Source: Blautia sp. | GTDB lineage: Bacteria > Bacillota > Clostridia > Lachnospirales > Lachnospiraceae | Direction: 5' to 3' | Length of the DNA stretch: 64,000 bases | Assembly: GCA_017463155.1 (NCBI GenBank) | Contig: JAFTPT010000027.1 | Coordinates: 62,001 to 126,000, forward strand | Part shown: positions 1-64,000 of the stretch, in pieces | Layout: each line of letters begins with the position of its first letter | Numbering within the stretch: the first letter of the stretch is position 1 | Position numbers and translations under genes: made by a program | The notes under the pieces: model-generated | What the model saw: only the letters and a program-made list of their open reading frames with translations | Database searches by the model: none | Told to the model about the DNA's origin: nothing

Positions 1-1
1 G

Positions 2-82
2 CTGATCGGGCGGCAGGCCATGGACAACGGGGTGTCCCGGCGGAGGATCGCCGAGCAGATCCTGGATGAGTTTGAAGCGTGA
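2..82 (+). CDS. C-terminal 26 residues of a gene entering the window
   Basis: An open frame runs from the left edge to a TGA at 80-82. The visible tail is charged and probably helical, ending in ILDEFEA. It precedes the arabinose genes on the same strand, but a promoter and an operator lie between it and araA, so it is not clearly in the same transcript. The fragment is too short to assign a family. Confidence 0.4.
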   Translation: MIGRQAMDNGVSRRRIAEQILDEFEA

Positions 83-156
83 CGGAAAATTGCATAAAAA
101 TGTATGGCCAAAACTGTACAACCCGCCGAAGTTGTCCAGGGTGCATCGCAGGGTTA

Positions 157-185
157 TTGACAAGCTTATGTCGTTGATTTATATT
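157..185 (+). promoter_or_regulatory. Vegetative promoter of araA
   Basis: TTGACA at 157-162 and TATATT at 180-185 are separated by exactly 17 bp, a near-consensus sigma-A promoter. Transcription would begin near 192, leaving a leader of about 190 nt before araA that contains the AraR operator. The strength of the match suggests that control is by repression. Confidence 0.75.
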
Positions 186-278
186 TTGCGTACAAGAGAG
201 CTAAATAGAGGCACATCTGTAAAGCGTAACCGGCAAAACTGTATGAAATAAGGGAGATGAATTGCAGACATATTCCTT

Positions 279-296
279 AATCTGTACGTACAACTT
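279..296 (+). promoter_or_regulatory. AraR operator-like palindrome
   Basis: The core TGTACGTACA at 283-292 is a perfect palindrome and matches the centre of the Bacillus AraR operator (about ATTTGTACGTACAAAT). It lies roughly 90 nt downstream of the predicted transcription start and upstream of araA, so a bound repressor could block elongation. A possible partial second site, CTGTACAA, occurs near 115-122 upstream of the promoter. In B. subtilis AraR binds paired operators cooperatively, so looping is conceivable here but is inference. Confidence 0.7.
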
Positions 297-380
297 GTTT
301 GTGACCGTATTTGCGGATCGTGAATCGCTCCGGGACATCAGGCAATTACGCTTCAAAAAAGAAAGGAAACAGGGTATATC

Positions 381-1817
381 ATGAAAAAACTGTATTTTAT
401 TCCGGGAAGCCAGGATCTGTACGGCGAAGAATGCCTGCGCCAGGTGGCGGCGGACTGTAAGGAAATGGTGGATTTCCTGAATGAGCAGCTGGCGGGGACC
501 ATCGTGGTGGAGCTTATGCCCACGGTCGAGACCTCGAAGATCTGCGTACAGGATATGAAGGCCGTGATGAATGACGATGACTGTGTCGGTGTGATCACCT
601 GGATGCACACCTTCTCACCGGCCAAGATGTGGATCAAAGGCCTGCAGCTGCTTCACAAACCGCTGCTGCATCTGCACACACAGGCCAACGAGAAGCTGCC
701 CTACGACACGATCGACATGGATTTCATGAACCTGAACCAGGCCGCCCACGGCGACCGCGAGTACGGGTTTATCCTGGCCAGGATGAACATTCCGCACGAG
801 GTCGTGGCCGGCTATTACAGGCACGCGCACGTACTGGCGAAGATCCGCCGCTTTGCCGAGGTGGCAAAGGCGATCGATCTTTCGAAGAATACCCGCGTTG
901 CCACCTTCGGCAACAACATGCGCGACGTCGCCGTGACCGACGGCAACCGCCTGGAGTGCGAGATCAAGTACGGCTGGGAGGTCAAATACTGGGGGATCGG
1001 TGAGATCGCAAAGCTTGCCGACGCATGCACCGAGGCCGAAGTGGATGCCAAGATGGCGGAATATGCCGGAAAATATACGATGGCGACGGATAACCTGGAC
1101 GTCGTGAAGACCCAGGCCCGCTACGAGATCGCCTTCGAGAAGTTCGCGGAAGCGAACGGCGTTACTGCCTTTACCGATAATTTCCAGGACCTGTTCGGCA
1201 TGGAGCAGCTTCCGGGCCTTGCGATGCAGAGCCTGATGGCGAAGGGCATCGGCTTCGGGCCGGAGGGCGACTACAAGATCAGTGCCTTCTCGGCGGTCCT
1301 GATGAAGATGGCCGAGGGAAGAGAGGGTGCGACCGGCTTTATCGAGGATTACACCTACGACCTGACCGAGGGCCGGGAGCTGGAGCTCGCCTCCCACATG
1401 CTGGAGGTACCGGCGTCCTTTGCAGCGAACAAGCCGGAGATCCAGGTACATCCGCTCGGGATCGGCGGCAAGGCGGATCCGGCACGGCTTGTGTTTGACG
1501 GCGTGACCGGCGACGGCATCCAGGTGACGCTGATCGATCTGGGCGATCATTTCCGCATCATCTGCGCGGATATCGAGCTGGTGAAGCAGCCGAAGCCCAT
1601 GCCGAAGCTGCCCGTGGCACGCATCATGTACCGCCACAAACCCAATTTCGAGATCGGAACGGCGGCCTGGTGCTATGCAGGCGGCGCACATCATTCCGTC
1701 GTCTCCACCGCGCTGACCCGCGAGGACATTGCCATGTTCGCGCGGCTGACCGGCACCGAGCTGATCACGATCGGCGATGATACCACGGAGGCGGATCTTC
1801 GGAAGTTTTACATGTGA
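381..1817 (+). CDS. araA: L-arabinose isomerase
   Basis: Cytoplasmic enzyme that interconverts L-arabinose and L-ribulose, the first step of arabinose catabolism. The 478-residue length is usual for the family. The N-terminus carries the family signature GSQDLYGEE (residues 9-17). The metal and catalytic residues known from E. coli AraA are present: Glu295 in GFGPEGD, Glu322 in IEDYTY, His339 in ASHMLEV and the histidines of GGAHHS near 437. The start ATG follows a purine-rich stretch. The repressor gene araR follows 70 bp later on the same strand, and an AraR-like operator lies in the leader. The kinase and epimerase genes of the pathway are not in the window, so they must lie elsewhere. The family assignment is certain. 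Confidence 0.97.
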   Translation: MKKLYFIPGSQDLYGEECLRQVAADCKEMVDFLNEQLAGTIVVELMPTVETSKICVQDMKAVMNDDDCVGVITWMHTFSPAKMWIKGLQLLHKPLLHLHTQANEKLPYDTIDMDFMNLNQAAHGDREYGFILARMNIPHEVVAGYYRHAHVLAKIRRFAEVAKAIDLSKNTRVATFGNNMRDVAVTDGNRLECEIKYGWEVKYWGIGEIAKLADACTEAEVDAKMAEYAGKYTMATDNLDVVKTQARYEIAFEKFAEANGVTAFTDNFQDLFGMEQLPGLAMQSLMAKGIGFGPEGDYKISAFSAVLMKMAEGREGATGFIEDYTYDLTEGRELELASHMLEVPASFAANKPEIQVHPLGIGGKADPARLVFDGVTGDGIQVTLIDLGDHFRIICADIELVKQPKPMPKLPVARIMYRHKPNFEIGTAAWCYAGGAHHSVVSTALTREDIAMFARLTGTELITIGDDTTEADLRKFYM

Positions 1818-1887
1818 TGATTACAGCGCAGCACGAAGAGCGAAGCAAGCCGTATCAGTCTGAATAAAAGGAGAAGGCGGTGCGAGT

Positions 1888-2976
1888 ATGCCGGGACAGG
1901 AAGCGAAATACCAGCAGGTGGTAGACTGGGTAAAACAGAATATCGCGGACGGTACCTTTCACGAGGGTGACAGGCTCATGTCAGAGAACGAGCTGAGCAC
2001 CCGTTTCGGCCTGAGCCGGCAGACGATCCGCCGGGCGACGGGGGAACTGGTCAGCCAGGGCCTCGTCACGAGGGTGAAAGGGAGCGGGACCTACATCGGA
2101 AGCCGCGCCGGAAGCCCTCCTCGTGAAAAGCACATGACCATCGCCGTCATCAGTACCTTCAATGAGAGCTATATCTTTCCGGCGATCCTGAAGGGGATCG
2201 GAGAGGTGCTGACGGATCACGGCTATTCCATGCAGGTTTCTTTTACGGACAATCGGCTTTACCGTGAGCAGGCGATCCTGCAGATGCTTCTTGAAAAGGA
2301 CAGCATCGACGGCCTGATCGTGGAGCCGGTAAAGAGCGCACTGCCCAATCCGAATATCGGGTATTACAGGGAGATCCGTGAAAGGGGGATCCCGATCCTT
2401 TTCTTTAATGCTTTCTATCCGGAGATCGACGCGGCATGCGTGCGGATCGACGATGAGCAGACCGCTGTAACAGCGACACAGATGCTGCTGGATGCCGGAC
2501 ACGAGAAGATCGGCGCTGTTTTTAAATCCGACGACGGGCAGGGGCCGCTGCGCTACAAAGGCTACCTGCGCGCGATGAGCGGGGTCGGCCGGAGAGCCGA
2601 GCAGGAGTCTGTCATCTGGCTTGATACGCCGGCGTCGCTCAGGATGGAACGCATGGCAGACTATCTGTTCGACCGGCTGCGCGGCTGCAGCGGCGTGATC
2701 TGCTACAATGACCAGATCGCTTACCAGCTGGTGAACCTGGCACTCGAACGCGGCATACGGATCCCGGAGGATCTGTCCGTGGTCGGAATCGACGATTCCT
2801 ATCTGGCAGATGTGTGCAAGGTTCCGTTTGCCTCGGTGGCACATCCCAAGCAGGCCCTGGGCCGGAAGGCCGCCGAGAATCTCATGCAGATGATCCGGGA
2901 TCCGGCCTTCGACGGCAGCTGCCTGATGGAAAGCCATGTCGTGATGCGGAACTCGATCGCACAGAGGGGCGATTGA
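1888..2976 (+). CDS. araR: AraR-type arabinose repressor (GntR DNA-binding head, LacI-type sensor)
   Basis: A 362-residue chimeric repressor. Residues about 5-72 form a GntR winged helix (LSTRFGLSRQTIRRA recognition region), and residues about 80-360 form a LacI/periplasmic-binding-like effector domain. It aligns along its length with B. subtilis AraR, including IDGLIVEPVKSAL, NIGYY, GQGPLRYKGY and VVGIDDSYLA. By family knowledge it binds L-arabinose and leaves its operators when the sugar is present. The ATG is preceded by AAGGAG with reasonable spacing. The likely target is the TGTACGTACA palindrome upstream of araA, so the pair forms a self-contained, locally regulated unit. Confidence 0.92.
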   Translation: MPGQEAKYQQVVDWVKQNIADGTFHEGDRLMSENELSTRFGLSRQTIRRATGELVSQGLVTRVKGSGTYIGSRAGSPPREKHMTIAVISTFNESYIFPAILKGIGEVLTDHGYSMQVSFTDNRLYREQAILQMLLEKDSIDGLIVEPVKSALPNPNIGYYREIRERGIPILFFNAFYPEIDAACVRIDDEQTAVTATQMLLDAGHEKIGAVFKSDDGQGPLRYKGYLRAMSGVGRRAEQESVIWLDTPASLRMERMADYLFDRLRGCSGVICYNDQIAYQLVNLALERGIRIPEDLSVVGIDDSYLADVCKVPFASVAHPKQALGRKAAENLMQMIRDPAFDGSCLMESHVVMRNSIAQRGD

Positions 2977-2998
2977 TGATAACCTGAATAATTACAAT

Positions 2999-3040
2999 GG
3001 AATGAGGGGACGGTTCCGCCGAGAACCGTCCCCTCATTCC
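2999..3040. repeat. REP-like palindrome, copy 1 (18-bp perfect stem)
   Basis: Positions 2999-3016 and 3023-3040 are perfect reverse complements around a 6-nt loop. The arm contains GGGGACGGTTC. The same core recurs at 16225, 17268, 26668, 30446 and 59674. It sits just after araR and could also act as a weak terminator, although no T-run follows. Confidence 0.85.
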
Positions 3041-3089
3041 GTCCTTTGTTCTGCTTGTAATTATTTTGTAATAAAATCCATTTTACCGT

Positions 3090-3118
3090 TCACTTGCTGG
3101 ACAAAATATGCTATAATA
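3090..3118 (+). promoter_or_regulatory. Probable promoter of the giant adhesin
   Basis: TATAAT at 3113-3118 is preceded by TGC, giving an extended -10 element. TTCACT at 3090-3095 provides a partial -35 with a 17-bp spacer. The adhesin start lies about 70 nt downstream. Confidence 0.6.
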
Positions 3119-3186
3119 AACAATAGTTTTGTAATATATAATTGGCTTTACTATATATTGTGGCATGTAAGGAAAGGACACACAAG

Positions 3187-6100
3187 ATGAAAAGATCGAG
3201 AGCAGCGAGAGCAGCCGCATTGGCGATGGCGGTGACACTTTTGTTTCAGCAGGCGGACCTGACGGCCCTTGCCGAGGAAAGCCGGCAGGCAGAAGATGCG
3301 GTCAGCGTCATGGAGAGTGAAGAAATACCGGAGGAGTCTTACGAGGAGACTTCGGAGCAGGAGGATCTTTCGCAGGCGGCGGATGAGTCCTTCGCGGAGG
3401 AGCCGGAGCAGCAGGAAGCCGGCTTTGAAGAGGATGCGGATTATTCCGGAGAGGAATCCGAAGCGTTTACGGATGACCCCGACGAGGACCCATATGAAGA
3501 AGAGTTCGAAGACAGTCTCGGCGACGGGGAGGAAGAATTCCCGGACGAAGAGTTTGAAGAGGAGGAACTTTCCGAGGAAGAGGAGCTTTCCGGGGAGGAA
3601 GAAGAACTCTCCGGTGAGGAAGGCGAGCGGACCAGGCGGGTCTATACCTACTCGGACGATGCTGTCACGGTAAAGGCGACCCTGGAGGATCCGGCCGCCG
3701 TACCCGATGCCGCCGAGTTTTCCGTCCGGGAGATCACGCCCTACACCCGCGATTATAACTATGATGCCTATATGGGCAAGATCGATGAGCTGGTCGAGGA
3801 GGGCGTTCTGACCAATCTGAGCGATGAGTCCGCGGACGAGTCCGACGACCCGGCCGACAGTGCCTGGAGTGAGGGCCTGGGCGGCACTCTGCTCTACGAT
3901 ATTGCCTTCCTTGTGGACAAGACCGACGAGGAGGGAAACATCATTGAGGGTGAGAAGGTGGAGTACCAGCCGGAGCAGGGCTCCGTCACCATCGATTTCA
4001 CGTTCCATGAGAGCCAGCTTTCGGAGGACCTGACGGCGGCAGCAGCCGGTGAGGTGGAGGTCGTTCATCTTCCGCTTGCGGACGATATCATGGAGGAACT
4101 GGATACGACGGCGGACGCGGTCGATATCAGCAGCGCCGATGTCCTGGCAGAGGTTCTCAGCGCGGATGTGGATGTCGAGGCGGAAGGCGCCCGCCAGGAC
4201 GCTCTGTCCTTTACAACGGACAGCTTCTCGGTCTATGCATTCCGCACGACGGCGGGCCAGAAAAACTACTGGGCCGGCTCTTCTACCTACACGATGAACG
4301 ATGTCTATGCGATGATGGGGCAGGCTACGGACTTCTCGGTCGTAGCCAGGCAGCTGATCAGCTATTCCCACATCGAAGGTAATATCGCGGTAGAGACCTA
4401 CACAACCAAGGGAAACGCAGGCAACCTGAATGAAGGCGGCCGCCTGATCGCCGGGAACAAGGTGGTCAGGATCAATGTCAGCAAGAGCATCACAGGGGGA
4501 AGCGGAACCTTCCGCTACGGTGTGTTCACATCTCCCTCGACAAACCAGTCGGCGGATCAGGCGATCTATACATTTGAGATCACCGCGCCGGGAACCTTCC
4601 CTCTGACGGCTGATAATGCGCCGAACGTATTTGCCGCCCTGGAGTCAAAGCCGGTCTATATCTATGAGCTGGACGGAGCTACCGGAAGGATCGTGACGGA
4701 TAAGGGAAATGTCACCTCGACAGCCGGCCAAACCTTCCAGGTGACCTATCAGACCGGAAACCAGGTCAACAACACATCCCTTGAGAACTACATCGGTTAT
4801 CTTGATATCCCGGTTGATCTGCAGATCGGTTATAACTACTTTGGGCCGGAGGGCACGGTGACCTACTTTGGTTCCGGCTCGATCGATCAAAGTACAGGTC
4901 AGAACCAGAGTACGGTTTACAGGACACCGGATCATGCCGTGAGCATCGAAGGCAGGGGCGCCTGGACCACCACGCTCAATCCGTATGTAAAGGTATCCGA
5001 TGTCGTCATCCCGATGCTCGAGGGCGTCATGCAGAATCTGGAGGGCGCCTCGGCCATGCTGGCGAACGCGAAGAACGGACCGACCACGGCGAGCAAGGGG
5101 CTGAACGTCATCAACCTGATCTCGACGACCGGCAATCTGAAAAATGATCTGGACAACGCGAACTTCGAACAGATCTCTGCCCAGGGCAGCGACCTGTATC
5201 ATGGGCAGGGTATCAGTGGTCTGCTTGCGGATCCGGAGGAAAACAGCCAGTACCTCCTGATCAACATCGACGCAACGAACTTTGACACCTACAATCTGAC
5301 CCAGCTGAAGATCGACGGGTATACGCCGGACAGTGATAACCAGTTCTCACGGCTGTCCTCCCACCTGATCTTCAACTTTGTACAGAGAGATGCTTCCGGC
5401 AATTTTGTTCCCTATACCGGCACCGTGACCGGGCAGGAAGTCGTGGGCGGCCTGGTGCTGGCACCCGGCGCTTATGTGGACCAGCGAGGTGCCATGTTCG
5501 GTGAAGTGATCGGCAACGTTGTGGACCGCAGTAACGCGAGCGGTGAGATCCACAAAAAGACCATCACCAGCAAGGACCGGGAGGTCCAGGTCAGCATCGC
5601 GAACGCAGGGAACGCTACGACCGTCAGTCTGCAGGCAAAAAAGGAGTTTGCCGGTAGGACGCTGACCAGTGAGGATGGTTTTGCCTTTACGCTGCAGGGA
5701 GTCACCGGGTCGGAGCCGATGCCGGCCGGAGCAAATCCGACGACCGGCAAGCTGATGGCGATGGCCGCGGCGAGGAACAACTGGATTGCCTCCTTCGGAA
5801 ATATCAGTTATACCTCGGAAGGTACCTACCGGTACACGATCACGGAGGAACGGGGAGGCACCGTGCACAACGGGATCACCTACGATCCGGCCGTCTATGA
5901 TGTGACCGTAACTGTCCGGATGCAGGACGGGCGCCTGACGGCTGACAAGTCGATCGTCAAGCGTGGCTCGTCCGGAAATGTTCAGGAGCCGGTGCCGTTC
6001 CGGAATACCTATGAGGCTGTCGGAAAAGTACGGCCCCATTCCTCCAAGGAGCTGAAAGGGCGTACCCTTACGGCCGGACAGTTCTCGTTTGTCCTGCAGG

Positions 6101-6342
6101 AGACCCGGGCGGATTTCACGACACCGGTGACCGGCAGTGTCAAGGAGACAAAGACCAACGATGCGTACGGCGGTGTCACCTTCTCCGAGATCAGCTATGT
6201 GAAGAATGAGACCCGGGATGACACCGGCACACATTACTATACGATCACCGAGGTGATCCCGGACGCGGCGGTCAATTCCGCCGGCGTGCAGTACAGGAAC
6301 GCGACGGCGGCCAGAAGGCGGCGGGCGGTCTCTGGACGCTGA
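3187..6342 (+). CDS. Giant adhesin, 5' segment (signal peptide to second isopeptide domain)
   Basis: First of three open segments. The ATG at 3187 is chosen because GGAAAGGA lies 9-17 nt upstream and a signal peptide follows at once (MKRSRAARAAALAMAVTLL, then a cleavage region ending TALA). Mature residues are very acidic up to about nt 3640. The choice-of-anchor-A-like domain and the first FctA-type domain (about nt 5620-6000) follow. The second FctA-type domain is cut at 6312, where the frame must shift by -1 for the homology to continue. The stop at 6340-6342 is out of the ancestral frame. Confidence 0.8.
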   Translation: MKRSRAARAAALAMAVTLLFQQADLTALAEESRQAEDAVSVMESEEIPEESYEETSEQEDLSQAADESFAEEPEQQEAGFEEDADYSGEESEAFTDDPDEDPYEEEFEDSLGDGEEEFPDEEFEEEELSEEEELSGEEEELSGEEGERTRRVYTYSDDAVTVKATLEDPAAVPDAAEFSVREITPYTRDYNYDAYMGKIDELVEEGVLTNLSDESADESDDPADSAWSEGLGGTLLYDIAFLVDKTDEEGNIIEGEKVEYQPEQGSVTIDFTFHESQLSEDLTAAAAGEVEVVHLPLADDIMEELDTTADAVDISSADVLAEVLSADVDVEAEGARQDALSFTTDSFSVYAFRTTAGQKNYWAGSSTYTMNDVYAMMGQATDFSVVARQLISYSHIEGNIAVETYTTKGNAGNLNEGGRLIAGNKVVRINVSKSITGGSGTFRYGVFTSPSTNQSADQAIYTFEITAPGTFPLTADNAPNVFAALESKPVYIYELDGATGRIVTDKGNVTSTAGQTFQVTYQTGNQVNNTSLENYIGYLDIPVDLQIGYNYFGPEGTVTYFGSGSIDQSTGQNQSTVYRTPDHAVSIEGRGAWTTTLNPYVKVSDVVIPMLEGVMQNLEGASAMLANAKNGPTTASKGLNVINLISTTGNLKNDLDNANFEQISAQGSDLYHGQGISGLLADPEENSQYLLINIDATNFDTYNLTQLKIDGYTPDSDNQFSRLSSHLIFNFVQRDASGNFVPYTGTVTGQEVVGGLVLAPGAYVDQRGAMFGEVIGNVVDRSNASGEIHKKTITSKDREVQVSIANAGNATTVSLQAKKEFAGRTLTSEDGFAFTLQGVTGSEPMPAGANPTTGKLMAMAAARNNWIASFGNISYTSEGTYRYTITEERGGTVHNGITYDPAVYDVTVTVRMQDGRLTADKSIVKRGSSGNVQEPVPFRNTYEAVGKVRPHSSKELKGRTLTAGQFSFVLQETRADFTTPVTGSVKETKTNDAYGGVTFSEISYVKNETRDDTGTHYYTITEVIPDAAVNSAGVQYRNATAARRRRAVSGR

Positions 6343-6365
6343 ACGGTTATACCTACGATGGCCAT

Positions 6366-9300
6366 GTGGAGCGCCTGTATGTGACGGTCAGCGACAATAA
6401 CAGCGGTACGCTCAGCGTGACCGAAGAATATACCCGCACGGATGAGAGCACCGGAAATGTTTTCCGGAATGAATATGAAGCCAAAGGGAGCGCAGAGCTG
6501 CTGGCGTACAAGGAGCTGAGCGGCGAAGAGCTGGCACCCGGTACCTTTACCTTCCGCCTGACGGCCGAGGGCAATGCACCGATGCCGGCAGATCCGACAG
6601 CCATCAACGGAAACAGCGGAGATGCAGCGACCGCTCTTTTCCAGAAGATCGATTATACTCTGGCGGACGCCGGAAAGACCTATACCTATTATATCCAGGA
6701 GGTGATCCCGGACGAGGCCGTCAACGACGCAGGCAAGACCTGGAAGGACGCGACGGATGCTGAAAAGGAAAACGGCACCTTCCGGATCATGGGCGTGACC
6801 TTTGACAACCACAAGGTGAAGGTGACGGTCACGGTCGCGAAGGACCAGGGGAACGGAACCCTTGCGACCACAGTCCGCTACGACAACGGCACCAGGCCCT
6901 ATACCTTCCGGAACAAGTATGAGGCGGAAGGAACGGCGATCCTGTACGCCTACAAGACGGTCAACGGAAAAGCACCGGGAGCGAACGAGCAGTTTACCTT
7001 TGAGCTTTATGAGTCGGATGCGAATGCAACGGTCGCAGCCGGCGCATCTCCCATACAGACCGTGCAGAACAACGGTGTGATGATCGTCTTTGCGCCGGTC
7101 AGCTATGACCAGGACGATGTTGATAAAACCTTCTATTATGTGATCCGTGAGAAGGTCACAGACAAGAAGACCGGCTATGTGCTGGACAGCCATGACTGCC
7201 TGGCACAGGTGAAGGTCGAGAAAAAGACTTCGGATGAATCGAAGCTTGTGACTATCGTTGAATACAGCAGCCGCTTCAGCACGACGGATATTCAGGACAA
7301 CGTATTCCGGAATACCTACAGTGCCGACGGAAAGCTGGTCCTTTCCGCACAGAAGCTTCTCAAGGGCCGTTCCATGCGCAACGGCGAGTTTACATTTGTT
7401 CTGGAGGATGAAGCCGGGAACGTGATCAGCACGAAGAAGACGGCCGGCACGGGATCGTCGTACACGGTTGTGTTTGACGAGATCGATTATGTTCTGAATA
7501 GTTCGCGCGACGATTCCGGAAGCTATACCTACCGGATCCGTGAGGTGATCCCGGAGGGGGCAAAGCTTCTTTCCGACGGACGTTACTTTAAAGACGGGAT
7601 GTTCTACGATGCGGCCAATGTCCAGGTGATCGACGTGACCGTTGTGGACGACCGCGACAATTCTCCCGGAAAGCTCGTTGTGACGGCACGCCGCAGAGGT
7701 GAAACGACAGCCATCAATTCGCCCGCTGAGCCGGCCGCGACCTTCCGGAATGAGTATGAGGCCGACGGGGAAATCAGCCTGACAGCCCTGAAGCAGCTGA
7801 ACGGGGACATCCCGAAGGCAGGCTCCTTTGAATTTGTGCTGACAGCACGGGAATCCGGCGCTCCGATGCCGGAGGACGGTGTGACCACGCGCAGCAACCG
7901 GGCGGACGGCGAGGTCCATTTTGATACGATCCATTATACCCAGGATGATATCGGGAAGACCTATCATTACGAGATCCGTGAGACGATCCCGAAGGATGCC
8001 AGGGACAACGGCGACGGAACCTTTACCAAGGATGGTTATACCTATGACGGACATGCATACCAGGTAACGGTGACGGTGGCCGACAAGGCGCAGCCGGACG
8101 GCACGCTTGTGATCACAACGGATCCGGCGGATCTGACAACGGCCGCCGGCCGGACCTTCCGCAACACGTATGAGTCGAAGGGGTCCGTTACGCTGCAGGC
8201 ACAGAAGAGCCTGAACGGAGAGACGCCGGAGGACGGTGCGTTCACCTTTACACTCTTTGACGTGACCGGGATCGCGGATTATGCCGCGCTCGGGACCGAT
8301 ACGCAGCGCCGCCTGGAGACCAGGACGAATGTGGGACGGAATGTCAGTTTCAGCCCGATCAACTACACCCAGGACGATGCCCGTAAGGTGTTCTCCTACC
8401 TGATCCTCGAGAATATCCCGGCCGACGCGGTTGCGGTGGATGATGAGACCCTCGTCTACAAGGATGCGGGCTTCCTCGACAAGGTCAGCCACGAGTGGAA
8501 GAAGAACGGCTATATCTATGACGGACACTATGAGCATGTGACGGTCTCCCTGACGGACAACAACGATGGGACCATCACGGCCGTACCGGTCTATGACCAT
8601 GAGGAAGGGGCTTCCTTCCGCAACCGGTATGAAGCCGAGGGCACCGTCAGCCTGAAAGCAGAGAAATTCCTGAACGGACAAAAGTTTACGACGCCGGGCG
8701 TCTTCAGCTTCAGCCTGACCGGCGTGAACGGCGCGCCGGTGCCTGCGAACACGACAGCGTTCAATGATGAAAAAGGGGAGGCGGTCTTCAGCGAGATCGG
8801 CTACACGCTCAAGGATGCCGGAAAGACGTACAATTATATCATCTGCGAGACCATCCCGGATGAAGCCGTCAACGCGGCAGGCAAAAAGTACAAAGACGCA
8901 TCCCAGGCGGAGAGAGAGGCCGGGGTCTGGACGTTAAGCGGCCTCACCTATGACGGCCATGAGTCGGAGGTGAGCGTAACGCTCGCTGACCAGGGCGACG
9001 GCACGCTCCGCACGGACGTCGTGTATAAGGATGAGGAAGGATCGACGGAAAAGGACGGAGCAGGACTTTTCTACAACATCTATGAAGCCTCCAGCTCGAT
9101 CACGCTCGGCGCGCGCAAGAGCCTGAACGGGGAGCCTGCACCTGCGGGGAAATTCACCTTTGTCCTGAAGGACGAGACAGGAAAAGTCCTGCAGGAGAAG
9201 GTGGCAAATGGTGCCGAAGGAGCCGTGGTCTTTGATGAGATCGGGTATGATCTTTCGGATCTGACTGATGCACATCTGGATCCGAATGGTAAGCGCACCA

Positions 9301-12300
9301 AAGCCTTCCACTACACGATCCAGGAGGAGATCCCGGAGAATGCAAAAGATGCTGACCTCAACAAGACCTATGCACAGGCCACAGAGCAGGAAAAGCAGAC
9401 AGGCACCTGGAAGAAGGATGGCATCACCTATGACGGCCATGTGATGCAGGTGCGGGTCGATGTGACCGACCAGGGTGACGGCAAGCTGCAGGCAGTGAGT
9501 ACCGTCGATCCCATCGAGCAGGCGTTTTTCGCCAACAAATACGAGGCCACGGGAACGACGGACTTCAAGGCGTTCAAGAAATATGAGGGCCATGAACTGA
9601 CGGAAGGACAGTTCTCCTTTACGATCACGGCCCTCGACGGCGGAAAGCTGCCGGATGAGACGACGGTTTCGAATGATGCGAAAGGAAATGTTGACTTTGG
9701 TTCCGTCGAGTTCACCGTGGAGGATCTTGGCGGGGCGAAGACGAAGACCTGGCATTATACCATCAAGGAAAATATCCCGTCGGCGGCTGTAGCGAGAGGA
9801 AACAATACCTATGCTCTGAACGGCATCACCTATGACGGGCATACGGCCAATGTGACGGTTACCGTGACAGACAACGAGGATGGGACGCTTGAGGTAGAGC
9901 GGGTCTATGAGGAAGATAAGCCTCTGGAGCAGGCTGTCTTTACGAACAGCTATGCGGTTTCCGGTGATGCGCGTCTGGTTGTGGCCAAGAGGCTGACCGG
10001 CAGGGAAGCGGATGAGAACGAGTTCACCTTCCGGCTTTATGACGCAGATGGAACGCAGCTGGATGAGAAGAAAAACAGCGGCGAGGAGGTCCTGTTTGAC
10101 AGCATCCGGTACTACCAGGACAAGGATCACAACGATGCGGACAAGGATTTCACCTACAAGATCCGCGAGGTCATTCCGGATGACGCGGTGAATGCGAGCG
10201 GACTGACCTACGGGAAAGCGACAGACCAGCAGAAGGCACAGGACCTCTGGACAAAGAACGGCGTCACCTATGACGGTCATGAGATCAAGGCTGAAGTACA
10301 GGTGCGGGACAATGGACGTGGCTCTCTTGTCACCAGAGTGACCTACAGCGCGGCGGAAGGTGAAAACCCGCAGGCGTTTGTCAATGAGTACAATGCGTAT
10401 GGGTCTGATCGGATGATGGCTTCCAAGACGTTTGTGGGTGGTCAGATAAAGGCCGGTGATTTCACATTCATCCTGGAGGATGCTTCGCGTACCGAGATCG
10501 ACCGCACGCAGAATGACGAGAAGGGCAGAGCTCTCTTTGACGAGATCGTTTTCGATATCGAGGATGCAGGTGAGACCTTTGTCTACTACGTCCGTGAGGA
10601 TATTCCCAAGGAAGCGGTCCGTAACAGCCAGGGCTTCCTGGTAAAGGACGGGATCATCTATGACGAATCCGTGTGGGCCTTTACCATTCAGGTGACGGAC
10701 AATAAGGATGGTACTCTTGAGGTAACCAGAACGTGTGCGAAGGTCGGCGCCGATATAGTGGCGGACTACCCGGAGTTCGTGAACATTGAGGAGCAGAGCC
10801 GGACGGTCCTGCTGGAGATCGCAAAACAGCTGAATGGCGCTCTGCCGACCGGACACAGCTTCAGTTACCGGCTGAAGGATTCCGCGGAGGATCTGTTCGA
10901 TCCGCAGAAGCATCTGCTGGAGACGATCACGACAGACAGTGCCAGAGTGACCTTCGGTGAGCTCACCATGGATAAGGAAGGCGTCTTTGACTACTACATG
11001 TACGAGGTGATCCCGGATGACGCCCGTGATGAGTCTCTCGGAAAGACCTACGGCGAAGCTACGGATGCAGAGAAGCAGGCTGGCACCTGGAAGCTGAACG
11101 GCTATACCTATGACACGACGGTCGTGCATGCGACGGTGAACGTGGACAGCACGGCAGACGGAGGCTTTACGGTAAGCCGCGAATACGAGATCGGCGATGA
11201 GATCGTGGAGCAAGGCGTGATCCACAACCTGTACGAGGCAGCCGGCAAGGTTACGCTTACCGCGAAGAAGACAGCACAGCCCTCCGGCACAAAGGTACCG
11301 GAAGGGAAGTTCTCCTTCACCCTCTGCGATGCGGACGGCAAGGTTATAGAGACCAAAGCGAATAATGCGGACGGTCTGGCGGCCTTCGACGCGATCGAGT
11401 ACACGGAGCAGGATATCGGAAAGACCTTCCGCTATACCATGCAGGAAGTGGTTCCCGCGGATGCCGTGAATGCAGCCGGCACAGCCTACGCGGACGCATC
11501 TGCGGATGAAAGATCCGGCGGCGGCTTTGTGAAGGACGGCTGGACCTACAGCGCAGCTTCCTACGACCTGACCGTTGTGGTCGCGGACAAGGAAGCAGGC
11601 AAGCAGGACGGCGATCTGGTCATCCATGTGACCGGAGCTCCGGCGCTTACAAATGTGACCGGGCAGGATACGGAGGAAGTCTCCGCCGAGGCCGGATTTG
11701 TGAACACCTATACGGAAGGCAGGACGACGACAGACTTCAAGGCCCTCAAGATCCTCAATGGCCAGACACTGGCCAAGGATCAGTTCTCCTTTACGATCAC
11801 GGCGCTCGACGGAGGAAAGCTACCGGCCGTGACGACCGTCAAGAATGACGCCGACGGAAACGCGGCGTTCGGTTCGGTCGAGTACACCGAGAAGGACCTT
11901 GGCGGGGCGAAGACAAAGACCTGGAACTACAGCATCAAAGAGGATATTCCCAAGGAAGCGGCTGACCAGAAGGATGGCACGTATGTGCTGAACGGCTACA
12001 CTTATGATGGTCATGAGTCCAAGGTGGCGGTCACCGTCACGAACAACGAAAACGGCACACTGACGATCAGCCGTGTCTACGATAAGGATGACAAGCTGAC
12101 GAAAGCGGTCTTCGAGAATACGTACGGGGCCTCCGGCAAGGTTATCCTGAACGCAAAGAAGACGGCACAGCCCTCCGGCACAGCCGTACCCGCAGGGAAG
12201 TTCTCCTTCACCCTGAGCGACGCGGACGGCAAGGTCCTGCAGACCAAGACGAACGGCGCGGACGGTCTGGCGGCCTTCGACGCGATCGAGTACACGGAGC

Positions 12301-15137
12301 AGGATATCGGAAAGACCATCCACTACACCATGCAGGAAGTGGTCCCGGCCGACGCGACGAATTCGACCGGAAAGACCTACGCTGAAGCGACGGCCGAAGA
12401 GAAAAAGGCCGGCGGCTTTGTGAAGGACGGCTGGACCTACAGCGCTGTTTCCTACGATGTGACCGTAGCGGTCTCTGATAAAGAAGCCGGCAAGCAGGAC
12501 GGCAAACTGGTCATCCACGTGACCGGCACACCGGAGATCACCGTGACCGGGCAGGATACGGAGGATGTTTCTGCCGAGGCCGGATTTGTAAACACCTATA
12601 CGGAAGGCAAGACGACGACCGATTTCAAGGCCTTCAAGATCCTCAATGGGCAGACACTGACCAAGGATCAGTTCTCCTTTACGATCACGGCGCTCGATGG
12701 AGGAAAACTCCCGGCCGTGACGACCGTCAGGAATGACGCCGACGGAAACGCGGCGTTCGGCTCGGTCGAGTATACCGAGAAGGACCTTGGCGGAGCGAAG
12801 ACAAAGACCTGGAACTACAGCATCAAAGAGGATATTCCCAAGGAAGCGGTTGACCAGAAGGATGGCACGTATATCCTGAACGGCTACACTTATGATGGTC
12901 ATGAGTCCAAGGTAGCGGTCACCGTCACGAATAACGAAAACGGAACGCTGAGCATCAGCCGTGTCTACGATGAGGACAACAGGCTGACGGAAGCAGTCTT
13001 TGAGAATGCATATGAGGCCTCCGGCGCTGTTATCCTGAATGCAAAGAAGACGGCACAGCCCTCCGGCACAGCCGTGCCCGCAGGGAAGTTTTCCTTCACC
13101 CTGAGCGACGCGGACGGCAAGGTCCTGCAGACCAAAGTGAACAACGCGGATGGCCTTGCAGCCTTCGACGCGATCGAGTACACGGAGCAGGATATCGGAA
13201 AGACCATCCACTACACCATGCAGGAAGTGGTCCCGACTGATGCGACGAATTCGACCGGAAAGACCTACGCCGAAGCGACGGCCGAAGAGAAGAAGGCCGG
13301 CGGCTTTGTGAAGGACGGCTGGACCTACAGCGCAGCTTCTTACGACGTGGCCGTTGCGGTCGCGGACAAGGAAGCCGGCAAGCAGGACGGCAATCTGGTC
13401 ATTCATGTAACCGGTACACCGGAGATCACCGTGACCGGACAGGATACGGAGGAAGTCTCCGCACAGGCCGGATTTGTAAACACCTATACGGAAGGCAAGA
13501 CGACGACGGATTTCAAGGCCTTCAAGATCCTCAATGGACAGACACTGGCCAAGGATCAGTTCTCCTTTACGATCACGGCTCTTGATGGAGGAAAGCTCCC
13601 GGCCGTGACGACCGTCAAGAATGACGCCGACGGAAACGCGGCGTTCGGCTCGGTCGAGTACACGGAGAAGGACCTTGGCGGAGAAAAGACAAAGACCTGG
13701 AACTACAGCATCAAGGAAGACATCCCGGCCGAAGCCGTCGACCAGGGAGATGACACGTATGTCCTGAATGGCTACACCTACGACGGACATGAGTCCAAGG
13801 TGGCTGTCACCGTCACAGATAACGGAAACGGCACACTGTCGATCAGCCGCGTCTATGATGAGGATGACAAGCTGACGGAAGCCGTCTTCGAAAACGCATA
13901 CCATGCAGCCGGAAGTGTCAAGCTTACCGCAAAGAAGACGGCAGAGCCTTCCGACAAGAAGATCGCTGAAGGACAGTTCTCCTTCACCCTGAGCGACGCG
14001 GACGGCAAGGTCCTGCAGACCAAAGTGAACAACGCGGATGGCCTTGCAGCCTTCGACGCGATCGAGTACACGGAGCAGGATGTCGGAAAGACCTTCAGTT
14101 ATACCATGCAGGAAGTGGTCCCGGCCGACGCGACGAATTCGACCGGAAAGACCTACGCTGACGCAACGGCCGAAGAGAAGAAGGCCGGCGGCTTTGTGAA
14201 GGACGGCTGGACCTACAGCGCAGCTTCTTACGACGTGACCGTTGCGGTCGCGGACAAGGAAGCCGGCAAGCAGGACGGCAATCTGGTCATTCATGTGACC
14301 GGTACACCGGAGATCACTGTGACCGGACAGGATACGGAGAAAGTCTCCGCCGAGGCCGGATTTGTGAACACCTATACGGAAGGCAAGACGACGACGGATT
14401 TCAAGGCCTTCAAGATTCTCAATGGACAGACACTGGCCAAGGATCAGTTCTCCTTTACGATCACGGCGCTCGATGGAGGAAAGCTCCCGGCCGTGACGAC
14501 CGTCAGGAATGACGCCGATGGAAACGCGGCCTTCGGCTCGGTCGAGTATACCGAGAAGGATCTTGGCGGGGCGAAGACAAAGACCTGGAACTACAGTATC
14601 AAGGAGGACATCCCGACTGAGGCTGTCGACCAGGGAGATGACACATATGTCCTGAACGGGTATACCTACGATGGACACGAGTCCAAGGTAGTGGTCACCG
14701 TCACAGATAACGGAAACGGCACACTGACGATCAGCCGCGTCTACGATGAGGACGATAAGCTGACGGAAGCGGTCTTTGAGAACGCATATCATGCAGCCGG
14801 AAGTGTCAAGCTTACCGCAAAGAAGACGGCAGAGCCTTCCGACAAGAAGATCGCTGAAGGACAGTTCTCCTTCACCCTGAGCGACGCGGACGGCAAGGTC
14901 CTGCAGACCAAGACGAACGGCGCGGACGGCCTTCGACTCGATCGAGTACACGGAGCAGGATGTCGGAAAGACCATCCACTACACCATGCAGGAAGTGGTC
15001 CCGGCCGACGCGACGAATTCGACCGGAAAGACCTACGCCGAAGCGACGGCCGAAGAGAAAAAGGCCGGCGGCTTTGTGAAGGACGGCTGGACCTACAGCG
15101 CAGCTTCTTACGACGTGACCGTAGCGGTTTCCGATAA
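6366..15137 (+). CDS. Giant adhesin, central segment (about 20 isopeptide domains)
   Basis: Homology in this frame resumes at 6312; the GTG at 6366 is only the first in-frame start-like codon. The segment is a chain of FctA/Spy0128-type domains of about 115-150 residues. Early domains are diverged. From 11238 onward two subtypes alternate (one starting near KKTAQPSG, the other near TDFKAFKILNGQ) in an 888-bp tandem unit. In-frame homology ends near 14930. The residues after GADGL to the stop at 15137 are read in the wrong frame and are not part of the domain. Without repair this segment lacks both signal peptide and anchor. Confidence 0.75.
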   Translation: MERLYVTVSDNNSGTLSVTEEYTRTDESTGNVFRNEYEAKGSAELLAYKELSGEELAPGTFTFRLTAEGNAPMPADPTAINGNSGDAATALFQKIDYTLADAGKTYTYYIQEVIPDEAVNDAGKTWKDATDAEKENGTFRIMGVTFDNHKVKVTVTVAKDQGNGTLATTVRYDNGTRPYTFRNKYEAEGTAILYAYKTVNGKAPGANEQFTFELYESDANATVAAGASPIQTVQNNGVMIVFAPVSYDQDDVDKTFYYVIREKVTDKKTGYVLDSHDCLAQVKVEKKTSDESKLVTIVEYSSRFSTTDIQDNVFRNTYSADGKLVLSAQKLLKGRSMRNGEFTFVLEDEAGNVISTKKTAGTGSSYTVVFDEIDYVLNSSRDDSGSYTYRIREVIPEGAKLLSDGRYFKDGMFYDAANVQVIDVTVVDDRDNSPGKLVVTARRRGETTAINSPAEPAATFRNEYEADGEISLTALKQLNGDIPKAGSFEFVLTARESGAPMPEDGVTTRSNRADGEVHFDTIHYTQDDIGKTYHYEIRETIPKDARDNGDGTFTKDGYTYDGHAYQVTVTVADKAQPDGTLVITTDPADLTTAAGRTFRNTYESKGSVTLQAQKSLNGETPEDGAFTFTLFDVTGIADYAALGTDTQRRLETRTNVGRNVSFSPINYTQDDARKVFSYLILENIPADAVAVDDETLVYKDAGFLDKVSHEWKKNGYIYDGHYEHVTVSLTDNNDGTITAVPVYDHEEGASFRNRYEAEGTVSLKAEKFLNGQKFTTPGVFSFSLTGVNGAPVPANTTAFNDEKGEAVFSEIGYTLKDAGKTYNYIICETIPDEAVNAAGKKYKDASQAEREAGVWTLSGLTYDGHESEVSVTLADQGDGTLRTDVVYKDEEGSTEKDGAGLFYNIYEASSSITLGARKSLNGEPAPAGKFTFVLKDETGKVLQEKVANGAEGAVVFDEIGYDLSDLTDAHLDPNGKRTKAFHYTIQEEIPENAKDADLNKTYAQATEQEKQTGTWKKDGITYDGHVMQVRVDVTDQGDGKLQAVSTVDPIEQAFFANKYEATGTTDFKAFKKYEGHELTEGQFSFTITALDGGKLPDETTVSNDAKGNVDFGSVEFTVEDLGGAKTKTWHYTIKENIPSAAVARGNNTYALNGITYDGHTANVTVTVTDNEDGTLEVERVYEEDKPLEQAVFTNSYAVSGDARLVVAKRLTGREADENEFTFRLYDADGTQLDEKKNSGEEVLFDSIRYYQDKDHNDADKDFTYKIREVIPDDAVNASGLTYGKATDQQKAQDLWTKNGVTYDGHEIKAEVQVRDNGRGSLVTRVTYSAAEGENPQAFVNEYNAYGSDRMMASKTFVGGQIKAGDFTFILEDASRTEIDRTQNDEKGRALFDEIVFDIEDAGETFVYYVREDIPKEAVRNSQGFLVKDGIIYDESVWAFTIQVTDNKDGTLEVTRTCAKVGADIVADYPEFVNIEEQSRTVLLEIAKQLNGALPTGHSFSYRLKDSAEDLFDPQKHLLETITTDSARVTFGELTMDKEGVFDYYMYEVIPDDARDESLGKTYGEATDAEKQAGTWKLNGYTYDTTVVHATVNVDSTADGGFTVSREYEIGDEIVEQGVIHNLYEAAGKVTLTAKKTAQPSGTKVPEGKFSFTLCDADGKVIETKANNADGLAAFDAIEYTEQDIGKTFRYTMQEVVPADAVNAAGTAYADASADERSGGGFVKDGWTYSAASYDLTVVVADKEAGKQDGDLVIHVTGAPALTNVTGQDTEEVSAEAGFVNTYTEGRTTTDFKALKILNGQTLAKDQFSFTITALDGGKLPAVTTVKNDADGNAAFGSVEYTEKDLGGAKTKTWNYSIKEDIPKEAADQKDGTYVLNGYTYDGHESKVAVTVTNNENGTLTISRVYDKDDKLTKAVFENTYGASGKVILNAKKTAQPSGTAVPAGKFSFTLSDADGKVLQTKTNGADGLAAFDAIEYTEQDIGKTIHYTMQEVVPADATNSTGKTYAEATAEEKKAGGFVKDGWTYSAVSYDVTVAVSDKEAGKQDGKLVIHVTGTPEITVTGQDTEDVSAEAGFVNTYTEGKTTTDFKAFKILNGQTLTKDQFSFTITALDGGKLPAVTTVRNDADGNAAFGSVEYTEKDLGGAKTKTWNYSIKEDIPKEAVDQKDGTYILNGYTYDGHESKVAVTVTNNENGTLSISRVYDEDNRLTEAVFENAYEASGAVILNAKKTAQPSGTAVPAGKFSFTLSDADGKVLQTKVNNADGLAAFDAIEYTEQDIGKTIHYTMQEVVPTDATNSTGKTYAEATAEEKKAGGFVKDGWTYSAASYDVAVAVADKEAGKQDGNLVIHVTGTPEITVTGQDTEEVSAQAGFVNTYTEGKTTTDFKAFKILNGQTLAKDQFSFTITALDGGKLPAVTTVKNDADGNAAFGSVEYTEKDLGGEKTKTWNYSIKEDIPAEAVDQGDDTYVLNGYTYDGHESKVAVTVTDNGNGTLSISRVYDEDDKLTEAVFENAYHAAGSVKLTAKKTAEPSDKKIAEGQFSFTLSDADGKVLQTKVNNADGLAAFDAIEYTEQDVGKTFSYTMQEVVPADATNSTGKTYADATAEEKKAGGFVKDGWTYSAASYDVTVAVADKEAGKQDGNLVIHVTGTPEITVTGQDTEKVSAEAGFVNTYTEGKTTTDFKAFKILNGQTLAKDQFSFTITALDGGKLPAVTTVRNDADGNAAFGSVEYTEKDLGGAKTKTWNYSIKEDIPTEAVDQGDDTYVLNGYTYDGHESKVVVTVTDNGNGTLTISRVYDEDDKLTEAVFENAYHAAGSVKLTAKKTAEPSDKKIAEGQFSFTLSDADGKVLQTKTNGADGLRLDRVHGAGCRKDHPLHHAGSGPGRRDEFDRKDLRRSDGRREKGRRLCEGRLDLQRSFLRRDRSGFR

Positions 15138-15248
15138 GGAAGTCGGTAAGCAGGACGGCGATCTGGTCATCCACGTGACCGGCACACCGGAGATCACCGT
15201 GACCGGACAGGATACAGAGGAAGTCTCCGCCGAGGCCGGATTTGTGAA
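11238..15248 (+). repeat. Tandem 888-bp two-domain supermodule within the adhesin
   Basis: Equivalent points of the first subtype domain lie at 11238, 12129, 13017, 13905 and 14793. The spacings are 891, 888, 888 and 888 bp. Each unit holds one domain of each alternating subtype (296 residues). Units are nearly identical at the nucleotide level, which points to recent duplication. The fifth copy contains only the first subtype domain and carries the 8-nt deletion. Confidence 0.9.
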
Positions 15249-16176
15249 TAAGCTGGGCTTCGGTTCCTTGGAAGTGACCAAGCATCTGAAGCTGTACGCG
15301 GGATCCGAGGAGGAATACGAGGATATCTATGCAGTGGATCAGACCTTCAAGGTGGCACTGTTTGAGGATGAAGACTGCAAAACGAAGGTCGGAACCGAAA
15401 GGAATATTGAATTCAAGAATGCGACGGTTTCGTCGGTGACATTCGATAACCTTGAGGCCGGAAAGACCTACTATGTAGCTGAACTCACAGAGGATGGAAA
15501 GGTTACGAAGAACAAGGAATCTGTGCGGATCGATTCTCTTGGCCTCTCCTGCATTGTGGAATTTGAGACGACGAACGAGGCAAAGGTCGAGCGTGACGGA
15601 GACATCGTACGGATCTCCTTCGACAACGTATTTACGGAGCTTCCGGAGCACTTCTACCGCGAAGCAGATCTGACGATCACCAAGAAAACGCTGAAGAACG
15701 GGGAGAAGACAACGACAAACGAGACCTTCTACGCCGGTATCTTCGCGGACAAGGAGCTTACGGAGCTTTCCGACGATGTCAGCGCGAATATCGTCGAGCT
15801 TGCCATGAACGGGAAGTCCGAGGTCACATCCGACCCGATCAAGGTCTCGGTCGGAAAGGGTGATTCGTTTGAACTCTACATCGCCGAGACGGACGAGGAC
15901 GGAAACCCGGTCAAAGATAAGGCTTCCTTCAAGTACACGGTGTCCTACAGCAAGAAGTCGGTGACGATCAGCGAAGAGAATCTGCATGATTCCGTAATCA
16001 TCACCAACGATGAGGAGACGGTGACGCCTACACCGTCGACACCGCCCACCACGCCGCCGGGCGTCAGAACCGGCGACGACACACCGGTCGGAGCTTATCT
16101 GACACTGGTGCTCATGGCTCTGGCAGCAGCTTTGATCGCTTTCATGGCTCTCCGGAGACGGAAACAACTTAAATAA
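14986..16176 (+). CDS. Giant adhesin, 3' segment (CnaB-like domains and cell-wall anchor)
   Basis: This frame continues the last FctA-type domain from about 14931. The ATG at 14986 is an internal Met of the domain (MQEVVPAD) and not a genuine start. After nt 15250 come two different CnaB-like domains (SLEVTKHLKL and DLTITKKTLK), a short Thr/Pro linker, the VRTGDD sorting-like motif, a hydrophobic helix of about 20 residues and the basic tail RRRKQLK. This is the wall-attachment end of the adhesin. Confidence 0.75.
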   Translation: MQEVVPADATNSTGKTYAEATAEEKKAGGFVKDGWTYSAASYDVTVAVSDKEVGKQDGDLVIHVTGTPEITVTGQDTEEVSAEAGFVNKLGFGSLEVTKHLKLYAGSEEEYEDIYAVDQTFKVALFEDEDCKTKVGTERNIEFKNATVSSVTFDNLEAGKTYYVAELTEDGKVTKNKESVRIDSLGLSCIVEFETTNEAKVERDGDIVRISFDNVFTELPEHFYREADLTITKKTLKNGEKTTTNETFYAGIFADKELTELSDDVSANIVELAMNGKSEVTSDPIKVSVGKGDSFELYIAETDEDGNPVKDKASFKYTVSYSKKSVTISEENLHDSVIITNDEETVTPTPSTPPTTPPGVRTGDDTPVGAYLTLVLMALAAALIAFMALRRRKQLK

Positions 16177-16224
16177 GTAAGGCAGAACACGGGGATCACG
16201 GAACACGGATTCTCGGCGGAACAC

Positions 16225-16274
16225 GGGGACGGTTCTCCGTTCCGGGCTTTGACCCGGAACGGAGAACCGTCCCC
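16225..16274. repeat. REP-like palindrome, copy 2 (22-bp perfect stem)
   Basis: Positions 16225-16246 and 16253-16274 pair perfectly around a 6-nt loop and start with GGGGACGGTTC. Just upstream (16184-16224) GAACACGG occurs three times, suggesting degraded nested copies of the element. It lies between the adhesin and the following gene. Confidence 0.85.
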
Positions 16275-16308
16275 TCATTCCACCTGATTGCGCAAAGGAG
16301 GCTGGATC

Positions 16309-17247
16309 ATGAAAATGGAAGAGTACAAGGGCATGCAGGCCTGCATACTGGAAAACGAGAAATTGGAGGTACGGATCCATCCCGGGCTCGGCGGAAAAGT
16401 AGCATCGCTTGTGTTCAAGCCGGCCGGGTTCGAGGCTGCCGCGCAGACGAACTGGGAGCACCGGAGACCGATGGAAGAAGAACCGCGGTTTTCGGACTTT
16501 GATTCATCCGGACTGGATGAAGTCTTTCCCACGATCAATGAGTGCAGTCTGGATGGACAGGACGCAGGATTTTATTACCCGGACCATGGGGAAGTCTGGA
16601 GCACTGCCATGGACTGTGAGGAAGAGGAGGGGGCTCTCAAGATGTCTTTTGAGAGCCCGAAAAATCCGTACCGCTATGAAAAAAAGCTGCAGCTGAAGGA
16701 CAGCTCGCTTCGCTGGCAGTTCCGGATCACAAATACCGGAGACCGGGCGTTTCCATGCCTGTTCGCACTCCACGGGCTGATGCGCTATGAACCGGACATG
16801 CGGCTTTTGTATCCGTCCTCGGTAAAAGAGTTCCTGAATGTTTATACCAGCCCGGAGCTTGGGGAGGACGGGACTGTTTTCCAAGTTGAGGATGGCACGA
16901 CGGGTCATGCCGGCAGCCTTCGCTATGATTTTCGGCAGGTACCACCTCCGGAACCCATGACCAGAATAAAATACTATGTGAACGGCCCGATACAGAAAGG
17001 TGTCTGCGGGTATGAGTATCCGTCCCAGGGAGTCCGGTGTATCCTCCGTTTTCCGGCGGACAAATTGCCGTATTTAGGATTCTGGCTGACGGCCGGCCGC
17101 TACAGGGGCGAGTACAATTGTGCCTGGGAGCCCTCCAGCGGCTTTTATGACAGCACGGAGATCGCTTCGAAGAATGGAACACTGACACGTCTCCAGCCCG
17201 GTGAGACGGTCATTTATGACCTGTCGCTCAGTTTTTCGATGATCTGA
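16309..17247 (+). CDS. Aldose 1-epimerase (galactose mutarotase)-like protein
   Basis: A 312-residue cytoplasmic protein of the galactose-mutarotase fold, which interconverts the alpha and beta anomers of free sugars. The N-terminus reads as a beta-sandwich (LEVRIHPGLGGKVASL), followed by PDHGEVW (about residues 86-92) and ALHGLMRYE, which supply the conserved histidines seen in relatives. The ATG at 16309 is preferred over an in-frame TTG at 16288 because AAAGGAGG ends about 8 nt before it. It is flanked by two REP-like palindromes and has no operon partner. The exact sugar cannot be told. Nearby arabinose genes make a pentose possible, but this is inference. Confidence 0.75.
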   Translation: MKMEEYKGMQACILENEKLEVRIHPGLGGKVASLVFKPAGFEAAAQTNWEHRRPMEEEPRFSDFDSSGLDEVFPTINECSLDGQDAGFYYPDHGEVWSTAMDCEEEEGALKMSFESPKNPYRYEKKLQLKDSSLRWQFRITNTGDRAFPCLFALHGLMRYEPDMRLLYPSSVKEFLNVYTSPELGEDGTVFQVEDGTTGHAGSLRYDFRQVPPPEPMTRIKYYVNGPIQKGVCGYEYPSQGVRCILRFPADKLPYLGFWLTAGRYRGEYNCAWEPSSGFYDSTEIASKNGTLTRLQPGETVIYDLSLSFSMI

Positions 17248-17267
17248 TCAGTGCGGATCGGGGGCAT

Positions 17268-17299
17268 AAGCGAGGGGACGGATAACCGTCCCCTCGCTT
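17268..17299. repeat. REP-like palindrome, copy 3, possible terminator
   Basis: Fourteen-base arms at 17268-17281 and 17286-17299 pair around a 4-nt loop, with core GAGGGGACGG. The right arm ends in CTTTATATTT, so this copy could end transcription of the epimerase-like gene. The arm is shorter than in the other copies and lacks the TTC. Confidence 0.8.
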
Positions 17300-17312
17300 T
17301 ATATTTCCAGCC

Positions 17313-17342
17313 TTGACAGAATGAGACATGTTATGCTATAGT
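17313..17342 (+). promoter_or_regulatory. Promoter of the DUF2325 gene
   Basis: TTGACA at 17313-17318 and TATAGT at 17337-17342 are separated by 18 bp. The start codon lies 55 nt downstream. Confidence 0.65.
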
Positions 17343-17396
17343 AAAGTTAGTTTTATAAAACCAACAATGCAGCATCAATCTGGAAAGGAGGCACAT

Positions 17397-17675
17397 ATGA
17401 GTGTAGTGATCATTGGCGGCAACGAATGTATGGAACGGGAATATGCGAAGATGTGCTCGAAATACGGATGGAAGGCAAAGATCTTCTGCAAACCCCAGGC
17501 GGACATGAAGAACCGGATCGGGAATCCGGATATGATGATCCTGTTCACGCACACGGTCTCTCACAAGCTGGTACAGAACGCACTGAAGAACGTTGCGTCC
17601 GGGACCAGGATCGTGCGGAGCCACACCAGCTCGCTGGCGTCGCTCCGGAGCATCCTCGCGGACAGCGCGGAGTAA
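17397..17675 (+). CDS. DUF2325 family small protein
   Basis: A 92-residue protein beginning VVIIGGNECMEREY and containing PDMMILFTHTVSHKLV and RSHTSSLASL, all typical of DUF2325. The fold looks Rossmann-like, with two conserved-position cysteines (residues about 11 and 19) and His residues. No enzymatic role is established for the family. The start ATG follows AAAGGAGG. It has its own promoter and is not obviously in an operon. A strong hairpin follows about 80 nt after its stop. Confidence 0.8.
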   Translation: MSVVIIGGNECMEREYAKMCSKYGWKAKIFCKPQADMKNRIGNPDMMILFTHTVSHKLVQNALKNVASGTRIVRSHTSSLASLRSILADSAE

Positions 17676-17696
17676 CTTCTGAATAACCTTTTGCTG

Positions 17697-17725
17697 TTGC
17701 CTGCTTCCGGTACCTGTGGTATCAT
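17697..17725 (+). promoter_or_regulatory. Promoter upstream of the metallo-hydrolase
   Basis: TTGCCT at 17697-17702 and TATCAT at 17720-17725 are separated by 17 bp. Transcription would start near 17732, only about 20 nt before a terminator-like hairpin. Confidence 0.5.
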
Positions 17726-17753
17726 GAAGAAAAGCAGGCGCGGCCTGTGTATC

Positions 17754-17786
17754 AGCCGCATTGGCACTGCCAATGCGGCTTTTTCT
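17754..17786 (+). terminator. Hairpin with T-run, terminator or leader attenuator
   Basis: Arms AGCCGCATTG (17754-17763) and CAATGCGGCT (17771-17780) pair perfectly around a 7-nt loop, followed by TTTTCTG. It may terminate the DUF2325 transcript or, given the promoter at 17697, cut a very short leader RNA ahead of the hydrolase gene. Confidence 0.7.
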
Positions 17787-17838
17787 GATTCCGGAACGAG
17801 GAACCGCCCCGTTCCATGTACCGAGAGGAGGGTATACC

Positions 17839-18468
17839 ATGTTAGCCGACAATATTACCGTCAATGTGCAGAGCAGCATTCGGATCGATGGGGCAAAGAT
17901 CGTCCGTTTTGACCCGTTCCAGGTCAGTGAAGCATTCCACGATGCCGACATCATCCTGCTCACCCATGCGCACTTTGATCATCTGGATCCGGACTCACTT
18001 GTAAATGTCAAAAAAGCCGACACGGTCTTTGTGGTCCCGGCCAGCATGCGGGAGGAGGTCAGGGAGCACGTGGCGGGTCATACTGTCCATTACCTGAAGC
18101 CCGGCGACGAGATCGACATCGGTCCTGTCCATATCAAAGCGGTCCCGGCCTACAACCTCAACAAGCCCTTCCACCCGAAGGACAACCAGTGGCTGGGCTA
18201 CGTGGTGACCATGGACAATGTGCGCTACTACGCAGCCGGCGATACGGACGCCGCCGATGAATTAAAGAGGATCGCCTGCGATGTGGCCATGGTGCCCATC
18301 GGCGGGACCTACACCATGATCGCTCCGGAGGCGGCCGCCCTTGTGAACGAGATCCATCCCAGGGTCGCGATCCCGATCCACTACGGCAGCGTGGTCGGCA
18401 GCGCGGAGGACGCGGCGGAATTCCAGAGACTCGTGGCGATGGACATCCTCGTTGTAAAAAAACTGTGA
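17839..18468 (+). CDS. Metallo-beta-lactamase-fold hydrolase (UPF0173/UlaG-like)
   Basis: A 209-residue cytoplasmic metal-dependent hydrolase. The zinc-binding motif THAHFDHLD gives His43, His45, Asp47 and His48. Further metal-ligand positions fit AAGDTDAADEL and AIPIHYGS. The compact single-domain build without extra C-terminal domains matches the UPF0173/UlaG-like group, whose substrates are mostly unknown. The ATG at 17839 follows GAGGAGGG. A promoter and a hairpin with a T-run precede the gene, so expression may depend on read-through of that hairpin. Confidence 0.8.
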   Translation: MLADNITVNVQSSIRIDGAKIVRFDPFQVSEAFHDADIILLTHAHFDHLDPDSLVNVKKADTVFVVPASMREEVREHVAGHTVHYLKPGDEIDIGPVHIKAVPAYNLNKPFHPKDNQWLGYVVTMDNVRYYAAGDTDAADELKRIACDVAMVPIGGTYTMIAPEAAALVNEIHPRVAIPIHYGSVVGSAEDAAEFQRLVAMDILVVKKL

Positions 18469-18546
18469 TCGCAGAGCCGGAAGAGCGAAACGATCCGTGA
18501 ATATTTCCGACCCTCCGGATCATCCTGTATTTATGAGGTAAGAGAT

Positions 18547-19440
18547 ATGAGAAAGAAGAGAGTATACAACTGTGCAACCTTGCTGCTCACAGCCGTCCTT
18601 GCCTGCGGCGCTTTCAGTACCGTTAAGGCGCAGGAAGCCGAAGAAACGATCCCGCACATGGCGTACGAGGAGTTTCCGAGGATCGATGGTTCGCTGGCCT
18701 GCGTGCCCATGATCGAAGCGCTGGCACAGAGGGTGACCTCCTGTACGGAAGCCGAAGCGGAACGGATACTGGATGATTTTACCAACACCAACCCGTGCTA
18801 TCTGGAGCTGGCGCAGGGCAACCGGGACATCCTTCTGGTCTACGAGGCTGCGGAGGAGACCAAAAAGCAGCTGGAGGAATATGAGACGCTTGACATCCGC
18901 GAGCTTGGGAAGGACGCTCTTGTCTTCCTGGTAAATGAAGACAATCCGGTGGAGAGCCTGACGGTGCAGCAGATCTACGATATCTACACCGGGAAGATAA
19001 CGAACTGGAGTGAGGTGGGTGGAAACGATGTGGAGATCGAGGCCTTTCTGCGGCCGGAGACCAGCGGAAGTATGACCCTCATGCGAAAGCTGATCCTGGG
19101 GGACGCCGAGCTGATCGAAGGGCAGTTTGAGGTCATACCCACCATGGAGGGGATCATCAACCAGCTGAAGGAGTATGAAAACGATGCGAATGCCCTCGGG
19201 TTTTCGGTCTATTACTATGCGTCCGCCATGCACCAGGTGCCGGGCGTGCGGCTGATCCGCGTGGAGGATGTGGAGCCCTCGAACGAGACGATCAAGACGG
19301 GTGAATACCCGCTGGTCAATCCGTTTTTTGTGGTTACCAATGAACAGTCTTCGGAGAACGCGTTGGCCATCCGCGACTGGCTGCTGACCGACGACGGGCA
19401 GACCTTTGTGGAGGAGTGCGGTTATGTCAGGGCGAATTAA
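18547..19440 (+). CDS. Exported PstS-like substrate-binding protein
   Basis: A 297-residue exported protein with a signal peptide (residues 1-27). VLACG near residue 19 could be an imperfect lipobox, otherwise cleavage after VKA is likely. The rest fits the PBP-like-2 (PstS-type) fold: LVFLVNEDNPVESLTVQQIYDIYTGKITNWSEVGG is the family hallmark, followed by RPETSGSMTLM and YYYASAMH. PstS proteins bind phosphate for an ABC transporter, but no pst genes lie nearby, so this may be a stand-alone sensor or scavenger. Its stop overlaps the next gene by 17 bp, which indicates translational coupling. Confidence 0.75.
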   Translation: MRKKRVYNCATLLLTAVLACGAFSTVKAQEAEETIPHMAYEEFPRIDGSLACVPMIEALAQRVTSCTEAEAERILDDFTNTNPCYLELAQGNRDILLVYEAAEETKKQLEEYETLDIRELGKDALVFLVNEDNPVESLTVQQIYDIYTGKITNWSEVGGNDVEIEAFLRPETSGSMTLMRKLILGDAELIEGQFEVIPTMEGIINQLKEYENDANALGFSVYYYASAMHQVPGVRLIRVEDVEPSNETIKTGEYPLVNPFFVVTNEQSSENALAIRDWLLTDDGQTFVEECGYVRAN

Positions 19441-20833
19441 AAGACCTCTGTCTGTACTCCTGGCGGTCCTGCTGCTGCAGCTTCCCGTGCAGGCGGAGAT
19501 GCAGAAGATCTGCGGGGAGGATGAAACGGTCCTCCTGGCAGTACCGGGCCAGGAGACCACCCTGTATTACGCCTATGATGAACAGGGGAACCGGCTCGGA
19601 CGCCTGGATATCGTGGGCTTTGGACTGTTTGCGAAGCTTGTCCGCAGAACGGCCCTGTATCCGTCAACGGAGGAGAAAGGGACACTTGTCCGCGCGGGCG
19701 ACTTTGCGCCGGCCTTTTCCTGCCCGCCGAAGGAAGCCTGGCTGTCATACCAGGGCAGGCATTTTGTGACGGTGGATAAACAGACCGGAGTCATCACACT
19801 GTACGGGGAGAGCGCAGAGCCCCTGGGGAGCATTACCCCCGTGACTCCGCTTTCGCCGGACATCGAACCGAGTGTGAATATCCTGGATCTTCAAGACGGC
19901 TTCCTGGTCAGGATAACGGACTATACGACTGTTGTCTGGGGGTATTTCGACAAAGAAAGCGGCGAAGGACGAGAGCTCAGGGATCCAGGTCTTCTGTCAT
20001 ACCTTGACCAGAAGGATAAGGAGGTTTACTCCCTGGGGAACCATATCGCGGTGGTCCCGTATTCCTATGCTGTGGAGGAGAGGCAGGCACAGGGGTGGGT
20101 GCTGAGCCTGGACGGAACAGTCCTTATGGACGGGATTGAAGCGGCGCTGACGGATCGATTCTACGAGGAGGATTCTTTCTGGCCTGAAGACTCCTACTAT
20201 GAAGATCGTTATGCGGCAGGGGTGGTTGTTAAAAACACCGGGACGGCCTACGAGATCTATGATGCTTCCCTGCAATGTCTGGGGACTGTCGGTGAACGGC
20301 CGGAGAACTACGAAAGCTTTTCAGACGGATTTGTCAAAGGGCTTTCCTATGCAGAACTGAACGATGCTTCTTGCGCCGGATTTGTCTTTGACTGTGACAC
20401 TGAGAAGCAGATCCCCTATGCGGAGAGCGGGGACACGTACCGGATCTGGAAGGATGGAAGCCTGCTCGAGCTTCCCGCGGAAGGGACCCCGGTAAAGATC
20501 TCCTCCGCCTACTGCGTAACGGAGACGGAGGGGGGCACGAATGTATACAGACTGCGCGATAAGAGCCTGATCGCCGGCTACAACCGGTACCGGTACGCCT
20601 GCGTTTCCCTCGGGAGCAGCGGGATCCTCCTGTATGACGATCCGGAAGAGGAATACTGGTGGAACGACACGGCCACGATCTATGACAATGAAGGGAACGC
20701 GACATATCACGATACCTCCCGGAGGGTGTATGCGTTTGTCAACGGGACCTGGACCTGTACACGCGGTATTTACTGCGGCCTGATCGATATGTACGGAAAC
20801 TGGGTGCTGAAAGACACCTTCGAGAGGGAATGA
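19424..20833 (+). CDS. Exported protein of unknown function with WG-repeat-like segments
   Basis: A 469-residue protein starting at ATG 19424, inside the end of the previous gene, with GGAGGAG a few bases upstream. Residues 1-24 form a signal peptide (LSVLLAVLLLQLPVQA). The remainder is beta-rich, with recurrent short units such as YAYDEQGNRLGRLD and a terminal GLIDMYGNWVL that resembles WG repeats. No catalytic motif was found. Coupling to the PstS-like gene suggests the two act together outside the membrane. I do not recognise the family with certainty. Confidence 0.65.
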   Translation: MSGRIKRPLSVLLAVLLLQLPVQAEMQKICGEDETVLLAVPGQETTLYYAYDEQGNRLGRLDIVGFGLFAKLVRRTALYPSTEEKGTLVRAGDFAPAFSCPPKEAWLSYQGRHFVTVDKQTGVITLYGESAEPLGSITPVTPLSPDIEPSVNILDLQDGFLVRITDYTTVVWGYFDKESGEGRELRDPGLLSYLDQKDKEVYSLGNHIAVVPYSYAVEERQAQGWVLSLDGTVLMDGIEAALTDRFYEEDSFWPEDSYYEDRYAAGVVVKNTGTAYEIYDASLQCLGTVGERPENYESFSDGFVKGLSYAELNDASCAGFVFDCDTEKQIPYAESGDTYRIWKDGSLLELPAEGTPVKISSAYCVTETEGGTNVYRLRDKSLIAGYNRYRYACVSLGSSGILLYDDPEEEYWWNDTATIYDNEGNATYHDTSRRVYAFVNGTWTCTRGIYCGLIDMYGNWVLKDTFERE

Positions 20834-20918
20834 CCAAAGCAGGAACTGTGAAAAGCAGCGGAGCTATGTGCAGCTTCTTTCATGCACAGATGTGAACGAA
20901 AGGACTTGGGATACAAAT

Positions 20919-21578
20919 ATGATCGAGAAACCACCGGCGCTTGAGCAAACCCCGGACGGTCTCACCTTGACCGACGGCCGCCTTTCTCTGCGGGGCGATT
21001 TCCGCGAGATGGCGCGGCGCCTTTCGCGGCAGAACCTGGCCAAGGAGCTTCTGGTGCGCGCGGCCGGCGGCCGTTCCTTCCGTCCGGGAGAGCCGGGGCA
21101 GCATCCCCTGGTGATCGATGCGACAGCCGGCATGGGGGAGGATTCCTTTATTCTGGCGGCGGCCGGCTTTACGGTCCGGATGTACGAATATGATCCGGTG
21201 ATCGCGGCGCTTCTTATGGATGCGCTTGAACGGGCGCGGCTGGACCCGGAGCTTTCAACGGTTGCGGCACGCATGACACTGTACCGGGAGGACAGCATAA
21301 AGGCGCTCAGGGAACTGCCCGAACGGCCGGATGTGGTCTTTCTGGATCCGATGTTTCCGGAGCGGCAGAAGAGCGGTCTCGTCAAAAAGAAATTCCAGCT
21401 GCTGCAGCAGCTGGAACGTCCCTGTGCGGATGAGGAGGACCTTCTCAATGCGGCGCTTGTGGCAACCCCCGGGAGGATCGTGATCAAACGGCCGCTGAAG
21501 GGACCATACCTCGCGGGACGGAAACCGGATTACTCGCTGATGGGAAAAGCCATACGGTATGACTGTATAGTCCTCTAA
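20919..21578 (+). CDS. rsmJ: RsmJ-like SAM-dependent rRNA methyltransferase
   Basis: A 219-residue class I methyltransferase. VIDATAGMGEDSFILAAAG is motif I; YEYDPVIAALL, the DPMFPERQKSGLVKKK block and VIKRPLKGP match the RsmJ family, which makes m2G1516 in 16S rRNA in E. coli. The start at 20919 is uncertain because the nearest AAAGGA is about 15 nt upstream; in-frame alternatives lie further up. It is expected to act in the cytoplasm on the small ribosomal subunit. The family is best known from gammaproteobacteria, so the exact target base here is inference. Confidence 0.78.
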   Translation: MIEKPPALEQTPDGLTLTDGRLSLRGDFREMARRLSRQNLAKELLVRAAGGRSFRPGEPGQHPLVIDATAGMGEDSFILAAAGFTVRMYEYDPVIAALLMDALERARLDPELSTVAARMTLYREDSIKALRELPERPDVVFLDPMFPERQKSGLVKKKFQLLQQLERPCADEEDLLNAALVATPGRIVIKRPLKGPYLAGRKPDYSLMGKAIRYDCIVL

Positions 21579-21616
21579 GTGATGGCAGAATAAAAGAACA
21601 AAAGGAGATTTGAAGG

Positions 21617-22723
21617 ATGGAAAACAGATTCAAACTGGGATTCGGGCTCATGCGCCTTCCAAAAAACGAGGATGGCAGCATCGATATTCCGCAGGTGATG
21701 CAGATGGCGGACAGATTTCTGGAAGCAGGCGGCACTTATTTTGACACAGCCTACGTGTATGACAACGGGGAGAGTGAGGAAGCCTTCAGGGCGGCTGTCG
21801 CGGAACGCTATCCGAGGGACCGGTATACCCTTGCGACCAAATTGAATGCCTGGCTGCAATGCGAGGATGAGGCCGGTGCAAAGGCACAGTTTTTCACCAG
21901 CCTGGAGAGAACAGGCGCGGGCTATTTCGACTATTATCTGCTCCATGCCCTGCAGAGGAACAATTACACAAAATATGACGAGTATCATATCTGGGATTTT
22001 GTGAAAGAGCAGAAAGAGAAGGGCCTTATCAGAAACTGGGGATTTTCTTTCCACGCAGATCCGGAATTGCTGGAAGAACTGCTGACGCTCCATCCGGATG
22101 TCGATTTTGTCCAGCTGCAGGTAAACTACGCCGACTGGGAGAATCCGGGGGTGGCATCCAGGCGCAACATGGAGATCTGCAAAGCCCATGGAAAGCCTGT
22201 GGTCGTGATGGAACCTGTCAAGGGAGGGATCCTGGCGGATCCGATCCCGGAGGTAAAAAAGATCCTTGACGAAGCGGCTCCAGGTAAGTCCTACGCAAGC
22301 TGGGCCATTCGTTTTGTTGCCAGCCAGGATAACATTCTTGCCGTATTAAGCGGCATGAGCAACCTGGAGCAGATGGAAGACAACCTGAGCTATATGCGGA
22401 ACTTTAGGCCTCTGGATGAGCGGGAGATGGCCGCGATCCAAAGGGCGCAGACCACCATCGATGAGGACAGGTCGATACCCTGTACGGCATGTCATTACTG
22501 CACCGAGGGATGTCCGCAGAATATTCCTGTCCCCGAAATCTTTGCGGTGGCAAACCGCAAAAAAGGAAGCCCGCATTTCAGAACCGTCAGGGAATACAAT
22601 ATTGTAACGCAGGGGCGCGGCAAGGCAAGCGAATGCCTGCAGTGCGGCCAGTGCGAAGGAGCCTGTCCGCAGCATCTGCCGATTATAGAGCTGCTGCAGA
22701 AATGCCTGGACATGGAGACGTGA
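21617..22723 (+). CDS. Aldo/keto reductase fused to a two-cluster ferredoxin-like domain
   Basis: A 368-residue cytoplasmic oxidoreductase. Residues 1-280 form an aldo/keto reductase barrel with the catalytic tetrad Asp43, Tyr48, Lys75 and His110 (FDTAYVYDN, ATKL, YLLHAL). The C-terminal part carries CTACHYCTEGCP and CLQCGQCEGACP, two CxxCxxxCP motifs suited to [4Fe-4S] clusters. This fusion is common in anaerobes and implies electron transfer through the clusters as well as NAD(P)H. The substrate is unknown. AAAGGAG precedes the ATG. The convergent plsC gene begins 11 bp after its stop. Confidence 0.88.
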   Translation: MENRFKLGFGLMRLPKNEDGSIDIPQVMQMADRFLEAGGTYFDTAYVYDNGESEEAFRAAVAERYPRDRYTLATKLNAWLQCEDEAGAKAQFFTSLERTGAGYFDYYLLHALQRNNYTKYDEYHIWDFVKEQKEKGLIRNWGFSFHADPELLEELLTLHPDVDFVQLQVNYADWENPGVASRRNMEICKAHGKPVVVMEPVKGGILADPIPEVKKILDEAAPGKSYASWAIRFVASQDNILAVLSGMSNLEQMEDNLSYMRNFRPLDEREMAAIQRAQTTIDEDRSIPCTACHYCTEGCPQNIPVPEIFAVANRKKGSPHFRTVREYNIVTQGRGKASECLQCGQCEGACPQHLPIIELLQKCLDMET

Positions 22724-22733
22724 TCAGGAGAGA

Positions 22734-23486
22734 TCATTCTGTCTGCCCGGCTATGCTCCGGTTTTTCATAAGCGTTTCACGGATCAGGTTCTGCGTCATG
22801 GCTCCGAGCTGTTTCTGCTCCTGGCGGCTCATGTCCGCGGGATAGATGGGCTCGCCATATTCGAGGACCACATGGGCCGGGCGGATCTTCGGCAGATGGG
22901 CCTCAAAGATCTCCTGGGTGTTGGACAGCGAGATGGGGATGATGGGGCAGCCGGTCTTTGTGGCAATCTTGAAGCTTCCCTCGTGGAAGGGAAGCATGTC
23001 GAGCTCGCTTTCATTGACGCTCCGGGTGCCTTCGGGGAAGATGCAGATCGAGATGCCCTGCCTGATGTAGTCGACGGCCGTCAGGATGGTCTGCAGGCCC
23101 TGGCGGATATCCTTGCGGTCCAGGAACAGGCAGTACAGCCGCTTCATCCAGGTCCGCAGGAGCGGGTAGCGCAGCATCTCCTTCTTGGCCACGTAGCCGG
23201 TAAGGCCCGGGCAGCGGCAGTAGGTCAGGAGAATGTCAAAATAGCTCCGGTGGTTGGCAATATACAGGACAGGGGTGTCCTTTGGCACGTGCTCCTGCCC
23301 GATGACGGTGACCCGGGTGCCGGAGACCCACAGGATCAGCTTGAAAACGCCCTGCACGATCCGGAGGGAGCTTATATCCCTGGCCATGGGCCGGAATTTG
23401 CCGATGATCCACTCGATCGCCAGGACCGGGATCGTGAGGATCAGGAACAGAAGAACGATGATGCACACGAGAATAAAACGAAGCAT
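22734..23486 (-). CDS. plsC: 1-acyl-sn-glycerol-3-phosphate acyltransferase
   Basis: A 250-residue membrane-associated enzyme that adds the second acyl chain in phosphatidic acid synthesis. The N-terminus has a hydrophobic helix (residues 2-24). The catalytic HX4D motif is His79-Asp84 (NHRSYFD), and the substrate-binding FPEGTR is at 150-155. The start is the ATG read from 23486 because GAAAGGAAA sits just upstream on the minus strand; an in-frame ATG 30 bp further up overlaps that RBS. It is a lone gene convergent with the aldo/keto reductase. Confidence 0.9.
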   Translation of the reverse strand: MLRFILVCIIVLLFLILTIPVLAIEWIIGKFRPMARDISSLRIVQGVFKLILWVSGTRVTVIGQEHVPKDTPVLYIANHRSYFDILLTYCRCPGLTGYVAKKEMLRYPLLRTWMKRLYCLFLDRKDIRQGLQTILTAVDYIRQGISICIFPEGTRSVNESELDMLPFHEGSFKIATKTGCPIIPISLSNTQEIFEAHLPKIRPAHVVLEYGEPIYPADMSRQEQKQLGAMTQNLIRETLMKNRSIAGQTE

Positions 23487-23515
23487 GGAGATTTCCTTTC
23501 TTTTTGCCATTGTCA

Positions 23516-23551
23516 GGGACACGTATGACAGGATCACGTGTCCCCTTTTTT
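23516..23551 (+). terminator. Hairpin with T-run between plsC and ispE
   Basis: Arms GGGACACGT (23516-23524) and ACGTGTCCC (23536-23544) pair perfectly and are followed by CTTTTTT. It is a terminator on the plus strand, although no plus-strand gene ends nearby. It may instead be a relative of the GGGAC-type palindromes found elsewhere in the window. Confidence 0.55.
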
Positions 23552-23654
23552 ATCAGAAGTATACTCTTTTTTCCGGATTCAGACAAGGGAGTATCCCGGT
23601 CAGATTTTCCCATTTACATTTCGGAAAAAAAGGAATAGAATGAGGGCACAAGGA

Positions 23655-23670
23655 ATATTGTATACAAAAT
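23655..23670 (+). promoter_or_regulatory. Palindromic operator, probably for the GntR/FCD regulator
   Basis: TTGTATACAA (23658-23667) is a perfect palindrome with the TNGTNNNACNA-like layout bound by FCD-type GntR regulators. It lies 35 nt upstream of ispE, the first gene of the operon that contains a GntR/FCD gene, so autoregulation is likely. Confidence 0.5.
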
Positions 23671-23701
23671 GCAATAATAACAGTTTACTGGAGGAAACAC
23701 G

Positions 23702-24580
23702 ATGCGTTTTCGGGCGATGGCAAAAATCAATCTGGCACTGGATGTACTTGGAAAAAGACCGGACGGGTACCATGACGTGCGGATGATCATGCAGACGATC
23801 TCCATGTATGATACCCTGACGATCGAAAAAAAACCGGAGCCGGGGATCTCCCTGTCGGTCAATCTGCCCTTTGTGCCCACGGATGAACGGAACCTCGTGT
23901 ACCGGGCGGCAAAGCTTCTGATGGATGAATTCCGGGTGGAAGAAGGCGTCCGGATGAACCTTGCCAAGTTCATACCCGTAGCGGCCGGCATGGCGGGCGG
24001 AAGCTCAGACGCGGCCGCGGCCCTTGTGGGGGTGAACCGGATCTTCTCGCTGGGCCTTTCCACGCAGGAGCTGATGGAACGCGGACTTACGATCGGGGCG
24101 GACGTGCCCTACTGCGTCATGCGGGGGACGGCCCTGGCGGAGGGGATCGGCGAGAAGCTGACACGCCTTCCGGATGCGCCGGACTGTTTTGTACTGATCG
24201 GAAAGCCGGGGATCTCGGTATCCACCAGGCAGGCATATGAGTCCCTGGATCTCTCGTCCCTGGGAGAACGGCCCGACATCGACGGCATGATGCGCTCGAT
24301 CGAGGCCGGAGACCTGTACGGTATGGCCGACCGGATGTGCAATGTGTTCGAGCCGGGGATCAGCGGGCGTTTTCCGGTGATCCGCAGTATCCGGGACCTG
24401 ATGGAGGAGAACGGCGCGCTGAAGGCGGTCATGAGCGGCAGCGGACCGACGGTCTTCGGGATTTTTGATGATCGTGAAAAGATGAAGAAGGCAGCAGATG
24501 TGCTGAAGCACAGCGGCATGGCAAAGACCGTGTACGGCACGGCCCTGTTCCGGCCGGGACGAAAGGAGGGCCATCAATGA
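23702..24580 (+). CDS. ispE: 4-diphosphocytidyl-2-C-methyl-D-erythritol kinase
   Basis: A 292-residue GHMP kinase of the MEP isoprenoid pathway. It phosphorylates CDP-ME in the cytoplasm. The N-terminal AKINLALDV carries the catalytic lysine (Lys8). PVAAGMAGGSSDAAA (92-106) is the ATP-binding GHMP motif, IGADVPYC provides the catalytic Asp134, and SGSGPTVFG is the C-terminal glycine-rich motif. A ribosome-binding GGAGGAAA lies upstream. The stop overlaps the following regulator by 4 bp (ATGA), so the genes are co-transcribed and coupled. Confidence 0.95.
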   Translation: MRFRAMAKINLALDVLGKRPDGYHDVRMIMQTISMYDTLTIEKKPEPGISLSVNLPFVPTDERNLVYRAAKLLMDEFRVEEGVRMNLAKFIPVAAGMAGGSSDAAAALVGVNRIFSLGLSTQELMERGLTIGADVPYCVMRGTALAEGIGEKLTRLPDAPDCFVLIGKPGISVSTRQAYESLDLSSLGERPDIDGMMRSIEAGDLYGMADRMCNVFEPGISGRFPVIRSIRDLMEENGALKAVMSGSGPTVFGIFDDREKMKKAADVLKHSGMAKTVYGTALFRPGRKEGHQ

Positions 24581-25278
24581 CCAGTGAATTTACGGTGAAT
24601 TACAATGAATACCTTCCGCTTCGGGACGTGGTGTTCAATACGCTCCGCCAGGCGATCCTGAAGGGTGAACTGAAGCCCGGTGAGCGTCTGATGGAGGTCG
24701 CGCTGGCGGACCGACTGGGGGTCAGCCGGACGCCCATCCGGGAAGCGATGCGCAAGCTTGAACTGGAGGGACTGGTCGTCATGGTCCCCCGCAGAGGGGC
24801 ACAGGTGGCCAGTATTACCGAGAAGGACCTGAACGATGTCCTGGAGGTGCGGATCGCTCTTGAGAACATGGCGATCGAGAAGGCCTGCGAGCGCATGACC
24901 GAGGAGGATATGAGCAGCCTTTTTCTTGCATCCAAGAGCTTCGAGCGGGTGATGAGCGAGGGCGACCTGGTGCAGATGGCCGAAGCGGACGAGGCTTTTC
25001 ACGAGATGATCTACAAGGCGGCCGGCAATGACCGGCTGAACCAGGTGCTGAGCAATCTGCGGGAGCAGATGTACCGGTACCGTATGGAATACCTGAAGGG
25101 CAAGGAGACCCGGAACCAGCTTCTGTCGGAACACCAGGAGCTGACCAGGGCTCTTCGGGAACGGAATGTCAAGAAGGCACAGGAGATCTCTTTTGCGCAT
25201 CTGGACAACCAGCGCAAGGCGATCATCCAGTCGATCCGGAACCAGCAAAAACAAGGGAAGCGTGGTGATAAGAAGTGA
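24577..25278 (+). CDS. GntR family regulator, FCD (FadR-like) subfamily
   Basis: A 233-residue transcription factor. Residues about 14-80 form a winged helix (ADRLGVSRTPIREAMRKLELEGLV), and residues 90-220 form an all-helical FCD ligand domain with the usual acidic and His positions (EADEAFHEMIY, LLSEHQELTRAL). Such proteins sense small carboxylates or sugar acids, often with a bound metal. It is wedged between ispE and murI with overlaps at both ends, an unusual place for this family. The palindrome at 23658 is a plausible operator. The ligand is unknown. Confidence 0.88.
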   Translation: MTSEFTVNYNEYLPLRDVVFNTLRQAILKGELKPGERLMEVALADRLGVSRTPIREAMRKLELEGLVVMVPRRGAQVASITEKDLNDVLEVRIALENMAIEKACERMTEEDMSSLFLASKSFERVMSEGDLVQMAEADEAFHEMIYKAAGNDRLNQVLSNLREQMYRYRMEYLKGKETRNQLLSEHQELTRALRERNVKKAQEISFAHLDNQRKAIIQSIRNQQKQGKRGDKK

Positions 25279-26096
25279 CGATCGATAAAGAAGCGCCGAT
25301 CGGCGTATTTGATTCGGGCGTGGGGGGACTTACGGTCGCGAGGGAGATCATGCGGAATCTTCCCTCCGAAAAGATCGTCTATTTCGGGGACACCGCGCGG
25401 GTCCCCTACGGGAGCAAATCCAGGGAGACGATCATCCGCTATTCCCGGCAGATCATCCGTTTTCTGCTGGAGCAGCATGTCAAGGCGATCGTGGTGGCCT
25501 GCAACACAGCCAGCGCCTTTGCCCTTGAAACGGTCAAGCACGAATTCCCGGTGCCCGTCATCGGAGTGATCGATGCGGGGGCACAGGTGGCCGCCGCGGA
25601 GACAAAGAACAAACGGGTCGGCGTCATCGGGACGGAAGGGACCATCGGGAGCGGTATCCACGAGACGGTCCTTCACAGACTGGATCCGGAGATCCGCGTC
25701 CTCGGGAAAGCCTGTCCCCTGTTTGTGCCGCTGGTGGAAGAGGGCTGGCTGCATGATCCGCTGACGACGGAGGTGGCCGCCCGGTATCTGCGGGAGCTGA
25801 AGGACCAGGATATCGATACGCTGATCCTCGGCTGTACCCATTATCCGCTGCTCCGTTCCACCATCGGACAGGTGATGGGAGAGCATGTGCGGCTGGTAAA
25901 CCCGGCCTACGAGACGGCGCTTGAATTAAAGGCACTGCTTACTGACAGCGGGATGCTGAGCGGCGGGGCCGCGCAGGAGGAATTCCCCTATCGTTTCTTT
26001 GTCAGTGACCTGGCGGACAAATTCAAGAGCTTTGCGAATTCGATCCTTCCGTATGACGTGGAGATGACGCAGAAGATCGATATCGAGAAATACTAA
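25275..26096 (+). CDS. murI: Glutamate racemase
   Basis: A 273-residue cofactor-independent racemase that supplies D-glutamate for peptidoglycan. The two catalytic cysteines are visible: Cys76 in VACNTAS and Cys187 in LGCTHYP. The N-terminal FDSGVGG contains the conserved Asp-Ser. It starts with GTG at 25275, overlapping the regulator's stop by 4 bp, and GGAAGCGTGGTGATAAG offers the ribosome site. It is the third gene of a tightly coupled ispE-gntR-murI operon linking lipid-carrier and wall precursor supply. Confidence 0.95.
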   Translation: MTIDKEAPIGVFDSGVGGLTVAREIMRNLPSEKIVYFGDTARVPYGSKSRETIIRYSRQIIRFLLEQHVKAIVVACNTASAFALETVKHEFPVPVIGVIDAGAQVAAAETKNKRVGVIGTEGTIGSGIHETVLHRLDPEIRVLGKACPLFVPLVEEGWLHDPLTTEVAARYLRELKDQDIDTLILGCTHYPLLRSTIGQVMGEHVRLVNPAYETALELKALLTDSGMLSGGAAQEEFPYRFFVSDLADKFKSFANSILPYDVEMTQKIDIEKY

Positions 26097-26164
26097 GGAA
26101 ACGCTGATTGATTCAGCGTCTCCTTAGAGTGCTTCGCGCGGGAAACACTTTATCAGTGTTTCCC
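26093..26164. repeat. Two consecutive hairpins after murI
   Basis: The first hairpin (26093-26107 with 26113-26127) pairs 14 of 15 bases and includes the murI stop codon. The second (26140-26149 with 26155-26164) has a perfect 10-bp stem GGGAAACACT and is followed by TAAAA. They may serve as a terminator or processing site, or be a small palindromic repeat of a family different from the GGGGACGG elements. Confidence 0.6.
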
Positions 26165-26211
26165 TAAAAGTGGCGTACCGCAGCAACGTACAGAAAGGAA
26201 TCCGGACAGAG

Positions 26212-26658
26212 ATGGAAAAAGAAGTATTGATACATGTGCGGGGGCTTCAGATGCTGGATGAGGACGGCCGGCAGGAGCCGATCGAGATCGTCGTTCCGGG
26301 CCAGTATTATTTCCGGAACGGAAGCCATTATCTCCGGTACGAGGAGATCATGGATGAGACGGCGGAGCCGACCGTCAACTATGTCAAGCTGTCGGACAGC
26401 GGCATGGAGGTCCGCAAAAAAGGCCTGGTAAACGTGCACATGGTCTTTGAGCGTGGAAAAAAGAACACGGCCTTCTACACAACACCCTTCGGTACCGTTC
26501 AGATGGGGATCGCCGCGACAGGCCTTGAGGTGGAGGAATCCGAAGAGAACCTGGGGGTCCGGGTGAATTATTCACTGGACATGAACGACGAGTATGTGGC
26601 GGAGTGTTATCTGGAAATGCAGATCCAGCCCAAAACGGCCAGCGGATTCTCGCTGTAG
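26212..26658 (+). CDS. DUF1934 family calycin-like protein
   Basis: A 148-residue cytoplasmic protein with the DUF1934 pattern: a short N-terminal strand (EVLIHVRGLQ), YRYEEI-like and YVKLSDSGMEVRKKG segments, FERGKKNTAFYTTPFGTVQMGIAA, then VRVNYSLDMNDEYVAE. The predicted fold is a small beta-barrel of the calycin type. Function is not established. The ATG at 26212 is preceded by AGAAAGGA at a rather long distance, so a slightly different start is possible. It follows murI behind two hairpins, so it may be transcribed separately. Confidence 0.75.
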   Translation: MEKEVLIHVRGLQMLDEDGRQEPIEIVVPGQYYFRNGSHYLRYEEIMDETAEPTVNYVKLSDSGMEVRKKGLVNVHMVFERGKKNTAFYTTPFGTVQMGIAATGLEVEESEENLGVRVNYSLDMNDEYVAECYLEMQIQPKTASGFSL

Positions 26659-26667
26659 TGGAGCAGG

Positions 26668-26737
26668 GCAAGACAGGGGACGGTTCTGTGTCTTGTTTGA
26701 CAAAGCAAACAAGACACAGAACCGTCCCCTGTCTTGC
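26668..26737. repeat. REP-like palindrome, copy 4 (32-bp perfect stem)
   Basis: Positions 26668-26699 and 26706-26737 are perfect complements around ACAAAG. The arm includes CAGGGGACGGTTCTGTGTC. It is almost identical, loop included, to the copy at 30446-30513. It lies between the convergent DUF1934 and DUF4037 genes. Confidence 0.92.
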
Positions 26738-26747
26738 CCGTCTTGCT

Positions 26748-27689
26748 TTACACAGCCGCGAGGACATGCATATTCCGAAGGACCGCATCCTTCACATGGT
26801 CATTGACGGCGTAGGCGTGGGCTTCCAGCTCGCTGTCGGGAATGTTCGACAGGGACTGATCCGCAAGGTGGTCCGAGATCACGACGGCGATCTCCTCGAT
26901 CCGGGCGGCTTTGGCCGGACAAAGCTCCGGGCTGTTGTCCGTTGTGAGAAGCCAGGAGAGTGGTTCCGCGAGGTCAGAGAACTGCGGGAGAGCGCACAGC
27001 GCGCGGAACGTCCATTTGTAGTAGGGCTGGTAGGTGGAATTCAGAAGAAAGATGACGCTGATCGTGCTTTTCACGAATTCACAGACCGCCAGCTGGGCGG
27101 CGGCCGGTTCGTTGTGCCGGAGACACCGGGCGTAGTTGTACTGGCCGGCCTGCCCCATGAGCAGCAGATATCCGGCCAGCCTTTTGAGGCGGACATCCTC
27201 CGGGTAGTACCGAAGCGCCGCCCGGATGCGGGTCATGGCGCCTTCGTTGTCAAAAAAGATCTCGCCTTTGGTGGCTTCGAGGAGCGACTGCTCCGGGACG
27301 GTCAGCCACTGCTGCAGCGTCAGATCACCGTCCGGGGATCCGGTCTTTGCCATAAAGAATTCCTCCGTCCGGAGGACGCCGTGCCGGTTTCCGCCGACGG
27401 GGGAGAGGGCCGGCCGGGCAAAACCTTTGTACTCTTTGGGAAGCTTTGCGTAGGCCCGTTCCAGCTGAAAAGCACTTCGCCTGTCCACCACGTCTTCTCC
27501 GGGCAGAAAGAGGCAGAAGCCGGGTGCGAAATCATGGTCCTGTGAGATGTCGTCGTCGTAGCCGGAGCATTCCGACCCGCTGCCGATCAGGCCGGCAGCC
27601 AGATGAGGGAGCAGTTGGGGGAACTGTTCCTCCAGCATGGGTTTTCCGAATTCTTCAAAATAAGACCGGGAGAGTTCAAGTCCGTTCAT
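26748..27689 (-). CDS. DUF4037 nucleotidyltransferase-like protein
   Basis: A 313-residue protein whose N-terminal part contains GLIGSGSECSGYDDDISQDHDF (residues about 34-55), resembling the GS and DxD signature of the polymerase-beta nucleotidyltransferase fold, followed by a helical C-terminal half. DUF4037 proteins are found beside TPR or regulator genes, and their substrate is unknown. The start lies inside the end of the upstream TPR gene (14-bp overlap), so the two are translationally coupled. It could modify a small molecule or RNA; this is inference. Confidence 0.75.
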   Translation of the reverse strand: MNGLELSRSYFEEFGKPMLEEQFPQLLPHLAAGLIGSGSECSGYDDDISQDHDFAPGFCLFLPGEDVVDRRSAFQLERAYAKLPKEYKGFARPALSPVGGNRHGVLRTEEFFMAKTGSPDGDLTLQQWLTVPEQSLLEATKGEIFFDNEGAMTRIRAALRYYPEDVRLKRLAGYLLLMGQAGQYNYARCLRHNEPAAAQLAVCEFVKSTISVIFLLNSTYQPYYKWTFRALCALPQFSDLAEPLSWLLTTDNSPELCPAKAARIEEIAVVISDHLADQSLSNIPDSELEAHAYAVNDHVKDAVLRNMHVLAAV

Positions 27690-28437
27690 AGATTATCCTC
27701 GCTTCTTCCCGCAGCTCGGCTGCCACAGCAAACCAGCCATGGTAGGCAAAACCGGGCGCGCATTTTTCACATACAAAGGCGTAGTAGCCGTCCCGGGGAA
27801 TGGACGGGTCCTGCAGCAGTTCACAGGCGTGGTCCAGGAGCTCCTGAATCCGGGTTTCCGCCTCCTGCATGCCTTCCGACAGAGCGATCGCGTCCGCCAT
27901 ATTCAGGCAGGTGATGGCCTGCTCCGGGGCACTGCCGGGAAGGCCTTCAAGAAGCGTCATGGCTTTCTGGTACAGGTCCATGGCCTGCGGATACTGTCCG
28001 AGGTTCTGGAAGGCCAGCGCCATGTTGTTGTACAGCCCGCTCATCAGGTCCGGAGAAATGGCGGGATCCTTCTCGTAGATCACAAGCGCTTTCTCAAAAA
28101 GAGAGAGTGCTTTTTCATTTTCACCGAAAGCACTTAAGGCGGTCGCGGCGTTGATGTATGTGGTGCCGCCGGAGGGTGAGTCTTCGAGAGAAAGGGCCGA
28201 AAGGAGGGACAGGGCGTCATCAATGTAGGTGAAGGCTTCTTTACGAAGACCCGATTTGCGGCAGTGGCCGATCAGCTCGTTTAGGAGGGACAATTCGCCC
28301 TGCCGGTCTCCGGAGAGTCTCGCCTCCGACAGCCAGTAGGTGAGGAGCCGTCCGGCACCCTCATAGTCACGCCTGTCCATATAGGCATTCAGTTTTTCCA
28401 TGATCCGCGGGAGCGGGATCCGTGCGGTCGTCTGCAT
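27676..28437 (-). CDS. TPR-repeat protein coupled to the DUF4037 gene
   Basis: A 253-residue cytoplasmic helical-repeat protein. The repeats are clearest around TTYINAATALSAFGENEKALSLFEKAL and LYNNMALAFQNLGQYPQAMDLYQKAM (residues about 95-165). TPR arrays serve as protein-binding scaffolds. The ATG read from 28437 has AAGGA 11 nt upstream on the minus strand. A candidate promoter lies at 28497-28525. The overlap with DUF4037 suggests that the two products form a complex. Confidence 0.75.
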   Translation of the reverse strand: MQTTARIPLPRIMEKLNAYMDRRDYEGAGRLLTYWLSEARLSGDRQGELSLLNELIGHCRKSGLRKEAFTYIDDALSLLSALSLEDSPSGGTTYINAATALSAFGENEKALSLFEKALVIYEKDPAISPDLMSGLYNNMALAFQNLGQYPQAMDLYQKAMTLLEGLPGSAPEQAITCLNMADAIALSEGMQEAETRIQELLDHACELLQDPSIPRDGYYAFVCEKCAPGFAYHGWFAVAAELREEARIIYERT

Positions 28438-28496
28438 AGGGTTGATCGTTCCTTTTCATGGGAGTATGCCGGCCAAAGACCGGGTTCTTTCCAAAG

Positions 28497-28525
28497 AGCA
28501 TAGCAGACTGCGGGAAAAAAGTAAA
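28497..28525 (-). promoter_or_regulatory. Candidate promoter of the TPR-DUF4037 operon
   Basis: On the minus strand TTTACT (28525-28520) and TATGCT (28502-28497) are separated by 17 bp, about 60 nt before the TPR start codon. Confidence 0.45.
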
Positions 28526-28579
28526 GGGATTGAGAAAGAACTGAGAAAGGAACAGAAAGGGCTTGCTAAAAAGAACAAT

Positions 28580-28609
28580 TTGCGCTATCATATAAAGAAA
28601 ATGTATAAT
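28580..28609 (+). promoter_or_regulatory. Promoter reading into the recombinase element
   Basis: TATAAT at 28604-28609 with TTGCGC at 28580-28585 (18-bp spacer). Transcription would begin near 28616, cross the left inverted repeat at 28659 and continue toward the recombinase. The promoter lies outside the segment bounded by the repeats, so inversion of that segment would uncouple it from the recombinase gene. The rest of 28438-28944 shows no gene. Confidence 0.5.
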
Positions 28610-28658
28610 AGATGGCTGCGAGGCAGCAGGAGCAGGCATAGGCCTGCCCGCCCGTTTC

Positions 28659-28683
28659 CGTCGTAGAGTACCTTACTACACGA
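28659..28683 (+). repeat. Left 25-bp inverted repeat
   Basis: It contains GAGTACCTTACTACACGA at 28666-28683. It pairs with the right repeat in 24 of 25 positions; the only mismatch is at 28665. It lies about 50 bp downstream of a TATAAT box and 260 bp before the recombinase start. Confidence 0.85.
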
Positions 28684-28944
28684 ACGGACGACCCTGATAT
28701 CATCTTACCGAACCTGTCGAAATCTGTCAATTGCTCCGGAAAACAGACAGATGGGTTTCCTGGAAAACGCAATATTATATGTAAAATTCATCTGCTTCCA
28801 TGAAGGAGCAATGGTTTCGACTGAGCTGAAGAATGGCCTTACACTCCAATAAGCGTAAGATGTATGACGTCGTTGCATTGACATTTCATGACATTACCAG
28901 AAATCAGCCGTCATTTACTCGTCCTTTGGAAAGGAGATCTGACA

Positions 28945-30090
28945 ATGTCAAGAAAGGGAGAAAACATTTACAAGCGCAAGGACGGAAGGTGGGAGGGTCG
29001 TTTTGCCAAGGCCCGCCGTCCGGATGGGAGAATCCAGTACGGATATGTATATGCCGGGAGTTATCAGGCCGCCAGGCAAAAGCTCAAAGAGGCAGCTGCC
29101 TGTTATCATACCGGGAGAGCATCTTCGGCAGTCCTCAGCAGCGAAGAAAGCGCCCCGCTCGGCGGCATTCTCGAAAACTGGCTGCGCATACTCAAGCCGC
29201 AGATCAAGGAATCCACCTATAATAAATACCGGAACGCGATCCGCCTGTATATTGTACCGTTCTTTCAGGAACGATCCGTCTCTTCGATCAGGGATGCCGA
29301 TCTGGAAGAATTCTGTTTATACCTGCTGACAAAAGCCGGCAGCCGCAAGACAGGCTTATCGTCCAAATCAGCGGCCGATACCTTCTCGATCCTGCGGAAT
29401 GTCCTGGCTTTTGCAGAACGCAGCGGATTCCGGCTCCAATGCGGAACGCGGAGTGCGTTCATCCGTCGCGAGCCTGCAAGAATGCGGATCCTGAGCCACG
29501 AGGAGCAGCGCATCCTCTGCCGGTATCTTCGCAGCGAACCTGATCCCCGTAACCTGGGTATTCTTCTCAGTCTCTTTACGGGCCTTCGGATCGGAGAACT
29601 CTGCGCTCTTCGCTGGGGGGATCTTTCTCTGACGGAGCGGACCCTGCATGTACATGCAACCCTGCAGCGGATTCAGGAGACTGGTGAGACAGCCGGTCCC
29701 AAAACCAGGATCGTGATCTCATCCCCAAAGAGCCGGTCTTCGATCCGCAGCATCCCGATCCCTGAACCCGTCGCCCTGCTTCTTGCAGAGGCCGTATGCC
29801 GGGATGATGCATATGTGCTTACCGGCCTGGGGCATTATGTGGAACCGCGGAGCATGCAGCGGTATTTTCATACGGTCCTTCAAAAACTGGGAATCAAGGA
29901 GATGAACTTTCACGGGCTTCGGCATACCTTTGCCACCCGGTGTGTGGAGGCCGGGTTTGATGTCAAAAGCCTCAGCGAGATTCTGGGACATGCGGGAGTA
30001 ACCGTGACAATGAACCGGTACGTTCATCCGACTATGGAAATGAAGAGGAAAAACATGGAAAGACTCTCTGGCTTATTAGCCGTCAGCTGA
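28945..30090 (+). CDS. Tyrosine recombinase (phage integrase family)
   Basis: A 381-residue site-specific recombinase. Residues 1-60 are an arm-type DNA-binding region (GENIYKRKDGRWEGRF), 75-165 a SAM-like core-binding domain, and 190-370 the catalytic domain with Arg215 (GLRIGE), His323 and Arg326 (HGLRHTF), His349 (LGHAG) and the nucleophile Tyr359 (NRYVHP), so it should be active. GAAAGGAG precedes the ATG at 28945. It is the only gene between two 25-bp inverted repeats. No excisionase, replication or conjugation gene is present, which argues against a complete integrative element and for a DNA-inversion or relic role. Confidence 0.9.
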   Translation: MSRKGENIYKRKDGRWEGRFAKARRPDGRIQYGYVYAGSYQAARQKLKEAAACYHTGRASSAVLSSEESAPLGGILENWLRILKPQIKESTYNKYRNAIRLYIVPFFQERSVSSIRDADLEEFCLYLLTKAGSRKTGLSSKSAADTFSILRNVLAFAERSGFRLQCGTRSAFIRREPARMRILSHEEQRILCRYLRSEPDPRNLGILLSLFTGLRIGELCALRWGDLSLTERTLHVHATLQRIQETGETAGPKTRIVISSPKSRSSIRSIPIPEPVALLLAEAVCRDDAYVLTGLGHYVEPRSMQRYFHTVLQKLGIKEMNFHGLRHTFATRCVEAGFDVKSLSEILGHAGVTVTMNRYVHPTMEMKRKNMERLSGLLAVS

Positions 30091-30144
30091 GATCGTCAGA
30101 AGTATCCGAACAGCATCTGATTTCGGGAATTCATGGATGCATCC

Positions 30145-30169
30145 TCGTGTAGTAAGGTACTCAACGACG
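30145..30169 (-). repeat. Right 25-bp inverted repeat
   Basis: It contains TCGTGTAGTAAGGTACTC at 30145-30162, the reverse complement of the left copy apart from one base. It lies 55 bp after the recombinase stop and 52 bp before the Phd-like gene. Confidence 0.85.
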
Positions 30170-30220
30170 ATACTGTAGCACAGATGTCCATGTTTTTCTA
30201 CAAGAAAGAAGGATGGAAAT

Positions 30221-30418
30221 ATGCCTACGATTTTGCCCGTTTCCGATCTGCGTACCTACACCGAAGTGCTGCGGCGATGCCAGCCGGGCGAGATGGTCTA
30301 CCTGACCAGAAACGGCCGCGGTAAATACGTGCTGATGGAGATCAGCGACTATGAGAAGCTGGAACAGGCCGGGAAACAACGGAGGAGCGACGGCCTGCCG
30401 GACAATCAGACAGAGTAA
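30221..30418 (+). CDS. Phd/YefM-type antitoxin without a visible toxin
   Basis: A 65-residue protein with the Phd/YefM layout: ILPVSDLRTYTEVLRRC, a GEMVYLTRNGRGKYVLM beta-hairpin and ISDYEKLEQ. Family members bind DNA as dimers and neutralise a RelE/ParE or Doc toxin usually encoded directly downstream. Here a REP-like palindrome and a gene on the other strand follow, so no partner exists in place. GAAGGATGGAA precedes the ATG. Either the toxin was lost when the repeat arrived, or the protein acts as a lone regulator of the adjacent recombinase element. Confidence 0.8.
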   Translation: MPTILPVSDLRTYTEVLRRCQPGEMVYLTRNGRGKYVLMEISDYEKLEQAGKQRRSDGLPDNQTE

Positions 30419-30428
30419 CACAACAAGA

Positions 30429-30513
30429 AAAGGGACGGTTCTCGACAAGACAGGGGACGGTTCTGTGTCTTGTTTGACAAAGCAAACAAGACACAGAACC
30501 GTCCCCTGTCTTG
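30429..30513. repeat. REP-like palindrome, copy 5, with a truncated extra half
   Basis: Perfect 31-bp arms at 30446-30476 and 30483-30513 flank ACAAAG. A further partial copy, AAGGGACGGTTCTC, precedes it at 30430-30443. The full hairpin is nearly identical to the one at 26668-26737. It lies between the antitoxin and the convergent membrane-protein gene. Confidence 0.92.
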
Positions 30514-30522
30514 CCTCGATCA

Positions 30523-30963
30523 TTATTTCCGGCGGAAGCGATCGAGGAATTTCTTTTTTTCCGGCGGACGCTCCAGGCTTCCGCGAAGTCCCTGGACGCC
30601 GACGATGTAGAGGCCGCTCACCTGTGCCTTGATCTCCTTCTTGACAGGGATCAGGTCGTAGACCTTTTCGTCCGCGATGAAGATCTGGATCCTGGGGCCG
30701 ACCTTGGCCTTGACGATCGGGAGCTTGGACCGGCGCATCAGCTTGGGTACCTGGTCGATCACCATCTGCGGAAGGCCTGATTCTTTGATCGGCATCCGTT
30801 TTTTGTCGATGACCAGCATGGATACGGTCTGTTTGGCGGCTTCGATCTGTGCCTGCTGTTCTTCCTGTTTCTTCTGCGTGCGCTTGCCCAGGATATAAAG
30901 GACGATCAGGGCAACAATCAGAACGGCCAGAATGACAAGAAGGACAATGGTTAGTGTATTCAT
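30523..30963 (-). CDS. Single-pass membrane protein, conserved hypothetical
   Basis: A 146-residue protein: a membrane helix at residues 4-26 (TIVLLVILAVLIVALIVLYI), a short Lys/Gln-rich coiled segment (KKQEEQQAQIEAAKQ), then a compact domain of about 85 residues with VSMLVIDKKRMPIKESGLP and IFIADEKVYDLIPVKKEIKAQVSGLYI, ending in a basic tail. The start at 30963 is supported by AGGAGG on the minus strand. The soluble domain is probably cytoplasmic. I do not recognise a named family. Confidence 0.65.
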   Translation of the reverse strand: MNTLTIVLLVILAVLIVALIVLYILGKRTQKKQEEQQAQIEAAKQTVSMLVIDKKRMPIKESGLPQMVIDQVPKLMRRSKLPIVKAKVGPRIQIFIADEKVYDLIPVKKEIKAQVSGLYIVGVQGLRGSLERPPEKKKFLDRFRRK

Positions 30964-31053
30964 AGGAGTCCTCCTGAACAGTTTATTTTTCAAAACGGTC
31001 AATGTGTTTTGAAACAGCATGTTTATTCTATCATCATTAATAGGAAAATACAA

Positions 31054-31082
31054 TTGTAAAATTGCGGGAACGCGTTTATAAT
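31054..31082 (+). promoter_or_regulatory. Promoter of the lipoprotein deacetylase gene
   Basis: TTGTAA at 31054-31059 and TATAAT at 31077-31082 are 17 bp apart. The leader to the start codon at 31229 is about 140 nt. Confidence 0.6.
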
Positions 31083-31228
31083 AGGTTATGGTAACCGGGG
31101 CAGTATGTCCGTTTATCGGAAAATACAGCTTGGGTCAGGGGAGAGTATATAATAAAACCATCCCGGGGATGCAAGAGCGGAGCAATCCGCAATGGTACCG
31201 GTACAAACTGGGGAGGATACAAGGGGTT

Positions 31229-32635
31229 ATGAGGAACAACAGAATATCCGTGGTGAAACGCCAGGGGATCCTGTTGATCGCAGTTCTGGGCATGCTGCTT
31301 CTGGGGGGATGCAGCAAAGTGCTTCCGTTTGGCGATCAGGTGATCCCGTCCGGGGAGGAGAAGACGGCGGACCGCAAAAAGGCATCGGAGGTGAAGCCGA
31401 CCGCGACACCGACGCCGACGCCCACGCCGACGCCGACACCGATCCCCGTACAGCCGATCCTTGACAAGGCCAAGGCCAAGGCGGATCAGTACGAGTACGA
31501 CAAGGCGATCAAGATCATTGAGAAGGCGCCGGAGTTTGAGGACAGCAAGGAGCTGCAGGCGGCCGTGACCAAATATGAGAACATCAAGGCAACCTGTTCG
31601 GCCTACCCGCTCGAGAAGATCACGCATATCTTTTTCCATTCGCTGATCTACGATACGGACAAGGCTTTTGACGGGGACGATGACGAGGCCGGCTACAACC
31701 AGATGATGACGACGATCGACGAATGCAAGGCGATCCTGCAGTCCATGTACGAGAAGGGCTACGTGATGGTGAGTCCGCACGATATGGCGACCATAAATAA
31801 GGATGGGACCATGAGCCGCGGCAAGATCATGCTCCCGCCGGGCAAGATCCCGTTCGTGCTTTCGCAGGACGACGTGAGCTACTACCACTACATGGATGAC
31901 GACGGTTTTGCAAGCCGCCTGGTGGTGACCGACGACGGCAAGATCAAGTGTGAATATATCGAGGACGACGGATCGGTCTCGGTCGGGGATTACGACCTGG
32001 TTCCGATCGTCGACGAGTTTGTGGAGGAGCATCCGGACTTTTCGTACAAGGGACGGAAAGGGATCCTGGCGCTGACCGGCTACAACGGCGTGCTGGGATA
32101 CCGCACGGACTCCGCCTATAAGACCGGCAAGAACCTGCAGGAGAACCAGGAGGAATTCCTGGAGGAGCATCCGGACTTTGATTTTGACCAGGAGGTGGCT
32201 TCCGCCACGGCCGTGGCGGAAGCGCTCAAGGCCGACGGCTGGGAGTTCGCAAGCCACACCTGGGGACACAAGAATGCTACAGAATCCTCCGCGGAGGATC
32301 TGGAGACAGATAACAAAAAATGGGAAAAGAACGTTGCTCCGATCCTGGGCAAGACGGATATGATCATCTTTGCTTTCGGAGCGGACATCGGCAACTGGGA
32401 GCCGTATACGATGGATAATCCAAAGTATGCCTATTACCGAAGCCGAGGCTACCGGTATTACTGCAACGTCGATTCCAGCCAGTACTGGGTGCAGGTCACG
32501 GATGATTATTTCCGGCAGGGCCGCCGGAATCTGGATGGATACCGGATGTATTACAATCCGGAGATGTGCAGTGACCTGTTTAATGCCAAGAAAGTCTTTG
32601 ACAAGGCAAGACCCGTTCCGGTTCCCGAAATGTAG
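31229..32635 (+). CDS. Lipoprotein with polysaccharide deacetylase (NodB-like) domain
   Basis: A 468-residue surface lipoprotein. The lipobox LLGGC lies near residue 28, followed by a TPTPTP spacer (residues about 58-72), a helical segment (residues 75-120) and a NodB-fold catalytic region. Recognisable parts are VLSQDDVSYY (metal-binding Asp-Asp), FASHTWGHKN (zinc histidines) and IFAFGADIGNW. It would remove acetyl groups from a cell-surface or host glycan, but the motifs are diverged. GGGAGGATACAAGGGGTT precedes the ATG. It stands upstream of two further exported envelope proteins on the same strand. Confidence 0.75.
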   Translation: MRNNRISVVKRQGILLIAVLGMLLLGGCSKVLPFGDQVIPSGEEKTADRKKASEVKPTATPTPTPTPTPTPIPVQPILDKAKAKADQYEYDKAIKIIEKAPEFEDSKELQAAVTKYENIKATCSAYPLEKITHIFFHSLIYDTDKAFDGDDDEAGYNQMMTTIDECKAILQSMYEKGYVMVSPHDMATINKDGTMSRGKIMLPPGKIPFVLSQDDVSYYHYMDDDGFASRLVVTDDGKIKCEYIEDDGSVSVGDYDLVPIVDEFVEEHPDFSYKGRKGILALTGYNGVLGYRTDSAYKTGKNLQENQEEFLEEHPDFDFDQEVASATAVAEALKADGWEFASHTWGHKNATESSAEDLETDNKKWEKNVAPILGKTDMIIFAFGADIGNWEPYTMDNPKYAYYRSRGYRYYCNVDSSQYWVQVTDDYFRQGRRNLDGYRMYYNPEMCSDLFNAKKVFDKARPVPVPEM

Positions 32636-32655
32636 TAGAGAGGAGAATTACGATC

Positions 32656-34089
32656 ATGAAGAAAAAATTGTATCTTGCACTGATGTCCATGTGTCTTGCT
32701 GTGACGGCTGTACCCGCCGCGGCCTGGGCCGAGGAAGGAGCTGCCGAGGAGGCTGCGGAGGAGACCGTAGAAGAGGCTGCTGAGGAAACGGCAGAAGAGA
32801 CGACGGAAGAAGCCGCTGAGGAAGCCGCGGACGAGGAGATCGAGATCGAAGAAGGTGCGGCCGAGGACGTGGACGATGCGGAAGAGACCGTGGAGGAAGA
32901 GCCCGCCATGAAGTTCGAAGGGATCACCCGGCTGATCGAGACCGAGGATCTTTCCAAATACATCAAGCTTCCCGAGTACAAAGGCCTCGAGCTTACCAGA
33001 CAGGTCGAAGAGGTTACCGAAGAGAGCATCGAACAGCGTCTTCAGGACGAGATGACCGACTATCAGGAATCCGTGGCGGACGCGACGGTCGAGAACGGCG
33101 ACACGGCCGTGATCGATTTTGTGGGAACCAAGGACGGCGTCGAATTCGACGGCGGTTCCGCCGAGGGCTATTATCTGGAGATCGGGTCCGGCACCTTTAT
33201 CCCGGGCTTTGAGGAAGGCCTGGTCGGCATGAAGGTCGGCGAGACCAAGGATCTTGACATCACCTTCCCGGAGGATTATGGCGTAGAAGACCTGAACGGC
33301 GCGGCTGTCGTCTTCAAGGTCACCATCGAGGATATCCTTCGCACGCCGGAGCTTACGGATGAGTGGGTCGCCGAGAACATCGAGGAGTGCAGCACCATCG
33401 ACGAGTACAGGGCTAAGGTCGCCGGCGAGATGCAGGAGGAGGCAGAGGAGAGCGCCGACAGTGATCTGCGCCAGAACGCCTGGTATGAGGTACAGGAAGG
33501 CTCCGAGATTCTGGAGTATCCGGAGGAGGAGATCCAGAAACAGAAGGATCTGATCGATTCCGAATATACAGCCTACGCCGAGGACGGCGGAATGACGCTG
33601 GACGAGTTTATTGAGAGCCAGGGCTTCGATAAGGAAACCTACGAATCGGAGAAGCAGACCTACGCCGAGATGATGGTCAAGCAGCTCCTGATCGCACAGG
33701 CGGTCCTTGACGCCGAGGGCATCAAGGATAACGATCCGATGGTCATGGATGTTGCTGCCAAGGTGGCCGGGGAGTTCGGCGTCGACGATATCAACGTCCT
33801 TGCCGAGTACTTTGGACTGGAAGCTGTCAACCGTGCCGTTGCCATGGAGTGCGTGGAACAGGTCATTCTCGACAACGCGAATGTGACCACCGAGACGGTC
33901 TCCGCGGCGGCTGACGAGGAGCTGGATCTTTCCGAGCTTATCGAGAACGGCGACGTTGAGATCGAAGAGGTCGATGAAGAAGCAGCGGAAGACGATGCGG
34001 CGGAAGCTGCGGACGCGGCGGCTGAGACCGAAGACACCGTAGAGACCGAAGAAGCAGCGGAGGACGCTGAGACCGAAACAGCAGAATAA
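32656..34089 (+). CDS. Exported trigger-factor-like FKBP peptidyl-prolyl isomerase with acidic tails
   Basis: A 477-residue exported foldase. It has a signal peptide (residues 1-25, ending AWA), a first low-complexity Glu/Ala/Thr stretch (26-88), an FKBP-type domain at about 140-235 (GDTAVIDFVGTKDG, GSGTFIPGFEEGLVGMKVGE) and a helical region like the trigger-factor C-terminal chaperone domain (240-410). A second acidic tail follows. It is expected to speed proline isomerisation and folding of secreted proteins outside the membrane. AGAGGAG precedes the ATG 20 bp after the deacetylase, so the two are probably co-transcribed. Confidence 0.85.
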   Translation: MKKKLYLALMSMCLAVTAVPAAAWAEEGAAEEAAEETVEEAAEETAEETTEEAAEEAADEEIEIEEGAAEDVDDAEETVEEEPAMKFEGITRLIETEDLSKYIKLPEYKGLELTRQVEEVTEESIEQRLQDEMTDYQESVADATVENGDTAVIDFVGTKDGVEFDGGSAEGYYLEIGSGTFIPGFEEGLVGMKVGETKDLDITFPEDYGVEDLNGAAVVFKVTIEDILRTPELTDEWVAENIEECSTIDEYRAKVAGEMQEEAEESADSDLRQNAWYEVQEGSEILEYPEEEIQKQKDLIDSEYTAYAEDGGMTLDEFIESQGFDKETYESEKQTYAEMMVKQLLIAQAVLDAEGIKDNDPMVMDVAAKVAGEFGVDDINVLAEYFGLEAVNRAVAMECVEQVILDNANVTTETVSAAADEELDLSELIENGDVEIEEVDEEAAEDDAAEAADAAAETEDTVETEEAAEDAETETAE

Positions 34090-34099
34090 GTACCGATTT

Positions 34100-34136
34100 C
34101 CCCGACGTCCGGGCTTTTCAGGACGCCGGGGTCTTC
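34100..34136 (+). terminator. Hairpin after the FKBP foldase
   Basis: Arms CCCCGACGTCC (34100-34110) and GGACGCCGGGG (34121-34131) pair with one mismatch around a 10-nt loop. Only a short T-rich tail follows, so termination may be partial. Confidence 0.55.
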
Positions 34137-34161
34137 ATGATTGATAAGGAAGCGATTAAAA

Positions 34162-35520
34162 ATGGATCAAAGGACCTTGCGGGAACGCCGCCGGCAGAAA
34201 AAGCGGCAGATGATGATACGTAGATACACAAAGCTCGGGATCATGGCGGCAGCGGTGATCCTGGTGGTCATTTTTGCGGTTCGCGGCGTGATCATGCCGA
34301 TCATGAACCGGGGCAAAGGGACCGGTTCCTCCGGGGATGATCTGACAGCACAGACGGAGCAGACCGAGGAGACCCGGAGCGAAGACGGAGAGGTGGCTGA
34401 GGTCACCGAGGAAGTCGTAGTCACGGATTCGAGTCTGGCCAGCCGTATGCCGCTGAAGGGCGCCTCTGACGGTGCCAAGGTCGCCTATCTGACGCCCGGC
34501 TGGCATGACGATGATGAAGGCCGCTGGTATCAGAATGTCGATGGTACCTACTTCGCAGACGGCTTCCAGGAGATCAACGGTTCGCAGTATTCCTTTGATG
34601 AGAACGGCTATATGCAGACCGGGTGGGTCGAGTCCGGAGCCAACGAGTATTATTTCAATGATGACGGTTCCTACAATCCCGACAAGAGAAAGCCGATGCT
34701 GGCTCTGACCTTTGATGACGGTCCTTCCGAATATACAAGTGAACTGCTCGACTGCCTGGCGGAGAACGGTGCGCATGCGACCTTCTTTATGCTCGGAGAG
34801 TGCGTGGAGGTATATCCGGATATGCCGGCCAAGATGCTGGAGACCGGCTGTGAGCTGGGGAACCACTCCTGGGATCACAGCCAGCTGACATCGCTGGATT
34901 ATGATTCCGTTGCCAGCCAGTTCAGCCGTACCGACAACGCGGTCCTCGAGGCCTGCGGTCAGGTACCGACGGTAGCCCGGTGCCCGTACGGAAGCGGCAG
35001 CTCGGACATTTTCTCCATCGGTGACCGCCCGTTCTTCATGTGGTCGCTGGATACCGAGGACTGGCGCCTTATGGACGTGGACGCGGATTATAACGCGGTC
35101 ATGAACGGCGATCTGACAGATGGATCGATCATTCTGATGCATGACATCCACCAGCCCTCCGTGCAGGCGTCTCTGCGGCTTATTCCGGATCTGATCGCCG
35201 CGGGCTACAAGCTGGTGACCGTCAGCGAGCTGGCGGCAGCCAAGGGCGTTAATCTGCAGGTCGCCTCCTATTCGGATTTCTGGGACAGCTCTCTTTCGGC
35301 GGGACTGGTTCCGGGTTACGAAGGCGCGAGCGGTCCGGCCGGCACGCTGACATCCGGTTCCTCCTCAGAGGAAGAGATAACCAGTGGCGACGAGGATTAC
35401 TCCGAGGACGAAGACTATTCGGACGAGGAGTATTACGACGAGGATTATTCGGAGGAAGAGTATCTGGATGATTCTTCGGACGAAGAGTACTATGACGAGG
35501 ATTACTCGGAGGAGTACTAA
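34162..35520 (+). CDS. Membrane-anchored peptidoglycan-type polysaccharide deacetylase
   Basis: A 452-residue wall enzyme. A basic N-terminus and membrane helix (residues 22-45) anchor it. Two glucan/choline-binding-type repeats follow (WYQNVDGTYFADG, GYMQTGWVESGANEYYF; residues 120-175). The NodB domain (about 180-360) has all five motifs: TFDDGP, NHSWDHSQL, RCPYGSGS (normally RPPYG), WSLDTEDW and ILMHDIH. The C-terminus is an unusual Asp/Glu/Tyr/Ser tail. It probably deacetylates GlcNAc of peptidoglycan, which gives lysozyme resistance in relatives. AAGGAAG precedes the ATG. Confidence 0.88.
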   Translation: MDQRTLRERRRQKKRQMMIRRYTKLGIMAAAVILVVIFAVRGVIMPIMNRGKGTGSSGDDLTAQTEQTEETRSEDGEVAEVTEEVVVTDSSLASRMPLKGASDGAKVAYLTPGWHDDDEGRWYQNVDGTYFADGFQEINGSQYSFDENGYMQTGWVESGANEYYFNDDGSYNPDKRKPMLALTFDDGPSEYTSELLDCLAENGAHATFFMLGECVEVYPDMPAKMLETGCELGNHSWDHSQLTSLDYDSVASQFSRTDNAVLEACGQVPTVARCPYGSGSSDIFSIGDRPFFMWSLDTEDWRLMDVDADYNAVMNGDLTDGSIILMHDIHQPSVQASLRLIPDLIAAGYKLVTVSELAAAKGVNLQVASYSDFWDSSLSAGLVPGYEGASGPAGTLTSGSSSEEEITSGDEDYSEDEDYSDEEYYDEDYSEEEYLDDSSDEEYYDEDYSEEY

Positions 35521-35565
35521 GTAAAAACAGAGGACGCACCGGCGTCCGGAAGAGCATGTGATGCG

Positions 35566-35594
35566 GCGGGTCATGAAAATGACCCGCTGTTTTG
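35566..35594 (+). terminator. Terminator after the deacetylase
   Basis: Arms GCGGGTCAT (35566-35574) and ATGACCCGC (35579-35587) pair perfectly around GAAA, followed by TGTTTTG. Confidence 0.75.
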
Positions 35595-35595
35595 C

Positions 35596-35624
35596 TTGCT
35601 GAACATGTCCCATGATGGTATAAT
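35596..35624 (+). promoter_or_regulatory. Promoter of the GH13-glgB pair
   Basis: TTGCTG at 35596-35601 and TATAAT at 35619-35624 with a 17-bp spacer, directly after the preceding terminator. Confidence 0.65.
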
Positions 35625-35707
35625 GACCACAGCGCCAAAAGTCCTCTCACACGTCGTGCTTTTAGTGCTTGAATCATACAAAAAAACGAAACAGGAGGTC
35701 CTGTATT

Positions 35708-37057
35708 TTGGGAAAATGGTTTGAAGAAGCCGTTTTTTATCATATGTACCCGATCGGCATGACGGGGGCGCCCCGCCGGAATGAGCAGTCCGAGGTGACA
35801 CACCGTTTCGGACAGCTGGAGGAATGGCTTCCTCATATCGAGAGTCTGGGCTGCACGGCCGTCTACATCGGACCGCTGTTTGAGTCCACCTCACACGGGT
35901 ACGACACCAGGGATTACCGGATGGTGGACCGAAGGCTCGGCGACAATGAGGATTTCCGGCATTTTGTACAGGAAGCGCACCGGCGGAATATCCGGGTCGT
36001 GGTGGACGGCGTTTTCAATCATGTCGGACGTGAGTTTTTTGCTTTCCAGGATGTACAAAGGAACCGGGAATCATCCCAATACTGCAGCTGGTTCAAGGGG
36101 CTGAACTTTGGCTGGAACAGTCCCTTCAACGATGGCTTCGGCTACGAAGCCTGGCACAACTGTTTTGAACTGGTCAACCTGAATTACTGGGAGGGCCGTG
36201 TCCGGGAGTATATCCTGGATGTGATCGGCTTCTGGATCAGCGAGTTCGATATCGACGGGATCCGGCTCGACTGCGCCGACTGCCTTGATTTCTCCTTTAT
36301 GGAGGACATGCGCAGGTATACGAACGAGCGAAAGGCGGACTTCTGGCTGATGGGCGAGGTGATCCACGGGGATTACAGCCGCTACGTCAAGCCGCATCTG
36401 CTGGACAGTGTGACGAACTACGAGCTTCACAAAGGCCTGTATTCCGGCCACAATGATCACAACTACTTTGAGATCGCCCACACGATCCGCCGGGAGTTTG
36501 ACCGGAACGGCGGGATCTACCGGGGCCTCAGGCTCTATTCATTCGTGGACAACCATGACGTGGACAGGATCGCCTCCAAGCTGCATGTGCCGGGGCATAT
36601 CTACCCGGTCCACACGCTTTTGTTCACTCTCCCGGGAATTCCGTCCATCTACTATGGGTCCGAATGGGGCATCCACGGACGGAAGGAGGGCGGAAACGAC
36701 GATCCGCTCCGCCCGCACGTGGACCTGAAAGAAGCACTTCGGAATCCGGATGATCAGAGGCTTCTCGACTGGATCAGGACGCTTGGACGGATCCGGAAGG
36801 AGACGCCGGCGCTTGTCTGGGGAGAATATCAGGAACTTCTTCTGACCAACCGGCAGTATGCTTTTGCGAGGATCCTGGATGATACGGGCGTGATCGTTGC
36901 CGTAAATAATGATGAGAACCAGGCAGATCTCCGTATCCGCCTGCCTCGTCCCGACAAGGAGATGGTGGACCTGACGGACGGTTCACCGGTCATGGCAGAG
37001 AACGGGATGCTGCATCTTGTCCTTCAGCCGGATGAAAGCAGATTGATACGATTTTAG
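35708..37057 (+). CDS. GH13 alpha-amylase family glycosidase
   Basis: A 449-residue cytoplasmic GH13 enzyme without a signal peptide. The barrel shows all signatures: VVDGVFNHVG, GIRLDCAD with nucleophile Asp188, MGEVIH with acid/base Glu217, and FVDNHDVD with Asp284. The reading frame starts at TTG 35708, chosen because AGGAGG lies 9 nt upstream and the homology starts there. It probably cleaves or transfers alpha-1,4-glucosyl units of maltodextrin or glycogen. The branching-enzyme gene follows 65 bp later, so the two likely work on the same intracellular glucan. Confidence 0.87.
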   Translation: MGKWFEEAVFYHMYPIGMTGAPRRNEQSEVTHRFGQLEEWLPHIESLGCTAVYIGPLFESTSHGYDTRDYRMVDRRLGDNEDFRHFVQEAHRRNIRVVVDGVFNHVGREFFAFQDVQRNRESSQYCSWFKGLNFGWNSPFNDGFGYEAWHNCFELVNLNYWEGRVREYILDVIGFWISEFDIDGIRLDCADCLDFSFMEDMRRYTNERKADFWLMGEVIHGDYSRYVKPHLLDSVTNYELHKGLYSGHNDHNYFEIAHTIRREFDRNGGIYRGLRLYSFVDNHDVDRIASKLHVPGHIYPVHTLLFTLPGIPSIYYGSEWGIHGRKEGGNDDPLRPHVDLKEALRNPDDQRLLDWIRTLGRIRKETPALVWGEYQELLLTNRQYAFARILDDTGVIVAVNNDENQADLRIRLPRPDKEMVDLTDGSPVMAENGMLHLVLQPDESRLIRF

Positions 37058-37122
37058 GACGTGAACGGTAACAGCCGACAGATCCGCTATGCACAGGATA
37101 CATGGTATCCGGGAGGTTTATT

Positions 37123-39006
37123 ATGGAAGAGAAAATGCAGTTTACAGATCTGGACCAGTACCTGTTCGGACAGGGGACACACTATGACATCTACCGCAAG
37201 ATGGGCGCGCATCCGTGCAGGCAGGACGGAAAGGATGGCACGTATTTTGCGGTATGGGCGCCGAATGCCAAATATGTGTCCGTCGTCGGAGATTTCAACA
37301 ACTGGAACACACAGGCCGATCCGATGACCAAGGTCGGGCCCATCGGTGTGTTTGAGGTTTTTGTCCCCTACGCGAAGATCGGCCATCTGTATAAATACTA
37401 CATCATCGGCATGCACGATGAGGAGAACTACAAGGCCGATCCCTTCGGCAACTGGGCAGAACTGAGGCCCGGCAATGCCTCCCGGATCGCGGACATCTCG
37501 GATTATACCTGGGGCGACGCGGCCTGGATGAAAAACAGGGAAAGCTTCGATGAGAAAAAAGAAGCCATGGCGATCTACGAGGTGCATCTTGGCTCCTGGA
37601 TGAAGCATCCCTGGTCCGAGGACAACAAGGACGGCTTTTACACCTACCGGCAGGCAGCCGCCAGGCTGGCTGAGTACGTCAAGGAGATGGGCTACACCCA
37701 CGTGGAGCTGATCGGGATCGCGGAGCATCCCTTCGACGGCTCCTGGGGCTACCAGGTGACCGGGTACTACGCACCTACTTCGCGCTACGGCTCTCCGAAG
37801 GATTTCAAATATCTGGTGGACTACCTGCACAGGAACAAGATCGGCGTCATTCTCGACTGGGTTCCGGCCCATTTCCCGAAGGACGCACACGGACTGGCCA
37901 ATTTTGACGGGACCGCGGTCTATGAGCACGAGGATCCCCGCCAGGGCGAGCATCCGGACTGGGGAACCAAGATCTACAATTACGGCCGTCCGGAGGTCAA
38001 GAATTTCCTGATCGCCAACGCGCTGTTCTGGATCGAGGAGTGCCATGTGGACGGACTGCGGGTCGACGCGGTAGCCTCCATGCTGTATCTCGATTACGGC
38101 AAGCAGGACGGACAGTGGGTCGCCAACAAATACGGTGACAACAAGAACCTGGAGGCCATCGAGTTCTTCAAGCATCTGAATTCCGTGCTCCTGGGACGGA
38201 ACCACGGGACCGTGATGATCGCGGAGGAATCCACGGCATGGCCCAAGGTGACCGGCCGTCCGGAGGATGACGGGCTGGGCTTCTCCCTCAAGTGGAACAT
38301 GGGCTGGATGAATGATTTCCTGGAGTATATGAAGCTGGACCCCTACTTCCGGAAATTCAACCACAACCGGATGACCTTCTCCATGATGTACGCCTACAGC
38401 GAGCATTATGTGCTGGTCCTTTCCCACGATGAGGTGGTTCACTTAAAGGGGTCGATGCTGAGCAAGATGCCCGGTGAGATGGATGAGAAATTCAAGAACC
38501 TCAAAGCCGGTTACACCTTTATGTTCTGCCATCCCGGCAAAAAGCTTCTGTTCATGGGACAGGATTTCGGCCAGCTCCGGGAGTGGAGCGAGGAGAGAGA
38601 ACTCGACTGGTTCCTTCTGGCGGAGAAACCGCATCAGCAGCTGCAGGGCTTTGTGAAGGACCTGCTGCATATGTACACGCATTATCCCGCGCTTTACGCG
38701 ATGGACGATGATCCAAACGGCTTTGAATGGATCAACGCGGACGACGGGGACCGGAGCATCTTCAGCTTTGTGCGTAATTCCCCGACGGGCCGGAACAACC
38801 TGCTGGTCGTCGTGAACTTTACGCCTGTGGACAGGCCTGACTACCGGGTGGGCGTTCCCAAACTCAAGCAGTACCGCATGATCCTGAACGAGACCGGCAC
38901 CATCGATCCGGTCGTCTACAAGGCGACAAAGGGCGAGTGTGACGGAAGGCCGTTCGGGGTCGCTTTCCCGCTTCCGGCCTACGGTGTTGCGGTATTTACC
39001 TATTAA
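37123..39006 (+). CDS. glgB: 1,4-alpha-glucan branching enzyme
   Basis: A 627-residue GH13 branching enzyme that introduces alpha-1,6 branches into glycogen. The N-terminal CBM48-like domain (FAVWAPNAKYVSVVGDFNNW, residues about 40-60) precedes the barrel. Catalytic positions are Asp315 in GLRVDAVAS, Glu368 in IAEEST and the Asp of LSHDEVV. The C-terminal all-beta domain ends LPAYGVAVFTY. The ATG at 37123 is preceded by GGGAGG. No other glg genes are present, so glycogen synthesis is completed elsewhere in the genome. Confidence 0.95.
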   Translation: MEEKMQFTDLDQYLFGQGTHYDIYRKMGAHPCRQDGKDGTYFAVWAPNAKYVSVVGDFNNWNTQADPMTKVGPIGVFEVFVPYAKIGHLYKYYIIGMHDEENYKADPFGNWAELRPGNASRIADISDYTWGDAAWMKNRESFDEKKEAMAIYEVHLGSWMKHPWSEDNKDGFYTYRQAAARLAEYVKEMGYTHVELIGIAEHPFDGSWGYQVTGYYAPTSRYGSPKDFKYLVDYLHRNKIGVILDWVPAHFPKDAHGLANFDGTAVYEHEDPRQGEHPDWGTKIYNYGRPEVKNFLIANALFWIEECHVDGLRVDAVASMLYLDYGKQDGQWVANKYGDNKNLEAIEFFKHLNSVLLGRNHGTVMIAEESTAWPKVTGRPEDDGLGFSLKWNMGWMNDFLEYMKLDPYFRKFNHNRMTFSMMYAYSEHYVLVLSHDEVVHLKGSMLSKMPGEMDEKFKNLKAGYTFMFCHPGKKLLFMGQDFGQLREWSEERELDWFLLAEKPHQQLQGFVKDLLHMYTHYPALYAMDDDPNGFEWINADDGDRSIFSFVRNSPTGRNNLLVVVNFTPVDRPDYRVGVPKLKQYRMILNETGTIDPVVYKATKGECDGRPFGVAFPLPAYGVAVFTY

Positions 39007-39038
39007 TGCGAGAATAATGTGAATAATTTGTGAAGTGC

Positions 39039-39067
39039 TTGCTTTTTCGAAGGGCCTGTTATATAAT
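39039..39067 (+). promoter_or_regulatory. Strong promoter of the 77-residue protein gene
   Basis: TTGCTT at 39039-39044 and TATAAT at 39062-39067 with a 17-bp spacer. The gene also has a strong GAAGGAGG ribosome site, suggesting high expression. Confidence 0.7.
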
Positions 39068-39128
39068 GAGCGCGTCCAATTGACAAGAGAATAACAAGTA
39101 AGAATGATTGTGAAGGAGGTTTTTTCAC

Positions 39129-39362
39129 ATGAAGGTTGAAAACATTAAGAACGTTGAGGAGTTTTTCTCCGTAGTTGATTCCTGCAAGGGTAAGGTCGAG
39201 CTGGTTACCGGCGAGGGCGACAGACTGAACCTGAAGTCCAAGCTGTCCCAGTATGTATCCCTGGCGAACATCTTCTCCAACGGTGAGATCCCGGAACTCG
39301 AGATCGTCGCTTATGAGAGAGAAGACATTGACAGGCTTGTGAACTACATGATCAACGGCTGA
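39129..39362 (+). CDS. Small conserved protein of unknown function
   Basis: A 77-residue acidic protein (IKNVEEFFSVVDSC, KVELVTGEGDRLNLKSKLSQY, SNGEIPELEIVAYEREDIDRLVNYM). I recall closely similar sequences in many Lachnospiraceae but no known function. There is no signal peptide or membrane helix. It is monocistronic with its own strong promoter, an excellent ribosome site and a terminator, so it is probably abundant. Confidence 0.7.
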   Translation: MKVENIKNVEEFFSVVDSCKGKVELVTGEGDRLNLKSKLSQYVSLANIFSNGEIPELEIVAYEREDIDRLVNYMING

Positions 39363-39382
39363 ACATAACGGACAAGATCAGG

Positions 39383-39406
39383 AGGGGCTGTGAGAGCAGC
39401 CCCTTT
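39383..39406 (+). terminator. Terminator after the 77-residue protein
   Basis: Arms AGGGGCTG (39383-39390) and CAGCCCCT (39397-39404) pair perfectly around TGAGAG, followed by TTCAAAAAG. Confidence 0.6.
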
Positions 39407-39482
39407 CAAAAAGTTTTTATATTCAACCAGGGGGCTTATACGCTTCCTGGTCAAATTACGTTTATGAAAGGAGCTGTTTCTG

Positions 39483-40868
39483 ATGGCAAAGATTGACATA
39501 GTATCCGGCTTTCTCGGCGCCGGTAAGACGACCCTGATCAAGAAGCTTCTGGAGGAGGCTTTTAAGGAGGAGCAGGTCGTACTGATCGAGAATGAATTCG
39601 GTGAGATCGGGATCGACGGCGGATTCCTGAAGGAGTCCGGCATCGAGATCCGTGAGATGAATTCCGGCTGTATCTGCTGTTCACTGGTCGGGGATTTCGG
39701 CACTTCCCTCCGGGAGGTCGTTACGACCTATCATCCGGACCGCATTCTGATCGAGCCCTCCGGCGTCGGCAAGCTTTCGGACGTGATCAAGGCCGTCCAG
39801 GGCGCGGCCGAGGACGTGGAGATGGAGCTGAACAGCTACACGACCGTCGTTGACGCCAAGAAGTGCAAAATGTATATGCGGAATTTCGGTGAATTCTTTA
39901 ACAATCAGGTGGAGTATGCCGGCGCGATCATCATGAGCCGGACGGACATTGCCGACGAGGCGAAGGTGAACGAGGCGCTGGAACTTCTGCGCGGCATCAA
40001 CGACAAGGCGGCCATCATCACCACGCCGATCGCCCAGCTTGACGGAAAGAAGCTGCTGGAGGTCATGGAGCATCCGGTCTCCCTGGAGCAGCAGATGCTC
40101 GAGGAAGAGGAGGTCTGCCCGGAGTGCGGACATGTACACGCGCCGGGAGAGCACCATCATCATGATCACGAGCATCACCACGATCACGAGCATGAGCATC
40201 ATCACGACCACGAGCATGAGCATCATCATGACCATGACCACGACCACGAGCATGATCACGACCACGAGCATGATCACGATCACGAGCATGATCACGACCA
40301 TGAGCATGAGCACGATCACGAGCATGACCACGATCACGAGCATGAGCATGAGCACGACCACGAGCATGATCACGAGCATGAGCATCATCATGACCATGAC
40401 CACGATCACGAGCATCATCATGATCACGAGCATGAGCATGATCACGAGCATCACCACGATCACGACCATGAGCATGATCACGACCACGAGCATGACCACG
40501 ACCACGAGCACGACCACGACCATGATCACGAGCATCATCATGACCATGACCACCATCATGACCATGATCATCACCATCACCACCATCATGCGGACGAGGT
40601 CTTCACCAGCTGGGGCAGAGAGACCATCCGCAAGTTTACAAAAGAGCAGCTGCAGAAGATCCTCGAGGAGCTGGAGAGCAGCGATTCCTTCGGGACGGTC
40701 CTCCGGGCCAAGGGTATGCTTCCGGCCGAGGATGGCACATGGCTGTACTTTGACATGGTTCCCGGCGAGTGCGAGATCCGCGAAGGCGCTCCGGAATATA
40801 CCGGTCGTCTCTGCGTGATCGGCTCGAAGATGAACGAGGACAAGCTGGCCGAACTGTTCGGCCTTTGA
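39483..40868 (+). CDS. COG0523/CobW-family metal GTPase with a huge His-rich insert
   Basis: A 461-residue G3E GTPase. Residues 9-16 (GFLGAGKT) are the Walker A motif, and Cys63-x-Cys65-Cys66 (GCICC) is the metal-binding motif characteristic of COG0523. IEPSGVGK and MSRTDIAD follow as GTPase motifs. After CPECGH near residue 214 comes a tract of 146 residues (224-369) made only of His, Asp and Glu, then a CobW-C domain. COG0523 proteins insert or traffic zinc, cobalt or nickel. The tract would be a large metal buffer. AAAGGAG precedes the ATG. The next gene is a second GTPase of this kind, so both may serve one metal pathway. Confidence 0.9.
   Translation: MAKIDIVSGFLGAGKTTLIKKLLEEAFKEEQVVLIENEFGEIGIDGGFLKESGIEIREMNSGCICCSLVGDFGTSLREVVTTYHPDRILIEPSGVGKLSDVIKAVQGAAEDVEMELNSYTTVVDAKKCKMYMRNFGEFFNNQVEYAGAIIMSRTDIADEAKVNEALELLRGINDKAAIITTPIAQLDGKKLLEVMEHPVSLEQQMLEEEEVCPECGHVHAPGEHHHHDHEHHHDHEHEHHHDHEHEHHHDHDHDHEHDHDHEHDHDHEHDHDHEHEHDHEHDHDHEHEHEHDHEHDHEHEHHHDHDHDHEHHHDHEHEHDHEHHHDHDHEHDHDHEHDHDHEHDHDHDHEHHHDHDHHHDHDHHHHHHHADEVFTSWGRETIRKFTKEQLQKILEELESSDSFGTVLRAKGMLPAEDGTWLYFDMVPGECEIREGAPEYTGRLCVIGSKMNEDKLAELFGL
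40152..40589 (+). repeat. His/Asp/Glu-coding low-complexity tract
   Basis: A 438-bp stretch of CAC/CAT alternating with GAC, GAT and GAG codons, with no other residue. It is made of irregular HDHEH-type units and stays in frame. Such tracts are prone to slippage in 3- or 6-bp steps and to assembly length errors. Confidence 0.95.
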
Positions 40869-40930
40869 TCCCCGGAAAAACGGGATGATTTCCGCATAGA
40901 AAGACTCAAGACAGAGAGAGAGGAACCGAT

Positions 40931-41881
40931 ATGGACGAGATCAGGACGCCGGTGTATGTGATCAGCGGCTTTCTGGAGAGCGGAAAGACGCAGTTTCTCC
41001 GCTTTACATTGATGCAGGATTATTTCCAGATCGAGGGGAAGACCCTCCTGATCCTGTGCGAGGAGGGCGAGGAGGAATACGACCGCCGGGAGCTGGCAAA
41101 AAGGAACATCGTGGTGGAGGTCATCGAAAAAGAAGAGGACTTTACCCCGGAGCGCCTGAACGCCATGGATATCATCCATCAGCCGGAGCGTGTGGCGATC
41201 GAGTATAACGGTATGTGGCTGGTAAGCCATCTGGAGCAGATGGAACTGCCGAAGGGCTGGGGCATCGAGCAGGAGATCACCTGTGTGGACGCCAGCACCT
41301 ACCAGGTCTATGTAAACAATATGAAATCCATCTTCATGGATATGGTCCGCAACGCGGACATGGTGGTCTTCAACCGCTGTAAGCGGGATGACCCGCTTCC
41401 TTCCTACAGGCGTGGGATCAAGGTGGCCAACCAGCGGGCGGAGGTCATCTTTGAGGATGAAAACGGAGAGATCGAGGATATTTTCCAGGACGAGATGCCC
41501 TTTGATATCAACGCGCCCGTGATCGAGATCGCGCCGGAGGATTACGGGATCTGGTTCGTGGACGCCATGGACCATCCCGATACCTACAAGGGCAAGACCG
41601 TTCATTTTAAGGGCAGGGCCATGAAGCCCAGAAGCCTGGGAAGCAAGTTCTTTGTACCGGGCCGCACGGCCATGACCTGCTGCGCGGACGACACGACATT
41701 TCTCGGCTATATCTGCAAGAGCGGCTATGCGCCGAAGATCAAAGCGGGCGACTGGGTGGATGTGACAGCCAGATGCGAACTGGAGACCCGCCGGGAATAC
41801 CGCGGAGAAGGATTGGTGCTTTATGCTGAACACGTCGAGCCTTGCGAACCTCTTCCGGAAGAAATGGTCTACTTCAACTGA
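40931..41881 (+). CDS. COG0523-like GTPase fused to a YcgQ/DUF1980-type C-terminal domain
   Basis: A 316-residue protein. Residues about 8-150 resemble a CobW-type P-loop domain with Walker A GFLESGKT, but the CxCC motif is absent. Residues about 215-310 (GKTVHFKGRAMK, FVPGRTAMTCCADDTTFLGY, GDWVDVTARCELE) match the C-terminal domain of the YcgQ/TIGR03943 family, which accompanies the YcgR-type permease in Gram-positives. The gene follows the His-rich GTPase by 62 bp and has GAGGAACC upstream of its ATG. A role in metal handling is inferred from the domains and neighbour; the permease itself is not here. Confidence 0.75.
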   Translation: MDEIRTPVYVISGFLESGKTQFLRFTLMQDYFQIEGKTLLILCEEGEEEYDRRELAKRNIVVEVIEKEEDFTPERLNAMDIIHQPERVAIEYNGMWLVSHLEQMELPKGWGIEQEITCVDASTYQVYVNNMKSIFMDMVRNADMVVFNRCKRDDPLPSYRRGIKVANQRAEVIFEDENGEIEDIFQDEMPFDINAPVIEIAPEDYGIWFVDAMDHPDTYKGKTVHFKGRAMKPRSLGSKFFVPGRTAMTCCADDTTFLGYICKSGYAPKIKAGDWVDVTARCELETRREYRGEGLVLYAEHVEPCEPLPEEMVYFN

Positions 41882-41900
41882 TGAAGAGGGGACAGAAGGC

Positions 41901-42479
41901 ATGTATCTGATCGTTGGCCTGGGCAATCCGGGAAAACAATACGAGAATACCCGCCACAACATGGGGTTTGACGTGGTCGACCGTCTGATCGAGCGCCACC
42001 ATATCCCCCAGAGCGGCGTCAAGTTCAAGGCCATGTTCGGGAAGGGCATGATCGCGGGGCAGAAGGTCATCGTGATGAAGCCTCTTTCGTACATGAACCT
42101 GAGCGGCGGACCGGTCCAGGAGATGTGCGCCTATTTTAAGATCGATCCCGAAAAACAGCTGGTCGTCATCCACGACGATATCGACCTTTCTCCCGGAGCC
42201 TTACGGATCCGCAAGCAGGGGAGTGCCGGCGGCCATAACGGCATGAAGGACATCATCAGCCGTCTCGGCACGGAAAAGTTTGTCCGCATCCGGGTCGGCG
42301 TGGGACAGAAGCCGGAAGGCTGGAACCTGGCCGACTATGTGCTGGGCCATCTGGACAGTGTCGACCGGAAGCTCATCGATGAAGCGCAGGAGAGCGCCTG
42401 CGACGCCATCGAACTGCTGGTGCAGGAAGGACCCGACGCGGCCATGAACCGCTTCAACAAGAAGAGAACGGATATATGA
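41901..42479 (+). CDS. pth: Peptidyl-tRNA hydrolase
   Basis: A 192-residue essential enzyme that frees tRNA from stalled peptidyl-tRNA. The conserved residues are present: Asn9 in GLGNPG, His19 in TRHN, Asn66 in YMNLSGG and the Asp pair of HDDID near 92. The ATG at 41901 lies 20 bp after the previous stop. Its last four bases overlap the mfd start (ATGA), a conserved pth-mfd arrangement in Firmicutes. Confidence 0.96.
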   Translation: MYLIVGLGNPGKQYENTRHNMGFDVVDRLIERHHIPQSGVKFKAMFGKGMIAGQKVIVMKPLSYMNLSGGPVQEMCAYFKIDPEKQLVVIHDDIDLSPGALRIRKQGSAGGHNGMKDIISRLGTEKFVRIRVGVGQKPEGWNLADYVLGHLDSVDRKLIDEAQESACDAIELLVQEGPDAAMNRFNKKRTDI

Positions 42480-45400
42480 AAACATTTTTACAGCCTCTCA
42501 CTGAACTGGCAGAGTACGAAGAGATCCGGAAAATGGCCGGGAAGAACACCGGCATACTGGAGATCTCCGGGTGTACAGAGTCCCAGAAGGCCCATATGAT
42601 GTATGGGCTTTCCGGGCTTTTTCCTTCTCATCTGATCCTTGCGGAGGATGAAAAAAGGGCCAAGGAGATCTACGAGGATTACCGGTTCTATGATAAAAAC
42701 ATCTATTACTATCCGGCCAAGGACCTTCTGTTTTTTGAGGCCGACATCCACGGAAACCTGCTGATCCGCCAGCGGATGAAGGTGATCCGCGCCCTTCTTG
42801 AAAACGAAGAGACGACGGTCGTCACCAGCATCGACGGCTGCATGGACTACCTGATGCCTCTTGCCGATGTCAGGAGCCGCCTTCTTCACTATGAAACAGG
42901 CGGGATCATGGACCTGCAGGATCTGCGCCGGAAGCTGGTCGCCCTGGGCTATGAGATGACCGGCCAGGTGGAACTGCCCGGCCAGTTCTCCGTGCGGGGC
43001 GGCATCTTGGACGTGTATCCGCTGACGGAGGACAATCCGGTGCGGATCGAGCTGTGGGACGACGAGATCGATTCGATTCGGAGCTTTGATTCCGAGAGCC
43101 AGCGGTCCCTCGAAAACCTGTCGGAGATCACGATCTTTCCGGCGGTGGAACAGATTCCGGAAAAGGGCATGGTGTCTTTTCTGGACTATTTTCCCGAGGA
43201 GACGACGCTCATCTTTCTGGATGAGCCGAACCGGCTGGTGGAACGTGGAGAAGAGGTCACGGAGGAGTACCGGCAGAGCCGGCAGCGGCGGGAAGAGAAG
43301 GCCATGCAGAACCTTCCGGCCAACTGGCTCTGCAGCTTTGACATGGTGCAGCGGAAGCTGAACCGACGCAGCTGCATATCTCTTTCGTCGCTGCCCGCCA
43401 GGCAGGGCGACTGGAGGATCCCGGACCGGTTCAGCCTGACCGTGCGGACCGTAAGTCCCTACAACAACAGCTTTTCCCTGCTGGTGTCGGATCTTCGCAA
43501 ATACAAGAGCCAGGGGTACCGGACCGTGCTGCTCTCCGGATCCCGCACCAGGGCAGAGCGGCTGGCGAAGGACCTTCAGGATGAAGGCCTGCCTGCTTTT
43601 TACGGGCAGGATCCCGACAGGATCCTTGCAGGCGGCGAGATCATGGTGGTCTACGGACACGCGATGCGGGGGTTTGAATACCCGCTGCTCAAATTCGCGG
43701 TGATCAGCGAGACCGACATCTTCGGGCAGGAGCAGAAAAAAAAGAAGAAAAAGATCTACAAGGGGAACCGGATCAGGAGCTTTTCGGAGCTCTCGGTCGG
43801 CGACCTGGTGGTCCACGAACGCCACGGCCTCGGTATCTACCGGGGTATCGAGAAGGTGGAGGTGGACAAGATTGCCAAGGACTATATCAAGATCGAATAC
43901 CAGGGCGGGAGCAGCCTGTATATCCTGGCCACGCAGCTGGATCTTCTCCAGAAATACGCAGGAGGAGAGAATGCAAAAGCGCCGCGCCTCAACAAGCTTG
44001 GGACCCAGGAGTGGAACAAGACCAGGAGCCGCGTGCGGACTGCCGTCAAGGACATTGCCCGGGACCTGGTGGAACTCTATGCGGCGCGCCAGCAGAAGGA
44101 AGGCTATGTCTGCGGGCCGGATACGGTCTGGCAGCGGGAATTTGAGGAGATGTTTCCCTATGAGGAAACGGAGGACCAGCTGGCCGCCATCGAGGACACA
44201 AAGCGAGACATGGAAAGCACCCGGATCATGGACCGGCTGGTCTGCGGCGACGTGGGCTACGGCAAGACCGAGATCGCGCTTCGGGCCGCCTTCAAGGAGG
44301 TGCAGGAGAGCCGTCAGGTTGTCTATCTGGTGCCGACGACGATCCTGGCCCAGCAGCATTACAATACCTTCCAGCAGCGGATGAAGGATTTTCCGGTGCG
44401 GGTGGACCTTCTGTGCCGGTTCCGTACGCCGGCCCAGCAGAAAAAGACCATCGAGGACCTCAAAAAAGGCCAGGTGGATATCGTGATCGGTACGCACCGG
44501 GTGCTTTCGAAGGACGTACAGTTCCGGAATCTGGGGCTTCTGATCATCGACGAGGAGCAGCGATTCGGCGTGACGCACAAGGAGAAGATCAAGCAGATGC
44601 GGCAGGACGTGGACGTGCTTACGCTCACGGCGACGCCGATCCCGCGGACCCTGCATATGAGCCTGATCGGGATCCGGGACATGAGCGTTCTGGAGGAGCC
44701 GCCCATCGACCGCATGCCTATCCAGACCTACGTCATGGAATATGATGAGGAGACCGTCCGGGAGGCAGTCACCCGGGAGCTGCGCCGCGGCGGCCAGGTG
44801 TACTACGTGTACAACAAGGTCAGCACGATCGCGGACATCGCCTACCGGCTGGCGAAGCTTGTGCCGGAGGCCCGCGTGGAATTTGCCCACGGGCAGATGA
44901 GCGAGCGGGAGCTGGAGCAGGTGATGTACCGTTTTATCAGCGGGGATGTGGACATGCTTGTATCCACCACCATCATCGAGACCGGCCTGGACATCTCGAA
45001 TGTCAACACCATGATCATCCATGATTCCGACCGGTACGGTCTTTCACAGCTGTACCAGCTGCGCGGCAGGATCGGGCGTTCCAACCGGACCGCCTACGCG
45101 TTCCTCATGTACAGGCAGAACCGGATGCTGAAGGAGACCGCCGAGAAGCGTCTCTCCGCGATCCGCGAATATTCGGATCTGGGCAGCGGTTTCAAGATCT
45201 CGATGCGGGACCTGGAGCTCCGCGGTGCCGGAAACCTGCTCGGTGCGCAGCAGCACGGGCACATGAACGCGGTGGGGTACGACCTCTACTGCAAGATGCT
45301 GGGTGAAGCCGTCCAGGAGGCGAAGGGCATCCAGACCATGGAGGATTTCGACACCACGATCGATCTGACCATCGACGCCTATATCCCGGAATCCTATATC

Positions 45401-45787
45401 ATGAATGAGAACCAGAAGCTGGATATCTACAAGCGGATCGCCGGCATCGAGACGGAGCAGGACTATGACGACATGCTGGAGGAACTGCTGGACCGTTTCG
45501 GGGACGCGCCGAAGGCGGTGCTGAACCTTCTCTCCGTCGCCAGGCTCAAATCGGCGGCCCACATGGCATACATCACGGAGATCAAGCAGCAGGGGCATTT
45601 TCTACGGATCACTTTGTATGAGAATGCCGCCCTCGACCCGGCAGGCATTCCGGCCCTGCTCCAAAGGTACCGCAGGCGCCTGCAGTTCAAGGCGGGCAAG
45701 GAGGCAGAATTCACCTTCCGGCCGGAGGGGGATCTTCTGACCGATACGATGGATTTCTGCCGGGAGCTCGGCAGCCTGACATGCTGA
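42476..45787 (+). CDS. mfd: Transcription-repair coupling factor
   Basis: An 1103-residue ATP-dependent translocase that removes stalled RNA polymerase and recruits UvrA. The N-terminal UvrB-like module ([12 protein letters not shown]) is followed by the RNA-polymerase-interacting domain ([20 protein letters not shown]). Superfamily-2 helicase motifs follow: Walker [12 protein letters not shown] with Lys597, [17 protein letters not shown] and [10 protein letters not shown]-terminal TRCF domain ends the protein. The length is usual. A run of seven lysines near residue 422 is coded by A-rich sequence (43737-43752), a possible slippage point. It is translationally coupled to pth. Confidence 0.97.
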
Positions 45788-45869
45788 AAAAACGCTTGTT
45801 TTTATGGCTGTATTTTGGCATACTGTAAGAGAAGAGTTGTAAAACGATAACCGCTTTGTCTGATGAAAA

Positions 45870-46060
45870 GATAACGGGGACAGGTACCTTTTGGATCTTG
45901 ATCCGGAAGGTTGAAAAGGGAAACATGTGAAAATCATGTGCAATGCCGTTGCTGTAAGGATGGAGCTGCCGGCCGTCGTAATGACGCCATGCCACTGGTG
46001 AAAACCGGGAAGGCCGCCGGCAGTGCCTGACATCCGAGCCAGAAGACCTGCCTGTCTCCG
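45870..46060 (+). ncRNA. Cobalamin (AdoCbl) riboswitch
   Basis: The conserved B12-box elements appear in order: CAGGTACC (45881-45888), AAGGGAAACATGTG with AATCATGTGCAATGCCG (about 45915-45950), GCTGTAAGGATGG, the GCCACTGG region (about 45990), CCGGGAAGGC and the 3' segment GAGCCAGAAGACCTGCC (46036-46052). These match the aptamer that binds adenosylcobalamin and usually represses uptake or synthesis genes. A T-run (46067-46072) follows and may be part of the expression platform. The only downstream gene in reach is a degenerate methyltransferase. Confidence 0.9.
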
Positions 46061-46132
46061 GGGACGTTTTTTAAGCTACGTGTCATAGCTTGGAAGCAGC
46101 AGGTTTTGTGGCATCTGTCATAAGGCTTTCTT

Positions 46133-46673
46133 TTGCGTGGCTTAAAGGAAATGGCCCGGAAAGGGAAAAGCCGGATGATGGGTAAGCTGCAATTTTTTTT
46201 GCCTGAATATGCCAGACTGACAGAGGAAAATGGTCCGCATCTGCGCAGTGTCCAGTATACGGACTCCGCAAAATATGAATGGTGGTCCTATGTGGACCCT
46301 GCCGCATCCGGCGGAGGCGATCACGGAATGGCTCCGGGTCACAAAACCCGGCGGAAAGGTGATCATCATCGATGCGGACTGGTACCAGGAGGATCCGTCG
46401 GTCAGAAGTTCTGCTTACAGGGAAAAAGCAGATAAAAAAAGAAAGGAAGGATACTATCCGTCGGAGCTCTATGATGTGCTCCCTCTGGTCAGCGGGGAGC
46501 AGACGGCCTGGGAACTGCTGCAGCACAAAGGGTTCCGAGTACGGAAGTATGACCTGCTGGATCAGGTGGAAGAGGCAGAGCGGAAAATGATCCGCGAACG
46601 GAACTTTCAGGGGGTTGACTGTACTGGCAGATTTGTTTTTGTCATCGAAAAAGGGGATGAAGTGTTCCGGTGA
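46133..46673 (+). pseudogene. Remnant of a class I SAM-dependent methyltransferase
   Basis: The 3' part (from about 46290) reads WTLPHPAEAITEWLRVTKPGGKVIIIDADWY, the post-motif region of a Methyltransf_11-type enzyme. The remaining C-terminal residues lead to a TGA at 46671. The upstream part, which should hold the glycine-rich motif I, is missing. The preceding open stretch from 46133 is in another frame and shows no clear motif. It is therefore 5'-truncated and frameshifted, with no valid start. It lies just behind the cobalamin riboswitch, so the original operon was probably B12-controlled; the transporter genes expected there are gone. Confidence 0.7.
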
Positions 46674-46725
46674 CACAGGATTTCAAGAGCGGACCTGCCG
46701 CATGAAGGACTTGCATACAACACGC

Positions 46726-46754
46726 TTGCATTCTTCAGGAAAAGAGGGTATACT
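46726..46754 (+). promoter_or_regulatory. Promoter of the lipoprotein foldase gene
   Basis: TTGCAT at 46726-46731 and TATACT at 46749-46754 with a 17-bp spacer, 55 nt before the start codon. Confidence 0.65.
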
Positions 46755-46808
46755 ACGTAATAGTCGATGAATAAGACTCCCGGTTACGGGAGCGGAATGG
46801 AGTAGATT

Positions 46809-48338
46809 ATGAAGTATACGACAAAAAGAACAGCAGTCCTTGCACTGACCGGCGTGATGACCCTTTCCCTGCTGGCCGGCTGCGGAAATAAAGAAGCAAA
46901 GTTTGACGGAACAAAAGCAGCCGCGACTGTCAACGGGACCGAAGTTCCGCTTGGCATGGTCAGCCTTTCCGTGCGTGAGCGCCAGGCTCAGACCGAGGCG
47001 ATGTACATGGCCTTTATCGGCCAGATCGGCGAGCTGTGGGACGGCCGGACCGATGAGGGAACGACCTACGGACAGCAGGCGATCGACGATACGCTGACCG
47101 AGATCGAGGACATGTATCTCTCCCGCGAAAAAGCCGCAGACTATAACGTAGAAATCACGGATGCACAGAAGACCGCTATTGAGGAAGCTGCCAGGACCTT
47201 CATGGCAGACAATACCGAGGAAGCGATCGAGGCTCTTGGCGTGACCGAGGATATGGTCAAGGAATATCTGGAGCTCGAGACCTATAGCGAAGGCGTTCAT
47301 GACGCGGTCCTGGAGGCCACCGAGGTTGAGGTGACCGACGACGAGGCCAACCAGTCCTCCTTCACCTACACACGTTTCAACAAGCCGGAGGAGACCGAGG
47401 AGGTCACTGAGGAAACGACTGAGGAAACGACGGAAGAGACCGAAGAAACCGAGGAAGCCGCCGAAGAGACGGAGGAAGCCGTCGAAGAAACCGAAGAAGC
47501 TGTCGAAGAGACCGAGGAAGCTGCCGAGGAGACCGAAGAAGCTGCCGAAGAAACCGAAGAAGCCGCTGAGGAGACCGAGGGAGCTGTCGAAGAGACGGAA
47601 GAAGCCGCTGACGATGCGGAGACCGAAGAGACCGCCGAAGAAGCCGTCGATTACAAGGCTGAGGCCCAGGAGCTTCTGGACGTCATGCTGAAGGATCCGG
47701 CCGCCGATATGGAAGAGGCCGCCAAGGCGATCGATGACTCCACCAACGTATACACCGGCTCCGGCAATTATACGACCGTTAAGACCAACGATTACGCGGA
47801 CGAGATGTACGATGTGGAGCTGCTCGATGTGCTGAACACCCTGAAAGAGGGCGAGGTTGCTCCGGAGGTCATCGAGACCGAGGACTACTACTATGTCGCG
47901 CGTCTGGACAAGGTGCTCGACGAGGAGGCCACCGAGGAGAAGCGCGCCGATCTGGAGAGCGAAAAGAAAGAGCAGGCCTATGAGGATCTCAAGGCCGAGT
48001 GGCATGAGGCCGCCGAGATCACGGTCAACCAGGAGGTCGTGGATACGCTGGTGCTGACCGACAGCCACCGTTTCACGTTGGTCCAGCCCACCGCTGCTCC
48101 CGAAGAAGAGGAAGAAGTCGAGGTCGAGGAAGGCGAGACCGTCGAGACTGAGGAGACCGTAGATCCGGGCTTTACCGCACTTGAGGAGAACGCGGAGGAG
48201 GCCGTAGAAGAGACCGCGGACGCTGCGGAGGAAGCCGTTGAGAAAGTGGCAGACGCTGCTGAAGAAGTTGTCGAAGAAGCCGCGGATGCGGCTGCGGACG
48301 CCGCCAGTGAGGCAGCAGATACAGCTGCGAAGGATTGA
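46809..48338 (+). CDS. PrsA/SurA-like foldase lipoprotein with Glu/Thr-rich insert
   Basis: A 509-residue lipoprotein with lipobox LLAGC near residue 25. ATVNGTEVPLGMVSLSVRERQAQ begins a SurA-N/PrsA-type helical chaperone domain (residues 35-190). Residues 195-285 are a Glu/Thr/Ala repeat (EETEEAAEETEE units). A second helical part (290-415, AEAQELLDVMLKDPAADMEEAAK) resembles a degenerate parvulin domain; the catalytic core is not convincing. An Ala/Glu tail ends the protein. It probably assists folding of exported proteins on the outer face of the membrane. Confidence 0.78.
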   Translation: MKYTTKRTAVLALTGVMTLSLLAGCGNKEAKFDGTKAAATVNGTEVPLGMVSLSVRERQAQTEAMYMAFIGQIGELWDGRTDEGTTYGQQAIDDTLTEIEDMYLSREKAADYNVEITDAQKTAIEEAARTFMADNTEEAIEALGVTEDMVKEYLELETYSEGVHDAVLEATEVEVTDDEANQSSFTYTRFNKPEETEEVTEETTEETTEETEETEEAAEETEEAVEETEEAVEETEEAAEETEEAAEETEEAAEETEGAVEETEEAADDAETEETAEEAVDYKAEAQELLDVMLKDPAADMEEAAKAIDDSTNVYTGSGNYTTVKTNDYADEMYDVELLDVLNTLKEGEVAPEVIETEDYYYVARLDKVLDEEATEEKRADLESEKKEQAYEDLKAEWHEAAEITVNQEVVDTLVLTDSHRFTLVQPTAAPEEEEEVEVEEGETVETEETVDPGFTALEENAEEAVEETADAAEEAVEKVADAAEEVVEEAADAAADAASEAADTAAKD

Positions 48339-48416
48339 TCGATACGTCACCAAATACCGTGATCATGAAACGGACCTCTTCATCAGGCTCCTGCCTGTGA
48401 GAGGATGAAAATAAGT

Positions 48417-48469
48417 AGAACAAGGGACATTTCTCCTGCCGGACAGAGCGGGGAAATGTCCCTTGTTCT
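48417..48469. repeat. Palindrome related to the REP-like family (GGGACATTTC variant)
   Basis: Perfect 17-bp arms AGAACAAGGGACATTTC (48417-48433) and its complement (48453-48469) flank a 19-nt loop. The layout (GGGAC core, perfect arms, intergenic) is like the GGGGACGGTTC elements, but the sequence after GGGAC differs. It follows the foldase gene and could also slow transcription. Confidence 0.8.
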
Positions 48470-48510
48470 GTCTTTGTAAAAAAATATAAAATTGCCGTAA
48501 AAAAAACTGT

Positions 48511-48533
48511 ATTTCCATGCCGATTATGGAAAT
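48511..48533. promoter_or_regulatory. Inverted repeat upstream of the STAND gene
   Basis: ATTTCCAT (48511-48518) and ATGGAAAT (48526-48533) pair perfectly with a 7-nt gap, 55 bp before the gene. The size and spacing suit a dimeric repressor site. The surrounding DNA is very A-rich. Confidence 0.4.
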
Positions 48534-48587
48534 AAAAAAAGGGAGATGATAAAATCAGAATGAGAAAAGAGCTTTGAGGTAGCAAGG

Positions 48588-51506
48588 ATGGAACCAAATG
48601 AAATCTCCTTAAAAAACCTATATCGTCTTCTCACGGTCAAGGATTATCCTGTCTATTCGGACGGTGTGCTTCCCGCCAGGAACCGAAAAGGCGTCACACT
48701 GGTCTCCTTCTGGAGATATGTTCTGATTCCTGAATGGAAGGACAGTCATTACGGCCAGATAATCTGGAACAGTGCCCGCAGGAGCAGATATCTTTCTTAT
48801 TTCTGCAACCGGAAAGGAGAGTTTCCCTTCTATGATGCGTATCAGAAGGAAATCCTTGATTCGCTGACGCCGGCGGTTGTACTGCAGCAGATCTCCAATA
48901 TACGGGGATATCTGAACAGCCTCTCCTACAACACGGATATTTTTTATAATAAGATCACATATTTCATTGAAAGCAGCTGCGCCGACGGACTGCTTAGCCG
49001 CCAGGATAAGAATTATATAAAAGAAAACTACTCGCAGAGGAACAGAGGGCAGGTGACGGAGTCCTTTGCGGATGCCTGGATCTTCACGCTCCTGGCGGTC
49101 CTGGCCATGAGCGGGAATGACAAAGGGATCAGGCAGTATATGAAGGTCTTACAGCAGGAGGATTACAGGCTGCTTTCCCTGCATACGCTGGAACAGGAAC
49201 AACTCCGCACCGCCCTGCCGATGCTCCGACATAGCGGGGAGGTGTGGGGCGCGGCGGAAGACATGGCCATGTTTTTCGGGCGTGAAAAGGAATTTTATGA
49301 TCTGATCGAGGCTGTTGAGACACGCCGGAAGGTATTTGTCACCGGGATTGGCGGTATTGGGAAGACGGAGATGCTTCGCCAGCTGCTGCATAGTTATATC
49401 GCAAAGAAGAGCGATTCCATTATCGTCTCTGTACAGTATGACGAAGGACTCATGGCCAGCTTCGTCCGATGCTTTTATGAACCGGAGGGGAGTGACCTGA
49501 CCGAGAAATTTCAACACTGCCTGTATCAGATCAGAAAGTCCCCACAGGAAAAAACCATCATCCTCATCGATAACGCAGAGACAGAGGAGGAGGAACAAAC
49601 GGCCTGGCAGGAATTGAGCCTGCTCAGCTGTCCTGTCATCGTCACCTCACGGGGTACGGTCCCCGGAGGTTTTGGTGAGATAAAATTGTCCATTCTTCAT
49701 GAGCGGGCAGCCCTGCTCATGCTTCGCCGCCACTATAGCCGCGTGCTGACCGAAACACAGAAGCAGAGGATCCTTTCTGTCATGGAGAGCCATGAGGTGC
49801 TGCGGCATCCGCTGACGATCCGTCTGTTTGCAGGTGCGGCCAACCATGATTTCTTTAGTATCGATCATATGGAGGCGCTGATCCTGGAGGAAAACGGAGT
49901 CCGGGATACGATTGCGTCATATCCGGTTTATCAAAGGATTTACCGGTCAATGTACCGCACCGAAAAGCTGCCGGCTGACCAGCTTCTGCTCCTCCGACTT
50001 CTGTCCGTGCTTCCCTATGAACAGTATTCGGATCTGCAGATTCGGAATTTCTGCGGGCTGCCGGATACGCTTTGTAAAAAAGCGTTGGATGTACTGACGC
50101 GGAAGGGGTGGGTCGAGAAGAAGGCGGAAACCTATTCCATGCATCCGTTGATTGCGGAATGCATTCATGAAGAAGGGTTTCCGGAAAGTGTGTTTGCCGG
50201 CTTTATTGCCTATGCCACAGAGCGGCTGGGGCTTCAGCTTGATGTGAATTATGAAGCGGCTCCTCAACTGGAGGACGACCTGCCTTTGTACCGTTGTGTG
50301 GTTTCCATAGCGCGGCACCTGACCGGCAGCCTGTCGGAGTCCTGCGGTCGGCTGATCGTCAAATCCTTTTATATTTTGTCTTCAGATGGACAGCTGGGAT
50401 ACACGGCCTCCGGGTGGCTGCAGGCTGTAATGGCAAAAATGCAGGCTCCTTCCAACATCGTAAAGCTTTTTGCCGATATAGCATTTATATGCATGCGTAA
50501 GGCAGAAGACATGGATTCCTTTGTCCAAAGGCTGCAGGAATATATAAAAGATGTGGATCTCCCAGATAGGGACGTCCTTACCTTTGGCGCAAATCTGGTG
50601 ATGATCTATGTCTGCTACCATCATACACCGGAAAGGTGTATGCCGCTTCTTTCTGCTTTAAAGGGAGCTGCAGTCTCTCCCTTCGCCAGGATCCTGTATT
50701 ATAATTCGGAAATGAACGTTTATATCGAGCAGATGCAGGCTGAAAAGGCGGTGGAGTCCCTTGACGAACTGCTGCGTATTTATGATGAACTTCCGGAACA
50801 GGACCGGAGTACTTCCATCAACAATATTGTCCGGCATGGCATTCTCTTCCGGGGTAAACTGTCTGTTATTATGCAGAATGCAGCCGAGGCACGGTATTTT
50901 CTGACGAAGGCCCGGGAAATCAGGGCTCCCCATGATTCTTTATTGCTCCGCCTTGCTATGATGGATCTGGAGGCGAAGATCCTGCGGTTGGAGGGAAAGG
51001 ACGAGGAGGCGATCCGAATCTGCCGGGACGCGGCAGAAATCCTGGGAAAGCTGCACGGAGAGACAGAACTGGAATATCTGAGCATGCGGGGTGAATTGGC
51101 CATCAGCCTGATCCGGATCGGAAGAACGGATGAGGCCATCGCGATCTACGACGATTGTATCGAGAAATTCCGGCGCAGGTATTCCAGTCAGACACGGCTT
51201 CAGATCTGGCTGAATAACCGGGGAGTTGCGCTCATCACGGCAAACCGGCCGGAGGAGGCGATCCGTTCTCTTCTGGAAGCCGGGGAGCTGGCAGAGAACA
51301 TGGAAGATATCGCAAAGGCGGAGGTCCACTACAATCTGGGAAAAGCATATCGCCTTCTGCAGGATACGGAAAGAGAAAAGGAATACCTTCTCCTGGCATC
51401 GCCTGTGTTTACGGCATTCTACGGATCGGAGAATGCAAAGACCGCGTATGTCCGGGAGAGGCTTTCGGAGCTGACAACCAAGACGCAGGAAAAAAAGGAG
51501 GAGTAA
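48588..51506 (+). CDS. STAND-class NTPase with NB-ARC-like core and C-terminal TPR-like repeats
   Basis: A 972-residue cytoplasmic protein. The first 220 residues are a helical region of unknown family. Then comes an NB-ARC-like ATPase: Walker A GIGGIGKT with Lys259, Walker [10 protein letters not shown] with Asp328, the VIVTSRG sensor and [11 protein letters not shown] at the GxP position. A winged-helix-like part (residues 450-530) leads into helical repeats; TPR-like units are clear from about 800 ([42 protein letters not shown]). STAND proteins are signal-gated switches in regulation, defence or cell death. No nuclease, protease or TIR effector is visible, so the N-terminus may be the effector. 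The next gene starts 3 bp after its stop. Confidence 0.8.
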
Positions 51507-51508
51507 TC

Positions 51509-52840
51509 ATGCGTAAAAAAACAAAAACACATTTCCATTGTATTCTGGCTGTTTTTCTGGCCATCCTGTTTGTGCTGCAGCCGCTTTCAACGACCAATGT
51601 TGAAGCAAAGATTGTCTATGTGAAACTGAACAGCAGTGTCAAAAAGAAGGTGGCAGCAAACACCTCGTCAAAATCCAAATTTTATTCCGACTGGCGGTAC
51701 TGGAGCCAGGGCGCTTCCGCAAGTTATAATTTCAGGAAAAACGGCTGCCGGATCGTCGCCTATTCCAAGCTGCTGGCGGAGCTGGGCTACACCGGGTTCG
51801 GTGACCCGGAGGGGTTCTTTGAATGGGGTAAAAAGCATAAGTACTTCCAGAAGGGAATCACGGAGAACAGCCCGATCGGAAAGGCTCCCACCGCCTATGT
51901 GAACGAGATGGGCGGCGGTACGCTGAAGCTGGAAGGCAAGATCAGCCTGAAGAAGAACAACAAAAAAGACGCGCAGACCATCATGAATTACATCAAACAG
52001 GGCTATTACGTGATTGCCTGCAGGACCAGTCATTTCGCCTACATCGGACGTCAGGCGTCGCTGAACTACGGGGCTCCGGTCATTCTGGACTCTTTCAGCG
52101 GATCGACCGTAAATCCGGCGCAGATCAAGACCTATGCAACCAACGACAGCACCTACACTTCGTTCCGGTATTACTCCTTCAAAAAGTCCGGAACTATCGT
52201 AAAACCAACCGCGACGCCGAAGCCGACGGCCACACCGAAGCCGACCGCCACGCCGAAGCCCACCGCGACGCCCACGCCGAAGGTGGTCAGGGTCGTGACA
52301 CCTACGCCAAAGCCGACCGCCACACCAAAACCGACGGCCACGCCGAAACCGACCGCCACGCCCACGCCGAAGCCGACGGCCACGCCGAAACCCACTGCAA
52401 CACCTACGCCGAAGCCCACTGCGACGCCGGCGCCGACTTACTTTACGGGCTGGGTCATCGGAACGGACGGATCGCTGGCCATCAACAAGACCGCTTCCAC
52501 CAAATACAGGATCGCGACGATCCCGGAAGGTGCCGCGGTTTCGGTTTATCCGAGTAAGACCTCCGGAAACTGGTATTATGTGAAATACGGCTCAACCTAC
52601 GGATATTCGTATTCCACATATATAACCAAAACAAAACCGACGGTCAAGACCGGCACGATCAAGGGAACGGATGGTTCACTGGCCATCCGGGCCAAGGGCT
52701 CGACCTCCGGAACCCTCCGCGGGACGGTGCCGGAGGGCAAAAAGGTACAGGTCTTCACCGGCCGCACCTCGGGAAGCTGGATCTGGATCTATTATAACGG
52801 GATCGCCGGCTATTCAGCCAAGAAATATATAAAGATGTAA
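51509..52840 (+). CDS. Secreted papain-like (C39-type) protein with Pro-rich linker and two SH3 domains
   Basis: A 443-residue exported protein. It has a signal peptide (residues 1-33), a cysteine-peptidase-like domain with candidate Cys80 ([14 protein letters not shown]) and a His in [10 protein letters not shown], and a long TATPKP-repeat linker (residues about 232-310). Two bacterial SH3-like domains follow ([13 protein letters not shown] and [13 protein letters not shown]). SH3 domains usually bind peptidoglycan, so a wall hydrolase or surface peptidase is likely. AAAAAGGAGG precedes the ATG within the end of the STAND gene, so the two are co-translated. Confidence 0.8.
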
Positions 52841-52867
52841 CGATTGCTTCATGCAGGGAGGGAAACG

Positions 52868-53782
52868 ATGAAGACACGTACCCGTGTTTTAAGAACGGTA
52901 ATGATCACTACTTTGGCGGCGTGTTTGTGCGCATCGGCGGCTCACGCGGCTGACTTCGAAACATTCAAGGAGTATAAGAGGGAAAATGTGGATGAAGGGG
53001 CTTTCGACGGCCAGTGGCTTCTGGTCTATGATCAATTTGAAGCGTATATCCCTTCTGAATTCGAGCTTGTTCCCGGCTCTACTTCCAACAGCATTCTGGG
53101 CGAGTGGGCATTAGAAGGTGAGGGCGATGCGAAGGCGGGTAGGTTTACGGTTCAGGATTATTCCCGGATCTGTCAGAGCGAAGCCGAAGGGGGTTATTCT
53201 TTCTATAACAGTCCTGTATGGACAGACGCCTTTAAGGGGATCCAGCCGGGGGATGACCCGTATTATATGCTGGCTTATCTCGCCCTATTCGGGACCTTTG
53301 CTGAGGAAGTATCGATGGATGATTTTTCGACCATCAACGGAATGCCTGCCCTGGTCTATGCCTGGCAAAGCTATACGCAGAGCATCGCAGAGATCTTTTT
53401 GTTTGACGGGGAGAGATATCTGGAGGTCTACCTGTTCCTAAAGAACTATGAAGATACGGAGACCATTATCAACAACTTTATCTCTTCCTTTACAAAGCTG
53501 GATTTTTCGTCCATTTTAGCCTCGGAGGATACGGCGGCTGCCGCGGAGACAGAGGCTGCTGCTCCTGCTGCACAGGAGAGCGCGCCGAAGGTCTACACGG
53601 ACCAGGCTACGGTCAAAAAAGTGCAGGAAGCCCTGAACAGTGCCGGTTTCAACTGTGGAACGCCCGACGGAGTCGCCGGAAACAACACCAATAAGGCGAT
53701 CAGCGACTTCAAAGCTTCCAAGGGCCTCTCCGGCGGAACGGAGATCACCGATGAGCTGCTCGCGGCTCTGGGGATCTCCTGA
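52868..53782 (+). CDS. Exported protein with C-terminal peptidoglycan-binding domain
   Basis: A 304-residue protein. Residues 1-27 are a signal peptide (ending AHA). Residues 30-220 form a domain without a recognised family (FDGQWLLVYDQFEAYIPSEFELV). An Ala/Glu linker follows, and residues 240-304 match PG_binding_1 (TVKKVQEALNSAGFNCGTPDGVAGNNTNKAISDFKASKG). It would therefore be held at the cell wall. GGGAGGG lies 7 nt before the ATG at 52868. It follows the papain-like gene closely and ends at a strong terminator, so the three genes from 48588 may form one transcript. Confidence 0.78.
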   Translation: MKTRTRVLRTVMITTLAACLCASAAHAADFETFKEYKRENVDEGAFDGQWLLVYDQFEAYIPSEFELVPGSTSNSILGEWALEGEGDAKAGRFTVQDYSRICQSEAEGGYSFYNSPVWTDAFKGIQPGDDPYYMLAYLALFGTFAEEVSMDDFSTINGMPALVYAWQSYTQSIAEIFLFDGERYLEVYLFLKNYEDTETIINNFISSFTKLDFSSILASEDTAAAAETEAAAPAAQESAPKVYTDQATVKKVQEALNSAGFNCGTPDGVAGNNTNKAISDFKASKGLSGGTEITDELLAALGIS

Positions 53783-53816
53783 CAGAAGGTTGCTCATGTA
53801 GAATACGTAGATAGTT

Positions 53817-53851
53817 GAACGCGGGGACGACGCATCCCCGCGTTCGTTTTT
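53817..53851 (+). terminator. Strong terminator closing the STAND gene cluster
   Basis: Arms GAACGCGGGGA (53817-53827) and TCCCCGCGTTC (53835-53845) pair perfectly around a 7-nt loop and are followed by GTTTTTT. Confidence 0.88.
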
Positions 53852-53864
53852 TGAAGAGAAGACA

Positions 53865-53893
53865 TTGACAAGTGAAACTGATACAAATAGAAT
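53865..53893 (+). promoter_or_regulatory. Promoter of the YD-repeat protein gene
   Basis: TTGACA at 53865-53870 and TAGAAT at 53888-53893 with a 17-bp spacer, directly after the terminator. Confidence 0.7.
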
Positions 53894-53916
53894 CTTGTAT
53901 AGAAGGAGGATTCGAG

Positions 53917-54414
53917 ATGTTCAGCAAAAGCAGTCTATGCTGCCGGCAGGTTCCGGCACTTGTCATGGCAGGCCTGATCGCAGGCTTTTTCCCGGCAGCA
54001 GCCGTGGATACCTGTGCCGAAGAGACGGATGAGCCAAAGGTCGTCTATGAGGTCACCTACGGATCGGACATCGATACGACCCACTATGTCTATGACGACC
54101 AGGGACACAGGATCCGTCTGGAGAAGATGTACTATCCGGAGACGGACCCTTACAAGACCATCAGCTATACATACAACGAAGCCGGGAATCTGATTCACTG
54201 TGAGGATGATTACGGCGCCTACAGTGATTTTGACGAGGATGGGAATCTTCTTTACCATCAGGCGGACGATGGTGACTACGAACGCTATGATGAACTGGGG
54301 CGGATCGTTGAGGAGGTTGACCAGAATAGCGGCAACGCCAGCTATTATACGTATACCTACGAGGGTGATACGGACATCTACAGCAAGCTCCTGCCGATGA
54401 GCGAGGGGGAATAA
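53917..54414 (+). CDS. Small exported YD-repeat-like protein
   Basis: A 165-residue protein beginning at ATG 53917 behind AGAAGGAGG. A hydrophobic stretch (PALVMAGLIAGFFPAAA) acts as signal peptide. The mature part consists of Rhs/YD-like units: YVYDDQGHRIRLEKMYYPE, YTYNEAGNLIHCED, DFDEDGNLLYHQAD, YDELGRIVEEVD. Only about five units are present, far fewer than in Rhs toxins, and no toxin domain follows. It probably binds carbohydrate or another surface ligand. The next gene begins 3 bp after its stop. Confidence 0.7.
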   Translation: MFSKSSLCCRQVPALVMAGLIAGFFPAAAVDTCAEETDEPKVVYEVTYGSDIDTTHYVYDDQGHRIRLEKMYYPETDPYKTISYTYNEAGNLIHCEDDYGAYSDFDEDGNLLYHQADDGDYERYDELGRIVEEVDQNSGNASYYTYTYEGDTDIYSKLLPMSEGE

Positions 54415-54417
54415 GGA

Positions 54418-56004
54418 ATGGGAATGTATGTGAACCCCGGGAATCGGGCTTTTGCAGAGGTTGCAGATTCAGATTATGTGGATAAGACGGGAATGATTGG
54501 TCTGATCAATCAGACAATCGGAAAAAAGAATAAGCTGACATGTGTCAGCAGGCCTAGACGCTTTGGCAAATCATGGGCGGCCAAAATGTTGGCCGCATAT
54601 TATGATTGCTCCTGCGATTCGCACGAACTGTTTGACAGCAGAAAGATTGCCGGTACAAAGGAATACCGGACATTTATGAATCAGTATAACGTAATCTGTT
54701 TTGATGTGACGTCATTTATCAATCTGGCGCAGCAGAAGAATATCTCTCTTGAAAAGATTCCAAATCTGATCGGGAATGAAATTCATAAGGAACTGTATAA
54801 TCTGGATCCTCACTGGAATCCAGCGGACGATGTGGAGAGCAGCCTTATCCGTTGCGTAGAAAAACCAGGTGGCAGACCATTTGTTTTTATCATAGATGAA
54901 TGGGATGCATTGATCCGGGAGGCGAAGAACGATGAAGAGACACAGAGAAGATATCTTACCATGATTCGTGGATGGTTCAAGAGCATCAGCTTTACACCGA
55001 AAGTTGTCGCGGCTGCGTATATGACCGGCATTCTTCCAATCAAAAAGGATGGATCACAGTCAGCGATCTCGGATTTCCATGAATACTCCATGCTGTATCC
55101 CGGCAAATTTGCCAGGTATACCGGATTTTCTGAAATGGAAGTCCGACGTCTGTGTAAAAGGAACAAGATGGAGTTTGACGAAGTCAGAACATGGTATGAC
55201 GGGTACAAACTTTTCGGAGCAACGGCCGTATACAACCCGTTTTCTGTGATGAGCGCCATGAATGAAGGCACCTGCCGGTCATTCTGGGGAATGACGTCAG
55301 CAGCAGAAGGGCTTACTACGTATATCCGAATGAACTTCGACGGCCTACAGGAAACCATTGCAAATCTGATTGCAGGCTCTGAAACCGATGTCAATACAAC
55401 CCGTTTTCAGAATGACCTTGAGCGTTTCAGAACAAAAGATGATATTTTGACTCTCCTGATCCACCTGGGATATCTGACCTATGATACTGCATCCGGAACA
55501 ACGCATATTCCAAATGAGGAGGTCCGTGAGGAATTTATAAACTTCCTTGCGGAAGATGATGTCGGGGAGCATTGGAGCACTTTGATCGGGCGTTCCAGGC
55601 AATTGCTTAAGGATACTCTGTCAGGAAACGAAGATCCGGTCGCGGCCGCAATGGAAGAGATCCGTAATGAGCAGTATGCACCTCAGTATTACAACAACGA
55701 GCAGGCGCTGCGAGCCATCATCAAGTATGCCTATCTGGCAGCCTTCGGAAAATACGTAAAAATAGAAGAACTTCCTTCCGGGAAGGGCCTTGCGGATGTA
55801 GTCTTTATTCCAACGCCGCTTACAAAGCTTCCCGCGATGCTCATAGAGATGAAATGGAATAAATCGGCGGAAGGTGCGATTGCGCAGATCCGGGACAGGC
55901 GGTATATGTCTTCCCTGCAGCCGTTTGCCGGGAACATTCTGCTGATAGGGATCAACTATTCCGAAAAGACCGGAAAGCATAGCTGTAAAATTGAAAAGGC
56001 ATGA
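54418..56004 (+). CDS. AAA-ATPase-like / PD-(D/E)XK nuclease-superfamily protein
   Basis: A 528-residue protein of the AAA-ATPase_like plus PDDEXK_9 group. Residues 4-30 carry the family start (NPGNRAFAEVADSDYVDKTGMI). Walker A is RPRRFGKSW (Lys51) and Walker B is FVFIIDEWD. The C-terminal part has GLADVVFIPT and MLIEMKWNKSAEGAIAQI, the core of a PD-(D/E)XK fold. These proteins are very common in gut anaerobes, often in many copies, and their role is unsettled. The region is more AT-rich than its neighbours, consistent with transfer. A second in-frame ATG lies 6 bp in. Confidence 0.88.
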   Translation: MGMYVNPGNRAFAEVADSDYVDKTGMIGLINQTIGKKNKLTCVSRPRRFGKSWAAKMLAAYYDCSCDSHELFDSRKIAGTKEYRTFMNQYNVICFDVTSFINLAQQKNISLEKIPNLIGNEIHKELYNLDPHWNPADDVESSLIRCVEKPGGRPFVFIIDEWDALIREAKNDEETQRRYLTMIRGWFKSISFTPKVVAAAYMTGILPIKKDGSQSAISDFHEYSMLYPGKFARYTGFSEMEVRRLCKRNKMEFDEVRTWYDGYKLFGATAVYNPFSVMSAMNEGTCRSFWGMTSAAEGLTTYIRMNFDGLQETIANLIAGSETDVNTTRFQNDLERFRTKDDILTLLIHLGYLTYDTASGTTHIPNEEVREEFINFLAEDDVGEHWSTLIGRSRQLLKDTLSGNEDPVAAAMEEIRNEQYAPQYYNNEQALRAIIKYAYLAAFGKYVKIEELPSGKGLADVVFIPTPLTKLPAMLIEMKWNKSAEGAIAQIRDRRYMSSLQPFAGNILLIGINYSEKTGKHSCKIEKA

Positions 56005-56023
56005 ATGGAATAGCAGGAATCAG

Positions 56024-56050
56024 AGCGCTACAAAAAGTGGCGCTCTTTTT
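56024..56050 (+). terminator. Terminator after the AAA/PDDEXK gene
   Basis: AGCGCTAC (56024-56031) pairs with GTGGCGCT (56037-56044, one G-T pair) and is followed by CTTTTTG. Confidence 0.7.
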
Positions 56051-56120
56051 GCTACGGTTTTTTCAGAGACTGCGTGAAAATAAATTTTTCGCTTTCGTTT
56101 TGATATATTCTTTTGTTACA

Positions 56121-56855
56121 GTTCCGGGAAGACTGCGGACAAATACAAAAGTATTGGATATTGACAGCCAGGTGCTTACTGAACTTAATGAAAAAGGCGG
56201 GAGAGTTGAACAATCGGATATTGAAACTCTTAAATCTGTCATCAGGAAGGAAGCGCCAGGGTGCAGTATTGTAATATTGGCAGGGAGTGTTCCGCAAGGT
56301 GTACAGGATACGATCTACGCCGAACTGATTGCAGAGCTAAAATCTATAGATGCCAAGGTTATTCTGGACGCAGAAAAGAGCCTTTTGGTGAAGGGAATCG
56401 ACGAGGCTCCTTATCTGATTAAACCGAATCTTTATGAATATAACATGTTTGTGGGAGAGAATTGCAGAACGCTAAGCGATGTGGTGAGAAATGTGACGAA
56501 AATACTTGATAAGAATGTAGAAATAGCCTGCATTTCTTTCGGAGCATATGGAGCGATGATCTGCAGCAAAAAAGAAGCTTATTATGCAAAGGGACTGAAA
56601 TTAGATGTCCGGGGAATTCAAGGGGCCGGAGACTCGATGGTTGCCGGTATATCCAAAGCAATGAATCAAGGAAAAGGTATTGAAGTGATGCTACGATACG
56701 GAATGGCTGCATCAGCAGGCTCGCTGGTACTGGATGGAACACAGATGTGTGATAAAGGTGGCTTTGATGCCTATCTTGATAAAATTGAAACTGTAGACAT
56801 TACGGAAATGATCAAGGGAGAGGAATTGCCGATAGGAGGTACAATCATTTGTTAA
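56121..56855 (+). pseudogene. 5'-truncated 1-phosphofructokinase/PfkB-type sugar kinase remnant
   Basis: From VPGRLRTNTKVLDID onward the frame matches the C-terminal two thirds of PfkB-family kinases of the FruK type: GSVPQGV, LIKPNLYEYNMFVG, ISFGAYGAM and the catalytic IQGAGDSMVAG are all present. The first roughly 90-100 residues, which hold substrate-binding elements, are missing. The sequence upstream (56001-56120) is unrelated, comprises the terminator of the preceding gene and gives no suitable start with a ribosome site. An intact gene would give about 305-310 residues. The fragment is AT-rich and is a relic of a deletion or insertion event. Confidence 0.75.
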
Positions 56856-56868
56856 TCGGATGCTATTA

Positions 56869-56910
56869 AAAGACCGGGGAACAGTCGCAGGACTCTGTTC
56901 CCCGGTCTTT
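56869..56910. terminator. Bidirectional hairpin terminator
   Basis: Sixteen-base arms AAAGACCGGGGAACAG (56869-56884) and its complement (56895-56910) pair perfectly. It separates the fruK remnant from the convergent DUF4317 gene and has TTTTAAT on the minus-strand side. Confidence 0.8.
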
Positions 56911-56922
56911 CACGTACAGCAC

Positions 56923-58056
56923 TCATTCTTCTTCCCGCAGGTGTACGTGGATGCCGTTGACCTCCACATCACCCTCCAGCGGGACGACGAGGCATCTGCG
57001 GCCGTCGATGACCTGCACCTCGATCAGCTCCGCCTGGGAGGGTACGACCTGGACGACGACGTCGGGCGTTCGCACTTGCATCTTACGGGTGTTGGTGATG
57101 TTGGCGGCCATCAGGGACGAATCCTCGCCGGCCGTGACGTCATAGGTCTCGTCAAAAACTTCAAGCTTGTCATCGGATGCGCCGCTTTCCTCCAGGAGGC
57201 GGCGCACCTCTGCTTTTGTCAGCATGACTGGGTCCGGCTCCTCCTTCTGGGAGATGATCAGGTCGTTGAGCTTTTCGTGGAGCTGGACGACAGTGTCGTA
57301 GTCGCAGTCCTCGCCAAGAGTCTCCTCCACGAGCGCGTTGAAGGTATTCTGCTGGTTCTGCGCGGAAAGAGGCGCCACGCAGCCAAGGAACTGGTCCACG
57401 AACAGTGAATGCAGCTGCTCGGGCTTCCGGGCATAGTAGAGCACCTGGTGGATGTCAGCGCTCTGGTCATGGAAGGCCGGGAACAGGAATCCCACGTCCG
57501 GCATCTCGACGATCCAGTCACGGATGCGGTCCTCGATGGCATTGGTAGCCGCGTTGTAGCAGAGGCCTGCCTTGGACAGGTTGACGGGACAGATACAGAA
57601 AAGAAGGTGCTCGTAGATCTCGTCGGAGGCGTCGAACATTTCGGTCCCGTCCAGCGATTTTCCCGGAATGTCGTAGACGCCGTGGATCAGGATGATATAG
57701 TAGTTCTCCGCATAGTCATAGTACTCAATGACCTTGTCATAAAAGGCGTCCAGCAGGGCGTCGTCGGTCAGGCGGCTCCTGCGCAGCGCCAGCAGGAACT
57801 CCTGGGTTCCGTCCTGGGCCTCCTGCTCGAGCGGAAATTCCATGGTCATGAGATTCCGGCCGATGGTGCCGGAGAGGCTTTTGCGGAAAATGTCCATGTA
57901 CTTGAAGATCTCTTCCTCGGACAGGGACAGAAAAGCCTCCTTGAGCTCGGTCTTTTTGCTTTTTTCCGCGTCCACGTAGCATCCGCAGATGCGCGTGATG
58001 CAGCAGGCTTCCGGGATGAACTGCTTTTTGATCTCGGTGATCTCTTTTTTATTCAT
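56923..58056 (-). CDS. DUF4317 family protein
   Basis: A 377-residue cytoplasmic protein. The start MNKKEITEIKKQF and the segments TRICGCYVDAEK, ENYYIILIHGVYDIP and CPVNLSKAGLCYN are typical of DUF4317, a family largely confined to Clostridia. No catalytic motif is evident. The start at 58056 was chosen because homology begins there, although no strong ribosome site precedes it on the minus strand. A promoter lies about 100 nt upstream. A monocistronic gene of unknown function. Confidence 0.8.
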   Translation of the reverse strand: MNKKEITEIKKQFIPEACCITRICGCYVDAEKSKKTELKEAFLSLSEEEIFKYMDIFRKSLSGTIGRNLMTMEFPLEQEAQDGTQEFLLALRRSRLTDDALLDAFYDKVIEYYDYAENYYIILIHGVYDIPGKSLDGTEMFDASDEIYEHLLFCICPVNLSKAGLCYNAATNAIEDRIRDWIVEMPDVGFLFPAFHDQSADIHQVLYYARKPEQLHSLFVDQFLGCVAPLSAQNQQNTFNALVEETLGEDCDYDTVVQLHEKLNDLIISQKEEPDPVMLTKAEVRRLLEESGASDDKLEVFDETYDVTAGEDSSLMAANITNTRKMQVRTPDVVVQVVPSQAELIEVQVIDGRRCLVVPLEGDVEVNGIHVHLREEE

Positions 58057-58152
58057 ATGATGATCGACGGACCGGCAGACGCACCGGTCCTTTTTCCTTT
58101 CTGAAAGATACTGTCGCAAGGGCCGTCTGCGACGGCCTGATTCAGCGTTCCC

Positions 58153-58182
58153 AGTATAACACAAGGAGAAGGGGTCTTGCAA
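58153..58182 (-). promoter_or_regulatory. Promoter of the DUF4317 gene
   Basis: On the minus strand TTGCAA (58182-58177) is followed, 18 bp on, by TATACT (58158-58153). The leader to the start is about 95 nt. Confidence 0.6.
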
Positions 58183-58309
58183 ATGCGAAGAGAATTCACT
58201 AAGATAATGATGCCGGGCGTGAAAGGGTCGTGTCTTCATCAGGCAGAGGACGGCTTTTGAGGATCCCCGGTCATGAACAAAAAACACAGGAGACATTTGA
58301 TAACAGCAG

Positions 58310-59746
58310 ATGAAGAAGGATTATCTTGAGACGGTCCGGACCGGTGGACAACTGAATAAAAAGGAGCAGATGCTGCTGATCATACAGCTCAGTATCCCTG
58401 CCATTCTGGCGCAGGTTTCCTCGGTGATCATGCAGTACATCGACGCATCCATGGTAGGCCGGCTCGGCGCGGAGGCGTCTGCGTCGATCGGGCTGGTATC
58501 TTCCACCACCTGGCTGATGGGAGGTCTTTGCAATGCCGCGGGCATCGGTTTTACGGTACAGGTGGCTCACAAGATCGGAGCCGGCCGGAACCGGGATGCC
58601 AGGAGGATCGTACGCCATGGACTTTTGTACCTGCTGGGGTTCAGCCTTGTTCTGGCTGCGCTCGGCTGTTTTCTCAGCTTTTTCCTTCCGGGATGGCTCG
58701 GCGGCGATGCGTCGATCCGGAAGATGGCAGGGAGCTATTTTCTGGTCTATGCCCTTGCTCTGCCGGCTCTCCAGATGCGGATGGCTGCCGGAGGAATGCT
58801 GCAGAGCAGCGGCAACATGCGGATCCCCAGCGCCCTGAACATTCTCATGTGCGTGCTGGATGTCCTTTTCAATTCGGTCCTGATCTTTCCCTCGCTCCGG
58901 ATCGGAAGCATCCGCATTCCCGGGGCAGGGCTCGGCGTGACCGGCGCCGCACTCGGCACAGCGCTTTCGGAAGTGGTGGTCAGTATTCTTATGCTTCTGT
59001 TTTTGCTGGTACGGTCGGAAGAACTGCATATACGAAGAGGAGAGCGGGCTTCGTTTCAAAAAGAAGAATTGATGACGGCGATCCGGATCGCTGTCCCTGT
59101 CGGCGTGGAATCGGCCGTGATGGGCGGCGCGTACGTGGTGTTCACCAGGATCGTCTCGCCTCTCGGAAACATCGCCCTGGCGGCGAATTCCTTTGCCATA
59201 ACGGCGGAGAGCCTCTGCTACATGCCCGGGTACGGGATCGCGGCGGCAGCCACGACCCTGATCGGCCAGAGCCTCGGCGCCGGACGGCAAAAGCTCGCCC
59301 GGCAGATGGGGCTTCTGACCACCGGCTTCGGAATGGCCGTCATGGCCGGAACCGGCGTGCTTCTGTATCTGCTTGCCCCGCAGATGATCGGCATCCTGAC
59401 GCCTGATCCGGAGATCCGCGCTCTCGGCACCCAGGTGCTCCGGATCGAGGCCTTTGCGGAACCGATGTTCGCGGCGTCCATCGTGGCCTCCGGTGTTTTC
59501 CGTGGCGCAGGGGACACGCTGGTCCCCAGCGTGATGAATTTTGTCAGTATGTGGCTGGTGCGTCTTACCCTGGCGGCCATTCTGGCACCGAGGCTGGGCC
59601 TTCGCGGCGCCTGGATCGCCATGTGCATCGAGCTCTGGGTGCGGGGGCTCTTGTTCCTGGGGCGTCTCGTACGGCAAGACAGGGGACGGTTCTCTGTCTT
59701 TTTCCGTTCCTCGGCAAAGCAAGAAGTAATAAAGCCAAATCGTTGA
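58310..59746 (+). CDS. MATE family multidrug/sodium antiporter
   Basis: A 478-residue membrane protein with about 12 predicted helices in two MATE repeats. The opening ILLSIPAIL-like helix, YIDASMVGRLGAEASASIGL and the second-half GYGIAAAATTLIGQSLGAG are classic. It would export cationic compounds using sodium or protons. The last 24 residues (RQDRGRFSVFFRSSAKQ...) are coded by a half copy of the REP-like element, so the native C-terminus has been replaced. CAGGAGACA lies upstream of the ATG. No local regulator is evident. Confidence 0.9.
   Translation: MKKDYLETVRTGGQLNKKEQMLLIIQLSIPAILAQVSSVIMQYIDASMVGRLGAEASASIGLVSSTTWLMGGLCNAAGIGFTVQVAHKIGAGRNRDARRIVRHGLLYLLGFSLVLAALGCFLSFFLPGWLGGDASIRKMAGSYFLVYALALPALQMRMAAGGMLQSSGNMRIPSALNILMCVLDVLFNSVLIFPSLRIGSIRIPGAGLGVTGAALGTALSEVVVSILMLLFLLVRSEELHIRRGERASFQKEELMTAIRIAVPVGVESAVMGGAYVVFTRIVSPLGNIALAANSFAITAESLCYMPGYGIAAAATTLIGQSLGAGRQKLARQMGLLTTGFGMAVMAGTGVLLYLLAPQMIGILTPDPEIRALGTQVLRIEAFAEPMFAASIVASGVFRGAGDTLVPSVMNFVSMWLVRLTLAAILAPRLGLRGAWIAMCIELWVRGLLFLGRLVRQDRGRFSVFFRSSAKQEVIKPNR
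59674..59725. repeat. REP-like element, copy 6 (half copy inside the MATE gene end)
   Basis: GCAAGACAGGGGACGGTTCT (59674-59693) is the left arm of copies 4 and 5. The right arm is absent or decayed into GGCAAAGCAAG. It is read as the last codons of the MATE gene. Only the left half is convincing. Confidence 0.8.
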
Positions 59747-59894
59747 GCACACTGATCAAATCCAACCGGTATCCAGATATCTCATATGGCTTCAAACTAT
59801 CATACAATAACATTGGACATGATGCAGGTATTTATACATTCCCATATTTTTGCGCGTTTTTGATGAGAAGATTCATGGTTTCTCAGGAGGTTTT

Positions 59895-60044
59895 ATGAGA
59901 TCGATCCATCTTGCGGTCGAGGTCGGACCTCTTCAGAATTTCTTCCCGGCGGAGGAATACCACCAGAAATATCTGGACAAGAATCCGGGCGTCTACTGTC
60001 ATATTCCGGCATGCTTTTACGAGATAGGGAAAAACCGGCCGTAA
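59895..60044 (+). pseudogene. 3' remnant of peptide methionine sulfoxide reductase (msrA)
   Basis: About 35 residues match the extreme C-terminus of Msr[31 protein letters not shown]. The remaining ~130 N-terminal residues, including the catalytic GCFW motif, are missing. The ATG at 59895 has GGAGG upstream by chance or through later fusion. The rest of 59747-60192 holds no gene that I can support; it becomes A-rich before the next gene. Confidence 0.72.
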
Positions 60045-60192
60045 AAAAACCGGAAAACGGCCCCTCAAAATCACAAAAACTGTGTGACACTTCTATGACA
60101 TTTCATGTGATAGGATGTATTCAGATAAAACAAAGGAACAAAAAAACTAAAACCAAATCACAGAAAAAAGAGAAAAGAAGGAGAAAAAAACC

Positions 60193-60498
60193 ATGACAGA
60201 AATGAACAAGATCAACAACGAGGAACTTGAGAACGTAGCAGGCGGAAACGACGGAATGCCAAGCAACGGATGGGTATACGGAACCGTACATGGTGTGGTA
60301 CACTACGATGACAGCTCCTGCCTGACCCTTCGGAACGCTCCGGATGGCGCTGTTATGTATACAAACGCAGGAAAGCCGATGGGATGGCAGAATGGTGAAT
60401 CTGCTCTGGTGCAGCCGAGCAGCCGTCAGGGCAACTGGGTACGGGCACAGTGGAACGGCAACTATGGCTGGACCAATGCCAACTACGTAAACTATTGA
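60193..60498 (+). CDS. Small SH3-domain protein with a double-glycine (bacteriocin-type) leader
   Basis: A 101-residue protein. The first 18 residues (MTEMNKINNEELENVAGG) have the form of a class II bacteriocin or Nif11-like leader: acidic residues, ELxxVxGG, and a Gly-Gly cleavage site. The remaining 83 residues are a bacterial SH3-like domain (SSCLTLRNAPDGAVMYTN, NWVRAQWNGNYGWTNANYVNY). By family knowledge the leader directs export and cleavage by a C39-peptidase ABC transporter, none of which is encoded in the window. AGAAGGAG precedes the ATG. The mature protein would be a wall-binding single domain, so the role is probably unlike that of a normal bacteriocin. Confidence 0.82.
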   Translation: MTEMNKINNEELENVAGGNDGMPSNGWVYGTVHGVVHYDDSSCLTLRNAPDGAVMYTNAGKPMGWQNGESALVQPSSRQGNWVRAQWNGNYGWTNANYVNY

Positions 60499-60521
60499 TC
60501 ATTGATCATAGAATAAAAAAC

Positions 60522-60567
60522 AAAAGCATTGCCGATGAACCGGGACAGGCTCGTCGGCAATGCTTTT
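60522..60567. terminator. Bidirectional terminator between the SH3 peptide and asparaginase genes
   Basis: Arms AAAAGCATTGCCGA (60522-60535) and TCGGCAATGCTTTT (60554-60567) pair perfectly, with a T on the plus strand and A-runs giving T on the minus strand. It serves both convergent genes. Confidence 0.85.
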
Positions 60568-60577
60568 TCATGGTTTT

Positions 60578-61579
60578 TTACACAAACAACAGGTCGTGGT
60601 TGATGGTCTTGTAAAAGAGATCCCGGCATGCGTCGTGGTCCCCGGTCTGGCCGAGGGCCCACATCATCTTGGTGACGGAGGCTTCCAGGGTCATATCGTA
60701 GGATTCAAGGATCCCGCAGCGTTCCTTGATGACTTTTCCCACCTGGTAGATATCCATGTCGCTTCCTTCATGTGTGACCTGTGTGCCGAGCACCACCAGC
60801 TTGCCGGCCGCACTCCATTTTTCGAGGGCGCGCAGAAAGCTGTCATCCCCGTAGTTCGGCAGGCCGCCGACGCCGAAGGATTCCAGAAGCAGGCCGTCAT
60901 AATGGTCGAAAAGCAGGTCGAGAACGTCGCCCCGGATGCCCGGGATCAGCTTTAAAAGAAACACCTTTGGATTCAGCTCGTGATAAAAAACAAGCGGGCT
61001 CGTATTCTGGTCCTTGTCATCGATGTAGAAGATGATCCGGTCATCGTGGATGGACGCGATGTCCGGGTAGTTGATGCTGGAAAAAGCATTGTAGCTGCGC
61101 GAAAATTCTTTTTTTGCCCGGGTACCGGCGATGACCTTTCCGCCAAAGACAATGGAGACGCCATGGGCACGCGGGTGTGAGGCAAACCGGAGGCTGTCCA
61201 GCAGATTGGAGCGGGCATCGGTGATGGCCAGGTCGATGGGCTTCTGGGCGCCTGTGATCACGACCGGGCGCCGGTTGTTCTGGATCAGATAGGAAAGAGC
61301 CGCCGCTGTGTAGGCCATGGTGTCCGTGCCGTGGCAGATGACGAAACCATCATAGAATTCATATTTACGTTCGATGAGACCCACCAATGTGAGCCAGTGG
61401 GTCGAATTCATATTCGTACTGTCGAGGGAGAATGGCTCCACCGTATCGATCGTACAGAATTCTGCAGCCTCCGGGACGTAGGAGAGAAGCTCCGCGGCGT
61501 CGATCTGGGGGCTCAGGCCGCTGTTCGTATATTTGGATGCGATCGTGCCGCCGGTGGCGATCAAGAGGATCTTTTTCAT
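60578..61579 (-). CDS. ansA: L-asparaginase, type I (cytoplasmic)
   Basis: A 333-residue amidohydrolase that converts asparagine to aspartate and ammonia. ATGGTIAS (residues 8-15) carries the nucleophile Thr, and HGTDTM (about 83-88) the second catalytic Thr-Asp pair. ITGAQKPIDLAITDARSNL is the usual subunit-contact region. There is no signal peptide, so it is the cytoplasmic type. The ATG read from 61579 has CAGGAG upstream on the minus strand. It ends at a shared terminator with the SH3-peptide gene. Confidence 0.93.
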   Translation of the reverse strand: MKKILLIATGGTIASKYTNSGLSPQIDAAELLSYVPEAAEFCTIDTVEPFSLDSTNMNSTHWLTLVGLIERKYEFYDGFVICHGTDTMAYTAAALSYLIQNNRRPVVITGAQKPIDLAITDARSNLLDSLRFASHPRAHGVSIVFGGKVIAGTRAKKEFSRSYNAFSSINYPDIASIHDDRIIFYIDDKDQNTSPLVFYHELNPKVFLLKLIPGIRGDVLDLLFDHYDGLLLESFGVGGLPNYGDDSFLRALEKWSAAGKLVVLGTQVTHEGSDMDIYQVGKVIKERCGILESYDMTLEASVTKMMWALGQTGDHDACRDLFYKTINHDLLFV

Positions 61580-61652
61580 GGGAAAACTCCTGTGATTGTA
61601 TTTGATATGTTCATGATAGCAGAAACGAGGGGATTTGAAAAGAAACCCCGAT

Positions 61653-61682
61653 AAAAAAGGGGCTCCTGCGTTCAGGAGCCCC
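61653..61682 (-). terminator. Terminator of hsp20
   Basis: Arms GGGGCTCCTG (61659-61668) and CAGGAGCCCC (61673-61682) pair perfectly around CGTT. On the minus strand the stem is followed by TTTTTT. Confidence 0.88.
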
Positions 61683-61747
61683 GGGATAAGGGGAAAATGT
61701 ATTGCTCTGTCTGACGCGGGTCAGCCGCGTTCCGGAATCGTCGTGTA

Positions 61748-62197
61748 TCAGCCTTCGATCGAGATCACATGCTCGGCTTCGAGCGCCTGCGGATCCTTTT
61801 TCGGGATGGAGAGCTTCAGGATGCCGTCCTCAAAGCGGGCCTTTACATCCTCGGCCTTGACGGCGTTTCCTACAAAGTAAGTCCTGCTCATGGTGCCGGT
61901 GTAACGCTCTCTGCGGATGTAGTTGCCTTCCTGATCCTTTTCATCTTTGTTAAGGCCCTTGTTGGTCGATACGGTCAGGTAGCCGTTCTTCAGCTGCAGC
62001 TGCACTTCGTCCTTTTTGAAGCCCGGAAGATCGATATCCAGCTCAAAGCTGTGATCGGTCTCGCGTACGTCGGTCTTCATCAGGTTCTTGGCATGTTTGC
62101 CGTACAGCGGGTTCTTTTTACCCCAGAAGTCCTCCTCAAACGGGAAGCTCATCCAATCATCAAATAAGTTCTCTCCAAAAATACTAGGCATCATCAT
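61748..62197 (-). CDS. hsp20: Small heat-shock protein, Hsp20/alpha-crystallin family
   Basis: A 149-residue cytoplasmic holdase chaperone. After a short N-terminal arm (PSIFGENLFDDW) comes the alpha-crystallin domain from residue 42 (TDVRETDHSFELDIDLPGFKKDEVQLQLKNGYLTVS) with the terminal ARFEDGILKLSIPK signature. It binds unfolding proteins in heat or acid stress. AGGAGAT lies upstream of the ATG at 62197, where three ATG codons occur in a row. The promoter is overlapped by a CIRCE element, so HrcA probably represses it. Confidence 0.94.
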   Translation of the reverse strand: MMMPSIFGENLFDDWMSFPFEEDFWGKKNPLYGKHAKNLMKTDVRETDHSFELDIDLPGFKKDEVQLQLKNGYLTVSTNKGLNKDEKDQEGNYIRRERYTGTMSRTYFVGNAVKAEDVKARFEDGILKLSIPKKDPQALEAEHVISIEG

Positions 62198-62276
62198 AAG
62201 TCATATCTCCTTTCTATCTTTGCGAAACGCTCCTTGCGGATCGCCTCGTGGATGTCTTTTCCTTTGTTCTAGGTGT

Positions 62277-62305
62277 ACTATAACACTTGTTGTTAGCACT
62301 GTCAA
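62277..62305 (-). promoter_or_regulatory. Promoter of hsp20
   Basis: On the minus strand TTGACA (62305-62300) and TATAGT (62282-62277) are 17 bp apart. The -35 box lies inside the CIRCE element. Confidence 0.82.
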
Positions 62306-62319
62306 GGGGTGAGTGCTAA
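62293..62319. promoter_or_regulatory. CIRCE element (HrcA operator)
   Basis: TTAGCACTG (62293-62301), a 9-bp gap and GAGTGCTAA (62311-62319) match the CIRCE consensus TTAGCACTC-N9-GAGTGCTAA except for one base. It overlaps the -35 region of the hsp20 promoter, so HrcA binding would block it. Confidence 0.9.
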
Positions 62320-62357
62320 TTATTTTGTGAACTTTTTGTGAACACGCGGAATTTCTG

Positions 62358-62385
62358 TTTTCATGAAGCCGCCAGATGCTATAAT
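62358..62385 (+). promoter_or_regulatory. Possible promoter of the sigI leader
   Basis: TATAAT at 62380-62385 with a weak TTTTCA at 62358-62363 (16-bp spacer). It would start a leader of about 210 nt before sigI. A second candidate, TTGAAG (62545-62550) with TATAGT (62567-62572), lies closer to the gene and beyond the attenuator. Confidence 0.4.
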
Positions 62386-62463
62386 AAGAACAGCCACACC
62401 CAGTTCTGGGAGGAGTACGGGAGAGATCCTGTATCGGAGGTGTCCGGTCTCACACTTATTTTA

Positions 62464-62527
62464 TCCCGCGAACACGCTCCGGCTGGGGTGGCTCCCGGTG
62501 TCTCGTCTTTTCGCGGGACACTTTTTT
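62464..62527 (+). promoter_or_regulatory. Attenuator-like leader of sigI: terminator and competing hairpin
   Basis: GTGTCTCG (62498-62505) pairs with CGGGACAC (62514-62521, one G-T pair) and is followed by TTTTTT, a terminator. TCCCGCGAA (62464-62472) can instead pair perfectly with TTCGCGGGA (62510-62518), which would break the terminator stem. Mutually exclusive hairpins before a gene are the layout of an attenuator. No known riboswitch aptamer was recognised. Confidence 0.5.
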
Positions 62528-62602
62528 AAGTACGACCCCGGTTTTTGAAGGTAACCCTCCGAATACTATAGTGTAAATGCAGATGCAACAGGAGGAAAGC
62601 AC

Positions 62603-63349
62603 GTGATTTCCAACGCCAAGGATGACGTCGTCAGAGCACAGACCGATCAGGAGTTCATGAATCGGTTTATACAGGAGAATAAGAGGTTCATCATGGCCTG
62701 TGCCTATCGTTCTGTCGGACATTTTGTCACGGAGAGCGATGACGAATGGTCCATCGCGATGATCGCCTTTCATGAGGCCGTGATGAACTATGAACCGGCA
62801 AAGGGGGATTTTAAGGCGCTGGCGGCCACGGTGATCCGGCGCCGGCTCGTGGATTACCAGCGGTCGGAAGCCAGATATTCACAGGAGATCTCTGTGGAGC
62901 CGTATACCATGGACGGTGATGTCGATGACGAAGATCCGTCCGCACTGCAGCTGGAGATCCGGCAGAAGGAAGCGGAGATTTCCGATATGTCCTCCGGCGG
63001 AAGTCCGGGCGGCAGCGCCGTCCGGGATGAGATCGAGGCGGTGCAGGAGCTGCTGGGTGAGTACGGGTTCTCCTTTTTTGACCTGGCGGATTGCTCGCCT
63101 AAGGCGGAGAAGACCAAAAAACGATGTGCCGAAGCCGTGATCGCCCTCCTGGAGGATCCGGAGCTTTTCCGGAAGATGAGGAGTTCAAAAACACTTCCCA
63201 TCAAGGAGATCGTCAAGGCTTCCGGAGTGCCCAAAAAGATCCTGGAGCGTCACCGGAAATACATCATTGCCGCGGCGGAGATCCTGAACGGGGAGTATCC
63301 GCTGCTGGCAGAGTACATGAGTTACATTCGCAAGGCGCTTAGCCCATAG
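62603..63349 (+). CDS. sigI: RNA polymerase sigma factor SigI
   Basis: A 248-residue alternative sigma factor of the SigI group. Region 2 is seen around NRFIQENKRFIMACAYRSVG and SDDEWSIAMIAFHEAVMNY, with IRRRLVDYQRSEAR continuing it. The C-terminal SigI-specific helical region (LPIKEIVKASGVPKKILERHRKYIIAAAEIL) contacts the -35 box. It starts with GTG at 62603, supported by AGGAGG 8 nt upstream. In Bacillus SigI answers heat or envelope stress, and in cellulolytic clostridia polysaccharide sensing. The adjacent gene encodes its RsgI-type anti-sigma factor. Confidence 0.92.
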   Translation: MISNAKDDVVRAQTDQEFMNRFIQENKRFIMACAYRSVGHFVTESDDEWSIAMIAFHEAVMNYEPAKGDFKALAATVIRRRLVDYQRSEARYSQEISVEPYTMDGDVDDEDPSALQLEIRQKEAEISDMSSGGSPGGSAVRDEIEAVQELLGEYGFSFFDLADCSPKAEKTKKRCAEAVIALLEDPELFRKMRSSKTLPIKEIVKASGVPKKILERHRKYIIAAAEILNGEYPLLAEYMSYIRKALSP

Positions 63350-63372
63350 AGAAACGGGAGAGTATAGATTCA

Positions 63373-63395
63373 GGACACCGGTAATGACGGTGTCC
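63373..63395. repeat. Hairpin between sigI and rsgI
   Basis: GGACACCG (63373-63380) and CGGTGTCC (63388-63395) pair perfectly around a 7-nt loop. No T-run follows, so it probably sets the ratio of sigI to rsgI expression or stabilises the message. The GGGACAC-like core recalls the hairpins at 23516 and 62498. Confidence 0.6.
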
Positions 63396-63410
63396 CCATG
63401 GAGTGACAAG

Positions 63411-64000
63411 ATGAAAGCAATCGTGCTGGAGGTACGAAACGGCGTGGCCGCTGTTCTTCGCGAGGACGGTGTGATCGAGAAGACCCGGCAGAAATGTGCT
63501 GTTGGCGATACCATAGAGATCAAAGTGAATAAGTCCTGGTTCCGGACCGGATGGGCCCGGGCGGCAACGGCCGCGGCGGCTGTGATCATTCTGGGCGGCT
63601 CGGGCGGCTTTTACGGCTATAACAACGTAATGGCCTGCTCGTATGTATCCCTGGATATCAACCCGTCCGTCGAGTATGTCCTGAACCGGCAGAACAAGGT
63701 GCTGAAGGTCGTCGCCCTGAATGACGACGCCGAGGCGGTGGTGGAGGAGCTGCAGGAGCAGGGGGTCCGCAATGATACGCTGGAGGAAGCGCTCCAGAAG
63801 ACTGAGATCATCCTGGAGGAGCAGGAGTTTTTGTCGGATGAGGAGCTGGATTATGTCCTGGTCAATGTATCCACAGATTCCGATACCCGAAAGGAGCTTC
63901 TGACAGAGGAAGCCAACAAAGCGTTGGGAATGAACGAGGAGAGGATCTCCCTCGTGGTGACGGATTCCAGCGTCGAGGAACGGGACAAGGCCAGGGAGCT
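63411..64000 (+). CDS. rsgI: RsgI-type membrane anti-sigma factor, truncated by the window edge
   Basis: At least 196 residues with no stop before the window ends. Residues 1-45 match the RsgI N-terminal domain (KAIVLEVRNGVAAVLREDG...IEIKV) that binds SigI in the cytoplasm. A membrane helix at about 50-68 (AATAAAAVIILGGSGG) follows. The extracellular part begins SYVSLDINPSVEYVLNRQNKVL, the conserved periplasmic RsgI region. The missing C-terminus would hold the sensor domain. GGAGTGACAAG precedes the ATG. In relatives, regulated cleavage of RsgI frees SigI. Confidence 0.92.
   Translation, partial: MKAIVLEVRNGVAAVLREDGVIEKTRQKCAVGDTIEIKVNKSWFRTGWARAATAAAAVIILGGSGGFYGYNNVMACSYVSLDINPSVEYVLNRQNKVLKVVALNDDAEAVVEELQEQGVRNDTLEEALQKTEIILEEQEFLSDEELDYVLVNVSTDSDTRKELLTEEANKALGMNEERISLVVTDSSVEERDKARE

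Follow-up and report, generated by a model that had tools for sequence, protein, structure and literature searches.

A 64,000-nucleotide stretch of a Blautia sp. genome (the window) contains a tyrosine recombinase gene lying by itself between two short inverted repeats. This arrangement raises the question of what such a segment does: does the recombinase invert the DNA that encodes it, and if so, the expression of which genes would depend on the orientation? An initial annotation had read the locus as a candidate DNA switch in which an outside promoter transcribes either the recombinase or, after inversion, its antisense strand, so that the recombinase could silence itself.

The recombinase gene and its flanking repeats

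The repeats, at 28659-28683 and 30145-30169, are separated by a gap of 1461 nt and are complementary at 24 of 25 positions, just as the initial annotation had described them. When the 3.07-Mb genome of the window (55 contigs, approximately 92% complete) was searched for the site with up to three mismatches, matches were found at these two places only, and a reversed-sequence control gave 0 matches; a chance origin of the repeat pair is therefore very unlikely. As in an inverton, the segment is enclosed by short inverted recombination sites, each of which forms part of a 27-bp core (Table 1).

The only recognised gene between the repeats is, as had been claimed, a tyrosine recombinase (Phage_integrase, 2e-23). 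Its start is likely the ATG at 28945, which lies downstream of AAAGGAG and is consistent with the family alignment, and the previously assigned catalytic residues (R215, H323, R326, H349 and Y359) are correct when numbered from this codon. Of the sequences in the family alignment, 79 in all, 77 have each of these residues and two have gaps at those positions. The catalytic domain is of the Tn916/Tn1549 type, and the nearest solved structures by sequence (6en0, 6emy and 6emz, 'Int protein', E about 1e-16) are presumably those of the Tn1549 integrase. Against the NCBIfam model for tyrosine-type DNA invertases the protein scores 20 bits, the cut-off being 221. No Pfam arm-binding domain was matched in the recombinase, although CGTCA-type direct repeats are present at the locus.

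A search for a terminator between the recombinase and the right core of the window found none. Farther out, downstream of the Phd-like ORF, a perfect 31-bp hairpin with a loop of 6 occupies positions 30446-30513. It is a dispersed REP-like repeat, with more copies at G000:C27:88669 and G000:C33:30376 and diverged versions in other genomes.

Table 1. Features of the recombinase locus and its neighbours, in window coordinates.
Feature	Position	Strand	Basis
DUF4037 protein gene; overlaps the end of the TPR gene, probably co-transcribed	26748..27689	-	ORF list, domain search
TPR protein gene, 221 bp from the left core; candidate target as presently oriented	27676..28437	-	ORF list, domain search
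Left 27-bp core recombination site; a spacer between two half-sites that mirror each other imperfectly	28659..28685	+	Repeat comparison, genome search, family core alignment
Left crossover spacer TACCTTA; same as the right spacer in inverted orientation	28669..28675	+	Core alignment
Outward promoter-like site TTGACA-17-TAAGAT, directed leftward across the left core to the TPR/DUF4037 genes	28702..28730	-	Family-conserved place
CGTCA motif before the gene; putative arm-type site	28909..28913	+	Family motif count
AAAGGAG; likely ribosome-binding site of the recombinase	28930..28936	+	Sequence inspection
Tyrosine recombinase gene, 381 aa; catalytic residues intact	28945..30090	+	ORF list, domain and structure searches, family alignment
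Pair of CGTCA motifs, spaced 13 bp, at the stop codon; putative arm-type sites	30081..30098	+	Family motif count
Right 27-bp core site; opposite in orientation to the left core	30143..30169	-	Repeat comparison, genome search, core alignment
Right crossover spacer; TAAGGTA on the + strand	30153..30159	-	Core alignment
Phd/YefM-like ORF, 65 aa; candidate target after inversion, 51 bp from the right core	30221..30418	+	ORF list, domain search

Core sites, promoters and repeated motifs across the family

Our family set consisted of 80 relatives, the best among at least 566 that were confirmed, together with nine from IMG/VR; after removal of five duplicates of the locus L057 and one viral duplicate, and with the window's own locus added, it comprised 84 distinct loci, which occur in very different genomic contexts. 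The recombinase gene lies between inverted repeats in 63 of the 84 (in one of them, L116, the repeat is not core-like). Repeats were undetected in the remaining 21, 10 of which have short flanks at contig ends, and nine of 17 repeat-less loci that were scanned retain a core-like site on the right only. Two viral-contig relatives of L057 (L148 and L149) have the right core only, and a scan of L148 for a left core found none.

The core sites of 59 loci, including the window, could be aligned as 11 + 5 + 11 bp with mirror symmetry (TTTCGTAGAGT-N5-ACTCTACGAAA); L113 and L118, which have very long flanking repeats, L078, whose contig ends within the repeat, and L116, which has no core-like site, were dropped before this count. 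In all 59 core pairs the central 7 bp of the left site equal those of the right site in inverted orientation, and the 160 left/right differences all fall outside these 7 bp. The spacers themselves vary from locus to locus, with 44 distinct sequences among the 59 loci and none of them palindromic. With shuffled partners the mean identity was 54%, and exact matches averaged 1.65 and numbered at most 7. Direct repeats in homologous loci, named by the initial annotation as a possible refutation of a switch, did not appear among these core pairs: an exact spacer match in direct orientation, as in the attachment sites of Tn916/Tn1549, occurred in 0 of 59. Spacers that are locus-specific, identical and inverted are what recombination between the two sites of one locus would leave, and core sites of this kind are suited to inversion. 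Paired cores were present in 21 of 42 further distinct loci and the central 7 bp match in 21/21, the pairs having been chosen at 20 or more of 27 positions identical, which favours a 7-bp match and does not force it. The other 21, several of which have more diverged recombinases, lack paired cores of this type.

Just inside the left core, on the minus strand and reading outward, 56 of the 59 loci carry a sigma-70-type promoter (TTGACA-16/18-TATAAT with at most two mismatches), compared with 7.8 expected from dinucleotide shuffles; in 49 of the 59 it has at most one mismatch. This outward promoter is conserved in the family and was overlooked in the initial annotation. On the strand toward the recombinase, the same left-end stretch holds a promoter in 9/59 loci versus 5.6 expected, and the family alignment suggests no clearly conserved promoter that would drive the recombinase. 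The initial annotation had placed a promoter outside the left repeat, at 28580-28609, reading into the segment. It does have a perfect TATAAT, but the site as a whole is weak: its -35 hexamer agrees at 3/6 positions by eye, and the promoter scanner omits it, placing a 9-of-12 promoter-like site at 28563-28591 instead. Nor is such an inward promoter a family trait, since outside the left core a promoter reading in was found in 3/59 loci versus 3.4 expected. The 21 further loci are less regular, with the outward promoter in 13 and the inward one in 3. In the window, the -10 hexamer of the outward promoter carries two mismatches, and because the window alone gave two scanner matches against a shuffle mean of 1.6, which is not above chance, the case for its promoter depends on the family-conserved place.

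Short motifs of the form [CG]GTC[AT] closely precede the start codon in 51 of the 59 loci and lie at or near the stop codon in 55, compared with 7 and 5, respectively, in the reverse-strand control. Where repeated, they are mostly spaced 12 or 13 bp apart, and both clusters point in the same direction along the element. These CGTCA-type direct repeats are probably bound by the N-terminal part of the recombinase and may set directionality. A hairpin followed by T residues was found downstream of the recombinase in 30/59 loci, counted without a shuffled control.

Orientation of related loci and their neighbours

The expectation that related loci would be found in both orientations was borne out. 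In G743, paralogous loci on contigs C17 and C8 adjoin a gene for a helicase-like protein (ORFs of 760 and 757 aa). Aligned in one direction, their elements are 95.0% identical over 1431 bp, and each flank (91.8% identical over 2523 bp on one side, 93.5% over 248 bp on the other) then matches in the opposite direction. The outer half-sites (TTTCGTAG and CTTCGCAG) remain with the flanks and the inner halves remain with the element, which places the exchange point within the core. G037 and G022 share the same core spacer and have elements 72% identical. Homologous helicase genes, encoding 694 and 693 aa, adjoin the element on one side in G037 and on the other in G022, at distances of 40 and 41 bp from the core; the remaining flanks are unmatched. 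A single conserved flank lies at opposite ends of the element in L057 versus L148 (the latter without left core), in L064 versus L073, and in the two G540 loci.

Closely related copies present another picture. Among pairs that are at least 75% identical or matched in both flanks, 17 have the same orientation and 2 the opposite (L045/L047 and L057/L148), a count made with all loci turned to match and omitting the re-fetched genomes (rows L027-L055 of a separate listing, in which loci were left unturned, did not enter it); the other opposite-orientation pairs of the family comparison are 66-74% identical. Close pairs from different genomes thus mostly share orientation, which is evidence against free flipping. 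Same-species pairs came from plasmid and phage collections. A distant relative in three Enterococcus raffinosus strains is 99.6% identical and in the same orientation; a fourth strain, at 82.7% identity, aligns along a single strand for 92% of the query, and just 19% is matched in a fifth. The second E. raffinosus locus was found in one further strain, 99.2% identical and in a single piece. The L057-type element has the same orientation in six GTDB records and one gut phage contig. Within L057-L062, the element plus at least positions 3233-5561 of the locus is identical in records of six species, so this element sits on a mobile element common to them; downstream, L057 carries a gene for an erm(B)-type methylase.

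The nearest right-hand ORF points away from the element in 63/76 and the nearest left-hand ORF in 32/76, counted across 79 loci on mechanical ORFs of at least 60 aa, some of them spurious and with the window's own neighbours misassigned. Since the promoter points left and the right-hand ORFs point outward, most assemblies show a right neighbour that is not driven by the promoter. Most assemblies are therefore in one state, which we read as a preference for OFF; another role of the promoter is possible.

The neighbours in the window are as had been claimed: a Phd/YefM-like ORF on the right (29.4 bits, Pfam cut-off 29.8) and, on the left, a TPR and DUF4037 gene pair reading leftward away from the element. 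The suggestion that their expression could depend on orientation was right in kind, as the conserved promoter reads outward, and both neighbours remain candidates. The similarity of the Phd-like ORF to its longer homologues is confined to roughly their first 50 residues, and this apparent shortening makes its value as a target doubtful. PADLOC gave no defence match for the four window proteins apart from a weak TPR match.

Domain scans across the family covered 38 of 46 right-hand and 18 of 26 left-hand outward ORFs, those omitted being mostly short. The commonest neighbours were helix-turn-helix regulators (7/38 right, 5/18 left), followed by TnpB/Cas12f-like proteins (3 right, 2 left). Dynamin-like GTPases, NRPS-type domains, FHA, YukD, sugar transferase, S-layer, TadZ and SpaA-fold proteins occurred in ones and twos, and in two loci the first gene encodes a LoaP-type antiterminator, with a score just above the NCBIfam cut-off in one case and below it in the other. 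A TnpB/Cas12f-like cluster joins 12 neighbour ORFs of ten loci (L097, L098, L101, L103, L106, L107, L108, L110, L113 and L118), the L107 ORF matching NF040570 at 2.9e-14, below the cut-off; these neighbours are possibly a phase-variable RNA-guided nuclease. In L113, 457 bp outside the element form perfect inverted repeats, with TnpB-like ORFs of 455 aa on one side and 180 aa on the other. A helicase with helicase-associated or restriction-like domains recurs beside the switch in L218, L219, L237, L238 and L239, which suggests a phase-variable defence-like protein.

A probable invertible promoter and its place among known systems

Judged from its sequence and that of its relatives, the segment at 28659-30169 is very probably an invertible promoter cassette encoding its own recombinase. 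This confidence covers the design of the element, and is slightly lowered because the window promoter alone is not above chance. We propose that the recombinase would bind the two inverted cores and that strand exchange within the identical spacers would flip the 1.5-kb segment. In the present orientation the TPR/DUF4037 genes would lie in the path of the internal left-end promoter, which faces left; inversion would turn it rightward, to face the Phd-like ORF. As the conserved promoter points out, the element most likely switches its neighbours rather than itself. For the window strain we infer flipping, promoter activity, the role of the arm sites and the effect on the neighbours.

The invertible switch of the initial annotation is thus well supported as far as inversion goes, given the identical inverted spacers and the homologous loci in both orientations, but its self-silencing logic is not supported. 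That the outside promoter drives the recombinase, or its antisense when inverted, we consider very improbable: inward promoters outside the left repeat are at chance level and the conserved promoter faces the opposite way through that repeat, even though a perfect TATAAT lies just to the left and some read-through from outside is conceivable because the family showed no conserved promoter within the element that would serve the recombinase. Less improbable, and still quite unlikely, is a single-gene transposon that moves as a unit, with the repeats as its ends and inversion not its function. The diversity of contexts would fit such an element, as would the TPR/DUF4037 pair that we found in three genomes without recombinase or core within the 3.2-4.0 kb examined, although from these three element-free loci (one with the gene order swapped, on a contig of just 3.2 kb) no clean empty site, the refutation foreseen initially, could be drawn. 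However, both ends are complete mirrored cores whose spacer is locus-specific, equal at both ends and inverted; fixed transposon ends would have one sequence across loci, and the sites of an integrating and excising element would match directly, which none of the 59 do. Some copies in G743 and G540 also share flanks, flipped or in the same orientation, rather than standing bare at new places (for G210, G114 and G719 the divergence between copies is too great to judge), and the window genome has one copy at the DNA level and a 37% protein relative without paired repeats.

A third alternative overlaps with the preferred reading, namely that the element is an invertible cassette by descent which no longer flips in this strain. 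The half-site mismatch between the arms, the weaker -10 and the shortened Phd-like ORF on one side are in line with such a locked relic, whereas the recombinase is intact with all catalytic residues present, the spacers are identical, and comparable half-site differences are frequent among its relatives; we regard it as rather unlikely, though the most probable of the alternatives.

As a probable invertible promoter cassette, the element has a counterpart in the Hin (H) segment behind flagellar phase variation in Salmonella, which has an outward promoter inside it, where the window has a promoter-like sequence at the family-conserved place; both are bounded by short inverted sites. In both, the recombinase gene lies inside the segment, as described for Hin (PMC5903667). 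Hin belongs to the serine recombinases and works with an enhancer bound by Fis (PMC3798978), whereas the window element uses an integrase-type tyrosine recombinase (Phage_integrase, catalytic R-H-R-H-Y) with arm-like repeats. FimB/FimE with fimS and RecV of Clostridioides difficile resemble it in combining a tyrosine recombinase, inverted repeats and an invertible control segment. In these systems the gene lies outside a small invertible segment, and the recombinases are shorter and lack the N-terminal arm-binding part. The Tn1549/Tn916-type integrases are alike in sequence; the window differs in its inverted sites, its single recognised gene, and the lack of conjugative or excision genes inside. 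Inverton group 139 (invertase group 35) of hCom2 comprises 33 invertons, 32 of them from Clostridia and nearly all near a tyrosine-type recombinase, according to the available part of PMC11892184. That part leaves unstated whether the recombinase lies inside the invertons, and the likeness is one of description, not motif; the group is possibly the same or a related family.

Searches of open-licence papers turned up no account of a clostridial family of tyrosine recombinases encoded within an invertible promoter segment of their own. Hin-like invertible promoters are known; an integrase-type tyrosine recombinase inside one is a new variation, to which inverton group 139 may be related. Inverton surveys based on short repeat spans may miss switches of this size.

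We suggest tentatively, with somewhat more doubt than confidence, that the family serves gut Clostridia as a portable module for phase variation, a self-sufficient flip cassette made of recombinase, sites, promoter and often a terminator-like hairpin, whose spacers limit cross-recombination. If this is true, the module would have been installed upstream of LoaP-led, NRPS-like, YukD/TadZ secretion or pilus, TnpB-like and restriction-like helicase genes, and its locus-specific spacers, kept identical by flipping, would stop most cassettes of the same cell from recombining together. The family comparison supplies the crossover position, the promoter and its direction, and would make the prediction checkable in existing read sets. 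As 73 of the 397 genomes sampled from Lachnospiraceae, the family to which the window belongs, encode a relative of the recombinase (E ≤ 1e-60), many genes of gut Clostridia annotated as 'site-specific integrase' may be invertases that control their neighbours.

Follow-up and report, generated by a model that had tools for sequence, protein, structure and literature searches.

A 1.5-kb segment in Blautia sp. that probably forms a self-contained invertible-promoter switch with its own tyrosine recombinase

In the flagellar phase variation of Salmonella, the H segment carries a promoter that drives the neighbouring gene in one orientation only, and the segment is inverted by Hin, a serine recombinase that acts at hix sites with a recombinational enhancer bound by Fis. 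In the fim switch of E. coli and the RecV switches of C. difficile, the recombinase gene is located outside the inverted DNA. In the literature, FimB is termed a tyrosine integrase, and both FimB and RecV invert promoter-bearing or regulatory segments. Hin is given in PMC5903667 as a named example of a recombinase gene lying within the segment that its product inverts, and a flagellin promoter inverton is mentioned in PMC13418256. The passages of the latter paper on gut Clostridia place hin upstream of csrA-tldR loci, where promoter inversion takes place beside TnpB-derived regulators, as it would beside the TnpB-like genes of some relatives of our locus; the csrA-tldR loci differ in having a serine Hin, inversions of ~120 bp downstream of hin and flagellin targets (PMC13418256). 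In a survey of a defined gut community, the hCom2 inverton group 139 from Clostridia was statistically tied to the tyrosine-type recombinase/integrase group 35, and the portion of the survey dealing with these groups puts the group-35 gene family among the non-regulatable genes near group 139, i.e., in the class that does not intersect the inverton (PMC11892184). A literature search for this kind of switch, the scope of which excluded most subscription journals, gave no description of the cassette considered here.

The window, i.e., the whole analysed stretch of 64,000 nucleotides from Blautia sp. (GCA_017463155.1, contig JAFTPT010000027.1, positions 62,001 to 126,000), contains a 1.5-kb segment that, in our opinion, is very probably a self-contained invertible-promoter switch with its own recombinase (Table 1). 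The parts of the segment, their conservation in relatives and the opposite orientations at orthologous loci of these relatives are read directly from the sequences, and from them we infer the activity of the promoter, the action of the enzyme on the sites, flipping in this genome and the neighbour that is targeted. As in the Hin system, the segment encloses the gene of its recombinase; unlike Hin, the enzyme is a tyrosine recombinase (PF00589), and the promoter is divergent from the recombinase and located 5' of the recombinase gene. The switch is most likely Hin-like in logic and tyrosine-family in enzyme. With the FimB/fimS and RecV systems it would share the inversion of a promoter-bearing or regulatory segment by a recombinase, but here the recombinase gene is enclosed in that segment. 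The same feature distinguishes it from group 139, near which the recombinase genes do not intersect the inverton; as this comparison is by description, the two families may still overlap.

Table 1. Features of the cassette and of its surroundings; positions are counted from the first letter of the window
Feature	Position	Strand	Remarks
Left inverted repeat, putative left recombinase core site	28659..28683	+	palindromic arms, central ACCTT
Right inverted repeat, putative right core site	30145..30169	-	one arm mismatch, identical centre
Tyrosine recombinase, 381 aa	28945..30090	+	PF00589; R215, H323, R326, H349, Y359
Outward sigma-A promoter (predicted), TTGACA-17-TAAGAT	28702..28730	-	inside the segment, reads left through the left arm
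Promoter-like motif, TTGCGC-18-TATAAT	28580..28609	+	outside the left arm; as the segment now lies, could transcribe the recombinase; 0/30 shuffles score better
Phd/YefM-like antitoxin-type gene, 65 aa	30221..30418	+	51 bp past the right arm; candidate target
TPR protein	27676..28437	-	nearest gene on the left, 221 bp away from the arm; candidate target
DUF4037 protein	26748..27689	-	second gene in the left operon; profile match
REP-like palindrome, 70 bp	26669..26738	.	left edge of the block
REP-like palindrome, 70 bp, identical to the former	30446..30515	.	right edge of the block
Conserved gene	30523..30963	-	adjoins the block on the right; match in 59/64 genus genomes searched (own genome included)
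DUF1934 gene	26170..26658	+	adjoins the block on the left; neighbours the 30523..30963 gene in relatives (empty site)

According to the mechanism proposed here, the recombinase would act on the two inverted core sites at the ends of the segment and flip the segment holding its own gene. The outward promoter, divergent from the recombinase, would travel with the segment and be aimed at either flank: in the present orientation it would read left towards the TPR-DUF4037 genes (ON), and after inversion it would be directed rightwards at the Phd-like gene, which would now be OFF. The recombinase itself is probably made at a low level, by read-through or from the motif outside the left arm, because no consensus forward promoter was found in the cassette.

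A first-pass annotation of this DNA had described the repeats, their orientation and the genes around them, and this description proved to be correct. The repeats are inverted and match in 24 of 25 positions, the recombinase with all its five catalytic residues is the sole plausible complete gene between them among the mechanical ORFs, and the TPR and DUF4037 genes do lie on the minus strand to the left. The antitoxin gene on the right was rightly called an orphan, since no toxin-like gene precedes the next conserved gene; its product scores above the cut-off for TIGR01552 and just below that for PF02604. The outward promoter and the comparison with loci where the block is missing were both absent from that annotation. 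Scanning the left operon with PADLOC gave a weak TPR match only. In the whole genome, the 14-base core of the repeats occurs without mismatches only in the two arms, and further matches with 2 mismatches were no more frequent than in the control. This restriction of the core, together with the recurrence of the geometry in relatives, indicates that the arrangement of repeats and gene is more than chance.

The recombinase matches PF00589 with 83.6 bits (cut-off 27.1, E=1.8e-23) and satisfies the R, H-x-x-R, H, Y signature of tyrosine recombinases. It falls below the curated equivalog cut-offs for XerC (77.5 against 335.15 bits), XerD (63.1 against 329.6) and archaeal XerA (90.1 against 220). 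Its relatives were found in at least 32 of 298 genomes (E <= 1e-75, with the best six candidates per genome scored), and one genome of the same family, G160, holds four of them, 46–49% identical to that of the window. The first set of loci, collected from congeneric genomes and other genome contigs, comprised 108 loci including the window's own; L046 and L057, which duplicate L016 and L017, were discarded manually. Of the 108 loci, 13 were too near contig ends and were left out, giving 95 loci eligible for the repeat count. For the second set, 36 places were listed (one of them the window) and 29 loci were fetched, 10 of which overlapped with the first set. Six relatives whose recombinase match is interrupted by a stop (L025, L035, L038, L058, L078 and L083) were retained unchanged.

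A pair of inverted repeats flanking the gene, its arms placed before the start and behind the stop (score threshold >= 15), was found in 74 of the 95 eligible loci, the window included, and in 46 of 1900 arm-swapped controls, where upstream regions were paired with downstream regions of other loci. Direct repeats of the same score occur in 4/95 loci only, and 21/95 relatives are without paired repeats. The count of 74, like the promoter scans with 30 shuffles, treats six near-identical loci separately; after removal of near-identical genes, with slightly looser length limits, the paired sites amount to 71/94. In the second set their share was lower (11/19). The consensus of the arms across the family, TTTCGTAGAGT-5-ACTCTACGAAA, is a palindromic core, and its size is about that known for tyrosine recombinases. 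Among 80 distinct loci, 5 without a clear palindromic centre were left out, and the central 5 bases were identical between both arms in 75/75 remaining pairs. These centres exist in 52 distinct versions and coincide between different loci in 92 of 5550 comparisons (1.7%). Mismatches between arms are situated mostly in the outer parts and hardly ever in the middle, a profile somewhat biased by the 9-base exact seed used to find the arms, which favours a perfectly matched stretch. Since the centres are locus-specific yet matched within pairs, as strand exchange requires, the two inverted repeats are most likely the recombinase's own sites.

A near-consensus sigma-A promoter directed outwards was detected between the left arm and the recombinase start in 62 of 69 distinct loci (de-duplicated), against 3.4 expected, the criterion being that at most 1 of 40 true dinucleotide shuffles was as good. 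Near-identical genes were dropped, L094 and L103 (repeats > 60 bp) were excluded from the promoter counts, and the base frequencies used for scoring were preset rather than fitted. In the second, non-overlapping set, outward promoters were present in 9/11 loci and forward ones in 1/11. Relatives without paired arms have an outward promoter in 3/21 cases (at most 1 of 30 simpler shuffles), and that of locus L051 is weak (8.0 bits). A consensus scan of the window region gave two promoter-like sites including the outward one, while shuffles yield 1.8, so the outward promoter of the window alone is little proof, and it is its position in the family that carries weight. This conserved promoter lies inside the cassette, is divergent from the recombinase and points out of the cassette, which suggests that flipping mainly redirects the transcription of neighbours.

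The first-pass annotation had supposed instead that the promoter outside the left repeat transcribes the recombinase and that inversion turns the recombinase off, effects on neighbours being secondary. The motif on which this idea was built is indeed present in the window, where 0/30 shuffles surpass it, and little in the family points to a forward promoter within the cassette (7/69, none at 13 bits or more). Such promoters outside the left arm are, however, only weakly enriched in relatives (10/69 with 3.4 expected, and 0/11 in the second set), and the outward promoter would stay unexplained. Self-shut-off of the recombinase is not a family trait, and as an explanation of the window's cassette we regard it as unlikely.

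The switch reading draws further on relatives in which the cassette has opposite orientations. In G009 and G017, congeneric genomes with a stated completeness of 100%, a 1.45-kb cassette is inverted between collinear flanks of 4243 bp (97.4% identity) on one side and 1195 bp (96.9%) on the other; the segment between them, 1447 bp long, aligns on the opposite strand with 91.6% identity. The breakpoints are in the 26-bp arms, as the alignments overlap by exactly one arm at one end and the other end falls within the arm; the two genomes also differ by ~150 bp in the length of the stretch beside one arm. In G062 and G024, the cassette is inverted with one flank common to both, and L051 and L061 have the same operon at opposite cassette ends, again with one common flank. 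Both in G009/G017 and in G062/G024, the promoter is aimed at a gene located 31–42 bp from an arm in only one of the two genomes, and these pairs are, judging from the placement of the predicted promoter, natural ON and OFF forms. L029 and L041 are a partial case, being inverted relative to each other although L029 is without paired arms. L204, from a viral contig, was considered as a further inversion relative to L045–L050, the class closest to the window, and was not counted because it has no paired arms. In 10 of 13 locus pairs compared the orientation was the same, and several of these pairs share little or no flank. All inverted pairs are relatives, their recombinases being 38–39% (G009/G017 and G062/G024) or 45–48% (L051/L061) identical to that of the window. 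The earlier proposal of a self-inverting switch is well supported by the comparison, owing to the matched variable centres and to orthologues in both orientations, while the assembly of the window's own genome contains one full copy of the cassette in a single orientation and no inverted copy. Both orientations were observed at loci of relatives that are orthologous to each other, none of them being an orthologue of the window's locus.

It is also conceivable, though quite improbable, that the segment is a former switch whose flipping ceased in this lineage, leaving the promoter constitutive for TPR-DUF4037. The arm mismatch, the single orientation seen and the lack of the block at the congeneric loci examined would agree with such a fixed state; against it, the recombinase is intact with five catalytic residues, and the centres of both sites are identical.

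Still less probable, with a very slight likelihood, is that the enzyme is an integrase of an integrated element (ICE, IME or prophage) and that the repeats are att-like remnants. The best-matching solved structures for the recombinase are those of the Int protein in entries 6emy/6en0, which we take to be the Tn1549 integrase; relatives occur on viral contigs and in phage-labelled records, and more distant ones on plasmids; and near-identical copies are included in a larger common region in several genera (L045–L050). But att sites would be direct repeats, whereas the repeats of the window are inverted, and direct repeats of that score occur only in the 4/95 loci mentioned above. Moreover, no transfer or phage protein is among the five neighbouring proteins that were scanned, and orthologues are inverted in place. 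L045–L050 and L213 have a near-identical cassette and appear to be one recently spread mobile element: the stretch common to L045–L050, at least 5.5 kb long, is found in records named Butyricicoccus, Blautia, Agathobaculum, Negativibacillus, Eisenbergiella and Brotaphodocola, and 4.5 kb of it is present in the phage-labelled scaffold L213.

The surroundings of the switch candidate were compared with 19 congeneric loci fetched from among 58 other genomes having the bordering core gene. At 18/19 of them, the whole DUF4037-TPR-recombinase-Phd block (~3.8 kb) is missing, and the DUF1934 gene and the conserved gene on the right are adjacent, with 27–344 bp between the matched regions; the nineteenth, L135, has no DUF1934 gene there and is uninformative. 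The 70-bp palindromes bordering the block have perfect 31–34-bp stems and 81 matches in the genome with both strands counted, most copies being matched on both strands as palindromes are; some matches are near contig ends. Two congeners, G059 and G054, possess relatives of the TPR-DUF4037 genes (~52–62% identity), and the stretches fetched from them contain no recombinase. Because the whole block is missing and has REP-like borders, the cassette probably arrived with, or next to, the DUF4037, TPR and Phd genes rather than inserting by itself. An insertion-sequence-like transposon ending in the inverted repeats is the reading we find least credible: terminal inverted repeats around a single recombinase gene and empty sites in congeners would suit it, but the missing unit is 3.8 kb with other genes and REP-like borders and not 1.5 kb, the genome has one full copy (which by itself does not exclude an insertion sequence) and a nearest paralogue, 37% identical, without paired repeats, the centres differ from locus to locus but agree within each pair, and orthologous cassettes are inverted in situ.

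If the segment is an invertible promoter, its target may be sought on either side. The better part of the earlier idea was the suggestion that orientation could govern whether the neighbours are expressed. Among 80 distinct loci, the right-hand ORF is co-directional with the recombinase in 65, opposed in 12 and missing in 3, and in 42 of these 65 its start is at most 150 bp away from the arm; left neighbours have no strand bias (41 versus 34, with 5 loci having no neighbour). These counts are based on mechanical ORFs of at least 100 aa with near-identical genes dropped, so that the 65-aa Phd-like gene of the window fell below the length limit and a spurious antisense ORF was scored in its place. 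By the rule for right-hand neighbours in the family, the target in the window would be the Phd-like gene, now OFF. The outward promoter in its present orientation faces TPR-DUF4037; the distance of the TPR gene from the arm is greater than that of most right-hand neighbours, and a promoter-like motif just upstream of this gene (8 of 12 positions, noted by eye) could drive it instead. The TPR-DUF4037 operon and the Phd-like gene may both be outputs. Among the loci fetched up to that comparison, no Phd-like homologues were found beside other cassettes. In PMC3710099, DUF4037 is listed with aminoglycoside-nucleotidyltransferase C-termini and is said to be fused occasionally to TPRs.

Phase-variable genes are usually found through inverted reads. 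Here, a signature in the sequence of a single genome marks the switch: a recombinase start, a divergent TTGACA/TATAAT promoter and arms with matched locus-specific centres would together tell which enzyme is involved, where its sites probably lie and which side is regulated. Such switches could then be tested directly in Clostridia that are poorly cultured, and, as each recombinase is paired with its own site, nature would offer a large collection of compact recombinase/site pairs. It is possible, although doubtful at present, that a large family of portable phase-variation cassettes (recombinase, sites and outward promoter) is placed upstream of unrelated operons in Clostridia and also makes RNA-guided repressors phase-variable. 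UpxY and UpxZ impose one-locus-at-a-time expression in Bacteroides; if the suggestion is true, cassettes beside TnpB-like genes could do the same. The window would be an added case with two possible outputs, the TPR/DUF4037 operon and the lone Phd-like gene.

Genes situated beside the cassettes of relatives, taken as mechanical ORFs, were grouped by protein similarity, and in 16 loci a TnpB-like gene was found beside or near an arm. Family F8 is present in 6 loci (L040:2775-4034 (+) with L026, L027, L030, L031 and L041) and family F3 in L088:1236-2678 (+) with 9 other loci; the scanned representatives of both contain PF07282. Among the full-length members that were aligned, the zinc ribbon is retained, while the three presumed acidic positions of RuvC look replaced by eye, and these genes look TldR-like and nuclease-dead. 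The G009/G017 pair of ON and OFF forms concerns a TnpB-like gene that heads a probable polysaccharide operon. The F8 genes are followed by a partly conserved, folding non-coding stretch resembling a TnpB guide-RNA scaffold (L194:2582-2910 (-), L195:3075-3407 (-), L197 after 5577, L198 before 3349), and a guide-RNA target was not found within the few fetched stretches. In L017, L018, L089 and L112, a gene of family F9 is located next to the cassette; its representative in L112 is NusG-like (PF02357), which brings to mind the UpxY proteins encoded at the invertible polysaccharide loci of Bacteroides. Particularly long inverted repeats were observed in L094 and L103 (466 and 105 bp), and on both sides the repeat of L094 takes in the start of the TnpB-like gene, which looks as though inversion might exchange the ends of this gene.
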